Source of the DNA: Cyanobium sp. Cruz-8D1 | GTDB lineage: Bacteria > Cyanobacteriota > Cyanobacteriia > PCC-6307 > Cyanobiaceae | Assembly (NCBI RefSeq): GCF_024345975.1 | Contig: NZ_JAGQCD010000010.1 | Span: 1 to 64,000, forward strand | Direction of reading: 5' to 3' | DNA length: 64,000 nucleotides | Program-made: the position numbers and the translations under genes | The notes under the pieces: generated by a model | What the model was told of the DNA's origin: nothing | Seen by the model: only the letters and a program-made list of their open reading frames with translations | The model's database searches: none | Shown: positions 1-64,000 of the stretch, piece after piece | Layout: each line of letters starts with the position of its first letter | How positions within the stretch are numbered: position 1 is the stretch's first letter

Positions 1-510
1 GAACGCTCCGGCGTCAGCGCCCCGGTGGGGCGGGATCTGCTGGAGCTGGAGAACCAGTTGTTCCATCAGTGGCATCGCTGGCGAGACGGCGAGATCGACA
101 GGCAAGAACTGCAATCCCTCACGGCGCCGATCCGCCAGGCCTTTGAGAGCAAGCTGCAGGAAGCGAGCGATCTGGGCTTTCACAAAGGGGAGAAGACTCC
201 CTGGGCCACCACGGTGCGCACCTGCCGGCAGATCCTCAACCTGGCGCCAGCCCTATGGACCTTCCTGGAGCATCCCGATGTGGAGCCGACGAACAACGCT
301 GCGGAACGGGCGCTCAGACCGGCAGTGATCCACCGAAAACTCAGTTACGGCGTCCAATCTCGGCGGGGTGGCCTTTGCCAAAGTCGTCTATTGACAGTGA
401 CCACAAGCCTGAAACAGCAGGGCCGTGACGTGTTGGAATTTCTGGTTGAGGCATGGAATGCCCATTACCACGGACTGCCGGCGCCAAGCCTGCTGCCTCC
501 AGCAAAATAG
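1..510 (+). CDS. IS66-family transposase, C-terminal fragment cut by the window edge
   Basis: The frame is open from the first base, so the gene begins before the window and only its last 169 codons are seen; it ends in TAG. The visible part matches the end of the IS66 DDE transposase domain: the block NNAAERALRP carries the last catalytic glutamate of the family, followed by the Gly-rich stretch QSRRGG and a closing helix ending EAWNAHYHG. Family members are about 500 residues and normally travel with two small accessory ORFs, which would lie outside. I did not recognise a terminal inverted repeat in the 120 bp downstream. A second transposase relic and an integrase relic follow, so this belongs to an accessory segment. 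Activity of the full copy cannot be judged here. Confidence 0.85.
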   Translation, partial: ERSGVSAPVGRDLLELENQLFHQWHRWRDGEIDRQELQSLTAPIRQAFESKLQEASDLGFHKGEKTPWATTVRTCRQILNLAPALWTFLEHPDVEPTNNAAERALRPAVIHRKLSYGVQSRRGGLCQSRLLTVTTSLKQQGRDVLEFLVEAWNAHYHGLPAPSLLPPAK

Positions 511-631
511 GGCACAGGCAGAGCGACCAGAGCAGTGAAAGGTGCGCGCTGAGAGGCTGAGCAAATGAGCTGTGCATCAATCATGAAGTGGTGACTGCCT
601 ACGTCATGTCAAGCTCAGGCCGGCACACCCC

Positions 632-1324
632 GTGAACGGTTACCTTGTGGAGATGATCCGCATGTTCAAAGTGGCCAAGGATTCGGCCACCGCGAACCGC
701 ACCGCGGCTCTCAATCAGCTGCACGCCATCGTGGTGACGGCGCCGGCAGCGTTGCGGGAACGGCTGCAGCGGCTCAAGAAAAAGGAGCTGGTCGAAAGCT
801 GCGCAGGCCTGCGTTCTGGCGAGATCACCACCCCTCTGGCGGCCGCCAAAATGACCCTGCGCACCCTCGCCCGTCGCATCCAGCAGCTGGATCAGGAGCT
901 CAAGGAAACCATCGCGCAGCTGGATCAGCTGACGATGCAGCTGTGCCCCGAGCTGCGCAACACCTACGGCATCGGTGTGGACATCAGCGCCACCCTGGTC
1001 GTGGCCGTCGGCGACAACCAGGAACGGATGAAATCCGAGGCCTCATTCGCTGCTCTCTGTGGCGTCAATCCCCTGCCGGCCAGCTCCGGCAAGGTGGTGA
1101 GGCACCGGCTGAACCGCAGCGGTAACCGCCAGGCCAACTGCGCTCTGCACCGCATCGTCGTCTGCCGGTTGCAGCGGCACCAGCAGACCAAGGAATACGT
1201 GGAGCGACGGACGGCAGAGGGCCGCTCAATGAAGGAGATCATTCGCTGCCTCAAGCGGTTTGTCGCCCGCGAGGTGTTCGGCATCCTGCGTGGGGGGCCC
1301 GCAGTGCGTACAGCAGCGGCCTGA
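632..1324 (+). pseudogene. IS110-family transposase, 5'-truncated
   Basis: The 230-residue frame corresponds to the C-terminal half of an IS110/IS1111 transposase (Transposase_20 domain). Diagnostic segments are YGIGVDISATLVVAVGD, then FAALCGVNPLPASSGK and RLNRSGNRQANCALH, and a tail with KRFVAREVFGIL. The family is normally 330-400 residues with an N-terminal RuvC-like DEDD catalytic domain; that half is missing. The frame is open back to 587, where a TGA closes it, and the first usable start is GTG at 632 with no clear ribosome site. I therefore call it a remnant that cannot transpose. The piece between 511 and 631 shows no gene. What truncated it is not visible, though the IS66 end just upstream makes insertion or deletion by that element plausible. 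Confidence 0.8.
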
Positions 1325-1352
1325 TGCGTAGAGGCTGCAGCAGCCCAGGCTC

Positions 1353-1401
1353 CCGCCAGATCCGTTGCCTGCCGCTCCACGGCGGGCAACGGATCTGGCG
1401 G
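1353..1401. repeat. 49-bp near-perfect hairpin after the IS110 relic
   Basis: Bases 1353-1374 pair with 1380-1401 to give a 22-bp stem (21 Watson-Crick pairs and one G-T at 1370/1384) around a 5-base loop CTCCA. The left arm begins CCGCCAGATCCGTTGCC. It lies between the end of the IS110 remnant (+) and the end of the next gene (-). No T-tract follows on either strand, so it is not a classical intrinsic terminator, though it could stop both convergent transcripts as structured RNA. A transposon-derived palindrome or a REP-like element are alternatives. I saw no second copy elsewhere in the window. Confidence 0.75.
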
Positions 1402-1421
1402 AACGAGAGCCGGTCGGCGGT

Positions 1422-2069
1422 TCAGCTGTCAACGGGGATCAGCACGTCGAGTAGCTCGGTCCGCCGCGACTGGCCTGGCTGCTCTGGCACGACCAGAACG
1501 ACGGCCTTGGCCTCGATCAGATCGCTGTCGTCAGCCGTGGCCTCGCCATCGGCCTCCCAGCTCTCCAGCGCCGCATCCAGCCAGCGGGTCTTTGTTTCCA
1601 GGAAGGCGATTGCCTCGTCGGGGCTCCAGCGGGCCTCGCTGCCGCGACAGGGATAGCGCTGCAGAAGCTCCAGGATCCCGATCTCCTGCAGCTCAGGGGT
1701 GCCGGTGGGATCGCGCACCAGAACGGTGTCGGCATCGGTGGCGTTGTCGATCAGCTTCTGGATGTCGCTGCGATCGTCGTCATCTTCCAGCTCCTGCCAG
1801 TCCAGGAGATTCAGCGCCCTCTCCTGAACGGCCTGCACATCGACCACAGGAATCTGCCGAGCGGCGCTCCCTTGGCTGGGATCGTCGGCCAGGTGCAGCA
1901 AGCCATCAGCCGCTCTGCAGATCTGCTGCAGCGACAGCGATGAACCGAGAGCGGCCATCACACACTCAGCCAGCTCATCCAGAGAGAGATCAGCACCGTC
2001 TTCTGCCCCACGGACTTGGTCGATGGCCTCCCAGAGCGGCAGCTCAGTGGAGGTGGTGACGTGTTCCAC
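1422..2069 (-). CDS. acidic protein of unknown function beside the integrase relic
   Basis: This 215-residue protein was not recognised. It is rich in Asp, Glu and Leu, has no membrane span or signal peptide, and shows no catalytic motif I can name. An acidic run (LEDDDDRSD, about residues 93-101) divides an N-terminal helical half from a C-terminal half with WSPDEAIAFLETKTRWLDAALESW in two pieces of helix. The ATG at 2069 lies inside the 3' end of the integrase frame, a 26-bp overlap on the same strand, so the two were probably transcribed together. It is the only intact-looking cargo gene in the island end seen here. An accessory or phage-type role is inferred from position alone. Confidence 0.55.
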   Translation of the reverse strand: MEHVTTSTELPLWEAIDQVRGAEDGADLSLDELAECVMAALGSSLSLQQICRAADGLLHLADDPSQGSAARQIPVVDVQAVQERALNLLDWQELEDDDDRSDIQKLIDNATDADTVLVRDPTGTPELQEIGILELLQRYPCRGSEARWSPDEAIAFLETKTRWLDAALESWEADGEATADDSDLIEAKAVVLVVPEQPGQSRRTELLDVLIPVDS

Positions 2070-3285
2070 GGCGTGGCCAGCGCTGGTTCACGGCCATCGT
2101 GCCCGAGCTGGTCAGATCCGGCTTCTCCTGACCCATCAGACGAAGGGCACCCAGGGCTTGACAGTCCATAGGAGTGTCATCGGCATGGGCCAGCTGTTTT
2201 TCGGTCACCACCCTGGGAATCTTGAGCTGCTCGATGCAGTTGGTCTGCCCGAAGCCCCTGAATCCATGGGGTGTCTGCCGCCCCTGGAAGCCCATGCGCC
2301 GCAGCAGCATCGAGAGGCAGCCATTGCTCATCACCCGCAGTCCTCCATTGCCGCGGTGGTTGGGGGTGTGAAAGACCAGATCGGTGTGGCCACTGATCGG
2401 CCGCTGTAGGTCAAACAACAACCGCGCCTGCGAGGAGAGCGGCACGATGTAACGAACGCGGGTCTTCATGCGTTCAGCGGGAATGATCCACTGACGACCT
2501 TCGATATCAACTTCGCTCCAACGGGCTTCCCGGAGTTCACTGGGCCGCACCAGGGTGAGCATCATCAGGCGCAGGGCGATGAAGCTGCTGCGCTCGGCCA
2601 GGCGTTGACGCTCAAAGCGATCGATCACCTCCAAGAGCTCGGGCAGCTCCACCCAGCTGATGCGGTGGTAGTGGGTGACGCGGGTGGCGGCGATGACCTT
2701 GCGGGCTTTGACGGCGGGGTTGTCCTGCCGAAGTTCAAGATCGACGGCGTGCTCGATCACGCAACGGGTGACGTCGTTGCAGCGACGGGCCTGTTCATGG
2801 GCGCTCCTGGCGAGGATGGGTGCAAGTAGGCGGGTTTCAATGTCGCTGCGGGTGATCGCCTCGATTTCCAGTTGACCCAGTGCCGGGATCACGAAGTGAT
2901 CAAGTTTCTCCCGCATGTCCCTGCAATAGCGGGGGCTCCAGCTGGCGCTGTGATGCTCAAACAAGGCCTGGGCGATCTGGACGAAAGGTCGACTGCTGAT
3001 TTCGACCTGCTTGCGCTGCTGAGTTGGTGCCTGGGTGCGTGGATCGACGCCGGCTTTGATCCAGGTGTTCAGCTCTAGGGCCTGCTTGCGGGCATCGGCG
3101 AGCCGCATGGCCGGGTAAGCGCCAATGGTGAAGGTGCGGCGTGCTCCCTGCCAGCGGTAGTTCTTGCGCCAGGTCTTGGAGCCGGAGCGTGCCACCCAGA
3201 GGTAGAGGTCGTCCCGGTCGTGGTGCTTGGTGCCCGGGCGTTCCGGGTCGGGCCGCAGGGCCTAGATTGACTTGTCACTGAGCAT
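2044..3285 (-). pseudogene. tyrosine integrase of the P4/DUF4102 type, broken at both ends
   Basis: The frame encodes a site-specific integrase: an N-terminal arm domain (DDLYLWVARSGSKTWRKNYR, TIGAYPAMRLADARKQA), a core-binding domain, and a catalytic domain with the first Arg in VRPSELREARW, Lys in MKTRVRYIVPLS, and the HGFRG and QLAHAD boxes. Two defects are visible. The natural ATG at 3285 starts MLSDKSI and codon 8 (3264-3262) is TAG, after which the family sequence continues; the first downstream start is GTG at 3195, which would remove part of the arm domain. After QLAHAD the sequence diverges from the family and no Tyr nucleophile is found in any frame. It sits 223 bp from the 3' end of tRNA-Ser, the standard arrangement for tRNA-targeted islands. 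I judge it inactive. Confidence 0.8.
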
Positions 3286-3343
3286 GGCGGACAGCGCCGG
3301 AACGCTGGCGCGGGAGGGGATGTCGGCGGTTGGGCAAGCCAGG

Positions 3344-3393
3344 TGACGGTATAGACCCGGCCCCGGCTGGCTATACCGTCAAAAATACCGTCA
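3344..3393. repeat. three copies of TGACGGTAT/ATACCGTCA between integrase and tRNA-Ser
   Basis: TGACGGTATAG at 3344-3354 is the exact reverse complement of CTATACCGTCA at 3371-3381, and a third partial copy, ATACCGTCA, lies at 3385-3393. The set is in the 223-bp gap between the integrase ATG and the tRNA gene, upstream of the integrase. Integrases of this class bind short repeated arm-type sites near the attachment site, and their promoters are often autoregulated there, so these are candidate arm-binding or operator sites. This function is inferred from position; only the repeats are seen directly. Confidence 0.6.
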
Positions 3394-3508
3394 TCCGCAG
3401 CGGCTGTAGCGGGCTCTAAGCGGATCAGCCCGGACGACCCAAAAGCGCGGATCGACTGCACAGCAAGGGTTTAAGGATTTCCGCGGATCCCTTCGGATCC
3501 TATGAAAA

Positions 3509-3593
3509 CGGAGGGGGCGGGATTCGAACCCGCGGAATCTTTCGATTCGCCGGTTTTCAAGACCGGAGCCATCAACCACTCGACCACCCCTCC
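3509..3593 (-). tRNA. tRNA-Ser (anticodon UGA)
   Basis: The minus strand folds as an 85-nt class II tRNA. The 7-bp acceptor stem pairs GGAGGGG (3593-3587) with CCCCTCC (3516-3510), with discriminator G at 3509. The anticodon loop CTTGAAA sits in a CCGGT/ACCGG stem, giving anticodon TGA. A long variable arm (GCGAATC AAAGATTCCGC, interrupted here) and the T-loop GGTTCGAATCCC are present. CCA is not encoded. The variable arm and G73 both fit serine. The broken integrase lies just beyond its 3' end, so this gene is the likely attachment site; no second copy of its 3' end was found, and the other boundary must be outside the window. Confidence 0.95.
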
Positions 3594-3611
3594 AGGCTGG
3601 ACGGCCCGACC

Positions 3612-4793
3612 CTACAGCCGGTTGGGCAGCCCCTTGCAACCTCCAGGCAGGGTCTGGCGGGAACGGGCGCCTGACCAGGCCGCCAGGTAGGCGCGATTGT
3701 CCGGATCCAGCTGGCGCACACCGCTGAGATTGACGTTCTCCACCTGGGCCCCGGTGCCGGCGCCTACGGCGTGGTCCGACTCCATCTGGGCCTGGTGCGG
3801 GGTGGCCTCCAGGGCGTCGCCATAGAAGAACCGAGCGGCCTGCAGACAGGCGCCCTGGAGATTGGCACCAGCCAGATTCACCGCCGCCAGATTGGCCTCG
3901 GCCAGGTCGGCGCCGGAGAGATCGGCGCCGGAGAGATCAGCGCCGTTGAAGTCGATGGCGCGCAGGTCGGTGCCGGCAAGGTCGGCGCCCCGCAGCATGC
4001 TCTGCAGGCGGATCACAGGAACTCCCCGCAAGCGGTCCTCCTCGTAGCTGCCTTCGCCGTCGAGGATGGCGCGCCCCAGGCGCTGGTCACGCCGCAGGGG
4101 GGTGAGCAACCTGGCGTGGGAAAGAAAGCGCAGGATCCTGGCCTTGCCGTCAGCATCGATGCTGCTCAGAACGGCGGCCAGGCGGCCCTCCGCCAGCATC
4201 CGCTCCAGGGGCCAGTCCTCCAGCAAGCCCTCCTCGTCACTGATCAGCTCGGAGATGCCATGGATGAAGCTGTCGATGGTCTGGGCCTGGGTGATGCGGT
4301 TCTGCTGGGTGGTGAGACGCTGATCCACCATCACCTGGCGCCAGGCGATCATCAGAGCGACCAGGGCCACCAGGATCTGGCCGACGGCACCGATGACCCC
4401 CTCCCCGAAGGCGCCGATCGCCTCCCAGTCCCCATTGCGGTAGATCGCCAGCAGCGGGTCGAGCCAGCCAAGGGCCAGGGGGATCGACAGCAGGGCCAGG
4501 ACCAGGGACAGGGCCGCCACCAGCCGAACGGTGGGGGGGTCCTCAAGGTGCCGAACCAGAACCTGCCAGAGGGGTGGGAGCAACTGTCGCAGGGCCAGGG
4601 CCACGGTCAGCAGGGCCGCCGGCAGGGCCAGCCAGGCCAGTCCCAGCAGCAGGGCCGCCTGCAGGATCAGGAGCGTCAGCAGCAGCTGCAGACCGGCCCC
4701 ATGGCGCAGACGCGTCCAGGGACCTCCAGCCCGCAGGGCCAGGGGCGGGGAAGCCGCCGCGGCGAAGGAGCGATCGTCCGGTTTCGTGGTCAT
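3612..4793 (-). CDS. membrane protein with C-terminal pentapeptide repeats
   Basis: This 393-residue protein has about four hydrophobic spans in its first 155 residues (roughly 35-53, 54-70, 90-113 and 131-151), a soluble middle part (HGISELISDEEGLLEDWPLERML), and then a run of pentapeptide repeats of the A(D/N)LXX type from about residue 265 to 320, for example GADLSGADLSGADLAEANL. Such repeats form a right-handed beta-helix, usually for protein contacts. The ATG at 4793 overlaps the stop of the upstream Ca2+/H+ antiporter by 4 bp (ATGA), so the two are translationally coupled and may work together at the same membrane. The molecular function is unknown. The gene ends with TAG 16 bp from the tRNA-Ser 5' end. 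Confidence 0.8.
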   Translation of the reverse strand: MTTKPDDRSFAAAASPPLALRAGGPWTRLRHGAGLQLLLTLLILQAALLLGLAWLALPAALLTVALALRQLLPPLWQVLVRHLEDPPTVRLVAALSLVLALLSIPLALGWLDPLLAIYRNGDWEAIGAFGEGVIGAVGQILVALVALMIAWRQVMVDQRLTTQQNRITQAQTIDSFIHGISELISDEEGLLEDWPLERMLAEGRLAAVLSSIDADGKARILRFLSHARLLTPLRRDQRLGRAILDGEGSYEEDRLRGVPVIRLQSMLRGADLAGTDLRAIDFNGADLSGADLSGADLAEANLAAVNLAGANLQGACLQAARFFYGDALEATPHQAQMESDHAVGAGTGAQVENVNLSGVRQLDPDNRAYLAAWSGARSRQTLPGGCKGLPNRL

Positions 4794-5905
4794 GGCAGGG
4801 GGCTGGTCTGGAAGAAAAAGCCAGCCGCGAGGATGGCGTAGGCCGCCAGCAGGAGCACGCCCTCGAGCCAGTCGGAGCGTCCATCGAGGCTGACCAGATT
4901 GCTCACCAGAACGGCCGTGGCCACCGCGACCACCTCATAGACGTTGAAGCTGAGATCGAGGGGATGGCCGAGCAGGGGAGCCACCAGCAGCAGCACCGGC
5001 ACCACCAGCAGACCCACCAGCAGGGTGGAGCCGAGGGCCACCGACACGGCCAGGTCCATCTTGTCCTTTCGCGCCATGCTCACCGCTGTGAGGTACTCGG
5101 CGACACCGCCCAGCAGGGGCAGCAGCACCACGCCAGTGAACAGGGCCGAGAAACCGAGGGATTCGGTGACGGTCTCCACGACGCCGACGAAGAGCTCGGA
5201 GGCATAGGCCAGCCCCACGGTGGCCGCCAGCAGCACGGCGACCCAGGGAAGCAGGGGCGGCCGGTGGGCACGTTCGGCGCCTTGGCCGGGATCCTCAGCA
5301 TCGACGGTCAGGTCCGCTTCAGCCACCGCGTAAAGCGTGCGATGGGTTTTCAGAGAGAACAGCAGCGTGAGGCCATAGACAGCTAGCAGCACCCAGGCCA
5401 CAAACAGCGAAAAGGACTCGGCGGCGGCCGCGTCCAGCCCCCCGGCCTCTCCCCCCACCATCCCCCGCAGGCTCGGGATCAGAATCGCCAGAACGGCCAG
5501 GGTCATGGCCGAGCCGTTGACCCGTGCCACCACGGGCTGGAAACGTTGCTCACTGCGCCCGAGGCCCCCCACCAGCATCGACAGACCCAGCGCCAGCAGC
5601 AGGTTGGCCATGACCGTGCCGGTGATGCTGGCCTTGACGATGTCCACCAGGCCGGCCCGCAGGGCCGCGATGGCAATGATCAGCTCGGTGGCGTTGCCGA
5701 ACAGGGCATTGAGCAGGGCCCCGATCGAGGGACCGAGGGTGAGGGACAGCTCCTCGGTGGCGGTGCTCAGCAGGATCGCCAAGGGGACGATCGAAAGGAT
5801 CGAGGTGACGAAGACGATCCCATCGCCCCACTGAAACCGGTCAGCGGCCGCTGCGACCGGCAGCATCGCCAGCAGGCCGATGGCGATACGCAAGCGAGCG
5901 GACAT
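4790..5905 (-). CDS. cax: Ca2+/H+ antiporter of the CaCA/CAX family
   Basis: At 371 residues this is the usual size for a bacterial CAX exchanger, which exports Ca2+ from the cytoplasm against protons. Around ten to eleven membrane spans are visible. The two conserved alpha-repeat motifs are present: LFGNATELIIAIAALRAG near residue 75, followed by SITGTVMANLLLALGLSML, and the second copy with GGVAEYLTAVSMARKDKMDLAVSVALGSTL near residue 270. Both contain the acidic residue (Glu) expected to bind the cation. A hydrophilic acidic loop (AEADLTVDAEDPGQGAE) separates the halves. The start ATG at 5905 is the first in frame. It heads a two-gene operon with the pentapeptide membrane protein. Ion selectivity cannot be read with certainty from sequence. 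Confidence 0.9.
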   Translation of the reverse strand: MSARLRIAIGLLAMLPVAAAADRFQWGDGIVFVTSILSIVPLAILLSTATEELSLTLGPSIGALLNALFGNATELIIAIAALRAGLVDIVKASITGTVMANLLLALGLSMLVGGLGRSEQRFQPVVARVNGSAMTLAVLAILIPSLRGMVGGEAGGLDAAAAESFSLFVAWVLLAVYGLTLLFSLKTHRTLYAVAEADLTVDAEDPGQGAERAHRPPLLPWVAVLLAATVGLAYASELFVGVVETVTESLGFSALFTGVVLLPLLGGVAEYLTAVSMARKDKMDLAVSVALGSTLLVGLLVVPVLLLVAPLLGHPLDLSFNVYEVVAVATAVLVSNLVSLDGRSDWLEGVLLLAAYAILAAGFFFQTSPLP

Positions 5906-6059
5906 GGAGCAGCGCCAACAGCGTGACTCATTGTGACCGACTGTTGACCAGCGGGGCCATGGCCAGGGGCGCCATCAACGTGAACACACCAGAAATGGGT
6001 GGTGCCAACTCCCTGCACCGTCGTGCTGTAGACGGCACATCAGGACCTTTCGTCCCAGA

Positions 6060-7367
6060 ATGTCTGCAGCAGCATTCTTCTGTTTGCCCGACACCCTGCA
6101 GGCCTCCATGGGCCCAAAGAATCCCCAGGCAATGACGCTCCAAGTCCTGCCACCTGATGCCGGGGAGTCCGAACCCAACACCAACATCGAGAACAAGCCA
6201 CACAGACAGCATCCGCCATCGAGAAGAACGGTGGCCTCCATTCAGCGCGTCTTCACTCTCATTGCCATTGTCAATGGGCTCGTTTTGCTGTATTTGGTCG
6301 TTGCGGCTATCCAGCTGCTGATGGTTTCTGGTGCCCGATCAGCGGAGATCTATGTCTCACTGATTCTCACCCTGCTACTGGTCATCCTGGCGGTCATCTC
6401 TTATCAGATCATCACCAGGAGGATCGTCCGTCCGATCGCTCGACTGGTCCGCGAAGCCAGTGAGATCGAGAGCGGTGACAGGACCAGCCTGCTGACGATC
6501 AGAAGCAACGATGAAATCTCGAAGCTTGCCCAGACCTTCAACATGGTGCTCGTCAAGATGCGGCAGGCACTCATGGATGGAGAAGCCAGCAATCAGCAAT
6601 TGCTGGAAGCTAATCGACAGATCGAAGCTTCCATCAACTACGCCGGGCTGCTGCAGAAATCGATCCTTCCGGATCGCCAGCTCCAGGACACCTTCGGCAG
6701 CAATCACTTCATCCTCTGGCTGCCCCGCGACACGGTGGGAGGTGACTACTACATCTTCCACTCGGAAGGCGGGCACTGCCTCGCTGGGGTGGCCGACTGC
6801 GCTGGGCACGGGGTGGCAGGGGCCATGATGACCATGCTCGCCAGGGCGGGAATTGATCGTTCGATCATGGAGGTGGGGATCACCTCCCCAGCCGCCATCC
6901 TGAGCTGCACCGATACGGCCATGCGGACCCTGCTGCATGGGGCCAAGACGAGCAAGTCCATCGCGACCAGCATGGACATTGGACTCGCGCGCCTTGATCT
7001 TGAATCCAGAACACTTAGATTTGCTGGCGCAAAAATCAGTCTCTATTGGACTGATGGGCAAACCATGCACATGCTCAGGGGAGACCATCGGGCGATCTGT
7101 GATCAACGCGTCGGCGCCTACACGGACCACGACATACCGTTGTTGCCGGACTTCACCTACTACCTGACCACCGATGGTCTGCTCGATCAATCAGGAGGCG
7201 AAGATGGTTTCTCCCTGGGCACCCAGCAATTCAAGGAGTGGCTGATTCAGCTGGCGCGCCAACCCCTGGAACACCAGCGTCAAGCCTTGGCCGATGCGCT
7301 GGAAGAGTTTCGTGGACGTCACCCGCAGCGGGACGACATCACGATCCTTTCCTTCCGCTTCTCCTAG
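6060..7367 (+). CDS. siaA: SiaA-like membrane PP2C/SpoIIE-type protein phosphatase
   Basis: A 435-residue HAMP-PP2C phosphatase. Two membrane spans (about 66-90 and 97-118) flank a loop of only a few residues, then a HAMP domain (about 118-172), a coiled-coil linker and a SpoIIE-type PP2C domain (about 195-435). Metal-binding acidic residues are seen in VGGDYYIF, VADCAGHGVAGA, TTDGLLD and RDDITIL. In Pseudomonas aeruginosa the homologue SiaA removes the phosphate from SiaC and so turns on c-di-GMP synthesis; it has a large periplasmic sensor that is absent here. It is the first gene of siaABCD. The start is uncertain: ATG 6060 gives the longest form, and ATG 6108 or 6132 also keep both spans. 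G+C is low (29 of 60 bases at 6241-6300). Confidence 0.88.
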   Translation: MSAAAFFCLPDTLQASMGPKNPQAMTLQVLPPDAGESEPNTNIENKPHRQHPPSRRTVASIQRVFTLIAIVNGLVLLYLVVAAIQLLMVSGARSAEIYVSLILTLLLVILAVISYQIITRRIVRPIARLVREASEIESGDRTSLLTIRSNDEISKLAQTFNMVLVKMRQALMDGEASNQQLLEANRQIEASINYAGLLQKSILPDRQLQDTFGSNHFILWLPRDTVGGDYYIFHSEGGHCLAGVADCAGHGVAGAMMTMLARAGIDRSIMEVGITSPAAILSCTDTAMRTLLHGAKTSKSIATSMDIGLARLDLESRTLRFAGAKISLYWTDGQTMHMLRGDHRAICDQRVGAYTDHDIPLLPDFTYYLTTDGLLDQSGGEDGFSLGTQQFKEWLIQLARQPLEHQRQALADALEEFRGRHPQRDDITILSFRFS

Positions 7368-7371
7368 GAGG
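7366..7371 (+). promoter_or_regulatory. consensus Shine-Dalgarno AGGAGG for the 26-codon ORF
   Basis: AGGAGG at 7366-7371 overlaps the siaA stop codon (TAG 7365-7367) and is 7 bases from the ATG at 7379. It is one of the strongest ribosome sites in the window, where most genes have weak or none. It fits the small ORF, not siaB, whose ATG lies 85 bases away. Confidence 0.7.
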
Positions 7372-7378
7372 TTCCTAG

Positions 7379-7459
7379 ATGTCCCATCTGATCAACAACG
7401 CCCCCATGGCTGCTTTGACCATGACAACTCAAGTGGCCGCCTCGGACTTGAAGCGATGA
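7379..7459 (+). CDS. 26-residue ORF between siaA and siaB, overlapping the siaB start
   Basis: The frame runs from ATG 7379 to TGA 7457-7459 and encodes a 26-residue peptide beginning MSHLINNAPM and ending AASDLKR. It has a consensus Shine-Dalgarno at the right distance and its stop overlaps the siaB start codon in the arrangement ATGA (ATG 7456-7458). This is the classical layout for translational coupling, so the ORF may serve as a leader that delivers ribosomes to siaB, may encode a functional micropeptide, or both. I know of no homologue. It is too short for most gene callers. Evidence is the ribosome site and the overlap only; no conservation could be tested. Confidence 0.5.
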   Translation: MSHLINNAPMAALTMTTQVAASDLKR

Positions 7460-8004
7460 TCATCAGCACCACCAGCCTGATTTCGCTGAGAGAGTTTTTC
7501 AGCAATCATCAGATCCTCATCTGCTTCAACGGGCCCATCTCCACCAACGTGATTGGGGAAATCGGATCCGCTCTTAAGAAACACATTGAATCCAACCATG
7601 CTCCTGAACTGGAGGTGATGGATGTGTTCAGCGTCTATATCGAGATGAGTCAGAATATCAGGAATTATGCAACAAGCAACGGCTTCAGCGATTCCGAGTC
7701 CTCGGCCACGGTCGTCATTGCAGCCGTCGAGGCTGGCCATTACGCCGTGTGTGCAGGTAACCTCGTTGAGATGGAAGATGGTAAAGCCCTGCTGAAACGG
7801 ATCCACGAACTCGCAGACTGCGACAAGGCCCAGCTGAAGCTGCTCTACAAACAGCAGTTGCGCCAGCCCCACACCCAGACCCCTGGCCAGGGAGCCGGCC
7901 TAGGACTGATCGAAATCGCCAGGCGCTCGAGCCAACCCTTGGAGGCCTCCCTTGATCCCCTTGGACCAGGGCGTGCCTTCTTCAGCCTTCGGGCCATCAT
8001 CTGA
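7456..8004 (+). CDS. siaB: SiaB-family protein kinase (DUF6272)
   Basis: The 182-residue product matches the SiaB family, which in P. aeruginosa phosphorylates SiaC and so opposes SiaA. It has a GHKL-like ATP-binding fold: an N-box segment EMSQNIRNYA at residues 63-72 and a glycine-rich G-box GQGAGLGLIEIARRS at 144-158. The N-terminal segment LREFFSNHQILICFNGPIS is typical of the family. The start ATG at 7456 is chosen because the family sequence begins immediately after it and it overlaps the stop of the 26-codon ORF; the frame is open upstream to before 7294 but that part lies over siaA. siaC follows after 4 bp. No membrane span is seen, so it should be cytoplasmic. Confidence 0.85.
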   Translation: MIISTTSLISLREFFSNHQILICFNGPISTNVIGEIGSALKKHIESNHAPELEVMDVFSVYIEMSQNIRNYATSNGFSDSESSATVVIAAVEAGHYAVCAGNLVEMEDGKALLKRIHELADCDKAQLKLLYKQQLRQPHTQTPGQGAGLGLIEIARRSSQPLEASLDPLGPGRAFFSLRAII

Positions 8005-8008
8005 TCCC

Positions 8009-8404
8009 ATGAGCAGCAGCGAAGAACTCAATCTCTCTGTGCCAGGCTCTCAGTCCAGCCCATCGATTCAGGCGGATTGGAAAGCAGGAGTCGTCGTCAT
8101 GAGTGGCGAGTCGTATCCGGAGAATTCATTTGAGCTTTACGATCAGTTGATTCAATGGATTGAAGCCTACCTTTCAAGTGCCGAACATTCCCTTAGGTTG
8201 GAACTGCATTTGAATTATCTCAATACCAGCAGCATTCGATTCATGATCGATATTTTTGACTCGCTGCAAACAGCCTTTGAAAATGGGAAAGAAGTTTTGG
8301 TTCAGTGGATGTTTGACGACAGAAACCCACGCTCCGCCGAACTGGGCTCTGAGTTCAAGGAAGATTATACCTTTCCATTCTTGATTCTCTCTATCAACGC
8401 CTGA
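8009..8404 (+). CDS. siaC: SiaC-family phospho-switch protein (DUF1987)
   Basis: A 131-residue DUF1987/SiaC protein. In P. aeruginosa this small protein binds and activates the diguanylate cyclase SiaD when unphosphorylated, and SiaB phosphorylates a threonine to block this. The phosphosite context is conserved here: LNYLNTSSIRFMID, with Thr73 as the expected acceptor. The rest (SYPENSFELYDQLIQWIEAY in the N-terminal half, FPFLILSI at the end) fits the family. ATG 8009 is preferred over earlier starts because it follows the siaB stop by 4 bp and the family sequence starts after it. Base composition is strikingly low for this chromosome: 51 of 120 bases at 8101-8220 are G or C. Confidence 0.88.
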   Translation: MSSSEELNLSVPGSQSSPSIQADWKAGVVVMSGESYPENSFELYDQLIQWIEAYLSSAEHSLRLELHLNYLNTSSIRFMIDIFDSLQTAFENGKEVLVQWMFDDRNPRSAELGSEFKEDYTFPFLILSINA

Positions 8405-8405
8405 G

Positions 8406-9263
8406 ATGGTTGAGCCTTCCCTCCCAAAGCCTGACGATCAATTGGAACAGGAGGTGATGGCAATTCTAGCCGATCATCGGTATGACAATGATCCCATACG
8501 TCATCTACTTTCTCGCTTGTGGCATCGCATCGAAGAACAGGTTGATCGGCTGGAGAGGGTGGCTGACATCTCTGATCTTTACCAGTCGCATGTTCTCGAA
8601 AACAACCGCAGTCTAGCGAATCGCTACGAGAAACAATTGCGACAGATCAAACGTGTAGTTAGAATTTCAGACCTGTATCAGTCTTCGCTGAAGGAACTGA
8701 ATCTGTCGCTCTTTGAGGCCTCTACCCATGATTCACTGACGGGGGTTTCCAACCGACGTTTCATGGCAGAACGCTGCCTTGAGGAAGACCAGCGAGCCTC
8801 AAGACATGGCTCCACCTACTCGATGATCATTCTGGATGTGGATCATTTCAAATTGATCAACGACGAGTATGGCCATGCCACCGGAGATCTGATGCTGGTG
8901 GACCTCGTCAAGGCCCTCTCCAGCAGCTTGCGTCACTACGACATCATTGCCCGATGGGGAGGCGAAGAATTCATGGCCTTGCTGATTGATGCCGATCTTT
9001 CCACTGCCGAAATCGTGGCCAAGCGTATGTTGAGCAATATTCGTGATATGCGCGTTTCTATCGACGACATGGAATTGAATCTCACGGCCAGTTTGGGGCT
9101 TACCGAGCACAAGTCCGATGAAAATTACGACACCACTTTCCGTCGAGCTGACAAAGCCCTGCTCATGGCCAAGAACGGTGGCCGCGACAGGCTGGTGGTC
9201 ATCGACCCAGCCGACCCCCTCAGCCATCGGGAAATCAGCGCCTTGGCGGCTGGAACTGATTGA
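8406..9263 (+). CDS. siaD: SiaD-like diguanylate cyclase
   Basis: A 285-residue soluble GGDEF protein that should make cyclic di-GMP from two GTP. The active-site loop reads GGEEF (residues 185-189), preceded by the inhibitory I-site RHYD (176-179) at the canonical 5-residue spacing, so product inhibition is expected. Substrate-binding segments HDSLTGVSNRR and ILDVDHFKLINDEYGHATGD are intact. The N-terminal 105 residues are helical and contain a duplicated motif, RVADISDLYQS and RVVRISDLYQS (about 51-61 and 83-93), the likely SiaC-binding region by analogy with P. aeruginosa SiaD. It starts 1 bp after the siaC stop. No membrane span is present. The downstream 115 bp to nrdJ hold no gene. Confidence 0.92.
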   Translation: MVEPSLPKPDDQLEQEVMAILADHRYDNDPIRHLLSRLWHRIEEQVDRLERVADISDLYQSHVLENNRSLANRYEKQLRQIKRVVRISDLYQSSLKELNLSLFEASTHDSLTGVSNRRFMAERCLEEDQRASRHGSTYSMIILDVDHFKLINDEYGHATGDLMLVDLVKALSSSLRHYDIIARWGGEEFMALLIDADLSTAEIVAKRMLSNIRDMRVSIDDMELNLTASLGLTEHKSDENYDTTFRRADKALLMAKNGGRDRLVVIDPADPLSHREISALAAGTD

Positions 9264-9378
9264 GTCTTTTTTGGGCTGATCCATCCAGGGACTGCGCCTG
9301 AAACCTGAGCTAACCGCGCCGCTGGCCTGAGGAAAGGATTCCGTGCATCAAGATCGCTGCAGCCGCCAAGACCGCCGC

Positions 9379-11736
9379 TCAACTTTCTGGTTTGGCCAGA
9401 GGTAGGAGGCACTTATCAGAATCGCAACCGGCAGGACCGGCTTCAACCAGCTCACCTCCGTCATACTTCTGCAAAGCAAGGAAGAAATCGCCGCACTTAC
9501 GACGCTGCTCAACGTCACGGACCATCTGGTGATAGGTGGCCTGATCGATCGGCTCAAAGGGCAATCGGGGGAACGTGGCATTGGCATCAAACCGAGCCAG
9601 AAGAGCAGCGGAGATGTATCCCTCACCATTCTCGATGGTCTGGTGGATCTTGGCGGCCAGTGCCTCGATTTCATGCTCACGAAACTCAACAGTGGCCGAG
9701 GTGTTGTGGGTGGTGAAGTGGCGTTGCACCTGCATGTAGAAATCAAACTGGGCCAGGGCGGAGAAGTTGTTGATCTCCACCTGATCGGCACCAGGCAGGT
9801 TGGCCCAGCTGACCTCGGTGGGGATCTCCACCAGCCACTCGGTGCAGCGCGGATCAAACGGATCGTTCAGCAGACATCCCTGCTCGTCCTTATCCGACTG
9901 GGACGGAACGATCGCGTAGCCATAGTCCATGCAGGCGAGGGCCACCGGATCGTTCTTGCGGAAAGTGATGCGCCGGATGAATCGCTGGGCCTTGGGAGGA
10001 TGCCAGCCAGGGCTGGCGCCGGTGAGCAAGCTCTTGGTGCCAGCCGGTTGGACGGTGGTGCAGCGGTTGGGGCGACGCATGTCGTGGCGATCGCAGTAGT
10101 CCCACACCGCGTCGTGAACGCACTGCTTCCAGCGCGACAGATAGGCCGCTTCCTCGGCCCGGAAGGCACGCCCCTCTTCAGAGTCAGGACGGCCGGCTTC
10201 CCACCACTGCAGCCAAGGGGTGCCGAAGGCATGCACAAAGAAATCGAACAGACCGGTGAAGCTGACACCCACGATCGGATCCCAGGCCCGGCTCTGGCGG
10301 TAACGCTCGACCTCGAAGCGGTGATTCAGCAAGCAGGCCACGGCCAGGCCTCCGGCCTTGAAGGCATCCGCCTGGGCCTGGTGGTCGTGCGGATCGATCC
10401 GATTGAGGTGGATCTCGGCCAGGTTGCAGTGGAAGTCGGCCCCGAGAATCTCACCGCAAGGGTTGAGCCCGTAGCGGCCAAGCCGATGTTCGAGCTCGGC
10501 GTCGCTGATCTGGGGATGGTGCAGCTGCAGCCAGCGGCCGGCCTCCTGCTTGCCCTGGTCGCAGTAGAGGCCGATGAACTCGGTGCGCAACTCGGGGGTG
10601 GTGAGCAGGTCGGCATTGGAGCGGGCAATCGCCTCGGGGGCGAACTGGATGGCTCCCTCCCCCGACTGGAACTGCTTGTTGACCGCCTCTAACACCACCT
10701 CGCGGCTGGGCCGGACATGGAACACCCGGGTGTGGTTGGCCATGCGCAGGGCATCGCGCTCAGGGTCGATGCGCCAATTGCCCTGGGCATCCTGTTGCCA
10801 GAGGTTCTCCTTGGCACCGAGGGCGGAATCATCGTCGGCGCAGAACTGGCGCATGCCGGCGCTGCGGCGGATGTTGCCGGCCACGATGGTCACTGCCGCT
10901 TCATCGATCAGCAGACAGCACTCCACCGAGGTGAGCTGGCGGCCCCTGGCCTTGTTGAGGATCTGGGCGACACGGCCGTAGAGATCCCTCAACTTGACGG
11001 GGTTGGCCATGCCGCCAAAGCCCTTGAGGGTTTCACCCACGGGACGCACATCGGAGAGATCCACCGACACATGGACGGGGCCGTCAAAGCGCTCATCGCT
11101 GCAGAGTTTGAGCAGCAGCCGGTAGCTTTCCACCCAGCCGGCTCGGGTGTCGCCCACCCGCACGCTGACCTGCTGGCCCTCAATCCGGTGGCTGGTCTGC
11201 TGCTGACGAGAACCGATCGGCGTCACGCCGATGTCGGTGACCCCATCGATGACGAGGGTGTTGCGCACCTTCGGCAGACGGGCGATCAGGTGGGGCTCGA
11301 TGATGGCCCCGGTGCCACAGCCCATCATCGCCAGATCCATCATCAGGGCGAAGGCTTCCCAGTCCACCAGATTGGTGGACGTGCAGTTGTAGGCACCGGA
11401 GAAGTTTTCGGGTTGCTCGATCCACTCGGTGCCGCCGATCCACAGCCAGCGGCCGGACGGCAGCGCCATCTGATGGCGCTGCATGCGTCGGATCAGTTCC
11501 ACCTCGTCGGGTGCGAGGGAGCCGAGCACCCGCAGGCCTTCGAGGTTGCGCTCGGCCACCTCATGCCAACTCTCCCGACCGCCGCTGGCGGTCTTGCGGC
11601 TGTAAGTGCGATAGAAGACCGGATAGGCCGCCGGGGCGGTGAGCGGAAAATCAGCCGACGGCGTGATGATCCCTTCGCTTCCAGAGGATGTCGCCGCCGT
11701 GGCGGGCGTGGCTGGACGGGCGGCGGACAGGGTCAC
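9379..11736 (-). CDS. nrdJ: class II (adenosylcobalamin-dependent) ribonucleotide reductase
   Basis: A 785-residue monomeric class II reductase that makes deoxyribonucleotides using vitamin B12 without oxygen. Visible features are the substrate-site cysteines in [14 protein letters not shown] and [11 protein letters not shown], the catalytic NPCGEIL motif (Asn, Cys, Glu), the [12 protein letters not shown] loop, and the C-terminal redox pair CDSDKC. The order and size match the ribonucleoside-triphosphate reductase of marine and freshwater Synechococcus. The frame is open to 11805, but the first 23 codons look like upstream sequence; GTG at 11736 (VTLSAARP) is my preferred start, without a clear ribosome site. 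No cobalamin riboswitch was recognised in the 110 bp upstream. It is divergent from the methyltransferase gene. Confidence 0.9.
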
Positions 11737-11846
11737 GGTGGGTACGGCCGAGGCGTGCTGGAAACCATAACGCCACCTGTAGGGTCTGCAACGGCACCCT
11801 CCCACCAGCCACGGTGCCTACAGAGGCGAACTGGGAGGGTGGCCAG

Positions 11847-12539
11847 ATGGAGCGACGCTGCGAACCGGAGCTGATGGAGGACGCGCTGCAGGCCGAGGCC
11901 TATGCAGCGGCGGATTTCTCCCGTAGCGACCAGGCGGTCCTAGGCAGGATCGAAACCCTGCTGGGATCTCGGGGGGAAGGGGACGGGGAAGGTCTGCATG
12001 TGGTGGATCTGGGCTGCGGGCCCGGCAACATCGCCTTGCTTCTGGCCCGACGCTGGCCCGAGGCCAACGTGATGGGGATCGATGGCTCCGCCGCGATGCT
12101 GGCCATCGCCGAGCGGCGGCGACGCGCCGATCCCGCCGGCACGGGCCGCCTGCAGTTCCGCCAACTGGTCCTGCCCAGCCCACAGCTGGAGGGACCCGTC
12201 AGTGCCGTTGTCAGCAACAGCCTGCTGCACCATCTCCATGACCCCGGCGTGTTCTGGCAGAGCGTGCGGCAGCTCTCAGCACCGGGCACGAGCCTCTACG
12301 TGAGGGATTTGCGACGGCCCGCGAGCGACACCGAACTGGACGCCCTGGTGCACCGCCATGCCGCTTCGGCACCGGAGGTCTTGCGGCGGGACTATGCCCA
12401 TTCCCTGCGGGCCGCCTTCACCTGCGCCGAGGTGGTGGGCCAACTTGAGGCCGCCGGGCTCGAAGGCCTGCAGGTGCTGGAGGTGGACGACCGCTATCTG
12501 GAGATCCAGGGCCCCAGCCTGCCTGGCAGGCTGGCTTGA
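11847..12539 (+). CDS. class I SAM-dependent methyltransferase, substrate unknown
   Basis: A 230-residue Rossmann-type methyltransferase. Motif I is [19 protein letters not shown] (about residues 54-72), followed by the acidic ribose-binding segment [11 protein letters not shown], and motif [12 protein letters not shown]. The substrate cannot be named. The start ATG at 11847 has a GGGAGG ribosome site about 8 bases upstream; the frame is open further 5' but that part overlaps the divergent nrdJ promoter region. The stop TGA shares one base with the prfC start (TGATG), so the two are co-translated. A link to translation, for example methylation of a factor or rRNA, is only suggested by that coupling. 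Confidence 0.8.
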
Positions 12540-14191
12540 TGGTCACCAGCTCCTCGTCTGCCCCTGTTCCTGATTTCGACGCCGCGGCCCTGGCGGCGGC
12601 GGTGAGTCGGCGGCGCAATTTCGCGATCATTTCCCACCCCGATGCGGGCAAGACCACCCTCACCGAGAAGCTGCTCCTCTACGGCGGTGCCATCCAGCAG
12701 GCCGGGGCGGTGAAAGCCAAGGGGGAACAGCGCAAGGTGACCTCCGACTGGATGGAACTGGAGAAGCAGCGCGGCATCTCGATCACCTCGACCGTGCTCC
12801 AGTTTGATTACGCCGGCAGCACGATCAACCTGCTCGACACCCCCGGCCACCAGGACTTCTCCGAGGACACCTACCGGACCCTGGCCGCCGCTGACAACGC
12901 CGTGATGCTGGTGGATGCGGCCAAGGGTCTCGAACCGCAGACCCGCAAACTGTTCGAGGTCTGCCGAATGCGGCGGATCCCGATCTTTACCTTCATCAAC
13001 AAGATGGACCGGCCGGGGCGTGACCCCCTAGAGCTGATCGATGAGATCGAGCAGGAGCTGGGCCTGGCCTGCTGGCCGGTCAACTGGCCGATCGGCAGCG
13101 GCGACCGTTTCCGGGGCGTGATCGACAGGCGCTCCCAGGATCTGCTGCTGTTCGAACGGGCTGAACGCGGCCGGCAGAGCCTGGAGCGGCGCCTGGCTCC
13201 CGGGGATCCCGACCGCGCTCAGCGGGTGGAAGCGGAGTTGCTGGAGCAGGCCCTGGAGGAACTGGAGCTGGTGGAGGGCGCCGGAGCGGCCCTGGATCTG
13301 GAGCAGGTGCACGCCGGTGAGCTGAGTCCGGTGTTCTTCGGTTCGGCGATGACCAATTTCGGGGTGCGTCCCTTCCTTGATGCCTTCCTGGGGCTGGCCC
13401 AGCCCCCGGTGGCCCGCGAGAGCGACCAGGGGCCGGTGGATCCGCTGCGGCCGGAGTTCAGCGGCTTCGTCTTCAAGCTGCAAGCCAACATGGACCCCCG
13501 CCACCGGGACCGGGTGGCCTTCGTTCGGGTCTGCAGTGGCCGCTTCGAAAAGGACATGAACGTGCGCCACGCCCGCAGTGGGCGCACCATCCGCCTGTCG
13601 CGGCCCCAGAAGCTGTTTGGCCAGGACCGCGAGGTGGTGGACGACGCCTACCCCGGCGATGTGATCGGCCTCAACAACCCCGGCATGTTCGCCATCGGCG
13701 ACACCCTCTACACTGGTTCCCGGGTGGAATACGAGGGCATTCCCTGCTTCTCGCCCGAGATCTTCGCCTGGCTGCGCAATCCCAATCCCTCGGCCTTCAA
13801 GAGCTTCCGCAAGGGGGTGAACGAGCTGCGCGAGGAGGGGGCCGTTCAGGTGCTCTACGACATCGACCCCAGCAAGCGGGATCCGATCCTGGCGGCGGTG
13901 GGCCAGCTGCAGCTTGAAGTGGTCCAGTATCGTCTCGAGAACGAATATGGCGTCACCAGCCGGCTGGAACCGCTGGAATTCAGCGTTGCCCGCTGGGTGA
14001 GCGGCGGTTGGCCGGCCCTCGAGAGCGTCGGCCGTCTGTTCAACTGCAAGACGGTTCGCGATGCCTGGGACCGGCCGGTGCTGCTGTTCCGCAACGACTG
14101 GAATCTGCACCAACTGCAGGAGGACCATCCGCAGCTGGAGCTGCACGGGGTGGCGCCTGTGGTGAGTGGCGTGGAACCCATCGCCCTCTGA
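12539..14191 (+). CDS. prfC: peptide chain release factor 3
   Basis: A 550-residue translational GTPase that recycles release factors RF1 and RF2 from the ribosome. G1 is [15 protein letters not shown], the switch region contains RGISITST, G3 is [14 protein letters not shown], and G4 is NKMD, in the order and spacing of RF3 (about 530-550 residues). The C-terminal domain with [16 protein letters not shown] is typical for RF3. ATG at 12539 is used; a TTG one codon earlier also lies in frame. It overlaps the methyltransferase stop by one base. Downstream, AGGGTC (14195-14200) can pair with GACCCT (14221-14226), a weak hairpin without a T-tract. Confidence 0.95.
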
Positions 14192-14256
14192 GCCAGGGTC
14201 CCGACGGCGCCACGGGAGGAGACCCTCCCTCGCGCCAGGCGATCGGAGAGGGCAGA

Positions 14257-14538
14257 ATGAAGCAACAATTTGTCACGCCGCAGCGGACGGTCACAGCGAT
14301 GCCTCGATCCGTGACGCCATCCCAGCTCTGGCTGGTGCGTCCCCGCAGCGACGGGGGCAGTGATTACGTCAGTTTCCAGCCCTCGCAAGGGGCCGTGGAG
14401 ATGCGTGAGGGCAGCCACCTGCCGCCCCAGATGCCTCTGCTCAAACGGCGCCGTTCGCTGGCCATCGAGGAAGCCGAGGCCTGCACCCGCCGACTGCAAC
14501 AGGAAGCGGGATATCACCGCAGTGAACCGCTTTTTTAG
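14257..14538 (+). CDS. small basic protein, possibly DUF1651-like
   Basis: A 93-residue protein without membrane spans. The region SQLWLVRPRSDGGSDYVSF resembles the small cyanobacterial DUF1651 family, but I am not certain. A conserved-looking basic segment PLLKRRRSLAIEEAEACTRRLQQ follows. The ATG at 14257 has GAGAGGG upstream and is preferred; an internal ATG at residue 15 (MPRSVTPSQLW) is possible. The last codons include a T-run (CCGCTTTTTTAG) that pairs weakly with AGCGG 12 bases earlier, so the gene may end inside its own terminator. It stands alone between prfC and the CPP1-like gene. Function is unknown. Confidence 0.6.
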   Translation: MKQQFVTPQRTVTAMPRSVTPSQLWLVRPRSDGGSDYVSFQPSQGAVEMREGSHLPPQMPLLKRRRSLAIEEAEACTRRLQQEAGYHRSEPLF

Positions 14539-14562
14539 TCCTGGCTCGATACGATCGGTGGT

Positions 14563-15249
14563 ATGAACCAAGGATCTGACCTGGCCCAGCCGTCCCCTGA
14601 CGCCTCCGATCCGTATGAGCGGCTCGGCGTTGCTCCTGATGCTTCCTTCGACACTGTCCAGGAGGCCAAGCTGGCGCGGCTGGATGAGGCCGGTGACGAC
14701 CCCATGGTTCGCTCTCGCATCGAGGCCGCCTACGACGCGGTGTTGATGGATCGCTTGAAGGAACGCCAGCAGGGCCGGGTCAGCAGCGCCGCCCGCTCCG
14801 CCTCCCAGAGGGAACAGGCCTCACCGCCACCGAGCCGTCCGGCCCTGTCCGCCCTGCCGAGCCTGCCCCAGCTCCCCCCATCCCGGCTTCCCCGTCCCAG
14901 CTTCTCCCTGCCCCAGCTGCAGTTGGCCACCGGCCGGGAACTCTGGTTTCCCCTGGCGGCCGATGGGGTGCTGCTGGTGTTGCTCGTGCTGATGCCCGGA
15001 GCCGCCCCCGAACTGCTGACGGCGCTGGCCACCGGGGTCACCCTGCTCAACCTGCAGCGGCGCCGTGGCAAGTTCCTGGCAGCGGTGGGCTGGTCCTTCG
15101 CCCTGCTTTGCCTGGGTCTGATCCTGGGCGGTCTGCTGGCGAGCGGATTCGGCCCCAGCCTCAGCCAATCCCTGCCGGTGACCAGCCTGCAGCTGCAGAG
15201 CATCCCGGCCATCCTGCTGCTGCTGCTCGGCGCCCTGCTGATCGCCTAA
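14563..15249 (+). CDS. CPP1-like J-domain-derived membrane protein (DUF3353)
   Basis: A 228-residue member of the CPP1-like family, named after the plant protein that stabilises light-dependent protochlorophyllide oxidoreductase. The N-terminus is a degenerate J-like domain ([21 protein letters not shown], about residues 18-38) without the HPD motif, so it should not stimulate Hsp70 in the normal way. A Pro/Ser-rich linker follows, then three or four membrane spans from about residue 125 to the end. The start ATG at 14563 is the first in frame. Its 3' end overlaps that of hslO by 4 bp on the other strand. A role in chlorophyll synthesis is inferred from the plant homologue. Confidence 0.85.
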
Positions 15250-16166
15250 CTCACAGGGGCCAGCTCATCGATCAGTTCCTGCAACTCGGCGGCCTCCACC
15301 CGGTACACCGCATTGCAGAAATGGCAGGTCAGCTCCGCTTGGCCGTCCTGATGGAGCATGTCGGTGAGTTCATCGCGGCCCAGCAGCTTCAGGGCGCTGA
15401 CGCTGCGGTGGCGGCTGCAGGGACAGTGGAACTGGACGGTCTGCTCGATCGAACCTGCCTCGAGGGGCTGGGGATCGAGGTCCGGAAAGATGTCCTCGAA
15501 CAGGGCATGGAGCTGGTCGGCATTGGCGGCGAGCCGCTCGCTGAAGCCACTGATTTCCCGGCAGCGCTCCTCCAACAGGGCCACCAGGGCCGGTTCCCGC
15601 GCCGCTTTCGGCAGCACCTGCACCAGCACACCCCCGGCGCAACGGACGCCGGTGCTGTCGATCGTCTCGCCGACGAACAGGGCCGAAGGGGTCTGCTCGG
15701 AGTGGAGCAGGTAGGAGGCCACGTCCTCGCCGATGCCGCCGCTCACCAGCTCCACGGTGCTGCTGAAGGGTTCCCCCTGGCCCCGGTCCCGCACCACGTG
15801 CAGGTAACCGGTGCCGGTGGCGCGGCGGAAGTCGAACTGGTGGCCCCCGGCCGCATCGCTCAGCAGATCCAGCTCCAGCTCGGGCCGGCCCACGTAGCCG
15901 CGCACCGTGCCATCCCGGCCCGCATCCACCATCAGACCGCGCAGGGGACCATCGGACTGAATGCGCAGGTTGACCCGACCATGGGCCACCTTCATCGAGC
16001 TGGCCAGCAGCAGGCCCGCGCTCATGGCCCTGCCCAGCAGGGCCGTTGTGAGGAAGGAGAGACCATGGCGTTGGCTGGCCTGGCGGCTGGCGGACGTGGT
16101 GGTGACCGCCACCATGCGAATGCCACCACCGGCACCGGTGGCCCTCAGCAAGCGATCCCCCATCAA
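15246..16166 (-). CDS. hslO: Hsp33 redox-regulated chaperone
   Basis: A 306-residue Hsp33. The C-terminal zinc centre that senses oxidation is present as CPCSR (about residues 248-252) and CHFC (about 282-285), giving the four cysteines that bind Zn2+ when reduced and form disulfides when oxidised. The N-terminal domain contains the usual [18 protein letters not shown] and [18 protein letters not shown] segments. The first two codons are both Met; either may be used. Hsp33 holds unfolding proteins during oxidative and heat stress in the cytoplasm, relevant in a phototroph. It overlaps the CPP1-like gene at its 3' end and precedes the ABC ATPase gene on the same strand. Confidence 0.95.
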
Positions 16167-16188
16167 GCCGTTCCCTGTGATCCGGTCG

Positions 16189-16842
16189 TCATCGTAAGGA
16201 GCCGGACTGCAGCGCCTCCAGGGGCCTCAGGGTTCCCTGCTCCAGACGCCAACCTCGCTCGATGACGCCCCGGAACAGTTCGGGTTCGTGGGTGACCACC
16301 AGCAGGGCCCGTTCTTTGGCCAGATCCCCCAGCAACTGGAGCACCTCTTCCCGCACGGTCCAGTCGAGGCCGGCGGTGGGTTCATCCAGCAACAACACCC
16401 TGGCCTCACGCACCAGCTGGACCGCCAGGGCCAGGCGGCGCTGCTGGCCGCCGCTGAGGCGTTCCGGCGCCTGCTGCAGGGAGAGCCTGCCGAGGCCCAC
16501 CTGCTCCAGGACAGCCTCGGCCTTCTCGGCGGTGAGGCGGCGCTGGCCCAGCTTCAATTCCTGACCCACCGTCAGGCCGAGGAAATGGCGTTCCGGGAAC
16601 TGGAACACCAGCCCGCACAGCCAGCGCCGCTGACGGCTGCTGAGGACCTCGCCCTGCCAGAGGAAGCGACCGGCGTCGGCGTCGGCCAAGCCGCAGATCA
16701 CCTCCAGCAACGTCGTCTTGCCGCTACCGCTGCGGCCGGCCACCAGGGCCGGAGATCCCACCGTCAGCTGCAGCGACACGTCCGCCAGCACCGGCGCCGG
16801 CGCCGTGGCGGGGTGGTACCGCAGACCGATGACATCGAGCAT
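16189..16842 (-). CDS. ABC transporter ATP-binding protein, partner unknown
   Basis: A 217-residue ATPase subunit: Walker [10 protein letters not shown] (about 35-43), Q-loop in [11 protein letters not shown], signature [12 protein letters not shown], Walker [13 protein letters not shown], and the switch His in VVTHEP. The form is close to energy-coupling-factor or cobalt-type ATPases of cyanobacteria. ATG 16842 ([11 protein letters not shown]) is chosen because the domain starts there; the frame is open to 16956 but that segment crosses the DUF3531 promoter region. No permease or substrate-binding gene is adjacent, so substrate and direction are unknown. It is followed by hslO on the same strand with a 22-bp gap. 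Confidence 0.85.
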
Positions 16843-16921
16843 GGCACCAGCATGCCGCCCGGCCCTGCGGCGGGGGAGCGTGTTGGATGGGAGGACGTGC
16901 GCGCCGTTCGCCCCTTTCCCC

Positions 16922-17368
16922 ATGGATGTCCGATTTCGCGAGGTGGATCCGTTCAACTGCTGGATCTGGCTGCACTTCTCCGACCAGCCCGGTGGCGCCG
17001 AGCGGGGCTACGTGGAAACGGCCCTCGACAGCTGGTTCTTCCTGGGCAAGCTGGGCGCCTTCAACGCCGAGAACCTGCAGACCCATGAAGGGGGTGTGGA
17101 TCTCGGTTGGCTCCCTTACGACACCGAGGCCGCCGAGCGCAGTCTGCCGGCCCTGATGCACAACATGGGGCCGATGGAATACCAGGACGACTGGGCGCGC
17201 TGCTGGGTCGACCTGGGCACCAGCGATGCCCTGGCCCTCGATGTGCTGATCAACGCCCTGCGTCAGCTCGACAATGACGTGCTGGAGATCACCGAGCTGG
17301 TGATCGGCGGGCTGAACGAGGACTGGCCGATCGAGGAGGAACCCGACAGCCCCTTCTCCAGGGACTGA
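16922..17368 (+). CDS. DUF3531 family protein
   Basis: A 148-residue soluble protein of the cyanobacteria/chloroplast-restricted DUF3531 family, recognisable by VDPFNCWIWLHF, the VETALDSWFFLGKLGAFNAEN block and the acidic end LNEDWPIEEE. Function is unknown. ATG 16922 is preferred because the family sequence starts there; a GGGAGG at 16890 is too distant to serve it. The stop TGA shares a base with the rsmE start (TGATG), so the two genes form an operon, and a role near ribosome or RNA processing may be guessed from this. It is divergent from the ABC ATPase gene with 79 bp between starts. Confidence 0.8.
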   Translation: MDVRFREVDPFNCWIWLHFSDQPGGAERGYVETALDSWFFLGKLGAFNAENLQTHEGGVDLGWLPYDTEAAERSLPALMHNMGPMEYQDDWARCWVDLGTSDALALDVLINALRQLDNDVLEITELVIGGLNEDWPIEEEPDSPFSRD

Positions 17369-18171
17369 TGGGGCGGGAGTTACGGCGGCTGCTGATCGCC
17401 CAGGAGCGAATCGCCGCCCTGGCGGGCGATCGGCAGGAGCTGCCTTGGCTGGACCTGGAGCCCCAGGAAGGCCATTACCTGGAACGGGTGCTGCGCTATC
17501 ACCCGGGCGATCGGCTGGCGCTGGTTGACGGCGTCGGCCAGCTCTGGACGGCGGTGCTCGAACCGGAGCGGCGGCTGCGGCTGGAGCAGCCGCCAGAGGC
17601 GCCCCTGCTGCGGGAGCCGGCCGTCACTCCGCCCCTGGTGCTGGCGATGGCCGTGCCCAAGCGGGAGGCGGATCTGGTCTGGCGCATGGCCACCGAACTG
17701 GGCGCCAACCAGCTCCAGCCCCTGCTGGCCCAGCGCAGCGCCCCTGGTGAGCGCTGCCCCCTGGACCGCTGGCGGGGGATCGTGCGGGAGGCCACCGAGC
17801 AGTGCGAACGGCTGTGGCATCCGCAGCTGGAATCCCCCTGTGAGACCAGGGCCTGGCTGGCGCGGCCGGCCCCTGGGATCTCCCTGCTGGCGACGACCCG
17901 CCGGGACGGCCTACCGCTCTGCAGTCAGCGCCTGCGGCAACTGGCCGAGGGGTCAAGCGACCGCGATCTCGCCGCCGGCATCCGGCTGGCGATCGGTCCG
18001 GAAGGGGGCTGGAGCCCCGAGGAAGAGGAACGGGCTGAATCAGCAGGCTGGCACCCCGTGAGCCTGGGGGGATCGATCCTGCGCACGGCCACCGCCGCGG
18101 TGGGCGGCTTGGCCTTGCTGGCTGACTGGCGCGCGCTCAGGAGCGCATCATGCCGGCCGCCATCTCCTTGA
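17368..18171 (+). CDS. rsmE: 16S rRNA (uracil-1498-N3)-methyltransferase
   Basis: A 267-residue SPOUT-class methyltransferase that modifies U1498 of 16S rRNA with S-adenosylmethionine. The N-terminal PUA-like part (HYLERVLRYHPGDRLALVDG) and the trefoil-knot motifs LAIGPEGGWSPEEE and LGGSILRTATA near the end are diagnostic. The ATG overlaps the DUF3531 stop by one base. The last 35 bp overlap the 3' end of the next gene on the other strand. Size and motif order match the family, so the call is firm; only the N-terminal few residues (MGRELRRLLI) are variable. Confidence 0.93.
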   Translation: MGRELRRLLIAQERIAALAGDRQELPWLDLEPQEGHYLERVLRYHPGDRLALVDGVGQLWTAVLEPERRLRLEQPPEAPLLREPAVTPPLVLAMAVPKREADLVWRMATELGANQLQPLLAQRSAPGERCPLDRWRGIVREATEQCERLWHPQLESPCETRAWLARPAPGISLLATTRRDGLPLCSQRLRQLAEGSSDRDLAAGIRLAIGPEGGWSPEEEERAESAGWHPVSLGGSILRTATAAVGGLALLADWRALRSASCRPPSP

Positions 18172-18526
18172 ACACACCCAGATTGGCCCCGGGGGTGCGG
18201 CGCTTCATCGGCGTAGCCCCGCCCGCTGTGACGCAGTCGGGGGCGAAGGTGGCCAGCGACGGGGCCGGCCGAAGCGCCTCGGCAGCAGCCAGCTCGGCGG
18301 CAATCGCTTCCGCCGTGGTGAAGCCGGGAACGGGCTGGGGGGTTCCCTCGGCGACCGCAGCCATGGCGGTGGGCGCGGCGGTGGACGCAGCGGTCTGGGG
18401 AGCGGACGTCGCTTCGGGCTTGGGCTCGGCCTTGGGAGGTGCCACCACCACCGGGGGGGCGTTGCCTTCGCCGCCACCCAGATCGAGGAAGAACTTGGGT
18501 CGTTTGAAGACCATTCGCAGCACCAC
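18137..18526 (-). CDS. conserved-looking small protein with Pro/Ala-rich middle
   Basis: A 129-residue protein with a basic N-terminus (FKRPKFFLDLGGGEG), a low-complexity Pro/Ala stretch, and a distinct C-terminus (PDCVTAGGATPMKRRTPGANLGVFKEM in parts). The ends look constrained while the middle does not, which suggests two short binding segments joined by a linker. No membrane span or known domain is seen. Start may be ATG 18526 or the in-frame ATG four codons later. It overlaps rsmE by 35 bp at the 3' end and is divergent from the DUF92 gene. Function unknown. Confidence 0.6.
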   Translation of the reverse strand: MVLRMVFKRPKFFLDLGGGEGNAPPVVVAPPKAEPKPEATSAPQTAASTAAPTAMAAVAEGTPQPVPGFTTAEAIAAELAAAEALRPAPSLATFAPDCVTAGGATPMKRRTPGANLGVFKEMAAGMMRS

Positions 18527-18605
18527 CGGATGCAGGGATTATCCGCCGAGGCCGGCACCCGGGAGCGAGTCGCTTAGATCTGTGCAACACATTCGGGTCC
18601 CCGCC

Positions 18606-19367
18606 ATGGTGTCGTTGCCGCCCCAGGACCCTCTGCACTGGCTGGCGGCCCTGGCGATCAACGCTCTGCTGATCGCCGTCGCCCAGCGCCTGCCCCTGCT
18701 GACCCGGGCAGGCTGGGTGCACGCCGGCGTGCTTGGCACCCTGCTGTGGGGAAGCCTCGGCTGGCGTGGCTGGCTGGCGGTGGTGGCCTATCTGGCCCTG
18801 GGCAGCCTGGTGACCAAGCTGGGCTTCCGCCGCAAGCGGGAGCTGGGCCTGGCGGAGGCCCGCGACGGCAGGCGCGGCCCGGAGAACGTCTGGGGCTCGG
18901 CCCTGGTGGGAACCCTGCTGGCCCTGCTGGCCTGCCGGGCGCCAGCGGCCGCGTTGCCCCTGCTGCTGGCCGGCTTTGCCGCCAGCTTCGCCGCCAAGCT
19001 CGCTGACACCTTTGGCAGCGAGATCGGCAAACGCTGGGGCCGCCACACCGTGCTGATCACCAGCCTGCGGCCGGTGCCGCCCGGCACCGAGGGGGCCATC
19101 AGCCTGGAGGGCACCGCCGCCAGCCTGGCGGGCAGCGTCCTGATGACCCTGACCCTGCTGGCCCTTGGCCTGATCCGTGGCTGGCCCCTGGCGCTTCTGG
19201 TCAGCGGCGTCGGGCTGGTGGCCACCCTGGCGGAGAGCGTCGTGGGAGCCAGCCTGCAGCAACGCTGGGGCTGGCTCAGCAACGAGGTGGTCAACGGGCT
19301 GCAGACGCTGCTGGCGGCCCTGCTGGCCATGGGCCTGGTGCACTGGCTGGCGCCTGGGGCGGGCTGA
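18606..19367 (+). CDS. DUF92 membrane protein, VTE6-like (phytyl-phosphate kinase type)
   Basis: A 253-residue integral membrane protein with about six spans. The DUF92 family signature is present: KLADTFGSEIGKRWGR, ITSLRPVPPGTEGAISLEGTAAS and LAESVVGASLQQRWGWLSNEVVN. Plant VTE6 and its cyanobacterial relative phosphorylate phytyl phosphate, recycling phytol from chlorophyll into tocopherol, so this role is likely by homology. The ATG at 18606 follows a short non-coding gap and the family sequence starts soon after. The last 77 bp overlap the 3' end of the sigma factor gene on the other strand, an unusually long convergent overlap. Confidence 0.8.
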   Translation: MVSLPPQDPLHWLAALAINALLIAVAQRLPLLTRAGWVHAGVLGTLLWGSLGWRGWLAVVAYLALGSLVTKLGFRRKRELGLAEARDGRRGPENVWGSALVGTLLALLACRAPAAALPLLLAGFAASFAAKLADTFGSEIGKRWGRHTVLITSLRPVPPGTEGAISLEGTAASLAGSVLMTLTLLALGLIRGWPLALLVSGVGLVATLAESVVGASLQQRWGWLSNEVVNGLQTLLAALLAMGLVHWLAPGAG

Positions 19368-20283
19368 GTCCCTGCTCCCGCCAGGCGAGGGCGGCACGGC
19401 GCAGGCGATCGAGGGCGGCATCGCAGCGGCGCTGGGCCTGGCGGGCAGGGATCCCAAGCTGCCGGCCCAGCTCCACCCAGGTGCAACCCACATCGATCCG
19501 GCCCACCAGCAGCTCCCGTTCCCGGGGGTCGAGATCCGCCAGCTGCTGGCGCAACCATTGTCGCTCGGCGCTGCGGGCTTCGCTGGTGCCCAGCGGCTCT
19601 TCCTCCCCACCGGGAGCCGCGGGGGAGGCCAACAGGTCCAGCAGGCAGCCGGCCGCGTCGACCTCGCCCCCACCCTGGCCAAGGGGGGCATCCAGACTGC
19701 GCACCCTGCCGGCACTGCGGAGCTGCAGGGCTTCCTCGAGCCTCTCCGGTTCGCAGGCCAGCCGATCGGAGAGGGCGGCCGTAGGCAAGGGATCCAGCCC
19801 CTGGCGGCGGCGAGCCTCCTGGAGACTGAGCACCTGCTGGTGCAGATCCCACAGGGGTCGGGGCGGACGTACCAATGCCTGGCGATCCCGCCGCTCCCGC
19901 CGCATCGCCCCCTGCACGTATGGCACCGCGAAGCTGCTGAGGCTGACGTTGCGATTGGGGTCGAAGGCCTCGACCGCCCGGATCAGGCCGAGGCTGCCCA
20001 CCTGGGCCAGGTCCTCGAAAGCCAGGCCGGCTTCGCTGCTCTGGCGTCCGGCGATGGCGTACACCAGCGGCAGGTTGTCCTCCACGAGAAGATTGCGCCA
20101 GCGCAGCCGACTGAGGGGATCGGTGGCGGCAGCGAAGGCCTTGAGCCGGCGACGGTTGCGGGTGCGGCGATCCACGATCGCCTCGGGGATCTCGCGGCAG
20201 CCCAGGCAGAGATCCGGCTGCGGCGCCCGGCGGCTCGCCAGCAGCGCAGGGGCCGGAGGAGGGAGTGGCGGAGGTCGATCCAT
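19291..20283 (-). CDS. group 3 RNA polymerase sigma factor, SigF-like
   Basis: A 330-residue sigma-70 family factor. Region 2 is clear (LVEDNLPLVYAIAGRQ, FEDLAQVGSLGLIRAVEAFDP, SSFAVPYVQGAMRRERRD) and region 4 lies near residues 245-305 (LRQQLADLDPRERELLVGRI, then WVELGRQLGIPARQAQRRCD). Region 1.1 is missing and the pattern matches group 3 SigF factors, which in Synechocystis control motility, pili and stress genes. A Pro-rich N-terminal leader and an Ala/Pro-rich tail are added. ATG 20283 (MDRPPPLPPP) is preferred to the upstream 20337. No anti-sigma gene is next to it. The 3' end overlaps the DUF92 gene by 77 bp. Confidence 0.85.
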   Translation of the reverse strand: MDRPPPLPPPAPALLASRRAPQPDLCLGCREIPEAIVDRRTRNRRRLKAFAAATDPLSRLRWRNLLVEDNLPLVYAIAGRQSSEAGLAFEDLAQVGSLGLIRAVEAFDPNRNVSLSSFAVPYVQGAMRRERRDRQALVRPPRPLWDLHQQVLSLQEARRRQGLDPLPTAALSDRLACEPERLEEALQLRSAGRVRSLDAPLGQGGGEVDAAGCLLDLLASPAAPGGEEEPLGTSEARSAERQWLRQQLADLDPRERELLVGRIDVGCTWVELGRQLGIPARQAQRRCDAALDRLRRAALAWREQGLSPPQAPASAPGPWPAGPPAASAAR

Positions 20284-20443
20284 GGCAGTGGTTCCAACAG
20301 GGTCGGTTTCTTCAGAGTCGCGGCAGGCAGGCGGCACGGGTTCACCGGATGGGGGGAGTTCCCTTCCTCCGATCGGGTGATGCCATCAGAGCCAACTAGG
20401 TGCAGCGAACCAGGATCAGTGCGCAGGGATCACTGCGCCGCGA

Positions 20444-21130
20444 TCACGACGCCGCTGTCACGCTGCTGTGGGGATCCAGCTCGGCCCAGTGCAACAGAGC
20501 GCCCCAGGCGCGCAGACGTCGGTAGAGCTGGCCGTGGCCGTCGCCATTGAGATGCAGGCCGTCGCTGCACAACCATTGCAACCAGTGAGGGTCGGCCAGC
20601 AGGCCATCGAGCAGGGGCAGGAACGGCACATCCGCCTCCATGCAGGCTTCCTCCAGCAGGCCTTCGTAGAGCCGCACGCTGGCCAGGTCGTACCAGAGCA
20701 TCTCGGCGAAGGGCATCACGGCCTCGTCCACCGGTGTGAGGCCCAGCACGAACACCGGCGCGATCGCCTGCAACCGGGGCAACAACTGCTGCAGGCCGAA
20801 CAGGAAGGCTTCAGGCGCCAGCTGGAAGCGGCCGTCGGGTCGCCCCACCCGGGCCGTGTCGTTGAGGCCGATCGACAGCAGGATCCCCTGGGGGCGCTGG
20901 CGGCGCAGCTCGCCCCGGTGGCTCACTTCCACCTCGGCGCGGGCGGCCAACCGCTCCAGGCCGTCGCCGCGCACCCCCAGGCCGTAGAGGACAGGCCCCT
21001 GGGGCAGGTCCATCCAATGGCGGCGCAGACGCTCGCACCAGCCCCCCTGCTCCGGATCACCCCAGCCATACACCCCGCTGTCACCCAGAACCACCAGCTT
21101 CCTGGGGACCTGCAGCGATGGGCCCGTCAT
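20444..21130 (-). CDS. SGNH/GDSL-type esterase
   Basis: A 228-residue SGNH hydrolase. Block I with the nucleophile is VVLGDSGVYGWGD (about residues 12-24), block II Gly lies in YGLGVRGD, block III is SIGLNDTA, and block V with the Asp-His pair is CSDGLHLNGDGH. These give Ser, Gly, Asn and His of the family. It lacks a signal peptide, so it should be cytoplasmic. The natural ester is unknown; lipid or carbohydrate esters are usual. The ATG at 21130 is the first in frame. It follows the aminotransferase gene on the same strand with a 23-bp gap, but a functional link is not evident. Confidence 0.85.
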   Translation of the reverse strand: MTGPSLQVPRKLVVLGDSGVYGWGDPEQGGWCERLRRHWMDLPQGPVLYGLGVRGDGLERLAARAEVEVSHRGELRRQRPQGILLSIGLNDTARVGRPDGRFQLAPEAFLFGLQQLLPRLQAIAPVFVLGLTPVDEAVMPFAEMLWYDLASVRLYEGLLEEACMEADVPFLPLLDGLLADPHWLQWLCSDGLHLNGDGHGQLYRRLRAWGALLHWAELDPHSSVTAAS

Positions 21131-21153
21131 GGAGCGAACATCCAGCGGGGCGC

Positions 21154-22332
21154 TCAGAGGCTCTCGCCGAAGCGCCGCAGCCGCTCCAGACCATCGTCGA
21201 TCGTGGCAGGGGACGCGGCACAGGAGAGCCGGATGCAGCGGTCGTCGCCGAAGGCGGCCCCGGGCACCACTGCCAGGCCCACCTCCTCCAGCAGCCGGCC
21301 GCAGAGGCTCATCGAATCAAGGCCCCAGGCGCTCACATCAGGGAAGGCGTAGAAGGCCCCCTCGGGGGATAGCAGGTTCAGGCCCTGAATCGCCATCAGG
21401 CCATCGCTGAGCCTGGCGCGCCGCCGACTGAACTCGGCCGCCATCTCCTGGACACAGTCCCGCGAGCCGCTGATGGCGGCCAGGGCGCCGTACTGGGCGA
21501 AGGTGCAGACGTTGCTGGTGCTCTGGCTCTGCAGGGCGCTGGCGACGGCCACCACGTGGCGGGCCCCCGCCAGCCAGCCGATGCGCCAGCCCGTCATGGC
21601 CCAACCCTTGGCGAAGCCATTAACGATGAAAATGCGCTCGGCCAGGTCGGGGGCCACCGCCGCCAGGCTGTGGTGCACGTGTCCGGGCGACAGCAACATC
21701 TCGTAGATCTCGTCGCACACCACCGCCAGGCCGGGATGGCGGCGCAGCACGGAGGCGATCGCCTCCAGCTCAAGGCGGCTGAGCACCATGCCGGTGGGGT
21801 TGGAGGGGCTGTTGAGCACCAGCAGACGGCTGGCGGGTGTGATCGCCGCCTCCAGTTGCTCAGGGCTGAAACGAAAGCCGCCGCTGGCATCGGTGCTGAG
21901 GCAGCGAACGCTGGCACCGGCCAGCCGAGCCATTTCCGGGTAGCTCAGCCAATAGGGCGCCGGCAGCAGCACCTCGTCGCCGGGATCGAGCAGAACCTGG
22001 AACAGGTTGTACAGGGCCTGCTTGCCGCCGTTGGTCACCAACACCTGGTCGGCCCGGGTGGGGACAGCGTTCTCCTGGCTCAGCTTGGCGGCGATCGCCT
22101 GGCGCAGCTGCGGTTCGCCGGCTACAGGGCCGTAGCGGGTGTGGCCGGCTTCGAGGGCCTCGGCCGCCGCCTGGCGGATGAAGGCAGGGGTGTCGAAGTC
22201 GGGCTCACCGGCACTGAGGCTGCAGATGTCCTTGCCATCGGCGCGCAGCTCACGGGCCTTGGCGGTGATGGCGAGGGTGAGCGATGGCTGCAACGCCTGC
22301 GCCCGGGCGGAGAGCGACAACGGGGCCGGCAT
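21154..22332 (-). CDS. aspC: class I aspartate aminotransferase
   Basis: A 392-residue PLP enzyme of the aspartate aminotransferase class I-beta group. The pattern SAGEPDFDTPAFI, TNGGKQALYNLFQ, NSPSNPTGMV, the Asp-containing VVCDEIYEML, the PLP lysine in GFAKGWAMTGWRIGW, and the substrate Arg in CIRLSCAAS are all present. Enzymes of this group can also act on prephenate, so it may serve arogenate synthesis as well as aspartate-glutamate exchange. The start ATG at 22332 (MPAPLSLSARA) is preferred to the longer 22377 frame. It is divergent from the uracil-DNA glycosylase gene with 66 bp between starts, and probably co-transcribed with the esterase. Confidence 0.9.
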   Translation of the reverse strand: MPAPLSLSARAQALQPSLTLAITAKARELRADGKDICSLSAGEPDFDTPAFIRQAAAEALEAGHTRYGPVAGEPQLRQAIAAKLSQENAVPTRADQVLVTNGGKQALYNLFQVLLDPGDEVLLPAPYWLSYPEMARLAGASVRCLSTDASGGFRFSPEQLEAAITPASRLLVLNSPSNPTGMVLSRLELEAIASVLRRHPGLAVVCDEIYEMLLSPGHVHHSLAAVAPDLAERIFIVNGFAKGWAMTGWRIGWLAGARHVVAVASALQSQSTSNVCTFAQYGALAAISGSRDCVQEMAAEFSRRRARLSDGLMAIQGLNLLSPEGAFYAFPDVSAWGLDSMSLCGRLLEEVGLAVVPGAAFGDDRCIRLSCAASPATIDDGLERLRRFGESL

Positions 22333-22398
22333 GGCGGTGGGCGGCGTCTGGAGGGCGCGATTCGGCAATCCGGCCATCTTGCCCTACGCCCCGCGGCC

Positions 22399-23070
22399 AT
22401 GGCCAAGAATGGCGCGATGCCCGGCGACCCCCTGCAACCGTCCCTCCTGGGTGAGGCCGTCGCCGCCGGAGACGCGCCCGGCCTCGAGGGACTGCCGCGG
22501 AGCTGCCAGGACTGCCGCCGCTGCGGCCTGGCCGCAGGCCGCCAGCAGGTGGTGATCAGCCGGGGCGATCCGTCGGCACGGCTGATGGTGATCGGCGAAG
22601 GCCCCGGGGCCCAGGAGGATGCCAGTGGCCGACCGTTCGTTGGACGGGCCGGCCAGTTGCTCGACCAGATGCTGGCCAGCGTGGGGCTGGACAGCGAGCG
22701 CGACGCCTACGTCTGCAACGTGGTGAAGTGCCGCCCCCCCGACAACCGCAAACCGACGGCCCAGGAGATGGCGGCCTGCGCCCCCTGGCTCGCCGTTCAG
22801 ATCGCCGAGGTGGATCCCGCCGTGGTGCTGCTCACCGGTGCCACGGCCCTGGAGGGGGTGCTCGGTATCAAGGGGGGCATCTCCAGGCTCCGCGGCCAGT
22901 GGCACCCCTGGCAGGGCCGCTGGGTGATGCCGGTGTTCCATCCCTCCTATCTGCTTCGCAATCCCTCACGGGAGCAGGGTTCGCCCAAATGGCTCACCTG
23001 GCAGGACCTCAAGCAGGTGCAGCGGCAGCTGGAGCAGGAGCAGGACCAGCCGCCGTCACCGACTTTGTGA
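22399..23070 (+). CDS. family 4 (iron-sulfur) uracil-DNA glycosylase
   Basis: A 223-residue family 4 uracil-DNA glycosylase, which removes deaminated cytosine from DNA. Motif A is GEGPGAQEDASGRPFVG, motif B is VFHPSYLLRNP, and the cysteines for the 4Fe-4S cluster are in CRRC, VCNVVKC and AACAPW. Such enzymes are also fused to phage polymerase subunits, but this one is free-standing. ATG 22399 (MAKNGAMPGD) is chosen; the longer open frame upstream belongs to the opposite strand. The ispG gene starts 30 bp downstream and may be co-transcribed. Confidence 0.9.
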   Translation: MAKNGAMPGDPLQPSLLGEAVAAGDAPGLEGLPRSCQDCRRCGLAAGRQQVVISRGDPSARLMVIGEGPGAQEDASGRPFVGRAGQLLDQMLASVGLDSERDAYVCNVVKCRPPDNRKPTAQEMAACAPWLAVQIAEVDPAVVLLTGATALEGVLGIKGGISRLRGQWHPWQGRWVMPVFHPSYLLRNPSREQGSPKWLTWQDLKQVQRQLEQEQDQPPSPTL

Positions 23071-23100
23071 CAGGCTTTGGCCACCACCGGCCCACGCGCG

Positions 23101-24354
23101 ATGACCGGCAGCCTGGCCACACCCACCACCACCGCCCCGGGGACCGCCCCCCTCCCGGCCGACTGGGCCCGTGATCCCCGCTTCGAGACGGTGATCCGTC
23201 GCCGGCCCACCCGCAGCGTCCGGGTCGGCGCCATGTGGGTGGGCAGCGACCACCCCGTGGTGGTGCAGTCGATGATCAACGAGGACACCCTCGATGTGGA
23301 GGGGGCCACCGCCGGCATCCGCCGGCTGCACGAGGCGGGCTGCGAGATCGTGCGCCTCACCGTGCCGAGCCTCGCCCACGCCAAGGCGGTGAAGGAGATC
23401 CGCCAGCGGCTGGAGGACAGCTACCAGCCGGTGCCCCTGGTGGCGGACGTGCACCACAACGGCATGAAGATCGCCCTGGAGGTGGCCCAGCACGTCGACA
23501 AGGTGCGCATCAATCCGGGCCTGTACGTGTTCGACAAGCCCGATCGCCACCGCACGGAGTTCACCCCGGAGGAGGTGGCGGCGATCGGGGCGCGCATCCA
23601 GACCACCCTCGAACCGCTGGTGAGCCTGCTCAAGGAGCAGGACAAGGCCCTGCGCATCGGCGTCAACCACGGCTCCCTGGCCGAGCGGATGCTGTTCACC
23701 TACGGCGACACCCCCCTGGGGATGGTGGAGAGCGCCATGGAGTTCATCCGCCTCTGCGACCGGCTCGCGTTTCACAACATCGTCGTGTCGATGAAGGCCT
23801 CGCGGGCCCCGGTGATGCTGGCGGCCTACCGGATGATGGCGTTCCGCATGGACGCCGAGGGTTTCCACTACCCCCTGCACCTGGGGGTCACCGAGGCGGG
23901 CGACGGGGACTACGGCCGCATCAAGAGCACCGCCGGCATCGCCACCCTGCTGGCCGAGGGCCTGGGCGACACGATCAGGGTGTCGCTCACCGAGGCACCG
24001 GAGAAGGAGATCCCCGTCTGCTATTCGATCCTGCAGGCCATGGGGCTGCGCAAGACGATGGTGGAGTACGTGGCTTGCCCCAGCTGCGGCCGCACCCTGT
24101 TCAACCTGGAGGAGGTGCTGCATGTGGTGCGCAACGCCACCGCCCACCTGACAGGGCTGGATATCGCCGTGATGGGTTGCATCGTCAACGGCCCCGGCGA
24201 GATGGCCGATGCCGACTACGGCTATGTGGGCAAGACCCCCGGCACCATTTCCCTGTATCGCGGGCGGGAGGAGATTCGCCGGGTGCCGGAGGCCGAGGGG
24301 GTGGAGGCGCTGATCGCCCTGATCAAGGAGGACGGTCGCTGGGTCGACCCCTGA
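23101..24354 (+). CDS. ispG: 4-hydroxy-3-methylbut-2-enyl diphosphate synthase
   Basis: A 417-residue IspG (GcpE), the seventh enzyme of the MEP isoprenoid pathway, which supplies carotenoids, phytol and quinones. The TIM-barrel domain ([35 protein letters not shown]) is followed by the iron-sulfur domain with [14 protein letters not shown] and [17 protein letters not shown], giving three cysteines and the conserved Glu for the 4Fe-4S cluster. In cyanobacteria it takes electrons from ferredoxin. ATG 23101 is preferred over a TTG at 23077; the first 25 residues are a Thr/Pro-rich extension. It is followed by the Ctp protease gene after 69 bp. Confidence 0.96.
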
Positions 24355-24423
24355 ACGGGGGGCCCTGCCCCGGCAGCGGCGCTACGTTAGATCTACATTT
24401 CTGCCCTCTTGAGGATCCCCACC

Positions 24424-25755
24424 ATGGGAAGAGCTCGCGCCACCGTCGTGGTGCTGGTTGGTCTCGGTGCCTGCGCCGCCACCGCGGTGATGGCCCGGGA
24501 GATGGTGCTGGCCCCCACCGGAACCGTGTCGATCAGCGACAGCCCCAAGGAGGTGATGGACCAGGCCTGGCAGATCGTCTTCCGCGACTACCTGGACACC
24601 ACGGGCAAGTACACACCAGAACAGTGGCGCAAGCTGCGGCGCAGCCTGCTGTCCAAGAGCTACAGCACCCCCAAGGATGCCTATGAGGGCATCCGCGGCA
24701 TGCTCGGCACTCTCGATGATCCCTACACCCGCTTCCTGGATCCGCGGGAATTCAAGGAGATGCAGATCGACACCTCCGGGGAGCTCTCCGGAGTGGGCAT
24801 CCAGTTGAGCGTCGACAAGGAGACCAAGGAATTGGTGGTGATCTCGCCGATCGAGGGCTCACCCGCCTCCCGGGCCGGCGTGCAACCCAAGGATGTGATC
24901 GTCTCGATCGACGGCAAGAGCACCAAGGGGATGAGCACCGAGGATGCGGTGAAGCTGATCCGCGGCAAGGCCGGCACGACAGTCAATCTGGTGCTGCGCC
25001 GCAAGGGCCAGAACCTCGACACCCCCCTCACCCGGGAGCTGATCGAGATTCATGCGGTCAACCACCAGGTCAACACCGCCCCCGACGGCAGCAAGATCGG
25101 CTACATCCGCCTCAAGCAGTTCAGCGCCACCGCCACCAAGGACATGCGGGCGGCGGTGCGGGACCTGGAGGCCCAGGGGGTGCAGGGCTACGTGCTCGAC
25201 CTGCGCAGCAACCCCGGTGGTCTGCTGGTGGCGAGCGTCGAAATCGCCCGCCAGTGGATCAATGAAGGAATCATCGTCTCCACCAAGACCCGCGACGGCA
25301 TCCAGGACATCAAGCGGGCCACCGGCCAGGCCCTGACGACCAAGCCGATGGTGGTGCTGGTCAACGAGGGTTCAGCCAGCGCCAGCGAGATCCTCTCCGG
25401 CGCCCTGCAGGACAACAGCCGCGCCGTTCTGGTGGGTCAGAAGACCTTCGGCAAGGGTCTGGTGCAGTCGGTGCGCGGCCTTTCCGATGGCTCCGGCATG
25501 ACCGTGACCATCGCCAAGTATCTGACACCCCGCAACCGGGATATCCACAAACACGGCATCAACCCGGACGTGCCGGTGAAGATGACTGAGCAGGAGGTGC
25601 AGCGGCTCAAGCTGGAAGACATCGGCACCAACCGGGACAGCCAGTACCGGGCGGCCGAATCCACCCTGCGTAAACAGTTGCAGGCCAGCACGGTGGTTGA
25701 GAAGGCCTTCCAGCCCGGTAGTGTCAATTTGCCGGCGGCCCTTGCCAAACCCTGA
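24424..25755 (+). CDS. carboxyl-terminal processing protease (S41 family)
   Basis: A 443-residue C-terminal processing protease with an N-terminal signal/anchor segment (VVVLVGLGACAATAVMA), a helical region, a PDZ domain (GVGIQLS to RRKGQ, about residues 120-200) and an S41 domain with catalytic Ser in NEGSASASEIL and Lys in KTFGKGLVQS, 25 residues apart as in CtpA/B. It should act in the periplasm or thylakoid lumen on protein C-termini. In cyanobacteria one Ctp matures photosystem II D1, but this sequence does not by itself say which paralogue it is. ATG 24424 is preferred over a TTG at 24409. The next small gene overlaps its end. Confidence 0.9.
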   Translation: MGRARATVVVLVGLGACAATAVMAREMVLAPTGTVSISDSPKEVMDQAWQIVFRDYLDTTGKYTPEQWRKLRRSLLSKSYSTPKDAYEGIRGMLGTLDDPYTRFLDPREFKEMQIDTSGELSGVGIQLSVDKETKELVVISPIEGSPASRAGVQPKDVIVSIDGKSTKGMSTEDAVKLIRGKAGTTVNLVLRRKGQNLDTPLTRELIEIHAVNHQVNTAPDGSKIGYIRLKQFSATATKDMRAAVRDLEAQGVQGYVLDLRSNPGGLLVASVEIARQWINEGIIVSTKTRDGIQDIKRATGQALTTKPMVVLVNEGSASASEILSGALQDNSRAVLVGQKTFGKGLVQSVRGLSDGSGMTVTIAKYLTPRNRDIHKHGINPDVPVKMTEQEVQRLKLEDIGTNRDSQYRAAESTLRKQLQASTVVEKAFQPGSVNLPAALAKP

Positions 25756-25990
25756 TCTGGACGGGCCGGGCGCCTTGCCGGACTCTGTCTGGGACCTCAA
25801 GCCTTGGTGGTGTCAGCCCTGGAGCATCCTGCTCACGGGTGTGGCCATCGTGGCCGGCAGCTGGCTTGTGCTGCACCTCTGGTGGCTCACCACTGGGGTC
25901 TCGGTGGTGATCGGCGCTTGGTGGCTGTTGTTCCTGGTGCTGATGCCGGCAGCCTGGAAACGGTCGCAGGGCAGCGGCGGCGGTAGCTGA
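25742..25990 (+). CDS. DUF6737 small membrane protein
   Basis: The product is about 82 residues with two membrane spans (ILLTGVAIVAGSWLVLHLWW and VSVVIGAWWLLFLVLMP) after a tryptophan-rich motif DSVWDLKPWWCQPW that marks the cyanobacterial DUF6737 family. No ATG is available near the family start. TTG at 25742, which overlaps the end of the protease gene by 14 bp, GTG at 25721 and TTG at 25775 are all possible; I chose 25742. Function is unknown. The overlap suggests expression with the Ctp protease. Confidence 0.7.
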   Translation: MPNPDLDGPGALPDSVWDLKPWWCQPWSILLTGVAIVAGSWLVLHLWWLTTGVSVVIGAWWLLFLVLMPAAWKRSQGSGGGS

Positions 25991-26000
25991 GCCCCCGGGC

Positions 26001-26171
26001 TCAGGCGACGGGCTGCATCAGCCCGCCACCGGGGGAGGAGTCATCGTCGTCGTTGTTGTTGCCGGCGTCGGACTGGAAGAGGGCGAAGAAACCAAGGCCG
26101 AGGACCCCCAGGAAGGCCGGCAGCAGCAGGGGATTCTGGGTGGCGCCCGCGACCTCGATCAACTCACCCAT
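26001..26171 (-). CDS. 56-residue single-span membrane protein with acidic tail
   Basis: The frame starts at ATG 26171 and stops with TGA 26003-26001. The product has a short N-terminus (MGELIEVAGATQNP), one membrane span (LLLPAFLGVLGLGFFALF), then a polar tail containing NNNDDDDSS and a Gly/Pro-rich end. The size and layout resemble the small accessory subunits of photosynthetic complexes, but I do not recognise it as a named one. A weak purine-rich stretch precedes the start. It is isolated between the DUF6737 gene on the other strand and the end of the amber-interrupted gene. Confidence 0.55.
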   Translation of the reverse strand: MGELIEVAGATQNPLLLPAFLGVLGLGFFALFQSDAGNNNDDDDSSPGGGLMQPVA

Positions 26172-26230
26172 GGGGCCACGTAACGAAAGATGTCGCCATC
26201 TTAACGTTCCTTCTCATTCCCGTGGCCGGT

Positions 26231-27283
26231 TCAGTCAAAGACGTGGCCGTGCTCGTAGCGCTCGGCGTGGCCCGCGGCCTCGGTGAGGGCCGCCACGTTC
26301 TCCCGGGTGAAGAAACCGTCGTAGCCGAGGCAGCGCTCCACGTACTCGGTGATCAGCAGGGAGTAGGCGGAGCTGCGCGAGAAGATCTGGCGCAGGTTCG
26401 GCTCGTCGCCGCCTTCCCCCACCATGTCGGCAAGGAAGGGGATGCCCAGGTCGCGAAGGGTACGCACCACCACGTCCACGTTCTTTTCACCGTTGCGCTC
26501 GCCATCGGCCACCTCGTAGGCGATGTGGTGCGTGCGCCGCCCGAAATTGCGCACGAAATCCTCGGTGGACATGGGCAGGTTGGCCAGGTGCTCGATGCCC
26601 AGGATCTTGCCCTCCAGCCCGTGCTCCCGGTGGCAGCGGGCGGCGTCGGTGAGGGGCGCCAGGCCATCGAGGGGCCGGTCGACATCGCCAACCCGGTTGC
26701 AGGTGTAGTCGGAAAGAAACGTGAAGCAGAGGTGCCTGAAGGCATCGAAAGGGTTAGCGGTCTCCCCTGGGTAGGCAAAGCGGATGTTCTGGGGTTCGAG
26801 GATGGCGCGCAACTCAGAGCAGGAGGACACCTGGAAGATCTCGCCGATGTAGCGGGCGTTGGGCTTGTCCACCTCATACATCGCGTTCCAGCGCGTCACC
26901 TCATCCTCGAAATCGTCAAGCAGCGGCTCCAGCACGATCAGGCGCGGAAAGGCTGCGCCCCCCTTGAGCAGGTAGAGGCGGTGGGTGGCGTTGATCCAGC
27001 ACTCCTAGTCGCGGTAGGGACCGGTGAGCGCCAGCTCCGCCAGGTAGGGCAAGCCGTTGCCGTGGTCCATCTGGATCACCAGGGCCGCCATCGGCCCCAC
27101 CACCTGCTCCAGCCCTGAATCGGCCCGCCGGGCATAGACGCGAGGCCGAAACTCCTCGAAGAAGGTGGTGTTCCGCTTCTCCCCCTTGGACCGCTAGCTG
27201 GCGAGATCGATCATCGGCTTGGGGGACAGACCATCTGCCAGAAAAAAGCGGGCCCGGCCCCAAGCCTCAGCGTTCCCCCTCAC
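26231..27283 (-). pseudogene. unknown gene with two in-frame amber codons, coupled to mfd
   Basis: A single frame of 350 codons runs from GTG 27283 to a TGA at 26231, interrupted only by TAG at 27196-27194 (codon 30) and TAG at 27007-27005 (codon 93). Sequence on both sides of each TAG looks coding, for example LSPKPMIDLAS / RSKGEKRNTTFFEEF and LALTGPYRD / ECWINATHRLYLL. The GTG overlaps the mfd stop by 4 bp (GTGA). The longest uninterrupted part is 235 codons (26231-26935). The C-terminal half has HHIAYEV and a GIPFLADMV segment that faintly recall vicinal-oxygen-chelate dioxygenases, at low confidence. Two nonsense mutations in an otherwise open frame point to recent inactivation. Confidence 0.65.
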
Positions 27284-30200
27284 ACCACCAGCACCGCCGC
27301 GTTCGTCGTCGCCTGCTCCGCTTCGCGCTGCTCCGGCGTGAGCCCATCGGCGTCCGGAATCTGGCCTGCCATGGCGGCGAGCCACTCCATCAGCTGCTCC
27401 AGCTGCTGGGCGGGGGACAGGGCCCCCAGGCCCCGGGCCAGCACCTTGGCGGTGCTGCCGGCACCGCCCTGATACACCAGCCGGCCATGCAGATGCTGGG
27501 GCAGGGCCTGGCGCAGGCGGCGGAAGGCGGGTTCCTCCATCGGCGTTTCCAGGGCGATGTTGGGCTTCTCCGGCTTGATGCGGGAGAAGCCGCAGCGGCG
27601 CGCCAACAGCTTCAGTTCCATCAGCTGCAGCAAGCTCTGCACCGGCGCCGGGATGGGTCCGTAGCGGTCGGTCCAGCCGGCGGCCAGCTCAATGAGGGCC
27701 GCCTTGCCGCCACACTCGGCGGCGGCCCGGTAGGCGGCCATCTTCTCGTCGGCTTCGGTGATCCAGTCGGCCGGGATGAAGGCCGTCACCGGCAGGTCGA
27801 TCTGGGTCTCGTCCACCGCCGGGATGTCCTGCCCCTGGATCTCGGCCAGACAGTCCTGCAGCATCTCCATGTAGAGATCGAAGCCGATCGCCTCCATCTG
27901 GCCGCTCTGCTCCACCCCCAGCAGGTTGCCGACGCCGCGGATCTCCATGTCGCGCATGGCCAGCTGGTAGCCGGAGCCCAGCTGGGCGAACTCCTGGATC
28001 GCCCGCAGGCGCTGGCGGGCCGCCTCACTCAGGGAGGCATCGCCCGGATAGAACAGCCAGGCGTGGGCCTGGATGCCGCTGCGGCCCACCCGCCCCCGCA
28101 GCTGGTACAGCTGGGCCAGGCCGAACTTGTGGGCGTCCTCCACCAGGATCGTGTTTACCCGGGGGATGTCGAGGCCCGATTCGATGATCGTGGTGCAGAG
28201 CATCACGTCGGCCTCGCCGGCGTTGAAGGCCACCATGGCGCTCTCCAGCTCCCCCTCCGGCATCTGGCCGTGGGCCACCTGGAGCCGCAACCCCGGCAGC
28301 ATCGTCCGCAGCTGGCCCGCCACCTCCTCGATACCCTCCACCCGCGGCACCACATAGAACACCTGGCCGCCGCGGTCGAGCTCCTGGCGGATGGCGCTGC
28401 GCACCGCCTCCTCATCCAGGCTGGCCAGGTGGGTCTTGATCGGGCGTCGCAGCGGTGGCGGCGTGGTGATCAGGCTCATCTCCCGCACCCCCGACAGGCT
28501 CATGTAAAGGGTGCGCGGGATCGGCGTGGCGCTCAAGGTGAGCACGTCCACATCCTTTCTGAGCGCCTTGATCTTTTCCTTCTGATTGACCCCGAAGCGC
28601 TGCTCCTCGTCCACCACCAGCAGCCCCAGCGCTCGGAAGCCCGTGCCCTTGCCCAGCAGCTGGTGGGTGCCCACCACCACGTCGGTGGCGCCACTGGCCA
28701 GGCTCTCGAGGATCGTCTTGCGCTCGGCGGCGGTGCGGAAGCGGTTGAGCAGGGCCACCTTGAGCGGGTAGGGGGCGAAGCGCTCACTCAGGGTGCGCCA
28801 GTGCTGCTGGGCCAGCACGGTGGTGGGGGCCAGCAGGGCGCACTGCTTGCCGGCGGTGACCGCCTTGAAGATCGCCCGGATCGCGACTTCCGTCTTGCCG
28901 AAGCCCACATCCCCGCAGACCAGCCGGTCCATCGGCTGCACCCGCTCCATGTCGCGCTTGACGTCCACGATCGCCTTGAGCTGGTCGGGGGTGGGGTCGT
29001 AGGGGAAGGAATCCTCCAGTTCGCTCTGCCAGGGGCCATCGGCGGGGAAAGCGAAGCCCGGCGCCTGGTGGCGCTCGGCGTAGAGCTTGACCAGATCCAT
29101 CGCCACCTTGGCCACCGCCTTGCGGGCCCGCTCCTTGGCCTTGGTCCAGGCCGTGCCGCCCATGCGGTTGAGCTCCGGCGGGCTGTCGCTGCTGGCCCGG
29201 TAGCGGCCGAGGCTGCCCAGCTGGTCGGCGGCCACCCGCAGCAAGCCATCGGCGTACTGCACCACCAGGTAATCGCGGGCCTCGCCGCCGATGGCCAGCT
29301 TCTCCAGCTTCAGGAAGCGGCCGATGCCGTGGTTGCGGTGCACGACGAAGTCGCCGGGGAGCATCTTGCCCGGATCCACCGTGCGGCTGGCGGCCTTGCG
29401 GCGCCGGCGCACGTAGCCGCCGCCAGCCAGGCTGTGCTGGCCGAAGATCTCCCGGTCGGTGAACAGCACCAGCTTCCAGGCCGGCAGCTGGAACCCCTCC
29501 AGTTCGGCGGTGCCGCGCAGCTTGAGCGCCACCGGGGTGGCCTGCTCCACCAGCCGCTCGATGGCCGGGAAGTCGCGGGCATTGGGCACGAAACGGGTGA
29601 CGCACTCGTGCTCCTCCAGCAAGGCCACGGCACGGGAGGGCTGGGCGGAGACGATCCAGAGCCGGGCCTTGTCGCGCAGGTGCCCCTTGATCTGCTCAGC
29701 CAGGCGGCCGAACTGGTTGGGATGGGCCGGCAGCGGCCGGCTGGCCAGATCGAGATCGTTGGGATGGCGGTCGCTCTCGTGCAGCTCCGCCAGATCGAAG
29801 CCCGGGAAGGCCTCCGCCTCCGCCAGGGCCGCCGCGATCGGCCGGTGCAGCAGGCCGGGCAGGGGCAGGGGGGGCTCGCCGCCACCGTCGCCGTCCCCTG
29901 TGGCTTTCACCACCTCCCCGTGGTGGTCGGCGGCATGGTCGAACCACTGCTGGCCATGGGCCAGGCACTGGCGCCGCTCATCGATCGCCACCAGGGTGCC
30001 GGCCGGCAAATAGTCGAGCAGCGACGCCGGCTGCTGCCAGGCCAGGCCCATCAGCCGCCGCATCCCCTCCGGCGTGCCGCCCTCCAGCAGCTGGTCGAGG
30101 GCGGCGGGATCCAGCAGTCGCTCCAGGCCCTCGGGCATCTGATCCCGCAGGGCCTCGGCGATCAGGGGGGCATAGCTGGTGGGGGTGAGGCGCACCCGCT

Positions 30201-30882
30201 CAATCACATCGAGGGAACGCTGGGTGGCGGGATCAAACTCCCGCAGCTTCTCGAGGTCTTCACCAAAGAGCTCCAGTCGCACCGGCAACTCGGCGCTGAC
30301 CGGGAACACATCGACAATGTCGCCGCGGCGGCTCCAGGTGCCCTCCTGCTCGATCGTGGGCACCTTCTCGTAGCCCAGGCCGGCCAGGCTGAGGGCCAGC
30401 TGCTCGAGATCGAGGCGGTCGCCCCGGCGCAGGGTGAGGCAGCGGGCCGCCAGCAGCGGTGGCGGCGGAAGGTGGGGCTGGAGGGCCCGCTCGGTGGCCA
30501 CCACGGCGAAGCGGCCACCGCTGGCCGCTGGGGCGCCGTCCCCGTCGCCCAGCAGTTCGGCGAGCACCTGCAACTGGCCCCAGGTGATCTCGCTGGTGGG
30601 GTCGAAGGGCTCGTAGGGGGAGCCCTCGCTGGTGGGATAGAGCTGACACAGGGGCCAGCCCATCAGCTCCAGCAGGGAGGCCCAGCGCCCCGCCTCCTCC
30701 AGGCTGGGCACGATCACCAGCAGGGGGGCGTCATCGCAGCCCGCCAGGGCACTGGCCACCAGCGCCCGCGCCGCCCGTCCCGCCCCGCTCAGCCGCAGCC
30801 GCTCGGGCCGCTCGCAGCGCGCCCTCACCTCAGCGGTGAGGGTGGCGGCCTGCAGCTGGCGCACGAGGGCGTGGAGGGGCAT
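27280..30882 (-). CDS. mfd: transcription-repair coupling factor Mfd
   Basis: A 1200-residue Mfd, which removes RNA polymerase stalled at DNA damage and recruits UvrA. Domains in order are the UvrB-like N-terminal module ([28 protein letters not shown]), the RNA polymerase-interacting domain ([16 protein letters not shown]), the RecG-like helicase with Walker [12 protein letters not shown] and the DEEQ box [10 protein letters not shown], the motif GRVGRSG, and the C-terminal TRCF domain. Length and order match the family. ATG 30882 is the first in frame. The stop overlaps the GTG of the amber-interrupted frame. The long open frame antisense to it is a codon-bias shadow. Confidence 0.97.
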
Positions 30883-30956
30883 CGCAAGGCGGGATCAAAC
30901 CAAAGCTGATCTTGGCAACCCGTTTGCGTCCATGCTGGGAGTCGGTTCGCCCTGAG

Positions 30957-31838
30957 ATGGCCCGCTTCCGCTGTCCCACCTGCCGTAGCCTGCCCCTGAG
31001 GCGGCAGCATCCCTTCACCGGGATCCCCCGTTGCGGGCGCTGCGGCGACCTGCTGGAGCCGAAGCCCCGCCACGGGCGCGCCTGGGGCCTGGCCCTGGGG
31101 GTGGCGGCCCTGGTTTTGGGGGGGGCTGCCTTCCCCGCCTTGCTGGAGCAGGTCGGCAGCCTGCCCGAGCAGGCCCCTGAGGTCACCACACGCCTGCTGG
31201 AGCGGTTCGAGCCGGCTCCAGATCCACGTCTGCGGCCGCGGGCCCTGCTCGAGGGCGGGCTGCTGGCCAGCCTCCAGGAGGCCGATCGGCAGTGGATTCC
31301 CACCGCCGAGCCCCTGGCGGGCGGTGGCACCCGCTTTCTCTACCGGCGTCGGGCCGGCGAACCCGAGCTGTCCGTGGACGAGCTGCAGGCCCTGATCGAC
31401 TCCCCCCCCGACCACGGCGAGAAACTCCGGGCGATCGCCGACATGCTCAGCGTGCTGGAGCAGGTGGGGGTGCAGGTGCAGCTGGTGGAGCCCAGAAAGA
31501 CCGGGGCCGCCGGGGAATGGGATCACGCCGCCCGCACCCTGCGGATCAAGCCCGCCGTGGTGGAGAAGGGAACGGTGGACTTCGCCCAGGTGCTCAACCA
31601 CGAGGCGATCCACGTGGCCCAGAGCTGTGCGGCCGGCGGCCTGCGCGCCGTTCCCAGAACCCTCGGCCTGGGCCAGGAGGTCCCGCCGGAGCTGCAGGTC
31701 CATCTTGATGATCCCCTCTATGCCGGCGCCTCCGACTGGGAGAAGGCCCTGGAGAGGGAGGCCTACGCCAACCAGCGGCGGCTGGAGATCGGCGCCAGCC
31801 TGGTCCGCACCCATTGCCGAGCCCGCGCGGCGGGCTGA
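30957..31838 (+). CDS. zinc-ribbon membrane protein with HEAIH motif
   Basis: A 293-residue protein not recognised as a named family. The N-terminus is a zinc ribbon with two CxxC pairs (FRCPTCRSLPL and RCGRCGDLLE, residues about 4-35), followed by one membrane span (GLALGVAALVLGGAAFPALL) and a soluble domain. Near residue 215 it has NHEAIHVAQSC, an HExxH motif like that of zinc metallopeptidases, with several downstream Glu residues that could complete a site (DWEKALEREAYANQR). ATG 30957 is chosen because the ribbon starts there. It is divergent from mfd (74 bp) and convergent with gap. Peptidase activity is a guess from the motif. Confidence 0.7.
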   Translation: MARFRCPTCRSLPLRRQHPFTGIPRCGRCGDLLEPKPRHGRAWGLALGVAALVLGGAAFPALLEQVGSLPEQAPEVTTRLLERFEPAPDPRLRPRALLEGGLLASLQEADRQWIPTAEPLAGGGTRFLYRRRAGEPELSVDELQALIDSPPDHGEKLRAIADMLSVLEQVGVQVQLVEPRKTGAAGEWDHAARTLRIKPAVVEKGTVDFAQVLNHEAIHVAQSCAAGGLRAVPRTLGLGQEVPPELQVHLDDPLYAGASDWEKALEREAYANQRRLEIGASLVRTHCRARAAG

Positions 31839-31860
31839 CGGCAGATCCAGGCTCTGGAGT

Positions 31861-33234
<1,374 letters not shown>

Positions 33235-34014
33235 TTAGTCAGGGGCCCCGGAGTCCGCTGGCCCGTTGGCGCCGCCCAGCAGGGTTTCCTCCTCCAGGAG
33301 CATGTTGAAGCGCAGCAGATCAGCATCCTTGAGCTGCTGCCGGCTGCTCACGCCCAGATGCTTCTCCAGAAAGCCGCGACCCCTGCTGCCATCCCAGCCC
33401 AGCTGCTGCAGGAGCAGATTGCACTGGTCGAGCAGGTCGGCCCGGCGCAACGGCACGGCCGCCGTGGCCGGATCGCATCCGGGCTCAAGGACCTCGATCG
33501 CCTGCAGGTAGGCGATCAGATCGGCGTAAACGGTGATGCGGTCCCGGCTGGGGTGGCCGAAGGATCGCTGCAGATAGAGGGCTTCCCGGTCCCTGTCCCA
33601 TCCCAACCGCCGCATCTGCAGATCCAGGTGGGTCAGTTCAGCACTCCAGTCCTGGGGATCCTCCGGTGCGGGCTGGGGCTCTGGAGAGGGCTGGGGCTCT
33701 GAAGGGGGTTCTGGCTGCAGCGATGTCTCCTGTTGTGGCAAGGGCTGGGGCTCTGGCGGAGCAGCCGGCGTTGCGGGCTCAGGGGCCGGCGGTGGCGACG
33801 GCCTGGAGGGCTGGGCCGGAGCCTGCCGCGGCGGACGCGGGGGGCTGGTGCTCTGCAGGCTGGCCAGAAGGCGTGCCCTGGCCCGGTCCTCCGCTTCCTC
33901 GGCATCGCCCGCCTCCCCCAGGGCGCTGCCCAGGAAGCGCTCCCCTTCCCGGGCCGAGACCAGCACGACCCGGCGCCCGCCCTCGCAGCGCAGCAACTGA
34001 ACCTGAAGTTGCAT
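33235..34014 (-). CDS. two-domain hypothetical protein with Pro/Glu-rich linker
   Basis: A 259-residue protein. The N-terminal 55 residues (MQLQVQLLRCEGGRR to ARARLLASLQ) form a small beta-alpha unit; residues about 56-125 are a Pro/Gln/Glu-rich linker with repeats of SPEPQPAPE type; the C-terminal 135 residues are helical with DWSAELTHLDLQMRRLGW and a second related segment NLLLQQLGWDGSRGRGFLEKHLG. The repeated QLGWD/RLGWD pattern followed by a basic FGHPSR or HLGVSSR suggests an internal duplication of a helical unit. No membrane span is seen. It is divergent from the TerC gene with 75 bp between starts. Function is unknown. Confidence 0.65.
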   Translation of the reverse strand: MQLQVQLLRCEGGRRVVLVSAREGERFLGSALGEAGDAEEAEDRARARLLASLQSTSPPRPPRQAPAQPSRPSPPPAPEPATPAAPPEPQPLPQQETSLQPEPPSEPQPSPEPQPAPEDPQDWSAELTHLDLQMRRLGWDRDREALYLQRSFGHPSRDRITVYADLIAYLQAIEVLEPGCDPATAAVPLRRADLLDQCNLLLQQLGWDGSRGRGFLEKHLGVSSRQQLKDADLLRFNMLLEEETLLGGANGPADSGAPD

Positions 34015-34089
34015 GGGAAGTGTGAGGAGGGGCCGGCGGTCTTTCTAGAGTGCTTCTTTGAAGGCGCCAGGGCCGAGAGAACGCCAGGA

Positions 34090-34872
34090 ATGGAAGTGGA
34101 AACGGTGGAGAGCCTCACGCCCCTGCTGCAGCAGGCGGACCAATGGGGGGAAGTGCTGCTGCTGTTGCCGCTGCTGGTCGGGCTCGAAGCGGTGCTCTCC
34201 GCCGACAACGCCATTGCCCTGGCCGCCATCTCCCGGCGGCTGCACGATCCGGCACGCCAACGCCAGGCCCTGAACCTCGGCCTGGTGCTGGCCCTGGTTT
34301 TTCGGCTGGCTCTGATCGCCCTGGCCAGCTATGTGCTCAATTTCTGGCCCCTGCAGCTGCTGGCTTCCGCCTATCTGCTCTGGCTCTGCGGCCGCCATCT
34401 GCTGGGTCAGGACGAGGCCAAGGACGACGTGGTGGAGACGAGCCTCTCCGCCCAGGCCCCGGGCTCCCAACCCCACGATCCCGGCCATCCCCACCACGGC
34501 GCCTCCCTGAGTTCGATCGTGGCCACCCTGGCCCTCACCGATCTGGCCTTCTCCCTCGACAGCGTCTCCGCGGCGGTGGCAGTCACCGACCGGCTCCCCC
34601 TGGTGATGGCGGGAGGCGTGATCGGCATCATCGCCCTGCGGCTAACCGCCGAATTGTTCCTGCGCTGGCTGGAAATCTTCCCCCATCTGGAAACCGCCGG
34701 CTACCTGGCGGTGGGTCTGGTGGGCCTGCGGCTGCTGCTGCGCCTGCTGCTGCCGGCGGTGGAGGTGCCGGAATGGGCCCTGCTGCTGGTGGTGGCGGCC
34801 CTGTTCGCCTGGGGTTTCTCGCTGCGCACAGCGGCCTCCCCCCTGCCCGAGCAGGGCAGCGGCGAGGCTTGA
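34090..34872 (+). CDS. TerC-family membrane protein
   Basis: A 260-residue integral membrane protein with about seven spans. TerC hallmarks are the acidic residues in LEAVLSADNAIALAAI and TDLAFSLDSVSAAVAV, placed in pairs of helices as in the family, with a His-rich cytoplasmic loop (HDPGHPHHG) between the halves. Family members are linked to Mn2+ or other metal export, and plant relatives to thylakoid membrane protein insertion; the role here is not settled. ATG 34090 is chosen as the first good start. The DUF6464 gene follows 13 bp later. Confidence 0.85.
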   Translation: MEVETVESLTPLLQQADQWGEVLLLLPLLVGLEAVLSADNAIALAAISRRLHDPARQRQALNLGLVLALVFRLALIALASYVLNFWPLQLLASAYLLWLCGRHLLGQDEAKDDVVETSLSAQAPGSQPHDPGHPHHGASLSSIVATLALTDLAFSLDSVSAAVAVTDRLPLVMAGGVIGIIALRLTAELFLRWLEIFPHLETAGYLAVGLVGLRLLLRLLLPAVEVPEWALLLVVAALFAWGFSLRTAASPLPEQGSGEA

Positions 34873-35177
34873 GGGTCAGCGAACGATGCGGATTGAACTG
34901 CGCCAGATCGACTCGGACAAGTTGATCACCAGCATCGAGATCGACAACCTCGGCGATGTCCCCCATCCCGGTCGCTGGCTGACCACGGGCGATCGGAGTT
35001 TTCTGGTGCTGCAGCGACGCCACCGTTACCGGCTGCGGCAGGGCCGCTACGAACTGGCGGCCGTGGCGCTGCAGGTCAAGTCCCAGCAGCAACCGGCCGA
35101 TGCCCTCTGGTGGGACGGACGCTGGGTGATCGGCGATCCCCACTGCCGCTTCAACGCCCGCAGCCCGCTGCTGCGTT

Positions 35178-36668
<1,491 letters not shown>

Positions 36669-36760
36669 ACAGAGTCCAAGCCCCTGTCGCGGGAATGGCA
36701 GTGGTTGTGACAACCTCCGCTGCCGCCCTACGGTGAACTGAGGATCCGCCTCTTTCCCTC

Positions 36761-36970
36761 ATGCCCTACGAACCCGGATCCACCCAGTGCCGCGTACTGA
36801 TTGACTGCAAGGCCCAGATTGAGGCCATGCTCCTCTCCCTGGAGCGCATCGAGAACAGCCGCCACATCCGCGATCAGCTGGTCGCTGTCCACAACCAACT
36901 GGAAGGCCTGCACGAACTGCATCGCAGCCAGCCCGAAGAGCTCAGCTCCAACAGCGGGACTGCAGGCTGA
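36761..36970 (+). CDS. small helical protein, unknown
   Basis: A 69-residue protein with no membrane span. The central part is a predicted long helix (QIEAMLLSLERIENSRHIRDQL) with heptad-like leucines, so a small coiled-coil dimer is likely. Two cysteines flank its beginning (TQCRVLIDCK). ATG 36761 is the first in frame and lies 92 bp after the helicase gene. I do not recognise the family. The coding call rests on codon use and the well-formed helix, so confidence is moderate. Confidence 0.5.
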   Translation: MPYEPGSTQCRVLIDCKAQIEAMLLSLERIENSRHIRDQLVAVHNQLEGLHELHRSQPEELSSNSGTAG

Positions 36971-37007
36971 GCTCGCCGTTCGGGCCGCTGTCCCATCCGC
37001 CCCTGTC

Positions 37008-37205
37008 TCATCCAACTCGGCTTGCCGCCTCCGACTGGGAGCGGGACTCCCATCCCTGGCAGGCCGCATAGGCGCCGGCCAGGGTCGGGCGCATCGCCCG
37101 CTCGCCGGGGCGGAGCTCGTGGCTCACCACATAGCACCCCAGCCGGTCCCGGAAGATCTGGCACCCCGAGCCGGTGCTGTTGACGAAGGAAAGTTCCGTG
37201 GCCAT
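37008..37205 (-). CDS. small conserved-looking protein, unknown
   Basis: A 65-residue soluble protein beginning MATELSFVNSTGSGCQIF. It has three cysteines (GCQIF, GCYVV, AACQGW) and a compact segment SHELRPGERAMRPTLAGAYA that looks constrained. The family is not known to me. ATG 37205 is the first in frame. It is convergent with the 69-residue gene, and the 108 bp upstream, before fmt, contain a TTGACG box at about 37286-37291 on the minus strand that may be its -35 element, though no clear -10 was found. Confidence 0.55.
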   Translation of the reverse strand: MATELSFVNSTGSGCQIFRDRLGCYVVSHELRPGERAMRPTLAGAYAACQGWESRSQSEAASRVG

Positions 37206-37313
37206 GACATCCGCACCCGTTCACTGGTTTTGGTCTAATGCCTGCATCACAGGTCCAACACTGAGACGTCCCTAAGGGAACAAAACGTCAACAATCCTTG
37301 CCGAAAGGGAGGC

Positions 37314-38345
37314 TCAGGGGGTATTTACACCGATTCGTTGGCCCGGAACCAATCCGAGCTGCTGGATCAGGGCCTGACCCTCGCTGGCTCGACGGCCCGG
37401 CAACTGGGCCTGACGCAGCAGCACAGGGCAGCCGCCGCTGGCCAGCACCAGTCCTTCTCCCTCCACCAGCTCAAGCACGGTGCCCGGGTCCACGGCTGGC
37501 GTGGCCTCCCCGCCCCAGCGGGCCGCCAGGGCCGCGCCCACCGGCGTGAGCTGGTCGGCCAGGCGGCTCACCAGGGGTTCGGTGGCGAGCAGCTTCAGGC
37601 GCTCGGCCCCCCAGGGACAGGACGCCTGAGGGAAGAGCCCCATCACCCGGCGATGAATGGACAGGGCGGGGGCGTCCCAGAGCACCAGGGTGTCCTCCTT
37701 GGTCAGTTGACGGGCATAGGTGGCGTCCTCGTCCTGCGGGCGGACCCCCAGACGGGCCAGGCGCTCCGCCTCCGGTCCGGGGCCCGCCGCCTGGATCCGC
37801 GGCAGGACCTCCACCAGCAGGTTGGCGGTGAGCTGGGCCAGCCGCTCGCCCAGCTGGCTGGCGTTCTGCAGCAGGGGGATGGGTAGGCGCCGCTCCAGCA
37901 GCACCGGGCCGGTGTCGAGGCCCTCCTCCATGGCCATGATGCCGACGCCGGTGTCGGCGTCCCCCTCCAGCAGGGCCCACTGGATCGGTGCGGCACCCCG
38001 CCAGCGGGGCAGAAGGGAACCATGGCCGTTCCAGCAGCCCAAGGGAGGCTGGGCCAGCACGGCCGGCGGCAGGATCTGGCCGAAGGCCACCACCACCGAA
38101 ACATCGGCCCCCAGGGCCGCCAGCTCCTGCTGGCAGGCCAGATCACGGCGGATCCGCTCGGGGGTGAACACCGGCAGGCCCAGTTCCAGGGCCCGCTGCT
38201 TGACGGGCGAGGCCAGCAGGGACTTGCCCCGGCCGCGGCGGCGGTCGGGTTGGCTGACCACCCCGACCAGCTCATGGCCGGCCCGCTGCAGGGCGTCGAG
38301 GCTGGCCACGGCGTAGGCCGGGGTGCCCCAGAACAGGATCCTCAA
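37314..38345 (-). CDS. fmt: methionyl-tRNA formyltransferase
   Basis: A 343-residue Fmt, which formylates the initiator Met-tRNA with 10-formyl-tetrahydrofolate. The N-terminal Rossmann domain (ILFWGTPAYAVASLDAL, VVSQPDRRRGRGK) contains the catalytic segment NGHGSLLPRWRGAAPIQ and the Asp in MEEGLDTGPVL; the C-terminal tRNA-binding domain follows after about residue 210. The motif usually reads NVHASLLP; here Gly replaces two positions while Asn and His are kept, so activity is expected. The pmbA gene is upstream with a 4-bp overlap (ATGA at 38342-38345), indicating one operon tldD-pmbA-fmt. Confidence 0.95.
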   Translation of the reverse strand: MRILFWGTPAYAVASLDALQRAGHELVGVVSQPDRRRGRGKSLLASPVKQRALELGLPVFTPERIRRDLACQQELAALGADVSVVVAFGQILPPAVLAQPPLGCWNGHGSLLPRWRGAAPIQWALLEGDADTGVGIMAMEEGLDTGPVLLERRLPIPLLQNASQLGERLAQLTANLLVEVLPRIQAAGPGPEAERLARLGVRPQDEDATYARQLTKEDTLVLWDAPALSIHRRVMGLFPQASCPWGAERLKLLATEPLVSRLADQLTPVGAALAARWGGEATPAVDPGTVLELVEGEGLVLASGGCPVLLRQAQLPGRRASEGQALIQQLGLVPGQRIGVNTP

Positions 38346-39739
38346 GCGTCGCCAGTGATCGAGAGCCCCTCCACCCAGACGTGGGGGCAGAGGCCATCGG
38401 GGGTCACCTTGGCCGGACCCTCGAAGCCGAGGATGGCGTTGAGCAGGGTGCGGACGTCACCGGCCACCGTGGCCGCCTCGATCGAGCGGGGGACACCGTC
38501 CTGCACCAGCCAGCCGTCGAAGGGGAGGGAGAAAGAGCCCTGGCTGGCCTTGACCCCGGCATGGAGGGCCGAGAGGGAATCGATCACCACCAGTCCGCGA
38601 TCATCGCCGCTGGCGCCGGGCGCGAAGCGATCCAGACCGGGGGCACCGCCGCCGCTGCCAGGGGTGGGGCCGATCTCGAACCAGTCGGGGCCCACCGAGA
38701 CCTTGGCCCCGAGGCCCGCATGGCCGGTGGGGGACACTCCGAAGGCCCGAGCCGTGGCCTCGGAATGGAGGAAATGGCGCAGCACCCCGCCCTCAAGCAG
38801 CGCCAGACGACGGGTGGGGGTGCCCTCCCCGTCGAAGGCGGCCGCGCCCACGTTGGCCGGGTTCAGGCCGTTGTCGTGCAGGGACAGGAAGGGCACGGCC
38901 AGCTGCTCGCCGAGGGACTCGCGCCGGCTGAGGCTGACGCCATCGAGCACGGCACGGGCGTTGAACAGACTGCTGAAGGCGCCGATCAGATCGAGGAAGG
39001 CCTCGGGGCTGAAGACGCAGGTGTAGCGGCCGGTGGCGATGGGGGCGTAATCGAGGTGGGCGATGGTGCGCTCCGCCGCCTCCTGGATGCAGCCGGCCAC
39101 GTCGAGGCCAGAGGCGCCGTAGGCCAGTCGCACCGCGCCGCTGCTGCGGGGCTTGCGGCCCGCCTGCTCGGCCCGGGCATAGAGGTAGAGGGAGGCGGTG
39201 CTGAGGCGCTGCTGGCGGCAGGCCCCGTCACTGTTGATGTAGAGCCGGTCGCTGCTGCGTTGGGCCAGGCCGTTGTAAGGAACCGTGCCGATGGCGGGAT
39301 GGCGGCCAAGCAGGTCGCGCTCCGCGTCCCGCAAAGTGTCGAGCAGGGTGAGGATGCTCAGCGGGGTGCTGAGGGGCTGCTCCAGGACCGGCAGCGGGGC
39401 GGTGGCCAGGGGGGAGAAGTCGGGAATCTCATCGACGTTGCCGTAGGCACTGGCGTCGCGGGCGCCGGCCAGGGCCCGGGCCAGGCCGGCATCGGAGAGG
39501 TCGGAGGTGCTGGTGATGCCCACCAGACCGTCATCGTTCCAGACCCGCAGGGTGATGGCGCTGCGCTGGGCGCCCTTCATCTGCTTGGCCACGCCGCGGT
39601 CGACCTGCACGGAGGTGTCGGTGCTGCAGGAGGCGCCCAGGTCCCAGCGACGGACACCCTCGGCAAGGGCCAGGCTGGCGAGCCGTTGGCGCAGCACCTC
39701 GGCATCGAGGCTGGTGGTGAGAGATTCGTTGCTTGCCAT
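38342..39739 (-). CDS. pmbA: PmbA/TldE-like partner of the TldD protease
   Basis: A 465-residue protein of the TldD/PmbA family. PmbA (TldE) forms a heterodimer with TldD that cleaves unfolded peptides and modified peptide precursors; PmbA itself usually lacks the metal motif, and none is seen here. Family segments include SDRLYINSDGACRQQRLST and GAPGLDRFAPGASGDDRG. ATG 39739 (MASNESLTT) is preferred; the frame is open to 39859 but that part overlaps tldD. The start lies 2 bp after the tldD stop and the end overlaps fmt, so the three genes are one operon. Confidence 0.88.
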   Translation of the reverse strand: MASNESLTTSLDAEVLRQRLASLALAEGVRRWDLGASCSTDTSVQVDRGVAKQMKGAQRSAITLRVWNDDGLVGITSTSDLSDAGLARALAGARDASAYGNVDEIPDFSPLATAPLPVLEQPLSTPLSILTLLDTLRDAERDLLGRHPAIGTVPYNGLAQRSSDRLYINSDGACRQQRLSTASLYLYARAEQAGRKPRSSGAVRLAYGASGLDVAGCIQEAAERTIAHLDYAPIATGRYTCVFSPEAFLDLIGAFSSLFNARAVLDGVSLSRRESLGEQLAVPFLSLHDNGLNPANVGAAAFDGEGTPTRRLALLEGGVLRHFLHSEATARAFGVSPTGHAGLGAKVSVGPDWFEIGPTPGSGGGAPGLDRFAPGASGDDRGLVVIDSLSALHAGVKASQGSFSLPFDGWLVQDGVPRSIEAATVAGDVRTLLNAILGFEGPAKVTPDGLCPHVWVEGLSITGDA

Positions 39740-39741
39740 GC

Positions 39742-41202
39742 TCAGCGTCCTCCCACGGTGATGGTGTCGACCTTGATGTGGGGCTGGCCCACGGTGACGA
39801 AGATGCTGCCGCTGACCGAGCCGCAGAAGCCAGCGGCCAGTTCGAGATCGTTGGCACACATCGAGATTCTGGGCATCACCTCCTTGGCGTCACCGATCAG
39901 GGTGGCGCCCTTCACCGGCCGGGTGAGGCTGCCGTTTTCGATCAGGTAGCCCTCCTCAACGGCGAAGTTGAACTGGCCCGTGGGGCCGACACTGCCACCG
40001 CCCATCGACTTGCAGTAGAGCCCCCGGTCGACGGAGGCGATCAGCTGCTCCGGGGTGTGGGGGCCAGCGGCGATGAAGGTGTTGCGCATGCGGCTGGCGG
40101 CGGCGAAGGCATGGCTCTGGCGGCGGCCACTGCCGGTGCGGGGATGGCCGGTACGGCGTTCGCCGGCCCGGTCGCTGAGGAAGCGCTGCAGGATGCCGTT
40201 CTCGATCAGCACCGTGCGCTGGGGTTCCATGCCCTCATCGTCCATCGCCAGGGAGCCGAAGGCGCCAGCGGTGAGGCCCTCGTCGATGGCGGTGAGGGAG
40301 GGGTGGGCGATGGGCTGGCCCACCATCTCGGCGAAGGGGGTGGTGGCCCGCTCCACCTGGGTGGTTTCCAGCAGGTGGCCGCAGGCTTCGTGGAAGATCA
40401 CACCGCCGAAACGGTTGGCCAGCACAACCGGAAACTGGCCGGCCTCGACGTAGTCGGCCCGCAGCATGGTACCGGCGCTGGAGCAGACATCGACGGCGGC
40501 GGCTTCCGCATCCCACTGGCGCAGGTCGTCGGGGCTGTCGGAGGTGCCGTAGCGCCTTCCCAGGCTGGCCCTGTGGTCACCGTCGGCGGCCAGCACATTC
40601 AGGCCCACCGACTGGTGCAGGCGCACGTCGCGGGCGAAGGTGCCATCACTGGCCGCCACCAGCACCTCCTGCCAGTCGCGGGCATAACTGCCCCGGCGCA
40701 CCTGCAGATGCTGGCCGTGGGCCTGGAGCCGGTCGGTGCCTTCCAGCAGCCGGCCCGTGGCTTCAGCCAGGGAAGGGCAGGACGGTAGCCAGCCCTCCTT
40801 GGTGACGCCGAAGTCCCGCAGTTGCGGCAGGCCATCGAAACTGCCACCGGCCTGTCGTGGCAACACCAGCCCCAGCATGCCGAGCGCCTGCTCCAGGGCG
40901 GCCCGCAGGCCGGCGGCGCTCAGATCATTGGTGGATACAAAGCCGTCCCGATCACCCAGAAACACCCGCAGGCCCGCCCCGGCGCCAAAGGCGGGGCTGA
41001 CACTGGTGATGGCATCCTGCTCGGCGAGCAGGCCGAGGTGGTCGGAACGCTCCAGGAACACCTCGACAAGATCGGCGCCCGCCGATCGGCCACAGGCCAG
41101 CAGGGGTTCCAGAACGGAACGCCAGGCTGGATCCCCGAGGGCCGCCGGAGAAGCGGACCGCTCGGTGGCGGCAACGGCGCCGGTGGGAGGGGAGACGACC
41201 AA
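39742..41202 (-). CDS. tldD: TldD metalloprotease
   Basis: A 486-residue TldD. The zinc site motif HExxxH is present as [10 protein letters not shown] (about residues 275-284), with a later cysteine in CGSVSGSIF near the end as in the family. TldD and PmbA (TldE) together form a protease active on unstructured peptides such as CcdA and microcin precursors in Escherichia coli; the cyanobacterial substrate is unknown. ATG 41202 is the first in frame. It heads the tldD-pmbA-fmt operon and is 40 bp downstream of acsF on the same strand. Confidence 0.92.
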
Positions 41203-41242
41203 GCGGCAAAAAGAAGAACTGGGCCGATTCTGGCGGGTCGGC

Positions 41243-42334
41243 TCAGCGCACGGCGGGCTGGAAGCGCTCGCTGCGGATCGGCGCCATCAGGAACAGGCGG
41301 GCCATCTGGACGCCGTTGCCGATCCAATGGGGAAGCTTGCGCAGGGCCCGCACCGGCGCCGGGCCGCCAGAACGGTCGGCCCGATCCAGGGCGGCGTTGT
41401 TCTGCACAAGCTTCTCCAGCCGTTCGTAGAACTCGGGGTGCTCGACGTTGAGCACCACGGGAAACACCCGGGCGGAGGTTTCGTTGGTCTTGGCGATCAC
41501 GTACTTGTCGTAGGTGCGGGCATCGAGCCCGAGGGCCTCGTAGAACTCCTTGCGGGCCACGTCGCGCACATACATGGTGGCGAACACGGCCAGCAGGAAA
41601 AAGCGGCACCAGAGGCGGGCCGTGAAGCCGCGCACTGTGGCCGGCTGGGCTTTCATCAGGGCATCGAAGAAATCGCCGTGGCGGTTCTCGTCCTGACACC
41701 AGTTCTCGAAGAAGTTGAAGATCGGGAAGATCTTGCTTTCGGGGTGCTGCTCCAGATGGCGGTAGATGGCGATGTAGCGCCAGTAACCGATCTTCTCGGA
41801 GAGGTAGGTGGCGTAGAAGATGAACTTGGGCTGGAAGTGGGTGTAGGCCTTGCTGGCCGTCAGGAAGCCCAGATCAAGCTGGAGGCCGAAGTCGGCCATG
41901 GACTTGTTGAGAAAGCCAGCGTGGCGGGCCTCATCGCGGGCCATGTGGGCGAAGCATTCCGCCAGCAGGGGGTTGCGCTCCTTGATGCGACGGCTGAGTT
42001 CCTTGTAGAGCAGGAAACCGGAGAATTCCGAGGTGCAGCTCTGCTCCAGGAACTCGACGAACACCCGGCGCGTCTCCGGGTCGAGCTTGTCGGCGGCGCC
42101 TTCGAACTGGGCGTCACGGACGAAGTGGTGGCGGTTGTAGTCCTTGCGGAACTCCTCGCAGATGGCCTCCAGTTCCACTTCGTTGGGCCGCAGATCCATC
42201 GCCGCCATGGCGTCGAAATCCGTGGTGTAGAAGCGAGGGGTAAGGATTGTGTCCTTGACCGGGTCCTTGATGGCCGGGGCATCAGGGCTGCCCACCCGGG
42301 GGGCGGTGGGGGCTTGGGTGGTGGGAGGCACCAT
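41243..42334 (-). CDS. acsF: Mg-protoporphyrin IX monomethyl ester oxidative cyclase
   Basis: A 363-residue AcsF (ChlE), the O2-dependent diiron enzyme that closes ring E of chlorophyll. The two iron-binding motifs are visible as [11 protein letters not shown] (about residues 135-145) and [11 protein letters not shown] (about 220-230), with Glu at [15 protein letters not shown]. Sequence along its length matches cyanobacterial AcsF, including the N-terminal [16 protein letters not shown]. It establishes that the host makes chlorophyll aerobically. ATG 42334 is the first in frame. A DUF2996 gene precedes it on the same strand, 117 bp away. Confidence 0.97.
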
Positions 42335-42451
42335 CGCGCTGGACGTTCAGAGAGCTCGGCCGTCATCGTAGGCATCGATCCCGGCCATCGGCCCGGTTGT
42401 GAAGCCATGGATGCGAAGCCGTGGATGTGAAGCCAGCGGGGGTTCGGAAGC

Positions 42452-42916
42452 TCAGTTGGGGCCGAGCCACTTCTGGCCATTGAGGCGTTGCACGACCCGG
42501 GACACCAGCAGCTGGAGCGTCATCTTCTTCTCGTCGATCAGGAACGACTCCAGCAGGCTGGGGCTCCCCCCCCCCTCCGTCAGGGCGATGGTCTTGGCGG
42601 AGCTGATGTCCGGCTGGGTGAAACAGAGCCAGAAACGCCGCTCGCCGGGAAGCCGGCCGCGGACCATCCAGCAGTCCGCCCCCACCACGGGCATGGCGCC
42701 CTGCTCAAAGACCAGCTCGGGGGAGGGTCCGCCGTAGGCCTCGATCTCCTTGGTCAGGGCCGGCAACAGCCATTCCGGCACGAAGGCATCGAAGGGCTTG
42801 TCTTCAGGGGCGGGGGGCTTCGGCTTCGGCTGTGTGGCCTTCGCTTCCGGTTGGGCGCTCTTCGCCTCCGGCGGGGTAGCGACAGGGTCGGGTGTGTTGC
42901 TGGGGGTCTCGGTCAC
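42452..42916 (-). CDS. DUF2996 family protein
   Basis: A 154-residue cyanobacterial protein of the DUF2996 family. The first 40 residues are a Pro/Lys/Glu-rich leader; the conserved domain follows with LPALTKEIEAYGGPSPELVFEQG, DCWMVRGRLPGERRFWLCF and SSAKTIALTEGG. No membrane span is seen. It is in a run of minus-strand genes with acsF downstream. Function is unknown; neighbours in chlorophyll metabolism offer only a weak hint. Confidence 0.8.
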   Translation of the reverse strand: MTETPSNTPDPVATPPEAKSAQPEAKATQPKPKPPAPEDKPFDAFVPEWLLPALTKEIEAYGGPSPELVFEQGAMPVVGADCWMVRGRLPGERRFWLCFTQPDISSAKTIALTEGGGSPSLLESFLIDEKKMTLQLLVSRVVQRLNGQKWLGPN

Positions 42917-42993
42917 CGGAGCGATCCCTGGGCGCGATGGTGCGGGAACTTTAGGCAGCGTCCTCAGGCCTCAGGTGTGCGCGCAAACGGGAC

Positions 42994-43491
42994 TCACCAC
43001 TCCTCGCCATCGCTCTCCCCCCAGTCCTCCTCAGTGGTGGCCACGGCCGCAGGCCGCGACGCCGCCGCGGCGGGTTCAGGACGGAAGGGCCTGGGAGCGC
43101 CGCCCTCGGGGCGGTGCAGCACGCGGTAGGGCACCGAAACCGTTGGGGCAGGCTCGCCGGGGGCACGGCTGGGGCCGGCAGGAGTCTGGGAGGCAGGGGC
43201 GACGGTGGTTGCAGCTGCGGGCGTGGATGGCGTTTCGGCGCTGTCGCCACCCCACGGGGGCGTCCAGGCGTGGCGCGGCCGCTCCCCCTGGCGCAGGGCC
43301 AGGGCCGTGGCGCTGGCGCTGAGGGCCGCGCCACCCCCGGCGGCGATCGCCATCCACAGGCCGATGGGGAGGGAAGGGGTCTGCCAGGTGAGCAACCGCA
43401 GGGCCACCGAAGGGCTCGGGTTGAGGGCCGCCACCAGGACCGTCACCAGCAGGGGGGACAGCAGGGGCAGCAGCAACAGGCGGTGCAACAC
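42994..43491 (-). CDS. two-span membrane protein with Pro/Ala-rich tail
   Basis: A 165-residue protein with two hydrophobic segments (LLLLPLLSPLLVTVLVAAL and IGLWMAIAAGGGAALSASATALAL) separated by SPSVALRLLTWQTPSLP, then a basic linker and a long low-complexity tail ending in an acidic patch (EEDWGESDGEEW). The layout recalls LapA-like small membrane proteins but the match is not clear. ATG 43491 is the first in frame, 10 bp after the ubiX stop on the same strand. Function is unknown. Confidence 0.65.
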   Translation of the reverse strand: MLHRLLLLPLLSPLLVTVLVAALNPSPSVALRLLTWQTPSLPIGLWMAIAAGGGAALSASATALALRQGERPRHAWTPPWGGDSAETPSTPAAATTVAPASQTPAGPSRAPGEPAPTVSVPYRVLHRPEGGAPRPFRPEPAAAASRPAAVATTEEDWGESDGEEW

Positions 43492-43500
43492 GGTCCAGCG

Positions 43501-44151
43501 TCAGGGGATGGAGGCTTCGTCCGCTGGAGAGCGGGCCACAGGCCCCTGCCAGCGCTGCAGGGAACCCAGCTGGAGGCCGAGGGTGTCGAAGACGCGGATC
43601 ACCAGGAAATCCACCATCTCACCGATCGTGGTGGGCTGGTGGTACCAGGCAGGCACGGGGGGGGCAATGCGGGCACCGGCCTCGGCCAGGCTGGTGAGGT
43701 TGCGGAGGTGGACCAGGTTCCAGGGCAGTTCCCGCGGCGCGATCACCAGGGGACGGGCTTCCTTGAGGTGGACATCAGCCGCCCGCTCAATCAGATCCAG
43801 GGCCACCCCGGAGGCGATCCGCCCCACCGTTCCCATGCTGGCCGGCAGGATCACCATGCCACGGGTGAGGTAGCTGCCACTGGCGATGGCGGCGGCCTGG
43901 TCGTTCCAGCGATGGCAGTGCAGCTGGCCGCTGTTGCAGCCGGTGCGATCGCGCCAGAAATGCTCCTGGGCCTCGGGCTCCGATGGCACCCGCAGGCCCA
44001 TCTCCGCCTGCCAGACGCCGATGGCGCCCCGGCTGGTCACCATTTCCACCGACTGGTTGTCCTCAAGGAGCAATTGCAGGGCCCTCTCGGCCAGGGGCTG
44101 GGCGGAGGCGCCGGACACCGCCAGCACCACGGGAAGCGAGGACGGCAGCAT
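43501..44151 (-). CDS. ubiX: flavin prenyltransferase UbiX
   Basis: A 216-residue UbiX-type flavoprotein that makes prenylated FMN for UbiD decarboxylases. Family segments are VVLAVSGASAQPLAERAL, MVILPASMGTVGRIASGVALDLIERAADVHLKE in parts, and RPLVIAPRELPWN, with the closing IGEMVDFLVIRVFDTLGL. In cyanobacteria the pathway feeds plastoquinone synthesis. ATG 44151 (MLPSSLPVV) is preferred; the open frame extends to 44412 but overlaps the ribonuclease-like gene. It lies 7 bp after that gene and is likely co-transcribed. Confidence 0.88.
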   Translation of the reverse strand: MLPSSLPVVLAVSGASAQPLAERALQLLLEDNQSVEMVTSRGAIGVWQAEMGLRVPSEPEAQEHFWRDRTGCNSGQLHCHRWNDQAAAIASGSYLTRGMVILPASMGTVGRIASGVALDLIERAADVHLKEARPLVIAPRELPWNLVHLRNLTSLAEAGARIAPPVPAWYHQPTTIGEMVDFLVIRVFDTLGLQLGSLQRWQGPVARSPADEASIP

Positions 44152-44158
44152 CCGTGGC

Positions 44159-46465
44159 TCAGCCCTCGCTCTCGGGACGTACCGGGTCGCCGTCGACATC
44201 AGCGTCGGTGGCGTTGGTGGCCTCGGAGCCGTCCTGATCGAATCTCTCCGGCTGGAGCACGGCCAGATCGATCTGATGGCGCAGGGGATCGACCTTCTGG
44301 ATCTCCACATCCACCCCATCCCCCACCATGTAGGTGCGACGGAATTTGCGTCCCACCAGACGGTTCTGGCGGGAGCGGTATTCGTACCAGTCGTCCTTGA
44401 GGGAGCTGACATGCACCAGGCCCTCCACCTGGGAGGGGGGGACCTCCACGAAGAAGCCGTAGCTCTGCACGCCGCTGATCACCCCCGGCAGGGTCTGACC
44501 CACCAGGGGCTCGGTGTGGCGGGCCTGGGCCAGGGCCAGGGCATCGGACTGCAGTTCCTGCAGAAAGCGGCTGCGGCCGTTGAGGCGCTGGGCCAGACCA
44601 TGGGCCAGGCCCTGCTGGTAAGGGGCCAGCTGGGTTTGGGTCAGCAAGGGCCAGTCGGTGCTGCCATGGCAGGTGTCGCTGGCCAGGTCGGTGCTGATCT
44701 TGTGGCGCACGCTGGGCCGGTCCTTGCCATCCACCAGCAGGGTCACCAACACCTGTTGGTTCCAGAGGTCGGTGTAGTGCAGGCCAGGGCAGCACCAGGG
44801 CGCCAGGGCGATCTCCTCACCGGCCACCGCGTGGGCGCCGGCTTCGGCCGCCAGCTGCACCGGCCTCAGGGCATCACGCAGCTGCTGCTGCAGGGGGCGG
44901 CCCCGGTCGGTGGCGGCGAAAACGGCGGCCAACTCGGCGGCGCTGGCATTGCCATCGGCGCTGAGCTCCATCGGGATGTCCAGGGCCAGGGCTGCCTTGG
45001 CGACGTCATTGATCTCGGTGGCTTCCGGGGCCGGGTTAAGGGCGAACAGGCCGGGCAGCTCGAGGGCCAGCAGGTGGCGGCCCAGGGCCCGGTGCGCCAC
45101 CAGGACGGCTTCTCGAAGGATCGCCACCGGATCCTCAGCGGGCAGCTCCACCAGCCAGCCCTGGTGGGCCGCATCCGGGGCGGGCACCTGCAGGTCGCCC
45201 AGGCTGTCGATCGCGGGCATGGGCAGATCGAGATCGATCGAGCCCGCCGCCAGCCGCCGCTGGCGCAGCAGGCCGCTCAGCTGGACCAGGTTCTCCAGCA
45301 GGGGGAGGTGGTCCTTGAGGGCCTTGAGGGGCGCCGGGGTGGAGCGGGCCTTGGGCTTGCGCTCGGCCAGGGCCTGCAGAGCAGCCCGGTCGACCCGGGC
45401 CGCAGGCGTGATCTGGCTCAGGCTGAAGCGGAAATGCTCGAGGTTCCCTTGCCCATCCAGCTCCAGGGCCACCGAGACGGCCGCCTGGCTTTCACCGGGG
45501 CTGAAGCCGCTGGCCTTGGCCAGAGCCGGGGGCAGCAGGGGAAGCCAGCGGCGTCCCACACAGATCGCCTCACCCTGGTCCCGCAACCAGGAGTCGAGGC
45601 TGTTGCCCAGGCCGATCCGCTCGGCGATCGCTGGGCTGTGCACCCACAGCCGCCAGCCCCCCTCCCGTTCCTCCAGGGACACGGCCGGCAGGCCGGGGGC
45701 CTCAGCGCCGTCCCAGGCCTCCAGGAGCAAGGTCGGTAACGCCGTCAGATCGGCACGGCCCTTGGCGACGGGCTGCTTCAGGGTCGTACGGGGGCAGGCC
45801 GGCCGTTCCTGCAGGCGGTGCTTGGCCAGGAGCAGATCGGTGTCAGCGGCCTCACCGCCATGCACCGGCAGGCTTCGGGCAACATGGCCAGCCGGACCGA
45901 ACTGGGCCACGGGGAAGCGGTCGATCTTCACTTCCACCACCGCGTCCTCGGCCGGGTCGAGGTGGACCGCATCGTCCTCCGGCAAGGCCACGGAGGTCAG
46001 CAGCCTGTCGTCGAGGGGAACGGCGACCAGCTGCCCATCCTGACGTTCGACCTGGGCCAGCAGGCTGGGGGTGTGGCGCTCGAGGATGCACTGCACTCCC
46101 CCTTCCGGAGATCGGCGCCGGCCCCCCTCACGGGTGATCTTGACCAGAACCCGGTCCCCGTTCCAGGCATGGTTGAGCTGGTGGTCACGGATGTAGATGT
46201 CCTCGCCGCCGTCTTCCCTCAGGGCGAAGCAGAAGCCCTTGCTGGAGCAACGCAGGCGGGCCGGAATCAGCTCGGGGGTCTCGCGAGAGCGCAGGCCTTC
46301 GCTGTCCTCTTCCACCAGCCCCAGACGCTGCAGGGCCTCCAGGCCGATGCGCAACTGCTGCTTGCAGGACTTGGTGGTCAAACCCAGCGACTTCTCCAGC
46401 TTGGCGAGGGCCACCGCATCGGTCGTCGAGAGATGGTCGAGCAGATCGGCGACCGTGAACTTCAT
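44159..46465 (-). CDS. RNase II/R-like protein of the Zam type, active-site residues missing
   Basis: A 768-residue protein with the architecture of RNase R: N-terminal helix-turn-helix and cold-shock domains (IRDHQLNHAWNGDRVLVKI), an RNB domain, and a C-terminal S1 domain (GVISGVQSYGFFVEVPPS). In active family members the RNB domain has a cluster of four Asp (pattern TIDGEDAKDFDDA) and the SPIRRY motif. Here the equivalents, about residues 239-262 (LLLEAWDGAEAPGLPA) and 554-567 (LAPWCCPGLHYTDL), have lost them. Synechocystis Zam, linked to acetazolamide resistance, is a related cyanobacterial protein. I expect RNA binding without normal exonuclease activity. ATG 46465 begins the domain. Confidence 0.8.
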   Translation of the reverse strand: MKFTVADLLDHLSTTDAVALAKLEKSLGLTTKSCKQQLRIGLEALQRLGLVEEDSEGLRSRETPELIPARLRCSSKGFCFALREDGGEDIYIRDHQLNHAWNGDRVLVKITREGGRRRSPEGGVQCILERHTPSLLAQVERQDGQLVAVPLDDRLLTSVALPEDDAVHLDPAEDAVVEVKIDRFPVAQFGPAGHVARSLPVHGGEAADTDLLLAKHRLQERPACPRTTLKQPVAKGRADLTALPTLLLEAWDGAEAPGLPAVSLEEREGGWRLWVHSPAIAERIGLGNSLDSWLRDQGEAICVGRRWLPLLPPALAKASGFSPGESQAAVSVALELDGQGNLEHFRFSLSQITPAARVDRAALQALAERKPKARSTPAPLKALKDHLPLLENLVQLSGLLRQRRLAAGSIDLDLPMPAIDSLGDLQVPAPDAAHQGWLVELPAEDPVAILREAVLVAHRALGRHLLALELPGLFALNPAPEATEINDVAKAALALDIPMELSADGNASAAELAAVFAATDRGRPLQQQLRDALRPVQLAAEAGAHAVAGEEIALAPWCCPGLHYTDLWNQQVLVTLLVDGKDRPSVRHKISTDLASDTCHGSTDWPLLTQTQLAPYQQGLAHGLAQRLNGRSRFLQELQSDALALAQARHTEPLVGQTLPGVISGVQSYGFFVEVPPSQVEGLVHVSSLKDDWYEYRSRQNRLVGRKFRRTYMVGDGVDVEIQKVDPLRHQIDLAVLQPERFDQDGSEATNATDADVDGDPVRPESEG

Positions 46466-46611
46466 CGGATGGGGGGTTACGCAGGGGATGGCGCTGCCTG
46501 GGCAGCGCGGTGGCCAGGGTGGTCCGGAGCGCGACGGGGTTCGGCGGCCCCGCTGATGGCTGGATGGCCCGAGGCGGCGCACGCCATCGCGGCGGACGTC
46601 ATACGCCGACT

Positions 46612-46920
46612 CTAAGGAGCGGAGGTGTCGGAGTCTTCGCTGGTCTCGGCGCCGGATCGGACGATGAGGCGGGTGCCGATGATCAGGAAGCCGGCGGCGG
46701 CGGCAAGCTGCAGGCCATCGGTGGGGATGACGCTGGAGAGAGAACCACCCGCCGCCGCCCCCACCAGACTGGCCAGCACCAAAGCCGCGGCACTGCCAGC
46801 AAAGACGGCCCCGGGCCGGTTGGAGGTGCCGCTGATGCTGACGATGGCCAGCTGGGTTTTGTCGCCGAGCTCAGCCAGAAAGACGGTGGCGAAGGTGGAA
46901 GCGAGCAGGGCGAACGGCAT
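46612..46920 (-). CDS. half-size UPF0016/GDT1 Mn2+ exporter subunit (second gene)
   Basis: A 102-residue membrane protein with three spans carrying one copy of the family motif, FLAELGDKTQLA. Full-length UPF0016 proteins, such as cyanobacterial Mnx and plant PAM71, have two such units in one chain and export Mn2+ from the cytoplasm to the lumen or periplasm. Here the two units are separate adjacent genes that probably form a heterodimer. ATG 46920 (MPFALLAS) is preferred to the open frame up to 46995. The start is 23 bp after the first unit's stop. Manganese as substrate is by homology. Confidence 0.85.
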   Translation of the reverse strand: MPFALLASTFATVFLAELGDKTQLAIVSISGTSNRPGAVFAGSAAALVLASLVGAAAGGSLSSVIPTDGLQLAAAAGFLIIGTRLIVRSGAETSEDSDTSAP

Positions 46921-46942
46921 GGCGTGCTTCGGGGTGACGATC

Positions 46943-47281
46943 TCAGGAGTTGAGCAGGTGCAAGGGCGCCAGGTGCAGCACCGCCTGGCGGCCAAGCCAC
47001 AGGCCCAGGGCCACCATCAGCACCCCCGCCGCCCGCTCGAGCTGGTGGGCGGGCATGACGGTGGAGAGCCAGCGACCCAGCAGCACCCCCACCAGACTGG
47101 AGCAGATCAGGGCCAGCGAGGCCCCCACAAACACCGTGAATGGGCGGCCGGACTCGGCCGACAGCAACAGGGCGGCCAGCTGGGTCTTGTCGCCCAGTTC
47201 CGCCAGGAACACGGTGGTGGCGGTGCTCAGGAACACGCTGATCCAGGTGGAGGCGGCCGGGGTGTCCGGGTTGCTGCTCAT
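46943..47281 (-). CDS. half-size UPF0016/GDT1 Mn2+ exporter subunit (first gene)
   Basis: A 112-residue membrane protein with three spans and the motif FLAELGDKTQLAAL, paired with the next gene, which carries the other half. The short polar N-terminus [11 protein letters not shown] has no signal. Its ATG overlaps the stop of the cysteine-cluster gene by 4 bp (ATGA), so the three genes 47664-46612 are an operon. In oxygenic phototrophs such transporters keep Mn2+ available to photosystem II and protect the cytoplasm from excess. Confidence 0.85.
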   Translation of the reverse strand: MSSNPDTPAASTWISVFLSTATTVFLAELGDKTQLAALLLSAESGRPFTVFVGASLALICSSLVGVLLGRWLSTVMPAHQLERAAGVLMVALGLWLGRQAVLHLAPLHLLNS

Positions 47282-47664
47282 GACGGCTGAGCGATGGTCC
47301 GCAGAAAACGGTGCATGACAGTGTGACGGCCCCCCAGCTCGGCGCGGATCTGCTGCTTGCAGGAGGCGATCGCCAAGGCCTCGGGGTCATCACCGGGCTG
47401 GCCGAACAGGGCGACCAACTGATCCACCCGGCAGAAGTCGGGTCGCTCCGCGTAGATGCGGCAACGGCGGGAGCCGGTGTCGAAGTGGCGGCACCAGCCG
47501 TCCTCACCCACCATCGAAAGATAAAGCTGTTGCTGCTCGGGATTGAGGGCCTCGATCGCGTCGCCCCTGAGGGCCGGGTCGAGACGGCAGCAGGAGCCAC
47601 AGCCACTGATGCATTGCCAGTGCTCGGATCGGGGCAATGGAGCGGTACGGGGAGTTCCATTCAC
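47278..47664 (-). CDS. YkgJ-family cysteine-cluster protein
   Basis: A 128-residue protein of the YkgJ/UPF0153 type. Cysteines in [31 protein letters not shown] and SCKQQIR form the expected metal-binding pattern, thought to hold an iron-sulfur cluster or zinc. Function is unknown for the family. It is the first gene of an operon with the two half-size Mn exporters, with a 4-bp overlap, which suggests a role in metal handling; this is inference. ATG 47664 is the first in frame. Confidence 0.85.
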
Positions 47665-47743
47665 TCACACCCCCGGCACCGCGCCAGCCATCACAACCGA
47701 TCACGGCAGCCGGCAGCAGGCTCGGAAGACCCCCGCAGGCGAC

Positions 47744-49189
47744 CTACACTCCATGGCGATCGTCCCCTTCGCCAGCTGTCGCCCCATGGGTATCGACTTT
47801 CATCTCATCTCCAACTTTGGTGCTCTTGCCCTGATCACCCTGGCCGGTCCGGCCGTGATCTTCATCCTTTACTACCGCCGCGGCGCCCTCTGAGCCCTCC
47901 GGCATCAGCAAATCGGCCAAGGCGTGATACACCGGCCTGCCTTGCATGAAATGGCCGGTGTAGGCCGCGATCGCAGCGGCCGCCACCAGTCCTGGCATCA
48001 GCTGCTGATCGCCCGCCATGCGGATGGCGAAGGCGATCGTCATCACGGGCAGCTGGGTGGCACCCGCCAGCCCAGCCGCCATGCCCAGGGCCAGGCCCAG
48101 GTGCGGATCGCCGGCCAGGGCTCGCACGACCCCCGCTCCGAACACCCCCCCCAGGGCAAAGGCCGGGTCGATCAGGCCTCCAGGAATCCCTGTTGACAGC
48201 GCCAGAACGGGTCCGAGCAGCCGTGCGGCCAGCAGGGCCCCCCAATGCCAGTCGAGCGTCGTGTCGGCGTCCTGGTCGAGAACCAGGCGCATCAAGGCTT
48301 CCCCGTCTCCGCCACTGGCGCCGCCGGTAAGCAGGGCCAGCAGGGCCAGCGCCAGTCCCGCCGCCAGGCCGAGGCCCAGGGGCCGTAGGCGGGCGATCGG
48401 GGTGATCAAGGCCGTGGCCCGCACCAACAACCAGGCGAAGCCGCCGCCGAGCAGGCCGCCGCCCAGGCCGATCGGGACCGCCCACAGCAGCTGGTCGAGC
48501 TCCGACACCGGGCTGGCGTTGATGCCAAGGGCGAACATCGGCTGACCGCCCAGGTTGCTCACCAGCGCCGCCGCGCTGGCCAGCACCAACGCCGGCCACA
48601 CCAGCCGCTGCTGGAAGCTGCCGGTGAGCTCCTCGACCACGAAGATCACCCCCATCAGCGGTGTGTTGAAGCCGCCGGCCAGGCCGGCACCGGCCGCACC
48701 CGCCAGCAGATGGCCCCGACTGGCCCGGTGCAGCAGCCCCGGCCAACGCCGCAGCAGGGCCTGGCCCAGCGAAGCGCCCACCTCCACCACGGGGCCCTCC
48801 CGGCCCAGCGGCAGCAGGGCCAGGCTGGCCAGGGTCCAGAGCCCCAGCCGTTCCCCCGTGGGGGCGACGCTGAGCAGCTGGGCGCCCCGGTGGGGATCTT
48901 CCAGACAAAGCATCACCTGGGGGATGCCCGAGCCGGCACCGCGGCGCCAGGGGCCCTGCTGGAACCAGAGCAACAGCGGCACCAAAGGGATCGGCGCCAG
49001 GGCCAGCAGCCACCCGGCGGTGCTCCAGGTGCCGCCACTGAACGCCGGCAGGGCGGAGAGCAGCCGGTCCTGCAGCACGTCGATGCGATTGAGGGGCCAG
49101 CAGGCCAGTCCCACCAGGCCCCCCAACAGAGCCAGCTGGGCCAGGGAGCGAAGCAGGCGGAAGCGATGGCGGCTGTGGTGACGGCTCAT
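47744..49189 (-). CDS. ClC-type chloride channel/antiporter
   Basis: A 481-residue ClC protein with about 16-18 helices. The ion-path motifs are [17 protein letters not shown] with the gating Glu, and [15 protein letters not shown]. Whether it is a channel or Cl-/H+ exchanger cannot be decided from these. The family sequence ends around [12 protein letters not shown], near 47905, but the frame continues a further 50 codons (a polar tail with [15 protein letters not shown]) straight across psb30 on the opposite strand and past its start. ATG 49189 overlaps the recJ stop by 4 bp (ATGA). The open frame to 49357 is not used. Confidence 0.85.
47786..47893 (+). CDS. psb30: photosystem II protein Psb30 (Ycf12)
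   Basis: A 35-residue single-span protein starting [14 protein letters not shown] and ending [10 protein letters not shown]. Length and sequence match cyanobacterial Psb30/Ycf12, which sits at the edge of the photosystem II core and stabilises it. The central segment [13 protein letters not shown] is the membrane helix. It lies entirely inside, and antisense to, the 3' end of the ClC channel frame, and opposite to the YkgJ gene upstream with 121 bp between the starts. No terminator was recognised. Confidence 0.93.
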
Positions 49190-51102
49190 CCTTCCGCCAT
49201 CCCCAGGGCCATGGCCGCCTCCCGCAGCAGGCCCTGCACGTAGGGGTGGGGCGAAACCGCTGCATCGGCGAGTGCGCCGGAATCCTGGTGGATGGCTGAG
49301 CGCAACTCCTCGCCGGCGGCATTGGTGATCACCAGGGTGTCGCCCTGGCGCCGGCACCAGTAGGTGCGATCCCGCCGCTGCAGGACCACCCCGTCGCCGC
49401 CGCTGCAGCGGATCGCCTCCAGCTCGAGCTGGAACCGTTCCACCCCCTGCCAGTCATCGCGGCGCAGCCGGAAGGCCACATCCACCGGCCCGGCCCACTG
49501 GCTGGGTCCCTGCCAGCGCCAGCCGATCGCCCGCAGCCGCACGTCCCCCTGGGCCAGCTGCAGTTGAAGGTGGCCGCCACGCAGCACCTTCTGCTCCACC
49601 ACCTGGCAGCGACTGGTCCAGAACAGGGGTGTGGGGTTACCAATGCCGAAGGGGGCCAGCCGTTGCAGCTGATGCCAGAACTCACGGTCGATGCGCCCCA
49701 ACCGCAACAGGGCCTCGGGTTCCACGGTGCGACCATCCCCCGCCGCCTCCAGCCAGGCGCCGGCCAGGGCATCGAGCCGTTCCTGCAAGGCGGCGACGTT
49801 CTCGGCCCGCACCGTGAAGCCACCGGCGGCCGGATGGCCGCCGTGGCGCTCCAGCAGCTCGGCGCAGGCCATCAGGGCCGCATCCACGGCAAAGCCCTTG
49901 GGAGCCCGCACCGAAGCCCGCAGTCGACCGCCCCCCTCCGCCGCCAGCAGGGCCACCGGACGGCCGAAACGCTCCACCAGCCGGGAGGCGACGATGCCGA
50001 TGACGCCATGGTGCCAGTGGCCCTGGGCGAGCAGCAGGAAGGCGGGCCGCTGGGGTCCGTCGGCCTCCAGCAGGGCCAGGGCCTCCGCCTCGATCGCACC
50101 GCAGAGCTCCCGCCGCTGGCGGTTGAGGGCTTCACAGGAGCGGGCCAGCTCCAAGGCCCGCTCCGGATCCTCCGTGGTGAGCAGGTCGACCACCAGCTGG
50201 GGATCCCCCAGCCGGCCCACGGCATTGATGCGGGGGGCCAACTGGAAGCCCACCGCCTCCGCATCGACCCGGTGCTTCTCCAGGCCCGCCAGTTGCCGCA
50301 GGGCCTGCAGACCCGGCAGGGGGCTGCTGCCCAGCAAGGGCAGGCCATCGAGCAACCAGCGGCGGTTCACCCCCTGCAGTGGTGCCATGTCGGCGATGGT
50401 GCCGATGCAGAACAGGTTGAGGGCGATCTCCAGCCCCTGGCGGTTCTTCAGCCGCCGGCAAAGGGCGGTGGCCAGCACGTGGGCCAGCCCCACGCCCGCC
50501 AGGCCCCGGTAGGGGGAGCCCACGGGGGTGACGGCCGGATGCAGCAGGGCCAGGTGCGGCGGTAGCTGGGGCGGCAGGGTGTGGTGATCGGTGAGGATCA
50601 CCCCCACCTCAAGGGCGGCGGCGCGCTCCAAGGCCTCGATGGCGGCCACCCCGTTATCCACGGTGATCAGCAGCCGCACCCCCTCGGCCGCCAGCCGCTC
50701 CACCATGGCGACGTTGAGGCCGTAGCCGTCCTCCATGCGGCTGGGAATGGCGGCCCGGGGCCGGGCGCCGAGGCGCTGCAGCACCCCAACCAGCAGGGCG
50801 GTGCTGGTCATGCCGTCGGCGTCGTAGTCACCGCAGATGGCCACCGCCTCGCCCGCCTGGCAGCAGCGCACCAGCCGCTCGACAGCCACCGCCAGGCCGG
50901 GGAAATGGGCCTGGGGGTCGGGGGCGACCTCGGGTTCGAGCAGCCGGCGCACCGCCGCCGCCGTCCGCAGGCCACGACGCCGCAGGATCGTCAGCAATTC
51001 ATCGGGCAGCGCGCCAGCAGAATCTGCGGCGCCCTCTGCCGGGTCATCGCCGCCCAGCGGAGTGGGCAGCAGCCAACGTCGCTCGTCGATGGCAGGGAGC
51101 AA
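49186..51102 (-). CDS. recJ: single-stranded-DNA-specific exonuclease RecJ
   Basis: A 638-residue RecJ with the DHH phosphoesterase motifs GDYDADGMTST, TVDNGVAA, ILTDHHTLP and the DHHA1 motif ERHGGHPAAGGF; Asp and His residues for Mn2+ are intact. RecJ degrades 5' single-stranded ends in recombination and base-excision repair. No ATG is available near the family start. TTG 51102 (LLPAIDERRWLL) is my choice; the frame is open to 51324 over the divergent HAD gene. It is coupled to the ClC gene by a 4-bp overlap. Confidence 0.92.
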   Translation of the reverse strand: MLPAIDERRWLLPTPLGGDDPAEGAADSAGALPDELLTILRRRGLRTAAAVRRLLEPEVAPDPQAHFPGLAVAVERLVRCCQAGEAVAICGDYDADGMTSTALLVGVLQRLGARPRAAIPSRMEDGYGLNVAMVERLAAEGVRLLITVDNGVAAIEALERAAALEVGVILTDHHTLPPQLPPHLALLHPAVTPVGSPYRGLAGVGLAHVLATALCRRLKNRQGLEIALNLFCIGTIADMAPLQGVNRRWLLDGLPLLGSSPLPGLQALRQLAGLEKHRVDAEAVGFQLAPRINAVGRLGDPQLVVDLLTTEDPERALELARSCEALNRQRRELCGAIEAEALALLEADGPQRPAFLLLAQGHWHHGVIGIVASRLVERFGRPVALLAAEGGGRLRASVRAPKGFAVDAALMACAELLERHGGHPAAGGFTVRAENVAALQERLDALAGAWLEAAGDGRTVEPEALLRLGRIDREFWHQLQRLAPFGIGNPTPLFWTSRCQVVEQKVLRGGHLQLQLAQGDVRLRAIGWRWQGPSQWAGPVDVAFRLRRDDWQGVERFQLELEAIRCSGGDGVVLQRRDRTYWCRRQGDTLVITNAAGEELRSAIHQDSGALADAAVSPHPYVQGLLREAAMALGMAEG

Positions 51103-51190
51103 CGATGGGCGGGCGGGGCCTCCGCATTGTGGGAGGCGGGGTTGCGTGACGCACCCCTTAGCCTTGCGATGGCAACACGTGTGGCATCCG

Positions 51191-51952
51191 ATGGCCCCGG
51201 CCCTGACGGCCCTGCTCTGGGACGTGGATGGCACCCTGGCCGAAACGGAGTTCGAGGGCCACAGGGTGGCGTTCAACCACAGCTTCGCGGCCGCGGGTCT
51301 GCCCTGGCGATGGGATCGCCCCACCTACGCCCGGCTGCTGGCGGTGAGTGGCGGCCACGAAAGGATCACCCATTTTCTGGAGCAGGCAGAAGGCCGCGCC
51401 CCCGAGCCGGAGCGGGTGGCGGAGCTGCAGCGCCACAAGCAGACCCTCTACACGGCTCTGGTGCGCCAGGGCGGGCTGGCCCTCAGGCCGGGGGTGGCCC
51501 GCCTGGTGCAGGCCGCCGCTGCCGCAGGCCTGCGGCAGGCGATCGTCACCACCAGCGGCCGCAGCGCCGTGACCTCCCTGCTCGAAGGGGCGCCGCCAGG
51601 GGTAGCTGGGGCCTTCGACTTCTGGATCTGCGGCGAGGACGTGGCAGCCAAAAAACCCGATCCGGAGGCCTACCGGCTGGCCCTGCAGCGCCTGGAGGCG
51701 AGTGATCAGGGCGTTTTGGTGCTGGAGGACTCCCCGGCCGGCCTGGCGGCCGCCAGCGGCGCCGGCCTGCCCTGTCTGGTCTGCAGAAGTGTGGCGACCC
51801 GGGAGCAACCGGCCAGCGCCTTCAGCGCCGCCCGGGCCGTGGTCGAGAACCTGGAGGAAGCTGAGGGCACAATCGTCGTGCGAAAGGGGCCGGCTTGCCC
51901 CGGCCCCCAGGTGACGCTGTCGTGGCTGCAGCGCCTGCTCGATCCGCCATGA
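51191..51952 (+). CDS. HAD-family phosphatase of the CbbY/phosphoglucomutase type
   Basis: A 253-residue haloacid dehalogenase phosphatase. Motif I is LLWDVDGTLAETE, motif II Ser/Thr in VTTSGRSAV, motif III Lys in AAKKPDPEAY, and motif IV VLEDSPAGLAAA. A cap domain lies between motifs I and II. CbbY-type enzymes remove phosphate from sugar phosphates such as xylulose-1,5-bisphosphate in Calvin-cycle organisms; the exact substrate is unknown here. ATG 51191 is chosen; it is divergent from recJ. The stop overlaps the ycf20 start by 4 bp. Confidence 0.85.
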   Translation: MAPALTALLWDVDGTLAETEFEGHRVAFNHSFAAAGLPWRWDRPTYARLLAVSGGHERITHFLEQAEGRAPEPERVAELQRHKQTLYTALVRQGGLALRPGVARLVQAAAAAGLRQAIVTTSGRSAVTSLLEGAPPGVAGAFDFWICGEDVAAKKPDPEAYRLALQRLEASDQGVLVLEDSPAGLAAASGAGLPCLVCRSVATREQPASAFSAARAVVENLEEAEGTIVVRKGPACPGPQVTLSWLQRLLDPP

Positions 51953-52296
51953 CCCGCCTCCCCGTGCAGCGGACCCGCTTTCAGGGACTGATCAGCCGGC
52001 TGGGGGGGCGGACGGTTGGCCTGGTGCGACGCAGCTGGCGGAGTGCCAGCCTGGCCGCCCTGGCCCTGCTGCTGGGTTTCTTCGCCGGTCAGAATCTCAC
52101 AAGTTTGCTTCTGATCGCCTCTCCAGGGGGGAGGCCGGCCGTGGTGCTCGCCCTGCTACTGGTGATGGAAACGCTGGTGCGGCTGCGCAGCCGGTTGGTG
52201 CAGGCCGAGCCCTCCCTGACCTGGGTGATCGTCGACAACCTCCGCATCGGCGCCACCTACTCCATCGTGCTGGAGGCCTTCAAGCTTGGAACCTGA
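51949..52296 (+). CDS. ycf20: Ycf20-family (DUF565) membrane protein
   Basis: A 115-residue protein with two or three membrane spans (LAALALLLGFFAGQNLT, VVLALLLVMETLVRL) and the family ending [20 protein letters not shown]. Ycf20 is encoded in plastids of algae and in all cyanobacteria; its role is linked to thermal dissipation of excess light in a green alga. ATG 51949 overlaps the HAD gene stop by 4 bp, so both are translated together, and the glycerate kinase TTG start overlaps its end by 11 bp. Confidence 0.82.
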   Translation: MTRLPVQRTRFQGLISRLGGRTVGLVRRSWRSASLAALALLLGFFAGQNLTSLLLIASPGGRPAVVLALLLVMETLVRLRSRLVQAEPSLTWVIVDNLRIGATYSIVLEAFKLGT

Positions 52297-53227
52297 GCCG
52301 GCGGCGGATACCTGGGGGCGGCGGCTGGAGCAGGCTGGCGACCTCGGCCCGGTGCACCCCACCCTGCTGCGGCACCTGGCCCTGCCGCTGCTGCGGCGGC
52401 TGGAGAACAGCCTGGTCAGTGGAGCGGCCCAGCGGCGACCGGTCCTGGCCCTGAATGGGCCGGTGGGTGCCGGCAAAACCAGCATCGGCCGCGCCCTCGA
52501 GCGCCTTGCCGCCCAGGGCGGCCTGAAGCTCGTGGTGGCCTCGATCGACGACCTCTACTTACCCGCCGACCGACGGCGCCAGGTGCTGGCGGACAATCCC
52601 TTCGGTGTCAACCGGGTACCGCCCGGATGCCACGACCTGCCGCTGCTGCTGAGGGCGCTGAAGGCCTGGCGGGCTGGGGGGCCGCTGCGGCTGCCCCGCT
52701 TCGACAAGACCCTGGCCGGAGGCGAAGGGGAGCGGGCCGGCTGGCGTGAGCAGCCCGCGGACGCCCTGGTGATCGAAGGCTGGCTGATGGGCTGCCGTTC
52801 GCTTGGGCCGCTCGTCTTGGGCACGTGCCTGAAGAACGGTGCCGGACTCGAGGCCCTGACGGCCGCGGAGCGCGACTGGTTGCCCCTCTGGGACCACCAT
52901 CTGGCGGCCTATGGGGAACTCTGGGACGCCTGTGACGGCCTCTGGCTGCTGCGTCCCGAGCGGTGGAGCCTGCCCCGACGCTGGCGCTTCCAGGCGGAGG
53001 CCCGACAGCGGCGTTCGGGTGGGGGCTGGCTCAAGGCTGACCAACTCGATGGTCTGGTGCGAGCCACACTCCATTCGCTGCCCCCCGCCCTCTATCAGGA
53101 CCCCTTGCTCAAGCAGGACCCGTGTCTGGCGCTGAAGGGCGGCGTGTTCCTTGATGGCAGAAGGCGTTGCCGCCCCCTGCAGGCTCAGCTCTCTTCGCTG
53201 GCTTCGGCGTCTTCAGCGATCGGGTAG
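52286..53227 (+). CDS. glyK: D-glycerate 3-kinase, plant-like GLYK type
   Basis: A 313-residue P-loop kinase. Walker A is [15 protein letters not shown], followed by [16 protein letters not shown] and a motif [16 protein letters not shown], then [16 protein letters not shown], all characteristic of plant-type glycerate kinase, the last enzyme of photorespiration, which returns 3-phosphoglycerate to the Calvin cycle. The only suitable start is TTG 52286, inside the end of ycf20. The last 43 bp overlap the 3' end of rpmF on the other strand. The HAD phosphatase, Ycf20 and GLYK appear to be one transcription unit. Confidence 0.85.
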
Positions 53228-53367
53228 ACGAAGCCCTGGGCGCGACCGCTGAGAACGGCTTTGCCCAGCGACATGGCCTTCTGGGCCGCTACACCGGCTT
53301 TGGCCTTCCAATGGGCATGGCGTTGATTGCGCTTGCCCTTGGAGGTTTTCTTCTTGGGTACAGCCAT
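53185..53367 (-). CDS. rpmF: 50S ribosomal protein L32
   Basis: A 60-residue L32 with the family start [20 protein letters not shown]. It lacks the C-terminal zinc cysteines of some L32 proteins and ends with an acidic tail ([10 protein letters not shown]). The ATG at 53367 is followed by the canonical sequence, so the start is firm. Its 3' end overlaps the glycerate kinase gene by 43 bp and it is divergent from ftsH. Cyanobacterial L32 proteins of the cysteine-less form are usual. Confidence 0.97.
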
Positions 53368-53459
53368 CCTGCTATCTCGTTGCCAAACGTTGATCCTGCG
53401 TCGCCGACTCGCCTTTCGTCAAATCGCTACAGTCAACTCCTGTCAAGGACGCCAGGCCT

Positions 53460-55331
53460 GTGAGCAGCAGTTCTCCTCCGGAGCCGGCCAAACCAGCCCC
53501 GCCGGTCCAACCGGGTTTCAGCCTGGGGGGCCAGTCCTCCGCGGCACCCTCCTACAGCCAGCTGTTGCGGGACATTGAAGCCGGCAAGGTGAAGAGCCTG
53601 GAGCTCTCCCCCGCCCAGCGGGTGGTGACCGCCACCTTCGCCGACGGCCGCAGCCGCCAGGTGGCGGTCTTCAGCGACAACCAGCAGCTGTTGCGCACCG
53701 CCGAACAGGCCAGGGTGCCCCTGGCGGTGCGGGATGAGCGGCGCGATGACGCCATGGCCGGGCTGGTCACCAACGGCCTGCTGGTGGTGCTGCTGATCGC
53801 CGGCCTGGTGCTGCTGGTGCGGCGCTCCGCCCAGGTGGCCAACAAGGCGATGGGATTCGGCCGCAGCCAGCCCCGTCTGCAGGAGGAAGGGGCGATCACG
53901 ACGCGCTTCGAGGACGTGGCCGGCATCGCTGAGGCCAAGGAGGAACTGCAGGAGGTGGTGACCTTCCTCAAGACCCCGGAACGGTTCACCGCCATCGGCG
54001 CCCGCATCCCCAAAGGGGTGCTGCTGGTCGGCCCCCCCGGCACCGGCAAGACGCTGCTGGCCCGGGCCATCGCCGGTGAAGCCGGTGTGCCCTTCTTCTC
54101 CATGGCCGCCACCGAGTTCGTCGAGATGTTCGTGGGCGTGGGTGCCAGCCGGGTACGCGATCTGTTCCGTCAGGCGAAGGCCAAGGCCCCTTGCATCATT
54201 TTCATCGACGAGATCGATGCCGTGGGACGCCAGCGGGGGGCGGGGATCGGCGGCGGCAACGACGAACGGGAGCAGACCCTCAACCAGCTGCTGACCGAGA
54301 TGGATGGCTTCGAGGACAACTCGGGGGTGATCCTGCTGGCCGCCACCAACCGCCTCGATGTGCTGGATACGGCCCTGCTGCGTCCCGGCCGTTTCGATCG
54401 CCGCATCAGCGTCGACCTGCCGGACCGCTCGGGTCGCGAAGAGATCCTCTCGGTTCACGCCCGCACCCGGCCCCTGGCCGAAGAGGTGTCCCTGGCCGAC
54501 TGGGCGCGCCGCACCCCCGGTTTCTCCGGTGCCGACCTGGCCAACCTGCTCAACGAGGCGGCCATCCTCACGGCCCGGCGCCAGAAGAGCCAGGTGGACG
54601 ACGAGGCCATCGGTGACGCCCTCGAACGCATCACCATGGGGCTGACCGCCGCCCCGCTGCAGGACAGCGCCAAGAAGCGGCTGATCGCCTATCACGAGAT
54701 CGGCCACGCCCTGCTGACCACTCTGGTCCCCCCAGCCGACAAGCTCGACAAGGTGACGCTGTTGCCCCGGGCCGGTGGCGTGGGCGGTTTCGCCCGCACC
54801 ATGCCCGATGAAGACATCCTCGATTCCGGCCTGATCAGCAAGGCCTACCTGCGGGCCCGGCTGGTGGTGGCCCTCGGCGGCCGTGCCGCCGAACTGGTGG
54901 TGTTCGGCCCCAGCGAGGTGACCCAGGGGGCCAGCAGCGACCTGCAACTGGTGCGGCGCATCTGCCGCGACATGGTGATGCGCTACGGCTTCTCCAGCCT
55001 CGGCCACTTCGCCCTCGAGGAAGAGGGGGAGGAGGTGTTTTTAGGCCGCGACTGGATCCGCTCCAGTCCCCACACCTCCGTACGCACTGGCAATCGCATC
55101 GACGAGCAGGTGCGCCAGCTGGCCAACGAGGCCCTGGAAAGGGCTGTGGCGGTGCTGACGCCCCGCCGCGAGCTGCTCGATGAGCTGGTCAACCGGCTGA
55201 TCGAGATGGAAACCATCGATGGCGACAGCTTCCGCGCCTTGGTGGACGCCCACGAGGCCTCTGGCGGCTCAGCCCTCGCCGCCCAGGCCGGAGGCAAAGC
55301 GGATGTCGAGGCTGCGCAGGTGGGTGTGTAG
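53460..55331 (+). CDS. ftsH: FtsH ATP-dependent zinc metalloprotease with a single membrane span
   Basis: A 623-residue FtsH. The AAA domain has Walker A GPPGTGKT (191-198), Walker [13 protein letters not shown], and the second region of homology with [20 protein letters not shown]; the protease zinc site is HEIGH near residue 417. FtsH enzymes remove damaged membrane proteins, in cyanobacteria including photodamaged D1. Only one hydrophobic span is seen (about 100-121); the N-terminal TM1 that normally precedes the lumenal domain is absent, replaced by about 30 Ser/Pro-rich residues. No upstream start can restore it because TGA closes the frame about 65 bases earlier. GTG 53460 is the start. 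It ends in TAG and overlaps the bicupin gene by 63 bp. Confidence 0.93.
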
Positions 55332-56267
55332 GCCGGCGTCCTGAATCGGCAGCAGCCGTGCCATCCGGCCGCTCTCGTTGCCGTGGGCATGCCAGTGGCC
55401 CGGAGGGGTGATGAAAGCTCCCCCCGGCTCCCAATCGATCCGGGTGGGGTTGAGGATGGCACCATCGGCGCCAAGCTCACTGCCCACCAGGCTGTAGCAG
55501 CCAGGGTCGCAGTCGATGATCAGGTCGAGGGCCACCGACTGATGCCGGTGCGGCGGCTGAATGGCGCCATCGGGCACCACACCGAGCATCGCCCAGAGGG
55601 TATGGGTCACGGTGCGGGTGGCGGGCAGATCGGCGTGGGCCAGCAGGATGCTCAGCCGGTTGGAGCGGGCGGCGCTGGGGTCGGCCAACAGCTGCTGCAG
55701 GGCCTCCTCCTGGCGGGCGGCCGGGTAATGGATGGCACTGAAGCGGGGGCTGGCGGGCCGCACCCCCAGGTAGCGCAGCAGGGGGGCGTCATGCACCCAG
55801 TACAGAACGCTCTCCTCTGTGGCGTGAAGGAGGGGGTCGGCACCGGCGGGCAGCACGAACAGATCACCCTCGGCCCAGCTGAGACTGAGCGCTGGGCCGA
55901 GGGCGTCACCCGGGCGCTCCAGCCGGCCGGCGCCGCGCAGCACGTAAAACAGAGAGCTGGTGGCGGCCGCCGCCGCCTTGAGCCCCTCACCCGGCAGCAG
56001 GCGCAGGAAGTGGGCCGCCAGGCCCGGGCTGGTGGCGGGCCCGTCGCAACCCAGGGCGCCGCTGAGATCGAGGGGCAACACCGCCGTGGGCCCCTGGCCA
56101 TGGAGCTCAGCGCCCCACTGGTGATAGCGGATCGGCTCGGTCAGCCCAGGCCGCACCGGATTGGCGGCCTGGCGGTAGTCGTAATAGAGGCCGGCCGACA
56201 GCCAGTCGTGGACAGCGCCGTTGCTTTCGGCAGGAACCGTGGGGCTGGGGGCCTGGATCGGTTCCAT
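55269..56267 (-). CDS. cupin-domain protein, gentisate dioxygenase-like bicupin
   Basis: A 332-residue protein with two cupin barrels. The first ([26 protein letters not shown]) and second ([38 protein letters not shown]) share the layout of gentisate/salicylate dioxygenases; the metal-site histidines are clear in the second barrel (HRHQ, HWHAH) but not in the first. Ring-cleavage activity is uncertain, and substrate is unknown. ATG 56267 is the first in frame. The last 63 bp overlap ftsH on the other strand. Confidence 0.75.
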
Positions 56268-56356
56268 GGGAGGAAAGCGGATGGGTGGAAAAGCCTATGG
56301 AATCCACGGCGGCACCGCCGAACCCGCGGCGGCGGGCGCTGTGAGGCCATCCGGAC

Positions 56357-56632
56357 TCAGCCGCCTGCGACCGCCGGCACGATGCTCACCTCATCCCCAT
56401 CGCTGAGGACGGTGGCCTGGTTGTCCAGGAAGCGAATGTCCTCGCTGTTCACGTAGAGATTGAGGAAGCGACGCAGCTTGCCGTTCTCATCACACAGGCG
56501 GGCCTGGATGCCGGGATAACGACCTTCCAGAGCCTGGAGCAGGCCGTCGATGCTGGCGGCCTCGAGGCTGACGCTGGCCTCGTCGTTGGTGAATTTCTGC
56601 AGAGGGGTGGGGATCAGAACCTGGATGGCCAT
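56357..56632 (-). CDS. ThiS/MoaD-family sulfur-carrier-like protein
   Basis: A 91-residue beta-grasp protein ending in AVAGG. The C-terminal Gly-Gly is the residue pair that is activated and loaded with sulfur in ThiS, MoaD and CysO. Segments [15 protein letters not shown] (LEGRYPG here), [16 protein letters not shown] and [14 protein letters not shown] fit the MoaD family. It lies 41 bp downstream of threonine synthase on the same strand, an arrangement like CysO with a PLP enzyme. Partner enzyme and product are unknown. ATG 56632 is used. Confidence 0.85.
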
Positions 56633-56673
56633 GGAGAACGTCGGTGGGACTGGAAACGATGGAAGGGGGCAGC

Positions 56674-57969
56674 TCAGGCCGGCGTGGCCTTGCTGCCGTG
56701 GGAGGCCTGGGACTGCGCCCAGGCGGCATTGAAACTGGCCAGCTGGGGCTCGATGGTGTAGGGGGCGCCGATGCAGGAAGCGATCGCTTCGGTGGTCTTG
56801 AGTCCGTTGCCGGTGATGTAGGCGACGGTGGTTTCCGAGGGGTCGATCTTGCCCTGTTCCACCAGCTTCTTGAGCACGGCGATGGTGGTGCCACCGGCGG
56901 TTTCGGTGAACACGCCCTCCATCTCGGCCAGCAGCTTGATGCCGTCGATGATCTCCTCATCGCTGACCGCCGCGATGGTGCCACCGGTGCGGTTGGCGAT
57001 GTCGATGGCGTAGGGGCCGTCGGCGGGGTTGCCGATGGCGATCGACTTGGCGATGGTGTTCGGCTTCACCGGGGTGATGAAGTCGCGGCCGGCGGCGAAG
57101 GCCTGGGCGATCGGGGAGCAGCCCTCGGCCTGGGCGCCGCTGAAGCGCACCGGCTTCTCGTCGACGAGGCCCACCTTGATGAACTCGTCGAAGCCCTTGC
57201 GGATCTTGGTGAACAGGGAGCCGGAGGCCAGCGGAGCGACGATGTGGTCGGGAAGCTGCCAGCCGAGCTGCTCAATCACCTCGTAGCCGAGGGTCTTGGA
57301 GCCTTCGGAGTAGTAGGGGCGCAGGTTGATGTTGACGAAACCCCAGCCGTAGGTGTTGGCCACCTCGGAGCAGAGCCGGTTGACCTGGTCGTAATTGCCC
57401 TTCACCGCCATCAGGGTGGGGTTGTAGACGAGGGTGCCCAGCACCTTGCCCAGTTCGAGATCGCTGGGGATGAAGACGCAGCACTCCAGGCCGGCGTGGG
57501 CGGCGATGGCGGCGGTGGAGTTGGCCAGGTTGCCGGTGGAGGCGCAGCTGACGGTGGTGAAGCCCAGCTCACGGGCGCGGGTGAGGGCCACCGAGACGAC
57601 GCGGTCCTTGAAGGACAGCGTCGGCATGTTGACGCCGTCGTTCTTGATGTAGAGCGAGGAGAGGCCGAGGCGCCTGGCCAGGCGATCGGCCTTGAGCAGG
57701 GGGGTGAAGCCGGTGCCCACGTCGATGGGGTCGCCTTCGACGGGCAGAAATTCCCGGTACCGCCAGATGGAGGTGGGGCCAGCCTCAATCGTGGCGCGGC
57801 TGACCCGGCTGCGGATGGCGTCGTAGTCGTAGACCACCTCAAGGGGGCCGAAGCAGACGTCTTCACAGACATGGCGAGCTCCGGCCTCATAGGGATGACC
57901 GCATTCCTTGCAGCGCAGGCCCGTGAAGGTGGAGCGGGAAAGGGTGGCGGTCAAAGCGATCCCGGACAC
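56674..57969 (-). CDS. thrC: threonine synthase
   Basis: A 431-residue PLP enzyme that converts O-phosphohomoserine to threonine. The PLP lysine is in [14 protein letters not shown]; the phosphate-binding [16 protein letters not shown] and the [13 protein letters not shown] segment are present. The N-terminus has a zinc-ribbon-like set of cysteines (CKECG, CEDVC), as in plant-type threonine synthases. ATG 57969 is the first in frame. The ThiS-like gene follows at 41 bp, suggesting one transcript. It is divergent from the UPF0182 gene. Confidence 0.92.
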
Positions 57970-58129
57970 TTTTCAGAAAGCTAACAGCGGTGGCCGGCGC
58001 CTGCCTTTAAAGCCGATCTCTGGGATCGGGTAATGAGTCTGCCGTCGTAATGCGGTGACCGAGGCGGTGGCAGTCGCTGGCCTGGAGCCGGCACCTTGTC
58101 GCCCGCAGGGTTCTGCCTACGCTCCGCTT

Positions 58130-61018
58130 GTGCCCGATTCCTCCCCCCAGCCGGCCCGCCTGGGGCCACGGCTTGCCGTCGGCCTCGCCATCGCCTTCGG
58201 GCTGCTGCTCGCCCTGTGGGCGGCGGCCCGGCTGGGCATCGAATGGCTCTGGTTCGCCCAGTTCGATTTCCAGGGAATCCTGGTGCGGCGCTGGATGTTG
58301 CAGATCTCGGCCTTCGGGTTGGTCTTCGGTCTGGGCTCGGCGCTGCAGCTGGCCCAGCTGCAGCGCTGCTGGCGTCTGCGGAAGCAGAACGCCGAGGCTC
58401 CCCGGCCCAGCGAACCCCTACTACGGCTGGGGAACGGCGCCCTGGTGGTGGTGCTGATCGGCCTGGTGCTGCTGCTGGCGGGAGGCCTGAGCTACCTGAT
58501 GGTGCAGGCCCGGGGACTGATCGCGAACCCCTTCAACGGCGATGTGATCACCGGCTTCTCCGTGCTCCGGGATCTGCCGCCCCTGCTGGTGGCGGGCCTG
58601 GCGGGGGGGCTGTTGCTGCCGCTGCTGCTCTGGCCCCTCACCACCCTGCGCATCACCCTGGCGGCCTCCCTGGCGGGCTCGGCCACGGCGGTGGCGCGGG
58701 GCTGGAGCCTTTGGCTGCCGGCCCTGCTGGCGACGCCCTTCGGCGAAGGCGATCCCCTCACCGGTCTTGATCTGTCCTTCACCGTGCTGCGCCTGCCGGC
58801 CCTGCGGCTGGTGCTCAGCGTGATCCTTGCCCAGGGGCTGGTGGGGCTGGCGGCCTGCCTGCTGCTCACCATGGGCAAGAGCCGCATCCTGTCGGATCTG
58901 CGCTTCGATGGCCTCAGCAAGGCCCAGCAGCGGGTGCTGCAGCCCCAGGTGGCGGCGCTGGCAGTCGTGTTGGCCCTGAGCAACGCCCTGGCGCCCTTCG
59001 ATCTGATGGTGCAGGGCAGCGGCGTGGCCTCGGGGGCGGGCTTCGTGGATCTGCATGTGCGGCTGCCGCTGCGGCTGCTGTTCGCCGTGCTGCTGCTGCT
59101 GACGGCCTTCGCCCTGCTGGTGCCCCTGCCCCGGGGCTGGCTGCGGCGCGGCGCCCTGCTGCCCCTGGCCGGCACGGCCCTGCTGGTGCCCATCAGTGAG
59201 TGGGTGCTGTCGCCCCTGGCCCAGCGCTTCTGGGTGCAGCCGAGGGAGCTGGTGGTGGAGGCCCCCTACCTGGAGCGCAGCATCAAAGCCACCCGCCGCG
59301 CCTTCGGCCTGGAGCACGTGCGCAACCTGCGGCTCGAACCCCGCCAGGGGCTCACGGCCGCGGATCTGGCCAAGGCCCCCGGCACCCTCGACAACATCCG
59401 CCTCTGGGACAGCCAGCCCCTGCTGGCCGCGAACCGGCAGCTGCAGCAGTTGCGCCTCTTCTACTACTTTCCTTCGGCGGATGTCGATCGCTATCCGCTC
59501 CAGGGCAAGACCGCCCGCGACGGCTCCCAGCAGGTGCTGATCTCGGCCCGGGAGCTGGACAGCAGCGCCCTTCCCCCCGGCTCGCGCACCTGGCTGAACC
59601 GCCATCTGGTGTTCACCAACGGCCACGGCTTCACTGTTTCGCCGGTGAATGCCTTCGGCGCTGACGGCCTGCCCCTGTTCTTCGTCAAGGACCTGGGCAG
59701 CAGCGGCCGGGTGCAGGGCCTTCCGGAGCTGGGCGTCACCGACCAGGAAGCCCAGGCGGCCCTGCCGGTGGGCAGCCCGAGCCTCTACTTCGCCTCCGGC
59801 CCCTCCCCTTACGCCATTGCGCCCACCAAGGTGAAGGAGTTCTCCTATCCGGAAGGCGAACTCAACGTCTACACCCACTACAACGGCACGATTGGCATCT
59901 CCCTCGCCCATCCACTGCAGCGGCTTGCCGCCTCGGTCTATCTGCGGGAACCACGGCTGCTGTTCACCGGCTCCTTCACCGACCGGTCGCTGCTGTTGCT
60001 GCGGCGGCAGGTGAACCAGCGCCTGACGGCCCTGGCGCCGTTCCTGCGCTTCGAAAGCCAGCCCTACCTGGTCACGGCCCGGGTGGCCGGCAGCAAGGGC
60101 TACCGGCCGGAGCAATACCAGTACTGGCTCCTGGATGGCTTCACCACCAGCCGCTCCTACCCCTACAGCGATCCCAATCCCCAGGGCCTGCGCTACTTCC
60201 GCAATCCGGTGAAGGCGGTAGTGGATGCCCACGACGGCCGGCTCTGGCTTTACGTGAACGACGCCAGAGATCCGGTGCTGCGCACCTGGGTGCGCGCCTT
60301 TCCGGAACTGTTCCGGCCCCTCGCGGCCATGCCTCCGGGGCTGCTGGCCCACATCCGGGTGCCCAAGAGCCAGTTCGACATCCAGGCGGAACGGCTGCTG
60401 AGATATCACGTCACCGACGTGCGCACCTTCTACAACGGTGACGACGTCTGGGCGGTGCCTAACGAGATCTACGGCGAAAGCAGCATGCCGGTGTCGCCCT
60501 ATCACCTGACCCTGCAACTGCCCGGCGAGCAGCGCTCCGAGTTCGTGCTGCTGCTGCCCTTCACCCCGCTGAAGCGCTCCAACCTGGTGGGCTGGCTGGC
60601 GGCCCGCAACGATCCGCCCCACTACGGGGAGCTGATGCTGGTGCGCTTCCCCCAGCAGCGGCTGCTGCTCGGCCCCCAGCAGGTCACGGCCTTGATCGAT
60701 CAGGACCCGACGATCAGCTTCCAGTTCGGCCTCTGGAACCGGCTCGGCTCGCGCCTGTTCCGCGGCAATTTGCTGGTGCTGCCGGTGGGCGAAGGCCTGC
60801 TCTACGTGGAGCCGATCTACCTGCAGTCGAAGAGCAACGATCTGCCCACCCTGGTGCGGGTGGTGGTCACCGACGGCAGGCGCTTCGTGATGGAGCGCAG
60901 CCTGCGCCGGGCCTTGGAGCGGCTGGTGGACGAGGAGACCAGCGGCAAGGAGGCGGGCAGCGCCAGCCCACCCCTGCCCCTGCCCGCAGGAACACCGGTG
61001 CCGCTGCCACTGCCTTGA
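58130..61018 (+). CDS. UPF0182 large membrane protein
   Basis: A 962-residue protein (987 if GTG 58055 is used). The first 370 residues have about seven membrane spans with charged loops; the rest is a large soluble domain facing outside, with family segments VEAPYLERSIKATRRAFGLEHVRNL in parts, NGHGFTVSPVNAFGADGLP, and PFTPLKRSNLVGWLAARNDP. The family is widespread in cyanobacteria and actinobacteria, and its function is unknown. Neither start has a clear ribosome site; I chose the GTG just before the hydrophobic domain. It is divergent from thrC and convergent with fba. Confidence 0.85.
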   Translation: MPDSSPQPARLGPRLAVGLAIAFGLLLALWAAARLGIEWLWFAQFDFQGILVRRWMLQISAFGLVFGLGSALQLAQLQRCWRLRKQNAEAPRPSEPLLRLGNGALVVVLIGLVLLLAGGLSYLMVQARGLIANPFNGDVITGFSVLRDLPPLLVAGLAGGLLLPLLLWPLTTLRITLAASLAGSATAVARGWSLWLPALLATPFGEGDPLTGLDLSFTVLRLPALRLVLSVILAQGLVGLAACLLLTMGKSRILSDLRFDGLSKAQQRVLQPQVAALAVVLALSNALAPFDLMVQGSGVASGAGFVDLHVRLPLRLLFAVLLLLTAFALLVPLPRGWLRRGALLPLAGTALLVPISEWVLSPLAQRFWVQPRELVVEAPYLERSIKATRRAFGLEHVRNLRLEPRQGLTAADLAKAPGTLDNIRLWDSQPLLAANRQLQQLRLFYYFPSADVDRYPLQGKTARDGSQQVLISARELDSSALPPGSRTWLNRHLVFTNGHGFTVSPVNAFGADGLPLFFVKDLGSSGRVQGLPELGVTDQEAQAALPVGSPSLYFASGPSPYAIAPTKVKEFSYPEGELNVYTHYNGTIGISLAHPLQRLAASVYLREPRLLFTGSFTDRSLLLLRRQVNQRLTALAPFLRFESQPYLVTARVAGSKGYRPEQYQYWLLDGFTTSRSYPYSDPNPQGLRYFRNPVKAVVDAHDGRLWLYVNDARDPVLRTWVRAFPELFRPLAAMPPGLLAHIRVPKSQFDIQAERLLRYHVTDVRTFYNGDDVWAVPNEIYGESSMPVSPYHLTLQLPGEQRSEFVLLLPFTPLKRSNLVGWLAARNDPPHYGELMLVRFPQQRLLLGPQQVTALIDQDPTISFQFGLWNRLGSRLFRGNLLVLPVGEGLLYVEPIYLQSKSNDLPTLVRVVVTDGRRFVMERSLRRALERLVDEETSGKEAGSASPPLPLPAGTPVPLPLP

Positions 61019-61026
61019 GCGCCATG

Positions 61027-61049
61027 AAAAAGGGGGCCCAAGGCCCCCC
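61027..61049 (-). terminator. intrinsic terminator of the aldolase gene
   Basis: On the minus strand a 7-bp perfect stem, GGGGGCC (61048-61042) with GGCCCCC (61038-61032), around loop TTG is followed by TTTTT (61031-61027). This is a classical Rho-independent terminator located 25 bp after the fba stop. The stem also stands 14 bp after the UPF0182 stop on the other strand, without a T-tract there. Confidence 0.85.
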
Positions 61050-61073
61050 GGAGGATCACTGGATGGACGCTGT

Positions 61074-62147
61074 TCAGGCGGCCACGGCGGTCTTGGGATC
61101 CAGGGCGCCCTTGGCGTAGAGGGCGGCGTAGTAGTTGATGTCGCGCTGCTTGATCTTGCTGGCGTTGCCGGCGCACCAGAACTGCTGGTAACGGTCGAGG
61201 CAGACCTTCTTCATGTAGGCCCGGGCGGGCTTGTTGAAGTGGCGGGGATCGAAGTTGGCGGGATCCTTGGCGGCGGCTTCCCGCACGGCGGCGGTGAAGG
61301 CGAGGCGGTTGTCGGTGTCGATGTTGACCTTGCGGACGCCATTGCGGATGCCTTCCTGGATCTCTTCGACGGGAACGCCGTAGGTCTCGGGGATGGCACC
61401 GCCGTACTTGTTGATCATGTCCAGCCATTCCTGGGGAACAGAGCTGGAACCGTGCATCACCAGGTGGGTGTTGGGGATGGCCTTGTGGATCTCAGCGATC
61501 CGGGAGATGGCCAGCACCTCACCGGTGGGCTTGCGGGTGAACTTGTAGGCGCCATGGCTGGTGCCGATGGCGATGGCCAGGGCGTCGACCTTGGTCTTGG
61601 CGACGAAGTCGGCCGCCTCGGCGGGGTCGGTGAGCAGCTGGGAATGGTCGAGGGAGCCCTCGAAACCATGGCCGTCCTCGGCTTCACCCTTGCCGGTTTC
61701 CAAAGAACCCAGGCAACCCAGTTCGCCTTCCACACTCACGCCGATGGCGTGGGCCACATCCACCACTTCCTTGGTGACGGCCACGTTGTAGTCGTAGCTG
61801 GCGGGGGTCTTGGCGTCGGCCTCAAGGGAGCCGTCCATCATCACCGAGGTGAAACCGTTGGCGGCGGCGCCGTAGCAGGTGGCAGGGCTGTTGCCGTGGT
61901 CCTGGTGCATCACCACCGGGATGTCGGGATAGGTTTCCACCGCGGCCAGGATCAGGTGGCGCAGGAAACTTTCGCCGGCGTACTGACGGGCGCCACGGGA
62001 GGCCTGCAGGATCACCGGGCTGTCGGTTTCATAGGCAGCCTCCATGATCGACTGCACCTGCTCCAGGTTATTGACGTTGAAGGCAGGAATGCCGTAGCCG
62101 TTTTCTGCGGCGTGATCGAGCAGCAGACGAAGCGGTACGAGCGCCAT
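61074..62147 (-). CDS. fba: class II fructose-bisphosphate aldolase
   Basis: A 357-residue zinc-dependent aldolase that acts in the Calvin cycle and glycolysis, also able to form sedoheptulose-1,7-bisphosphate. The zinc ligands lie in [25 protein letters not shown], and [13 protein letters not shown]; the catalytic DHGNS and the C-terminal [16 protein letters not shown] match the CbbA type. ATG 62147 ([10 protein letters not shown]) is used; the open frame to 62360 is not part of the family. An intrinsic terminator follows at 61049-61027. Confidence 0.96.
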
Positions 62148-62251
62148 GGGAAATCTCGCGGTTTTGGGTGGGTACGGTTGGGGAGAACCGTGGTCGAAGG
62201 ACGGCTGGCGGGATCCTCCCGCCGGGTCTGACGGGGAGTCTAGGGGATGCC

Positions 62252-63334
62252 CTACGGGCCTCCTGTGCCCAGGCGAGCCCAGTCGCAGCAGCGCTGGCTG
62301 GTCACCGCCTCGGCGAGCCCCGGCAGCATCGGCCGGCGCTCCCGCACCGCCTGCGACCACCAGCCCAGCAGCCGTCGCACCGGGGCGATGCGGCCGTCCT
62401 CCCAGGTGCGGCCATAGGCGAGGGTCGGATCGGCCTGGATGGGCCTCAGGGCCTCACCCGGCCGGGCCATCCACAGCTGCATGCCGTGCACGTAGTCAGC
62501 CTGGTTGCTGGAGCCCAGCACCAGGGTGGCCTCGCTGCCGTAGAGCTCGATCCAGTAGCCCCGTCCCGCCCGAGCCACCGAGGAGAGGGTCAGCTGGGCG
62601 GGGACGGCCCGGCCCCGATGGTCTTCGAGGTCGAGCTGGATCAGGGCGCTGTCCTCGGCATCCACCGTTGCCATGACGCTGGAGCCGGGGAGGGGCCGCT
62701 CGCCGATGGCGGTGCTCAGCCGGGCCCTGAGGCCGCGACTGGGGCCGACCAGCCAGTGCAGGGTGTCGAAGGCATGGGTACCGAGGGCACCGAGCACGCC
62801 GCCGCCGGCGGCCGCCTGGGAGTACCAGGTGTGGGGGCGGCGCGGATCGGCGCGACTGCTCATCAGCCAGTCAAATTTCACCAGCCAAAGATCCCCCAGC
62901 ACCCCCTGGGCGACCAGGGCCGCCAGCTGCTGGACATGGGGCACGGCCCGGTACTCGAAGTCCACCGCCACCCCCAGGCCCCGTTCGATGGCGAGGCGCT
63001 GCAGCTCCTCCACCTGCTCGGCGTTCAGCGCCACCGGCTTCTCCAGCAGCAGGTGCTTGCCGGCCTCCAGGGCCGCCCTGGCCAGGGCGAAACGGGGCTC
63101 AGGGGGGGTGGCGATCACCACCGCCTCCACGGCCGGATCGGCCAGCAGGGCGGCGAAATCGTCAAAAGCGGGCAGTTCCGCCGCCTCTCCGGCGGCGGCG
63201 GCCCGCTCAGGGCGTGGATGCCAGAGGGCCACCGGGTCGGTGCCCGGGCAATCGCGCAGGGCCGGCAGGATCACTTTCTCGCCGAAGCCAAGGCCAGCGA
63301 CGGCAACCCGCAGGGGAGCGTCAGGCCGTCGCAT
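62252..63334 (-). CDS. Gfo/Idh/MocA-family NAD(P)-dependent oxidoreductase
   Basis: A 360-residue oxidoreductase. The N-terminal Rossmann motif is [15 protein letters not shown], followed by [33 protein letters not shown], with the catalytic Lys in EKPVAL; the C-terminal domain contains [19 protein letters not shown], with the conserved His. The sugar or cyclitol substrate is unknown. ATG 63334 overlaps the preceding gene by 14 bp. The open frame to 63472 is not used. It is the last of a run with the secreted protein and accD. Confidence 0.88.
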
Positions 63335-63743
63335 CGCTCTCCTGGGACAGGCGGGCGGCCGCGCAGGCGGCGTGCAAGACCCGGATTGTGAGGTTGTCGC
63401 CGGCGGCGGCTTCCCAGGTGGCGCCCCAGCGGGGCAGGCCGTTGACCGACGTGTCGCGGTAGAGCTCCTCATCGCAGTCGAGCTGCATCACATACAGCTG
63501 CCCGACAGGGGCGCGATCGTCCTCGGCCGCATCGGGGGCGGCGGCGGGCTGGAAGCGGCTGAGCACCGAGAGGCGACCCTCGCGATCGAAGCGCAGGCTG
63601 CCGGAGTCCCACCACTGGCGGCCCTCAGGGCTGGCCTCCACCTCCTGCCAGTCGACCGGACCGGCCCAGACGGCAGCGGGAGCGGCGAACCAGAGGCCGA
63701 GCACCAGCAGGGCAGCGAACAGCCGGCCTGCGCCGCTTTTCAT
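63321..63743 (-). CDS. secreted hypothetical protein
   Basis: A 140-residue protein with a clear N-terminal signal peptide (LFAALLVLGLWFAAPAAVWA) and likely cleavage after AVWA. The mature part has tryptophans in VDWQEVEASPEGRQWWDSGS and two conserved-looking cysteines (LDCDEELYRD, HAACAAARL). It resembles a cyanobacterial periplasmic family that reads as a stand-alone beta domain, but I cannot name it. ATG 63743 is preferred to GTG 63755, which would overlap accD. Confidence 0.75.
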   Translation of the reverse strand: MKSGAGRLFAALLVLGLWFAAPAAVWAGPVDWQEVEASPEGRQWWDSGSLRFDREGRLSVLSRFQPAAAPDAAEDDRAPVGQLYVMQLDCDEELYRDTSVNGLPRWGATWEAAAGDNLTIRVLHAACAAARLSQESDATA

Positions 63744-63751
63744 GGCGCCCC

Positions 63752-64000
63752 TCACGGTGCGACGGGCAGGGCCAGCCGCACGCTGCCGTGCAGGCGCAGC
63801 AGGGTGGCCAGGGTGACGCGCAGCTGGGGCCGGGGCACGATCGTGTCCACGAAGCCGTGGTCCTGGAGGTACTCGGCGGTCTGGAAACCGTCGGGCAGCT
63901 TTTCGCCCAGGGTCTGCTCGATCACGCGCCTGCCGGCGAAGGCGATCATGGCCTTGGGCTCAGCCAGAATCAGATCGCCCAGCATGGCGAAGCTGGCCGT
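63752..64000 (-). CDS. accD: acetyl-CoA carboxylase carboxyltransferase beta subunit, 3' part
   Basis: The frame is open to the right edge of the window. The visible 82 codons contain the crotonase-fold end of Acc[22 protein letters not shown], then [22 protein letters not shown] and [10 protein letters not shown], which is enough to identify the subunit. AccD pairs with AccA to transfer the carboxyl group from biotin to acetyl-CoA, the first step of fatty acid synthesis. The start and zinc finger lie outside the window. The stop is 9 bp before the ATG of the secreted protein gene. Confidence 0.93.

Follow-up and report, generated by a model that had tools for sequence, protein, structure and literature searches.

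A siaABCD-type c-di-GMP module with a hairpin-only SiaA in picocyanobacteria

Introduction

Does a four-gene cluster in a picocyanobacterium encode the c-di-GMP switch known from biofilm formation and aggregation in Pseudomonas aeruginosa, and if so, how did it get there? The cluster lies within a 64,000-nucleotide stretch of DNA from Cyanobium sp. Cruz-8D1 (hereafter the window), for which a first-pass annotation had proposed a complete siaABCD switch of the Pseudomonas type that was acquired horizontally, with a low G+C content as the mark of that acquisition. In the open-access literature searched, we found no report of SiaABCD in cyanobacteria. Herein, we describe the module and its conserved residues, after which we turn to the architecture of SiaA, the origin of the genes, and their likely role.

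Gene content of the locus

The module occupies positions 6060-9263 of the window and is complete, with all four genes adjacent, in order, and on the plus strand. Together with its neighbors, the locus reads as follows:

4790-5905, minus strand: cax calcium/proton exchanger, the upstream locus marker (TIGR00378, above cut-off)
6060-7367, plus strand: siaA, 435 aa, membrane HAMP-PP2C (SpoIIE-type) protein phosphatase (Pfam HAMP and SpoIIE matches)
7379-7459, plus strand: candidate mini-ORF, a predicted translated spacer of 26 codons whose TGA stop overlaps the siaB ATG
7456-8004, plus strand: siaB, 182 aa, SiaC Thr kinase (DUF6272; NF038264, above cut-off)
8009-8404, plus strand: siaC, 131 aa, phospho-switch protein (PF09345 and NF038265, above cut-off)
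8406-9263, plus strand: siaD, 285 aa, diguanylate cyclase (NF038266, above cut-off)
9379-11805, minus strand: nrdJ-type adenosylcobalamin-dependent (B12-dependent) ribonucleoside-triphosphate reductase, the downstream locus marker, convergent with siaD (TIGR02505, above cut-off)

The NCBIfam equivalog cut-offs are passed by SiaB (245 bits against 225), SiaC (187 against 150), and SiaD (302 against 290), and the nearest solved structures are all P. aeruginosa proteins (6k4e, 6kko, 6k4f, and 7e6g). A search for Rfam elements within 5800-9500 and a promoter scan 5' of siaA returned no element and no promoter-like site, respectively. Transposase fragments and an integrase are found at 25-3195, about 3 kb from the module.

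Gene order, equivalog scores, structure matches, and the residues discussed below all bear out the complete siaABCD switch that the annotation had recognized. Its four protein sequences identify the module as a complete and authentic c-di-GMP switch, which is best read as controlling c-di-GMP.

Conservation of the switch residues

We mapped residues onto the published P. aeruginosa numbering, contacts, and mutants (PMC8457831, PMC7647112). Of the key residues that had been claimed, the PP2C metal residues, SiaC Thr73, GGEEF, and the I-site are indeed present, and SiaB has E61. Thr73 of SiaC sits within YLNTSS and corresponds to T68 of the P. aeruginosa protein; the equivalents of Y65, N67, T68, and S69 are invariant in 28/28 cyanobacterial sequences. 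Twelve of the 14 checked SiaC residues that contact SiaD are identical to those of P. aeruginosa, compared with 52% identity overall. SiaB shares 54% identity with 6kko_A and retains E61, as do 27 of the 28 cyanobacterial sequences. For SiaA, the comparison with the 6k4e PP2C domain gives 53% identity with 9/9 checked residues kept, and the metal and active-site positions D457, D474, G477, D600, G601, and D653 (P. aeruginosa numbering) do not vary among the 28 sequences.

SiaD, with 7e6g_A as its top structure match, contains a GGEEF active site, an I-site, and two ISDxYQ stalk motifs, both repeats being visible in the 7e6g_A alignment. Its catalytic and I-site residues (D138, D155, E181, R170, D173, R201, and K250) are again invariant (28/28). 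The equivalents of S82 and Q86, which in P. aeruginosa receive SiaC T68 (PMC8457831, PMC7647112), are kept in 27/28 sequences, and some other stalk contacts are substituted (R74Q, R84L, M88S). Given this conservation of published residues, the chemistry of the switch has very probably been retained.

Overall, the cyanobacterial module thus shares with P. aeruginosa SiaABCD the gene order and four protein families (46-54% identity), as well as the phosphosite, the PP2C metal site, the SiaB catalytic Glu, most SiaC-SiaD contacts, GGEEF, and the I-site. Related beta/gammaproteobacteria, including Azoarcus, Aromatoleum, and Verticiella (L035-L037, L101), have the same four-gene order at 38-57% identity. 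The cyanobacterial regulators slr1658/slr1659 (NF047703, NF047705), on the other hand, are related to SiaB and SiaC only distantly, at the superfamily level (E 0.003-0.004), and, at about 17 bits against cut-offs of 100, do not belong to the same family. In two other partner switches, HsbA-HsbD and BgrV-BgrR, the diguanylate cyclase is under the control of a STAS-like binding partner (PMC8457831); this is another binding-partner family than SiaC, a distinction we draw from their description rather than from sequence.

Architecture of SiaA

The likeness to the Pseudomonas system ends at the N-terminal region of SiaA. The four families and key residues support the Pseudomonas-type switch that had been claimed, but the first-pass annotation missed that this SiaA has no periplasmic sensor domain. 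SiaA does not match its equivalog model NF038263 over the full length: it scores 418 bits (E 6e-125) against a cut-off of 700 because the match is confined to model positions 285-657 of 658. Of the N-terminal signal-sensing region of P. aeruginosa SiaA, the periplasmic part is missing here, and what remains is a hairpin of two neighboring transmembrane (TM) helices (approximately residues 61-88 and 95-117). The AlphaFold model (mean pLDDT 75.7) likewise places a helix at 61-88, a six-residue turn, and a helix at 95-137, with a long signalling helix and the PP2C domain, and with the periplasmic domain absent.

This build is common to the lineage. By simple hydropathy, the gap between the helices is 11-18 residues in all 27 measurable cyanobacterial SiaA sequences, versus 138-286 residues in the 13 other bacterial homologues with a measurable pair (280-286 in L035-L037 and L101). 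Among the sampled genomes, SiaA without a periplasmic domain was seen only in this cyanobacterial family. The hairpin itself is conserved, with I61, Q62, F65, N72, L76, Y78, and L79 of TM1 invariant in 15 aligned SiaA sequences.

Several inputs have been proposed for SiaA, namely carbon availability (PMC7647112) and membrane perturbation by SDS or cold, for which direct membrane sensing was argued (PMC12834913). In P. aeruginosa, SiaA with its first 336 residues replaced no longer gave the high biofilm formation seen at room temperature, and a role as a membrane sensor was proposed for polar residues of TM1 (PMC12834913). As cyanobacterial SiaA keeps the membrane helices and lacks the periplasmic domain, the simplest and probable reading is that its input arises within the membrane or in the cytosol.

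The absent domain could also be taken to mean that the cluster merely has the build of SiaABCD and does something else, either because SiaC and SiaD form no cyclase switch or because a constitutive SiaA leaves a switch driven by SiaB. The changed SiaD stalk contacts and the frequent loss of the module could be read in the same way. Nevertheless, we consider this unlikely: even between deeply diverged sequences, the catalytic, phosphosite, I-site, and core contact positions vary little or not at all, and a constitutive enzyme would have no obvious need of the HAMP domain and the invariant TM1 residues, all of which are kept.

Distribution, phylogeny, and origin

The SiaABCD family is patchily distributed. 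It occurs in the genome under study and in 16 of 36 same-genus genomes (about half of the sample), and in 21/201 sampled genomes of the cyanobacterial family, spread over 6/59 genera. In a phylum-wide sample of 386 cyanobacterial genomes it was present in same-genus genomes only, and we did not find it in sampled cyanobacteria outside this family. Where present, the module adjoins the nrdJ 3' end in nearly all copies, including ones in which SiaB, SiaC, and SiaD have diverged to about 45-65% identity. Four modules had no nrdJ in the fetched stretch (L047, L050, L057, and L053, the last on a short contig).

The module was lost in several lineages, and the remnants are still visible. In one genome (G002), a deletion scar at the same locus joins siaA residues 75-96 to siaD from residue 50, the siaD remnant being broken in frame; by its nrdJ, this genome groups within the main clade. 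A second (G027) has nrdJ followed directly by cax, i.e., an empty site, and in a third (G250) siaA is split and siaC interrupted by an in-frame stop.

In a concatenated siaABCD tree, all cyanobacterial modules group in a single clade (support 100) that lies within proteobacterial SiaABCD, with Firmicutes relatives outside. A clade of cyanobacteria and some proteobacteria likewise has support 100, with other proteobacteria outside it. Which proteobacteria are the closest sisters is only weakly supported (64 and 70). The siaABCD and nrdJ trees have 12 of 22 splits in common, where shuffled labels give a maximum of 3. As nrdJ is a neighbor, this agreement is not fully independent of local recombination, and the comparison leaves room for exchange among family members at the shared locus. 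The history that best fits tree and synteny is one ancient acquisition from a proteobacterium by an ancestor in the picocyanobacterial family, followed by vertical inheritance with repeated losses. Of the horizontal acquisition that had been proposed, a foreign origin is thus supported, at depth only.

One could instead imagine that several genera acquired the module independently and all used the nrdJ locus by chance, to which the patchy distribution and the few copies not seen beside nrdJ would lend themselves. With cyanobacterial monophyly at support 100, a short-loop SiaA common to all, the same locus, and the deletion scar, this is very improbable.

Base composition

The low G+C content of the module is real. 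The counts given in the annotation are exact (51/120 at 8101-8220 in siaC and 29/60 at 6241-6300 in siaA), and the module as a whole has 54.3% G+C, whereas its 5 kb flanks have 66.0% and 65.4% and the window has 67.9%. Among 1216 stretches of equal length sampled at step 50, just 6 are as G+C-poor. As a mark of acquisition by the present genome, however, this composition fails, since relatives share it together with the locus. A recent arrival should be absent or non-syntenic in close relatives and differ from them in composition; what we find are syntenic four-gene copies with the same composition, the very observation that the annotation had named as speaking against recent transfer.

The contrast with nrdJ recurs in all compared copies in which nrdJ was visible: the sia genes always have the lower GC3. 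Here, the values are 0.54-0.71 against 0.79, and in two other copies they are 0.39-0.51 against 0.75 (L046) and 0.81-0.90 against 0.93 (L051). Since the low composition persists across long divergence, it is not a clock of arrival. Nor is a low-G+C donor indicated, as the sampled beta/gammaproteobacterial relatives have a high GC3 (0.82-0.94); siaC is the G+C-poorest of the four genes there too.

A recent arrival in this genome or among its close relatives, with the donor composition not yet ameliorated, was therefore rejected and is the least probable reading of all: next to the divergence in G+C from the flanks and the transposase fragments and integrase about 3 kb off stand a locus and low G+C shared by genera as divergent as about 53% SiaC identity, a single old cyanobacterial clade, and the GC3-rich relatives, in which siaC is likewise the G+C-poorest of the four genes. 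The lesson is that a low G+C content does not by itself mark a gene cluster as newly imported.

A candidate spacer ORF between siaA and siaB

The cyanobacterial locus also differs from that of P. aeruginosa in the candidate mini-ORF between siaA and siaB. It is preceded by a Shine-Dalgarno-like AGGAGG at the siaA stop, and a coupled frame of 25-35 codons is present in 17/17 loci (main clade and sister genus g46), ending one codon sooner, as TGATG, in a single locus (L025). Per sequence, a frame would be open by chance with a probability of 0.24-0.61; by a rough estimate that takes some eleven divergent groups as independent, the joint chance is about 1e-4. In most loci, however, the gap is open in the frame of siaB as well, which weakens this open-frame evidence, so that the case rests on the start of the mini-ORF, its overlapping stop, and the pattern of lengths.

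We rejected a conserved peptide. Its identity is low, and substitutions show no bias by codon position (5-5-5 between L024 and L026, 11-10-12 between the window and L022); the peptide is thus without visible constraint. The mini-ORF may rather couple the translation of siaA and siaB, and we hypothesize that such coupling would fix the phosphatase/kinase ratio.

The wider c-di-GMP network

The genome has 19 GGDEF, 9 EAL, and 4 PilZ matches. c-di-GMP can thus be degraded and read, and the idea of SiaD as the sole diguanylate cyclase of a reduced picocyanobacterium was rejected on account of the 19 GGDEF matches. Same-genus genomes with siaC have higher medians than those without, for other GGDEF (17 vs 5), EAL (9 vs 3), and PilZ (6 vs 2) matches, with Mann-Whitney p values of 0.0007, 0.001, and 4e-5, respectively, in statistics that ignore kinship. 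Two siaC-less genomes with 27-28 GGDEF matches are exceptions. c-di-GMP networks differ greatly among close relatives in this group.

Proposed mechanism

The following scheme combines the genes, residues, architecture, locus, distribution, and tree observed here with biochemical steps inferred from P. aeruginosa work. By analogy, SiaB would phosphorylate SiaC at Thr73 and so keep SiaD inactive (off), and membrane-bound SiaA would strip this phosphate (on). Unphosphorylated SiaC would then bind the ISDxYQ repeats of the SiaD stalk, giving active SiaD dimers that produce c-di-GMP, which would feed back on the I-site as product inhibition. Since its membrane part is no more than a tight hairpin of two helices, SiaA most likely responds to the physical state of the membrane or to a cytosolic partner rather than to a periplasmic ligand. 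The module would have settled beside nrdJ once the family ancestor had acquired it from a proteobacterium. The nature of both signal and output, including any control of cell-surface behavior, is conjectural.

In short, we assign a probability of roughly 0.82 to a working partner switch of the SiaABCD type that governs diguanylate cyclase activity and goes back to a single ancient acquisition with vertical inheritance and losses. Far more tentatively, and with considerable doubt, we suggest that cyanobacterial SiaA is a minimal membrane-state sensor, a two-helix hairpin with the invariant TM1 N72, complemented by a translated spacer of free sequence that couples phosphatase and kinase synthesis.

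Significance and perspective

To judge from the open literature searched, SiaABCD has apparently not been described in cyanobacteria before. Such a monophyletic lineage, with the entire switch minus the periplasmic domain, amounts to a natural experiment on the input of SiaA. If the hairpin is indeed the sensor, the cyanobacterial lineage would isolate the intramembrane sensing that has been proposed for SiaA of P. aeruginosa.

Genomic surroundings of the sia module

Between siaA and siaB lies a short candidate frame, which remains open at 17 loci in the locus comparison, while the peptide sequence it would encode is unconserved.

Window 7379-7459: candidate 26-codon mini-ORF; it has a Shine-Dalgarno-like motif, and its stop codon overlaps the start of siaB

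Separately, a mobile-element patch is found about 3 kb from the module.

Window 25-3195: pieces of IS66 and IS110 transposases, together with an integrase of phage type

Across this genome (G000) and the same-genus genomes, GGDEF/EAL/PilZ domain counts range from 1/0/0 to 31/15/5, and they are larger in siaC-bearing genomes in a raw comparison that ignores kinship.

Loss and possible decay of the module

Genome G002 retains a deletion scar, which adjoins nrdJ.

Locus L076, 11480-12246: deletion scar, siaA residues 75-96 fused to siaD from residue 50

Genome G027 (locus L079) has a clean empty site lacking the module, where cax and the pentapeptide gene come immediately after nrdJ. Interrupted genes also occur: siaA is split and siaC carries an internal stop in G250 (L056), and siaC has a frame break in G081 (L046). 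These last interruptions suggest either decay of the sia genes in other lineages or sequence errors.
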